From assembly GCA_016234985.1 (NCBI GenBank), contig JACRNK010000250.1, positions 1-8,777 of the forward strand: DNA of 8,777 nucleotides. Reading direction: 5' to 3'. This document shows positions 1 to 8,777 of the stretch, in pieces. This DNA is from Deltaproteobacteria bacterium (GTDB lineage: Bacteria > Desulfobacterota > GWC2-55-46 > UBA9637). Within the stretch, counting starts at the first letter, position 1. Each line of letters begins with the position of its first letter. A program made the translations under genes and the position numbers. The notes under the pieces are model-generated. The model did no database searches and was not told the DNA's origin. It saw only the letters and a list, made by a program, of their open reading frames with translations.

Positions 1-1
1 T

Positions 2-151
2 ATAGAATATGCCGTGAGGACTAAAGATTTAACGTCCCAATATGAATTTGCAGGGGTGCGGGCTCAGGAGATTGTTTTCTGGGTTGAAGATAAAGAAGTA
101 ATAGATTATTTTCCATTTAATGAATACACATTAGAAGCAATTCTCATTTAA
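2..151 (+). CDS. Unrecognised protein, C-terminal 49 residues (partial)
   Basis: An open frame enters from the left edge and ends at a TAA at 149-151. It gives 49 residues without a stop. The composition is that of a real acidic, aromatic-rich protein tail: it contains the runs IVFWVEDKEVIDYF and FNEYTLEAILI, which suggest beta strands followed by a short helix. I do not recognise a family, and the start lies outside the window. Downstream is a 135-base gap with the clpB promoter, so this gene is probably not in the same transcript as clpB. No hairpin with a T-run follows it. Confidence is limited because only the end of the frame is visible. Confidence 0.5.
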   Translation: MEYAVRTKDLTSQYEFAGVRAQEIVFWVEDKEVIDYFPFNEYTLEAILI

Positions 152-246
152 GAGGGAAGCAGATTTACAATCTCTCCCTGGTATGCCTATAAGTTTTGCC
201 GCAGCATGGTTGCAAATTGCCGTTGAATACCGGGTGCCTGTTCTGC

Positions 247-275
247 TTGACATTCCTGCCACGCAATCCTATATT
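247..275 (+). promoter_or_regulatory. clpB promoter, -35 TTGACA / -10 TATATT
   Basis: A perfect TTGACA at 247-252 is followed after exactly 17 bases by TATATT at 270-275. Transcription would be expected to start around 282-283, only 4-5 bases before the clpB ATG at 287. The same bases can also be read in a heat-shock sigma fashion: CTTGACA at 246-252, 14 bases, then TCCTATAT at 267-274, a partial match to the sigma-32 -10 element. The hsp20 promoter carries the identical CTTGACA heptamer. Which sigma factor acts cannot be decided from the sequence. Confidence 0.65.
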
Positions 276-286
276 ATTCCTATCTT

Positions 287-2881
287 ATGCGGCTTGACCG
301 GTTTACCATAAAATCACAAGAGGCGCTGAATCAGGCGCAGGTTATCGCTGAAAAGCATCAGCATCAGCAGGTTGACGCGGAACATCTGCTTCTTGCATTG
401 CTTGAACAGGAAGGCGGTATTGCCGCGCCGTTGCTTCAAAGGGTTGGGGCGAATGTCTCTCTGATAAAGGGGCAATTAGAAGATACTTTGAAAAAGCTTC
501 CTAATGTCTCCGGCTCGGAAGGGGTCTATCTTGCGCCGAGATTGAAAAAGATTCTTGACAAGGCGTTTGAAGAGGCGCAGAGGTTAAAGGATGATTTTGT
601 CTCCACAGAGCATATCCTCATTGCCATTGCAGATGAGAAGACAAGCGAGGCCGCAAAGATATTGGCTGCACAGGGTGTGTCTAAAGATACAATGCTCAAG
701 GCAATGGCGTCGATTCGGGGCAGTCAGCGCGTGACAGACCAAAACCCGGAAGAAAAGTATCAAGCCTTGATGCGTTATACGAGAGATTTGGTTGAGATGG
801 CAAGAAAGGGAAAACTTGACCCTGTGATAGGCAGGGATGATGAGATACGGCGCGTTGTTCAGGTGCTTTCCCGACGCACAAAAAACAATCCGGTTCTTAT
901 TGGCGAGGCGGGCGTTGGAAAGACCGCAATCGTTGAGGGTTTGGGACAGAGGATTGTTTCCGGCGATGTGCCGGAGACCTTGAAAAACAAGCGGCTTCTT
1001 GCGCTGGATTTGGGCGCGCTTATCGCCGGAACAAAATATCGCGGAGAATTTGAGGACAGGCTCAAGGCGGTTTTGCGCGAGATTAACGAATCGCAGGGAG
1101 AGGTCATATTATTCATAGATGAGCTTCACACCTTGGTTGGCGCTGGCGCGGCAGAGGGCGCGATGGATGCGTCCAACATGCTAAAACCTGCGCTGGCGCG
1201 AGGTGAACTCAGGTGCGTGGGCGCGACAACTCTGGATGAATACCGGAAGCATATTGAGAAAGATGCTGCGCTGGAAAGACGTTTCCAGCCTGTTTTTGTT
1301 GGCGAGCCTAATGTGGAGGATACTATCTCCATTTTGCGCGGCCTCAAGGAAAAGTATGAGGTCCATCACGGCGTGCGCATTGCGGATTCAGCCATTGTTG
1401 CAGCGGCAACGCTTTCACATCGTTACATCACCGACAGATTTCTCCCTGACAAGGCCATTGACTTGATAGACGAATCTGCATCCAGGCTCAGGATAGAGAT
1501 AGACAGCATGCCTATTGAGATAGATGAGATAGAGAGAAGGATCACCCAGCTTGAGATAGAGAGGCAGGCTTTAAAAAAAGAAAGCGACAGGGCGTCTCTT
1601 GAAAGAGTTGAGAAGATAGAAAAAGAGATTGCAAACCTTAAGGAAGATAGCTCAGGCCTTAAAGCGCAATGGCACAAGGAGAAAGAGGAGATAACAAAGA
1701 TACGGGCTGCCAAACAAAAGATTGAGGATACGAAGTTAAAGGCGGCTCAGGCTGAGAGAACTGGCGATCTGGCAAAGGCTGCGGAGCTTAAATACGGAAC
1801 GCTTACCCAGCTTCAAAAGGAATTGGAAGACGGCCAAAAAAGGTTGGCAAAAATCCAAAAGGGAAAGGGTATGCTCAAGGAAGAGGTTGATTCAGATGAT
1901 ATTGCCGAGGTCGTGTCCAAGTGGACAGCCGTGCCTGTAACCAGAATGATGGAAGGTGAGAGGGATAAATTATTAAAGATGGAGGAGAGGCTCAAGAAAA
2001 GGGTTGTTGGCCAGGATGAGGCCATCAGCGCGGTTTCAATGGCTGTGCGAAGGGCAAGGGCGGGGTTGCAGGACATAAATCGCCCGGTTGGCTCTTTTAT
2101 TTTTCTCGGCCCGACCGGCGTGGGCAAAACAGAGACTGCGCGGGCATTGGCGGAGTTTTTGTTTGACGATGAGCAGGCTATGGTCAGGATTGATATGAGC
2201 GAATTTATGGAAAAGCACTCTGTTGCGCGGCTCATCGGCGCGCCTCCAGGCTATGTGGGGTATGAGGAAGGCGGCTATTTGACCGAGGCGGTGCGTAGAA
2301 GGCCGTATTCCGTGTTGCTCTTTGACGAGATAGAAAAGGCGCACCCCGATGTGTTCAACATCCTCCTGCAGATTCTGGACGACGGCAGGCTTACGGACGG
2401 ACAGGGGAGAACTGTTGATTTTAAAAATACCGTGATTATTATGACATCAAACGTAGGCAGCCAGTATTTGACCGAATTGAGAGAAAAAGATTACGATGAG
2501 ATACGAAATCGTGTGATGGAGAGTCTCAAGGTTTCGTTCAAGCCTGAGTTTTTAAACAGGATTGACGATATTATAATCTTTCACCCCTTGTCGAAACAAC
2601 ATATAACGGCAATCGTTGACATACAGTTGGAGCGGCTTAAAAAACTGCTGCGCGAAAAAAAGATTACATTGACATTGACCGATGGCGCAAAGACGCTTCT
2701 GGCGCAGGAAGGCTATGATCCGGCCTACGGCGCGCGCCCGCTCAAAAGGCTCATCCAGAGAAAAATCCAAGACCCGCTGGCAACAAAGATTCTGGAAGGG
2801 GAGTTTAATGAAGATGATAACGTTATTATTGATGAGAGAAAAGGAGAGCTTGATTTTGAACGCGCAAGGAAAGGTGTTTAG
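287..2881 (+). CDS. clpB: ATP-dependent disaggregase ClpB (Hsp100)
   Basis: This is a full-length ClpB of 864 residues, the usual length. ClpB is a cytoplasmic hexameric AAA+ machine that, with DnaK, pulls polypeptides out of aggregates after heat stress. The Clp N-domain covers about residues 1-145. The first AAA+ domain has Walker A GEAGVGKT (206-213), pore loop KYRGEFE (250-256), Walker B VILFIDE (273-279) and arginines in ERRF (330-333). A charged coiled-coil M-domain at about 405-530 separates ClpB from ClpA and ClpC. The second AAA+ domain has Walker A GPTGVGKT (608-615), pore-loop motif GYVGYEEGG (655-663), Walker B ending at D680-E681, and NRID near 757-760. The start at 287 is fixed by the family's MRLDRxT opening and by a stop codon at 248-250 in the same frame with no alternative start between. 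No Shine-Dalgarno precedes it, and the promoter lies so close that the message may be almost leaderless. Confidence 0.98.
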
Positions 2882-2960
2882 AGCAAGGCAGTAGATCGAT
2901 TGATTTAAAAAGTTTAATTTTCCAATTAGTTATTTTTAATAATAGTTTGATAAACAAAAA

Positions 2961-2996
2961 TTGACCCTTGACAAAGGTGTAATTATAAAATAAATT
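2961..2996 (+). promoter_or_regulatory. Two overlapping promoters for the hsp20-degP operon
   Basis: Two promoter-like pairs are offset by 7 bases. TTGACC (2961-2966) lies 17 bases before TATAAA (2984-2989). TTGACA (2968-2973) lies 17 bases before TAAATT (2991-2996). Expected starts are near 2996 and 3003, giving a leader of about 65-73 bases. The second -35 is preceded by C, giving CTTGACA as at clpB. There is no CCCCAT-like sigma-32 -10 element and no CIRCE repeat, so the sigma-70 reading is preferred. The rest of the 2882-3068 gap is AT-rich, and I see no convincing terminator for clpB in it. Confidence 0.6.
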
Positions 2997-3004
2997 GAAT
3001 CAAA

Positions 3005-3027
3005 TCCCGTTTACAGACATAGCGGGA
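3005..3027 (+). other. Leader hairpin at the 5' end of the hsp20 mRNA
   Basis: TCCCG at 3005-3009 pairs with CGGGA at 3023-3027. A G-U pair and an A-U pair extend the stem to 7 bp around a 9-base loop. It sits at the predicted 5' end of the transcript, upstream of the hairpin that covers the ribosome binding site. It could stabilise the leader or act as the first stem of a multi-hairpin thermosensor. The structure is drawn by eye and was not computed. Confidence 0.4.
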
Positions 3028-3035
3028 CAAGTTTT

Positions 3036-3072
3036 ATTGCTCCATAATTCTGTATCGGTGAGGATAGTATGG
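3036..3072 (+). promoter_or_regulatory. Candidate RNA thermometer over the hsp20 start
   Basis: In the hsp20 leader, CCATA (3042-3046) pairs with TATGG (3068-3072), which includes the start codon. Directly inside, ATTCT (3047-3051) pairs with AGGAT (3061-3065), which includes the Shine-Dalgarno, with one U-G pair. The result is a 10-bp stem with a two-base bulge (3066-3067) and a 9-base loop. A second option is ATTGCT (3036-3041) pairing with the same AGGAT with one bulged G. That resembles the UUGCU-against-AGGA pairing of ROSE elements. Small heat-shock protein genes are the classic hosts of ROSE and fourU thermometers, so the context supports this reading. Melting behaviour cannot be judged here. 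Confidence 0.5.
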
Positions 3073-3518
3073 CATTGTTGAAATGGGATCCGTTCAAAGA
3101 TCTGCTTACCATTCAGGAGAGGATGAACCGTCTGTTTGATGAAACCCTTTCCAGAACAAAAGGCGCCGGCGAAGACATGGGAAGGAGCGGCTGGCATCCT
3201 CCTGTGGATATTTATGAAACAGAGGAGCATATTGTTTTAAAGGCAGAACTGCCTGGGATAGATAAGAAGGATATTGAGGTGGAGATAAACGACAATATCC
3301 TTGTTTTGAAAGGCGAACGCAGATTCGAGAAAAACGTTCAGGAAGAAAACTATCACAGAATGGAACGTTCTTACGGTATTTTTCAGAGGGCATTTACCCT
3401 TCCATATATAGTTGATAAAGATAATGTTAAGGCAAAGTATAATCATGGCGTTTTGGAGATTATACTGGAAAAAAAGCGGGAACAAAGGCCTAAGCATATA
3501 AAGGTAGAGGCGAGATAA
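3069..3518 (+). CDS. Small heat-shock protein, Hsp20/alpha-crystallin family
   Basis: At 149 residues this has the normal size for a bacterial Hsp20, an ATP-independent cytoplasmic holdase that keeps unfolding proteins soluble for refolding by DnaK and ClpB. The N-terminal arm (1-42) opens with the typical WDPFKDLLTIQERMNRLF pattern. The alpha-crystallin beta-sandwich runs from about 43 to 136. It includes the ELPGIDKKDIEV loop, the FxRxFxLP-type segment near 104-112 and the conserved NHGVLEI strand (125-131). A C-terminal IKV (144-146) is the I-x-I/V anchor used for oligomer assembly. GAGGA at 3060-3064 is the ribosome binding site. degP begins 14 bases after the stop, so the two are almost certainly cotranscribed. 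The position beside clpB gives a coherent heat-stress block. Confidence 0.96.
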   Translation: MALLKWDPFKDLLTIQERMNRLFDETLSRTKGAGEDMGRSGWHPPVDIYETEEHIVLKAELPGIDKKDIEVEINDNILVLKGERRFEKNVQEENYHRMERSYGIFQRAFTLPYIVDKDNVKAKYNHGVLEIILEKKREQRPKHIKVEAR

Positions 3519-3532
3519 AAAAGGAGAATATA

Positions 3533-5041
3533 ATGGATACCATGAACAGCAAAAAAACATTCGGCATTAAAAGCATAGTAATAGTCGGGATAGCCTCCCT
3601 GTTATTAGGGGTTGTGTTAACAGCCAGGTTTGACGTTACGCCGCCCACAGACGCCCAAAGTTTCTGGAAAGAAAAAGGTGAAAAAACAGAGCCCCCGCAG
3701 CTTGAGCCGAATTCGTTTGTAAAGTTGGCCAAGGAGCTGAATCCTGTTGTGGTCAACATATCCACTACTCAGGTAGTCAAACAGAAACAGACGGTTCCAT
3801 TTCCTGAATTCAAAAGCCCGTTCGAAGATTTTTTTGGAGACGAATTCAGATTTTTCGGAGAGGCGCCGGAAAGGGAGTTTAAGCGGCAGAGCCTCGGCTC
3901 CGGGTTCATAATAAATAAAGAAGGTTATATCCTTACAAACAATCATGTGGTGGAGAATGCAGAGGAGATAATTGTTACGCTTTCTGATAAAAAGGAAAAA
4001 GAGTACAAGGCAAAAGTTGTGGGCAAGGATGTAAGATTGGATGTGGCGCTTATAAAGGTTGACGCAAACGGCGATCTTCCTGTTGCTGCGCTTGGAGATT
4101 CCGACAGCCTTCAGATAGGCGAGTGGGTCATGGCCATAGGAAACCCGTTTGGCCTTGGCCATACAGTGACAGCAGGCATTGTAAGCGCAAAGGGGAGGGT
4201 AATAGGCGCAGGGCCGTATGATAATTTTATACAGACAGACGCGGCCATTAATCCGGGCAACAGCGGAGGCCCTTTGTTTAATCTCAAGGGAGAGGTTGTA
4301 GGAATCAATACTGCAATAATTGCAGGCGGCCAGGGTGTTGGTTTTGCCACGCCCATAAACATGGCAAAGGATATATTGCTCCAACTAAAGGAGAAAGGCA
4401 AGGTTACAAGGGGATGGATAGGGGTCAGTATACAAGAGGTGACGCCTGACCTTGCGAAGTCTTTTGGCCTGAAAGATAAACAGGGCGCCCTTGTATCTTC
4501 TGTTAACAAGGATGAGCCGGCGGATAAGGCAGGGATAAAGCCGGGCGATATTATTGTGGAATTTGACGGCAAAGAAATAAACGAGGTAAGCGATTTGCCG
4601 AGGACTGTCGCCTCTATTACACCGGGCAAAACCGCCAAGATAAAGGTTATAAGAGACGGCAAGGAAAAGATTCTTGCCATTACCATAAGCAAGATGAAGG
4701 AAGAGGAAGAGGCTGCGGCAGTTGAAGGGAAAGAAGAGGCTGCCCCTGAGAAGAAACTTGGGTTTTCAGTTCAATCAATAACCCCTGAAATTGCCAAGAG
4801 GATGGACCTGAAGGATACGGAAGGCGTGATTGTTTCTCAGGTTAAGCCGGAGAGCCCTGCCGGTTTAGCAGGCATAAAGAGCGGGGATATTATAAAAGAG
4901 GTGAACAGAAGAGAGATTAAGAACATCAAGGAATACAAAGAGGCGATGAAGGCAATTTCTAAGGATGACACCGTGCTGTTCCGCATAGTCAGAGGCGGCA
5001 ATACATTTTATGTTGCAATAAAGATGAAGATGAAGGATTAG
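3533..5041 (+). CDS. Periplasmic serine protease/chaperone, DegP/HtrA (Do) family
   Basis: This 502-residue protein is a Do-family HtrA protease that degrades or chaperones misfolded proteins in the cell envelope. A hydrophobic segment at about 13-31 exports it. No clear signal-peptidase site is visible, so it may remain as a membrane anchor. The trypsin-like domain shows the full triad: H138 in TNNHVV, D170 in RLDVALIKV and S244 in GNSGGP. PDZ1 covers about 294-386 and PDZ2 about 408-498, joined by a Glu/Ala/Lys-rich linker (388-407). The two-PDZ architecture and length fit DegP/DegQ/MucD; I cannot choose among them. AAGGAGA at 3521-3527 precedes the ATG at 3533 by 5 bases. A second ATG at 3542 is possible but is placed less well. 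The stop is 3 bases before ubiX. Confidence 0.96.
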   Translation: MDTMNSKKTFGIKSIVIVGIASLLLGVVLTARFDVTPPTDAQSFWKEKGEKTEPPQLEPNSFVKLAKELNPVVVNISTTQVVKQKQTVPFPEFKSPFEDFFGDEFRFFGEAPEREFKRQSLGSGFIINKEGYILTNNHVVENAEEIIVTLSDKKEKEYKAKVVGKDVRLDVALIKVDANGDLPVAALGDSDSLQIGEWVMAIGNPFGLGHTVTAGIVSAKGRVIGAGPYDNFIQTDAAINPGNSGGPLFNLKGEVVGINTAIIAGGQGVGFATPINMAKDILLQLKEKGKVTRGWIGVSIQEVTPDLAKSFGLKDKQGALVSSVNKDEPADKAGIKPGDIIVEFDGKEINEVSDLPRTVASITPGKTAKIKVIRDGKEKILAITISKMKEEEEAAAVEGKEEAAPEKKLGFSVQSITPEIAKRMDLKDTEGVIVSQVKPESPAGLAGIKSGDIIKEVNRREIKNIKEYKEAMKAISKDDTVLFRIVRGGNTFYVAIKMKMKD

Positions 5042-5044
5042 GGA

Positions 5045-7230
<2,186 letters not shown>

Positions 7231-7246
<16 letters not shown>

Positions 7247-7357
7247 CTTCGCATACCTGCGTTGCTCCTCGGCTCGTCGTTGCGGCGTATGCTGAAACAT
7301 ACGCCTCACTCCTCGCCTTCATCGCGCCTTGGTCTGCTTTGTTCTGACGCTCTGTAT
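7231..7357. repeat. 127-bp palindromic element (REP- or MITE-like)
   Basis: The 17-base arms at 7231-7247 and 7341-7357 are inverted copies with one mismatch. A nested 7-base pair follows, with one mismatch (7251-7257 with 7331-7337). A perfect 8-bp central hairpin, GGCGTATG (7284-7291) with CATACGCC (7298-7305), has a 6-base loop. Between these, the two halves share a CTCCTCG motif in direct rather than inverted orientation (7264-7270 and 7308-7314). There is no T-run after it, so a simple intrinsic terminator is unlikely. No transposase is encoded. It looks like a dispersed palindromic repeat, but only one copy is in the window. Confidence 0.6.
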
Positions 7358-7380
7358 GCTGCTCTCTTTATGTCGTTGTA

Positions 7381-7386
7381 TATAAT
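7381..7386 (+). promoter_or_regulatory. -10 element of the thioredoxin-like gene
   Basis: A perfect TATAAT stands just beyond the palindromic element. A start near 7393 would leave a leader of about 16 bases containing AGGA at 7395-7398, the likely ribosome binding site. I see no good -35 at 16-18 bases, so the promoter is tentative. Confidence 0.35.
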
Positions 7387-7408
7387 AAGAAAGTAGGAAA
7401 TGCTTATA

Positions 7409-7894
7409 ATGAAAAAGCCTTATCTTGTCGTTCTGCTCATATCTTTGTCTTTCTTCCTGTCATGCGCAAAGGTTCAGGTTGAGGGGCTTCCTGCCCCTGA
7501 TTTTACTGCTGCGAGATTTGATGGAAGCAGTTTATCCCTTTCGGAATTTAAAGGCAGACCGGTTATCTTATACTGGTTTGCATCATGGTGACAGCGCTGT
7601 AAAGAAGAGGTCCCTCTCGTGCAGAGGGCATACGGTAAATATAAAGAAAAAGGGCTGGTTGTGATAGGCCTTGGTTTTCAGGATACCAAAGGCAACCTTA
7701 TACAATATGCGAAGGATATGAAGATAGATGACATGCAGTTGGTTTTTGATACCGAAGGCCGTATTGCCGCAAAATACGGCATTTCATACGGCGCAGGGGC
7801 TGTTTTTATAGACAGGAAAGGCATTGTCACGAAAAGGTTTATTGCCGGTTTTGGAGAAAAGGAATTCTCAAATTATCTCATGGCCTTATTTTAA
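7409..7894 (+). CDS. Probable selenocysteine-containing thioredoxin-fold lipoprotein (TlpA/ResA-like)
   Basis: Reading through the TGA at 7589-7591 gives one intact 161-residue TlpA/ResA-type protein, a family of envelope thiol-disulfide oxidoreductases. A signal peptide with a lipobox-like FLSC puts the lipid-bearing cysteine at C19. The fold then runs APDF (29-32), a core strand RPVILYWFASW (50-60), the active site U61-Q-R-C64, EEVPL (66-70), VVIGLGF (84-90) and FIDRKG (133-138). Relatives have W-C-x-x-C here, so the TGA sits exactly at the attacking cysteine. No other stop breaks the frame, and a bSECIS-like hairpin follows. The usual cis-proline before the FIDRKG strand is Ala129. The start at 7409 is preferred over the ATG at 7400, because AGGA (7395-7398) is too close to the latter. 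Without selenocysteine decoding this would be a nonsense-mutated gene. The 3' end overlaps the convergent TPR gene by 9 bp. Confidence 0.82.
7589..7629 (+). promoter_or_regulatory. TGA selenocysteine codon with bSECIS-like hairpin
   Basis: The TGA at 7589-7591 is followed by a stem of CCCTCT (7612-7617) with AGAGGG (7623-7628) around the 5-base loop CGTGC. G7610 pairs with C7629 while T7611 is bulged. The apical loop begins 26 bases after the TGA, within the range reported for bacterial SECIS elements. It carries G at its second position followed by U. A bulged U and a loop GU are also features of the E. coli fdhF element. The hairpin would be bound by SelB to deliver Sec-tRNA. Pairing was worked out by eye. 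Confidence 0.65.
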
Positions 7895-8395
7895 TCCCTC
7901 CATCTTATAAATATCTTCAAGATTATTACGGGCATCTGCATATTCAGGGTTTAACCTTAAGGCCATTCTAAACTCTCTTATCGCTTCGTCAAAATTCCCC
8001 TGTCTGTAATAGACGACACCAAGGTTATTGTGCGCCTTTGGATAGTCAGGTTTTAAACGGAGAGCCGTATGATATTCAGCAATGGCTGATTCCAGCATGC
8101 CTTTATCTCTAAGGGCATCGCCCAAGTCATTGTGTATGCCGGCATAATTCGGCTCAATGGACAGCGCCTTGTTATAGTATATTATCGCTTGTTCCAACGC
8201 TTCCTTTTCATCATGATACGCCGCTCCGAGGTTATAATAAGCCCTTGCCTTTGCCGCTGACTTGTATGCCGTATCAGTCCACATGGTAAAATCATCGCGC
8301 CATATTGTATTTCTTTTATAGGCTGTAAAGGAAAAGGGAATGGCTATTAAAATTGCAAGGGCAATAAATGACAAGGATATTCTTTTTATATCCAT
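7886..8395 (-). CDS. Membrane-anchored TPR protein, possibly a truncated TMTC-like protein
   Basis: This 169-residue protein has one hydrophobic span (about 7-25) and then the pattern YKRNTIWRDDFTMWTDTAYKS, followed by TPR units at about 50-83, 84-117 and 118-151 and a partial fourth to 169. TPRs are protein-docking helices. The span plus RNxxWRDD...W...KS segment closely resembles the junction between the last membrane helix and the TPRs in large TMTC/O-mannosyltransferase-like TPR membrane proteins. Those carry several hundred more N-terminal residues that are absent here. A stop codon lies four codons upstream in frame (8405-8407), and AAGGAAG precedes the ATG by 4 bases, so it appears to be expressed as a short protein. 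TPR1 has one extra residue. Its 3' end overlaps the convergent lipoprotein gene. The family link is a recollection of pattern, not a search. Confidence 0.85.
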   Translation of the reverse strand: MDIKRISLSFIALAILIAIPFSFTAYKRNTIWRDDFTMWTDTAYKSAAKARAYYNLGAAYHDEKEALEQAIIYYNKALSIEPNYAGIHNDLGDALRDKGMLESAIAEYHTALRLKPDYPKAHNNLGVVYYRQGNFDEAIREFRMALRLNPEYADARNNLEDIYKMEGLK

Positions 8396-8443
8396 AAGAC
8401 TTCCTTAACATATTCAAGCAGGAAGCGCAATTTTTACTTCCTT

Positions 8444-8473
8444 TTTATAATGGATTATTGTAGAATTTTGCAA
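8444..8473. promoter_or_regulatory. Overlapping divergent promoters of the TPR gene and ykuK-like gene
   Basis: On the plus strand TATAAT at 8446-8451 could serve the ykuK-like gene, with a start near 8458 and a short leader, but no good -35 is seen. On the minus strand TTGCAA (8473-8468) and TATAAA (8449-8444) are 18 bases apart and point at the TPR gene. The two -10 boxes share bases, so the two directions may compete. This is a judgement from consensus matching only. Confidence 0.4.
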
Positions 8474-8474
8474 C

Positions 8475-8777
8475 ATGGAGCCTCATCAACATGTGAAGCC
8501 TCAAAAGCAGGATTTTTTCAGTCCCACCTTTGGAGTTCTTTCCTTTGAGGATGTGTTCAGGAAACTGGTTGAATATATAGAAGAAGACACCGGTTATCGA
8601 TACAGCATCATCGTTGGAACAGATTCTTTTCTGGCAGCAGAGACCATCTTTATAAGCGCAATAATCATACACAGAATAGGGCATGGAGGCCGTTATTTTT
8701 ATAAGAAGATACGGCACAGGAAGATTGAAAATCTCCGTCAAAGGATTTTTTATGAAACATCTCTCAGTCTTGAGACT
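8475..8777 (+). CDS. YkuK-type RNase H-like protein (DUF458), N-terminal 101 residues (partial)
   Basis: An open frame starts at the ATG at 8475 and leaves the window with no stop, giving 101 residues. The opening FFSPTFGVLSFEDVFRKLVEYIEE, the strand IIVGTDS (45-51) and the later IIIHRIGHGGRYFYKK and IFYETSLSLE pieces match the YkuK/DUF458 family. That family has an RNase H-like fold and an unsettled role, so D50 in GTDS would be the first acidic active-site residue. The codons before the ATG hold no ATG, GTG or TTG back to a stop at 8448-8450, which supports this start. There is no Shine-Dalgarno in front. The gene is divergent from the TPR gene across a 79-base gap. Confidence 0.85.
   Translation, partial: MEPHQHVKPQKQDFFSPTFGVLSFEDVFRKLVEYIEEDTGYRYSIIVGTDSFLAAETIFISAIIIHRIGHGGRYFYKKIRHRKIENLRQRIFYETSLSLET

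Follow-up and report, generated by a model that had tools for sequence, protein, structure and literature searches.

Prx-like selenoproteins carrying a UxxC motif (PF00578) are listed for several Deltaproteobacteria in passages of three surveys (PMC1794560, PMC9312934, PMC13188914), two of which also tabulate UGC-type TlpA selenoproteins (PMC9312934, PMC13188914). As set out in part of PMC2757866, the cis-proline of the thioredoxin fold is more conserved than the CxxC motif and is likely part of the polypeptide-binding site, and it may prevent metal binding to the active-site thiolates (Su et al. 2007, cited in PMC2757866). In peroxiredoxins, the cis-proline site is occupied by Arg (PMC2757866). 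Here, we describe a predicted selenoprotein of this broad kind in which use of selenocysteine (Sec) is tied to a second active-site change, the loss of the cis-proline.

The window, that is, the whole 8,777-nt stretch of DNA analysed (G000:C223), belongs to a genome of 1.49 Mb in 281 contigs that is 62.8% complete. As claimed in the initial annotation, translation of the frame at 7409-7894 yields 161 residues interrupted by exactly one stop, a TGA at residue 61 (Table 1). Translated as U, this codon occupies the first-Cys position of the thioredoxin-fold WCxxC motif, and the site reads W60-U61-Q62-R63-C64, again as first proposed. The reading that we favor is that the TGA is very probably decoded as Sec by means of a downstream hairpin, giving one predicted membrane-anchored, ResA-like redox protein of 161 residues that would work by selenol chemistry.

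Table 1. Features of the predicted selenoprotein gene (positions in the window).
Feature	Position	Strand	Basis
Predicted selenoprotein lipoprotein CDS, 161 aa + stop	7409..7894	+	Translation; TGA in the same codon in related frames of 11 other genomes
Alternative in-frame start of the CDS	7400	+	Open reading frames
Predicted signal peptide and lipobox to Cys19 (codon 7463-7465)	7409..7465	+	Sequence reading
Active-site codons W60-U61-Q62-R63-C64	7586..7600	+	Translation, alignment
In-frame TGA, predicted selenocysteine 61	7589..7591	+	TGA in 12/12 members
bSECIS-type hairpin: 6-bp stem CCCTCT/AGAGGG, 5-nt loop CGTGC	7612..7628	+	Alignment pairing, covariation
Gly128-Ala129-Gly130 at the cis-proline site	7790..7798	+	Ala in 12/12 Sec rows, Pro in 39/39 Cys rows

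With translation table 11, two open reading frames are called over the gene, 7400-7591 and 7619-7894, which is the split that had been foreseen for standard annotation. A single-sequence database search returned 10 proteins, eight of which are C-terminal pieces of 91-92 aa beginning 3' of the TGA; their GTG start falls inside the hairpin. A database profile search also yielded P0012 and P0013, which are full length and have Trp at the residue-61 site, perhaps because the TGA was called as Trp during gene calling. The gene is mostly deposited as fragments, and ordinary annotation misses the full protein. The locus adds a hidden, mis-annotated subfamily to the predicted selenoproteins.

With the TGA read as U, the protein matches AhpC-TSA (PF00578) with 76.9 bits against a cut-off of 26, and also Redoxin and Thioredoxin_8; PF00578 is matched by nine of nine members. 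Judged by its sequence, it fits the broad description of the Prx-like thiol:disulfide oxidoreductase selenoproteins (representative WP_010940744.1), sharing with them PF00578 and Sec in the first position of UxxC, but as a distinct variant that is predicted to be a lipoprotein, has U-x-R-C and lacks the cis-proline; WP_010940744.1 was compared by description only. Among the 120 matches listed of 375, most of which are nameless, none could be identified by its name as this representative. The NF041054 family (ResA-like WAxxUGC / UGC-containing TlpA selenoprotein) likewise combines a ResA-like domain with Sec, but the motif here is WUxRC instead of WAxxUGC, and the score is 42 bits against a cut-off of 300 for a model of 354 positions. 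Peroxiredoxins, including Sec-Prx (TxxU), have in common with the protein the AhpC-TSA and Redoxin matches and the absence of a cis-proline. Here, however, Sec is first rather than last in the motif, Thr or Ser is not found in the first position as in TxxC, and the cis-proline site holds Ala and not Arg. This variant was not found described in open-licence PMC papers or in NCBIfam. The initial view that such a form is not well described therefore holds for the variant itself within these sources and does not extend to Prx-like UxxC and UGC-type TlpA selenoproteins, both of which appear in the passages cited above.

The protein was modelled with AlphaFold2 on a 32-row alignment with Cys in place of Sec (pLDDT 93.9, pTM 0.86). 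Throughout its soluble domain, predicted to comprise ∼140 residues, the model shows a thioredoxin fold of the ResA type; among the fold families compared, ResA and DsbE are the top matches in Foldseek and VIA-align, in agreement with a sequence search of solved structures. In contrast to ResA and DsbE (CcmG), in this protein Sec replaces Cys, Arg precedes the second Cys and Ala stands at the cis-proline site, and the NCBIfam cut-offs are not reached (80.5 of 170 bits for ResA, 52.1 of 123.15 bits for DsbE). Because of the ResA score and the missing cis-proline, we do not place the protein in that family despite its ResA-type fold. The TlpA/ResA-like label of the initial annotation is accordingly kept for the predicted fold and dropped for family membership.

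Cys19 terminates a short hydrophobic stretch and is invariant in a nine-row alignment. This region is probably a lipobox, degenerate in some members, and in the window it reads F-L-S-C19; Cys19 would then be lipidated. Of the lipid-anchored envelope disulfide oxidoreductase first proposed, the anchor is thus in keeping with an invariant Cys19 in a degenerate lipobox, whereas the enzymatic name had been deduced and sits uneasily with Ala at the cis-proline site.

To compare the active site with that of Cys-containing relatives, a 51-row alignment was used, comprising 12 Sec-type and 39 Cys rows; 42 rows were retained from 51 profile hits once identical rows had been dropped, and nine are A2 rows. 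All 12 Sec rows show W-U-x-R-C together with Gly-Ala-Gly. In the Cys rows, the cis-proline position is Pro in 39 of 39, the codon at the U61 position is TGC or TGT in 39 of 39, and the second Cys is preceded by Pro in 24 of 39 and by Arg in none. A second set of 20 Cys homologues, hand-picked among the 120 matches listed of 375, has Pro at the cis-proline site throughout (20/20); two of the 12 Sec-type rows of this set are database proteins whose residue at the Sec site is Trp. In a maximum likelihood tree of the 51 rows, built without P0012, P0013 and the copy from genome G104, a branch supported at 100/99 separates the Sec rows from all others, and this split is recovered in 100% of 200 bootstrap trees. 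The group nearest to them, with support that is not strong (94/91), contains WCPCS redoxins, one of which comes from the same genome. No Cys form of the Sec group was found in these searches.

As a best guess at the chemistry, the protein would be exported, lipidated on Cys19 and exposed on the outer side of the cytoplasmic boundary, where the U61 selenol, aided by the neighboring Arg63, may attack an oxidised substrate. Cys64 would resolve the intermediate as a U61-C64 selenenylsulfide, and a DsbD/CcdA-type donor, as putative partner, could re-reduce it. Since no cis-proline is available for polypeptide binding, a small oxidant (a peroxide or a low-molecular disulfide) seems a likelier substrate than an apocytochrome. 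The structure matches include 2g0f, the P144A structure of E. coli CcmG. We take P144 to be the cis-proline of CcmG, and the existence of this structure indicates that the fold seems to tolerate a change at this position. Taken further, and only tentatively, the group may be an obligate-Sec, lipid-anchored clade without Cys counterpart, in which gain of Sec and loss of the cis-proline created a new U-x-R-C/Gly-Ala-Gly site that acts at the envelope on small oxidants, metals or metalloids and not on protein disulfides.

Two other functions of a selenoprotein were weighed. In the first, U61 and C64 would bind metal ions or metalloids, or move them, in a Sco-like manner instead of performing redox catalysis. 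The residue that may keep metals off the thiolates, according to a passage in PMC2757866, is Ala in 12 of 12 members, three acidic residues (E67, D92 and D114) are invariant in the nine-row alignment, and a NiFe-hydrogenase small-subunit gene follows the gene in genomes G005 and G006, that is, in two of nine neighbourhoods. Yet the same alignment contains no invariant His and no further Cys beyond the lipobox Cys19, hydrogenase genes are absent beside the gene in G000 and G003, and visual inspection of eight neighbourhoods (five proteins scanned) brought up no recognisable gene for metal transport or a chaperone, so that we regard this role as unlikely. Doubtful, too, is a conventional ResA/CcmG-type reductase acting on apocytochrome c. 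The best sequence and fold matches are indeed ResA and DsbE, but the scores stay below the NCBIfam thresholds, each of the 12 members has Ala at the cis-proline site, none of the nine window proteins scanned belongs to cytochrome c maturation, and the rebuilt site itself, with U-x-R-C and Gly-Ala-Gly, argues against membership of the plain ResA/CcmG reductases.

The favored reading, decoding of the TGA as Sec, was followed across genomes. When 97 genomes, namely G000 and 96 relatives, were searched in six frames at E ≤ 1e-25, 10 gave matches, and in nine of these, G000 included, the best match contains one internal TGA. The eight other TGA genomes are 85 to 43% identical to the window protein, and the nine TGA codons fall into one alignment column; the tenth genome, G009, has a more distant Cys form only. 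Synonymous change dominates on either side of the TGA in six pairs compared by the Nei-Gojobori method, which shows that both parts are under purifying selection. Between G000 and G003, for instance, dN is 0.081 and dS 0.233 before the TGA, and dN is 0.074 and dS 0.497 after it.

A phylum-wide profile search of 395 genomes matched 26, with a TGA in G000, G023 and the newly found G139 and a decayed copy in G104. Moreover, a contig scan whose query was an alignment of the region 3' of the TGA codon identified 14 loci: 11 with TGA, the decayed copy in G104 and two distant Cys relatives. Nine of the 11 TGA loci match contigs already found, by length or sequence; L101, from a Thermodesulfovibrio MAG, and L103, from a Myxococcales MAG and 28% identical after the codon, are new. 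An earlier contig scan with six single-protein patterns gave no match; one pattern spelled Cys over the TGA and the others covered variable stretches. Altogether, 12 members, nine from the 97-genome set and three found elsewhere, carry TGA in the same codon (12/12) in different assemblies, with identities ranging between 86% and about 28%. Of the 11 named records with TGA, eight are MAGs deposited as Deltaproteobacteria. L101 and L103 group inside the Sec clade despite their Thermodesulfovibrio and Myxococcales labels, through either lateral transfer or mis-binning.

Random stops elsewhere in the homologues, which the initial annotation had named as a sign against its reading, were not what the relatives showed, as they keep the TGA at one codon. 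These alignments argue that the in-frame TGA is neither a sequence error nor a product of decay. A true stop, arising in a pseudogene or from an assembly error and leaving two unrelated or dead fragments, would agree with the two fragments of standard gene calling, with the C-terminal pieces that make up eight of the 10 single-protein matches and with the decayed copy in G104 (L102, 440-790; Arg for U61, Tyr for C64), but the same-codon TGA in 12 of 12 otherwise open frames from different assemblies, the low dN/dS after it and the covarying stem described below make it extremely improbable. Decay of the G104 copy does imply that the gene is dispensable in that genome.

Downstream of the TGA, the 12 sequences align without gaps. 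Columns 24-29 pair with columns 35-40 (window 7612-7617 with 7623-7628), standard pairs being formed in 70 of 72 cells across the 12 sequences and in 54 of 54 in the nine-row set; both of the broken pairs are in L101. The stem begins 20 nt 3' of the TGA, and the loop, which is C/G/T-G-T-G/A-C/A in 12 of 12 members, lies 26 nt after it. Changes on both sides occur in two of the six stem pairs, in eight cells. The paired percentage and the covariation score of the stem were reached by none of 500 shuffles, slid versions of the stem pair at 47-71%, and RNAalifold recovered the same stem; the counts of pairs with change and of pair types do not exceed those of shuffles (316/500 and 498/500, respectively). 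Part of the conservation is explained by protein constraint, because the stem overlaps the codons for P-L-V-Q/K-R/G. The decayed G104 copy, inspected by eye, retains the stem sequence CCCCCT/AGGGGG.

According to the part of PMC13188914 dealing with bSECIS elements, these have a loop of 3-9 nt, a stem of 4-16 bp, G in loop position 1 or 2, a spacing of 16-37 nt and an MFE ≤ -7.5 kcal/mol. The window hairpin agrees with all of these values (loop 5 nt, stem 6 bp, G second, 26 nt, -8.6 kcal/mol). The energy, computed for the 29 nt at 7606-7634, is modest in a shuffle test (26/200), and folding 7580-7650 as a single sequence gives no gain over shuffles (z 0.47, 138/200 as good). Among the 29-nt folds of the members, seven of 12 reach -7.5 kcal/mol, with L092 at -3.4 and L101 at -5.1 kcal/mol; L099 and L101 favor other pairings. 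No Rfam family was found in the window at gathering scores. A minus-strand 'terminator' at 7628-7612 reported by a promoter/terminator scan is the hairpin itself, and the scan was otherwise uninformative. Since TGA and downstream hairpin are kept in the same place in twelve genomes, the TGA is likely read through. SelB would bind the hairpin and deliver Sec-tRNA-Sec at the TGA.

The genomes were also searched for the selenium machinery. A selB match above the cut-off is present in nine of the nine TGA genomes of the relatives set, with two of 14 controls passing; in G000, its frame runs off the contig end. This co-occurrence is weak evidence by itself, because 71 of the 97 genomes also pass. 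The selD gene scores above the cut-off in nine of nine as well, with its own TGA in each. In G000, this TGA sits in SCAGUAAK, followed by GCGCAGGTTCTGCGC, so that selD adds to this genome a second predicted selenoprotein, one of a familiar type. For selA, seven of nine pass; the match in G000 is a 181-residue piece that reaches a contig end and scores below the cut-off (187.8 of 267.9 bits), and G023 gave no match.

tRNA-Sec (selC) was found by ARAGORN in G005 and G006, two genomes of the same family as G000, and a DNA probe from G005 detected it in G001, G002, G004 and G006; three genomes of the same genus as G000 are covered in this way. The Rfam tRNA-Sec model, with a loose cut-off that five of 14 controls pass, finds it in G005, G006, G010, G037 and G054 and weakly in G052. 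Neither the model nor the probe detected it in G000 (62.8% complete), G003 (93% complete) or G023 (97% complete). The sel genes, to which the initial annotation had looked for corroboration, are hence represented in G000 by selD and by contig-end pieces of selB and selA, but tRNA-Sec was not found there. Reading of the TGA as tryptophan, or by near-cognate read-through, would account for the Trp in P0012 and P0013, if this does not itself stem from calling TGA as W, but is highly implausible given TGC or TGT in 39 of 39 Cys relatives, the presence of sel genes, the bSECIS-type hairpin 3' of the codon and a serS gene in the window that terminates with TGA. Insertion of Sec is strongly supported by the conserved TGA, the bSECIS-type hairpin and the sel genes, as read from sequence, in line with the original proposal.

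Two irregular sel loci were seen in the relatives. The tRNA-Sec match L061 (G004:C55:26144-26268) spans 125 bases against 96 in the probe, as if carrying an insert. In G010, the selA match is divided between two neighboring frames, 9611-10426 and 10431-10943 (L040/L042, G010:C87:9611-10943), directly before selB at 10979, pointing to a frameshift or an assembly error.

On the 5' side of the predicted selenoprotein gene, the window carries clpB, serS and genes for an Hsp20 protein, a trypsin-PDZ protease and a flavoprotein; on its 3' side lies a TPR gene on the opposite strand. Inspection by eye of eight relatives' neighbourhoods revealed no partner common to all. A gene for a small CPTCGQ membrane protein precedes the selenoprotein gene in G000, G003, G005, G006 and G010 (5/9); the window copy (6992-7246) encodes 84 aa with CPTCGQPI and a hydrophobic stretch, and has no Pfam or NCBIfam match. 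The NiFe-hydrogenase genes are located directly 3' on the same strand at 5328-9001 in L050 (G005:C87) and at 5339-6427 in L051 (G006:C76), and in G005 the small-subunit gene is followed by genes for a zinc-ribbon protein, the large subunit and a cytochrome b.

A dispersed repeat of ∼130 bp lies at window 7236-7366, with inverted-repeat ends (7231-7257 with 7331-7357) that are 81% complementary. Copies, some of them partial matches, are present in eight of eight genomes searched of this order: four in G000, counting the window copy, 14 in G003, 48 in G005 and at least 40 in G010 (40 of 86 candidates scored). On G010:C64, two copies lie within 1.1 kb of the selenoprotein gene.
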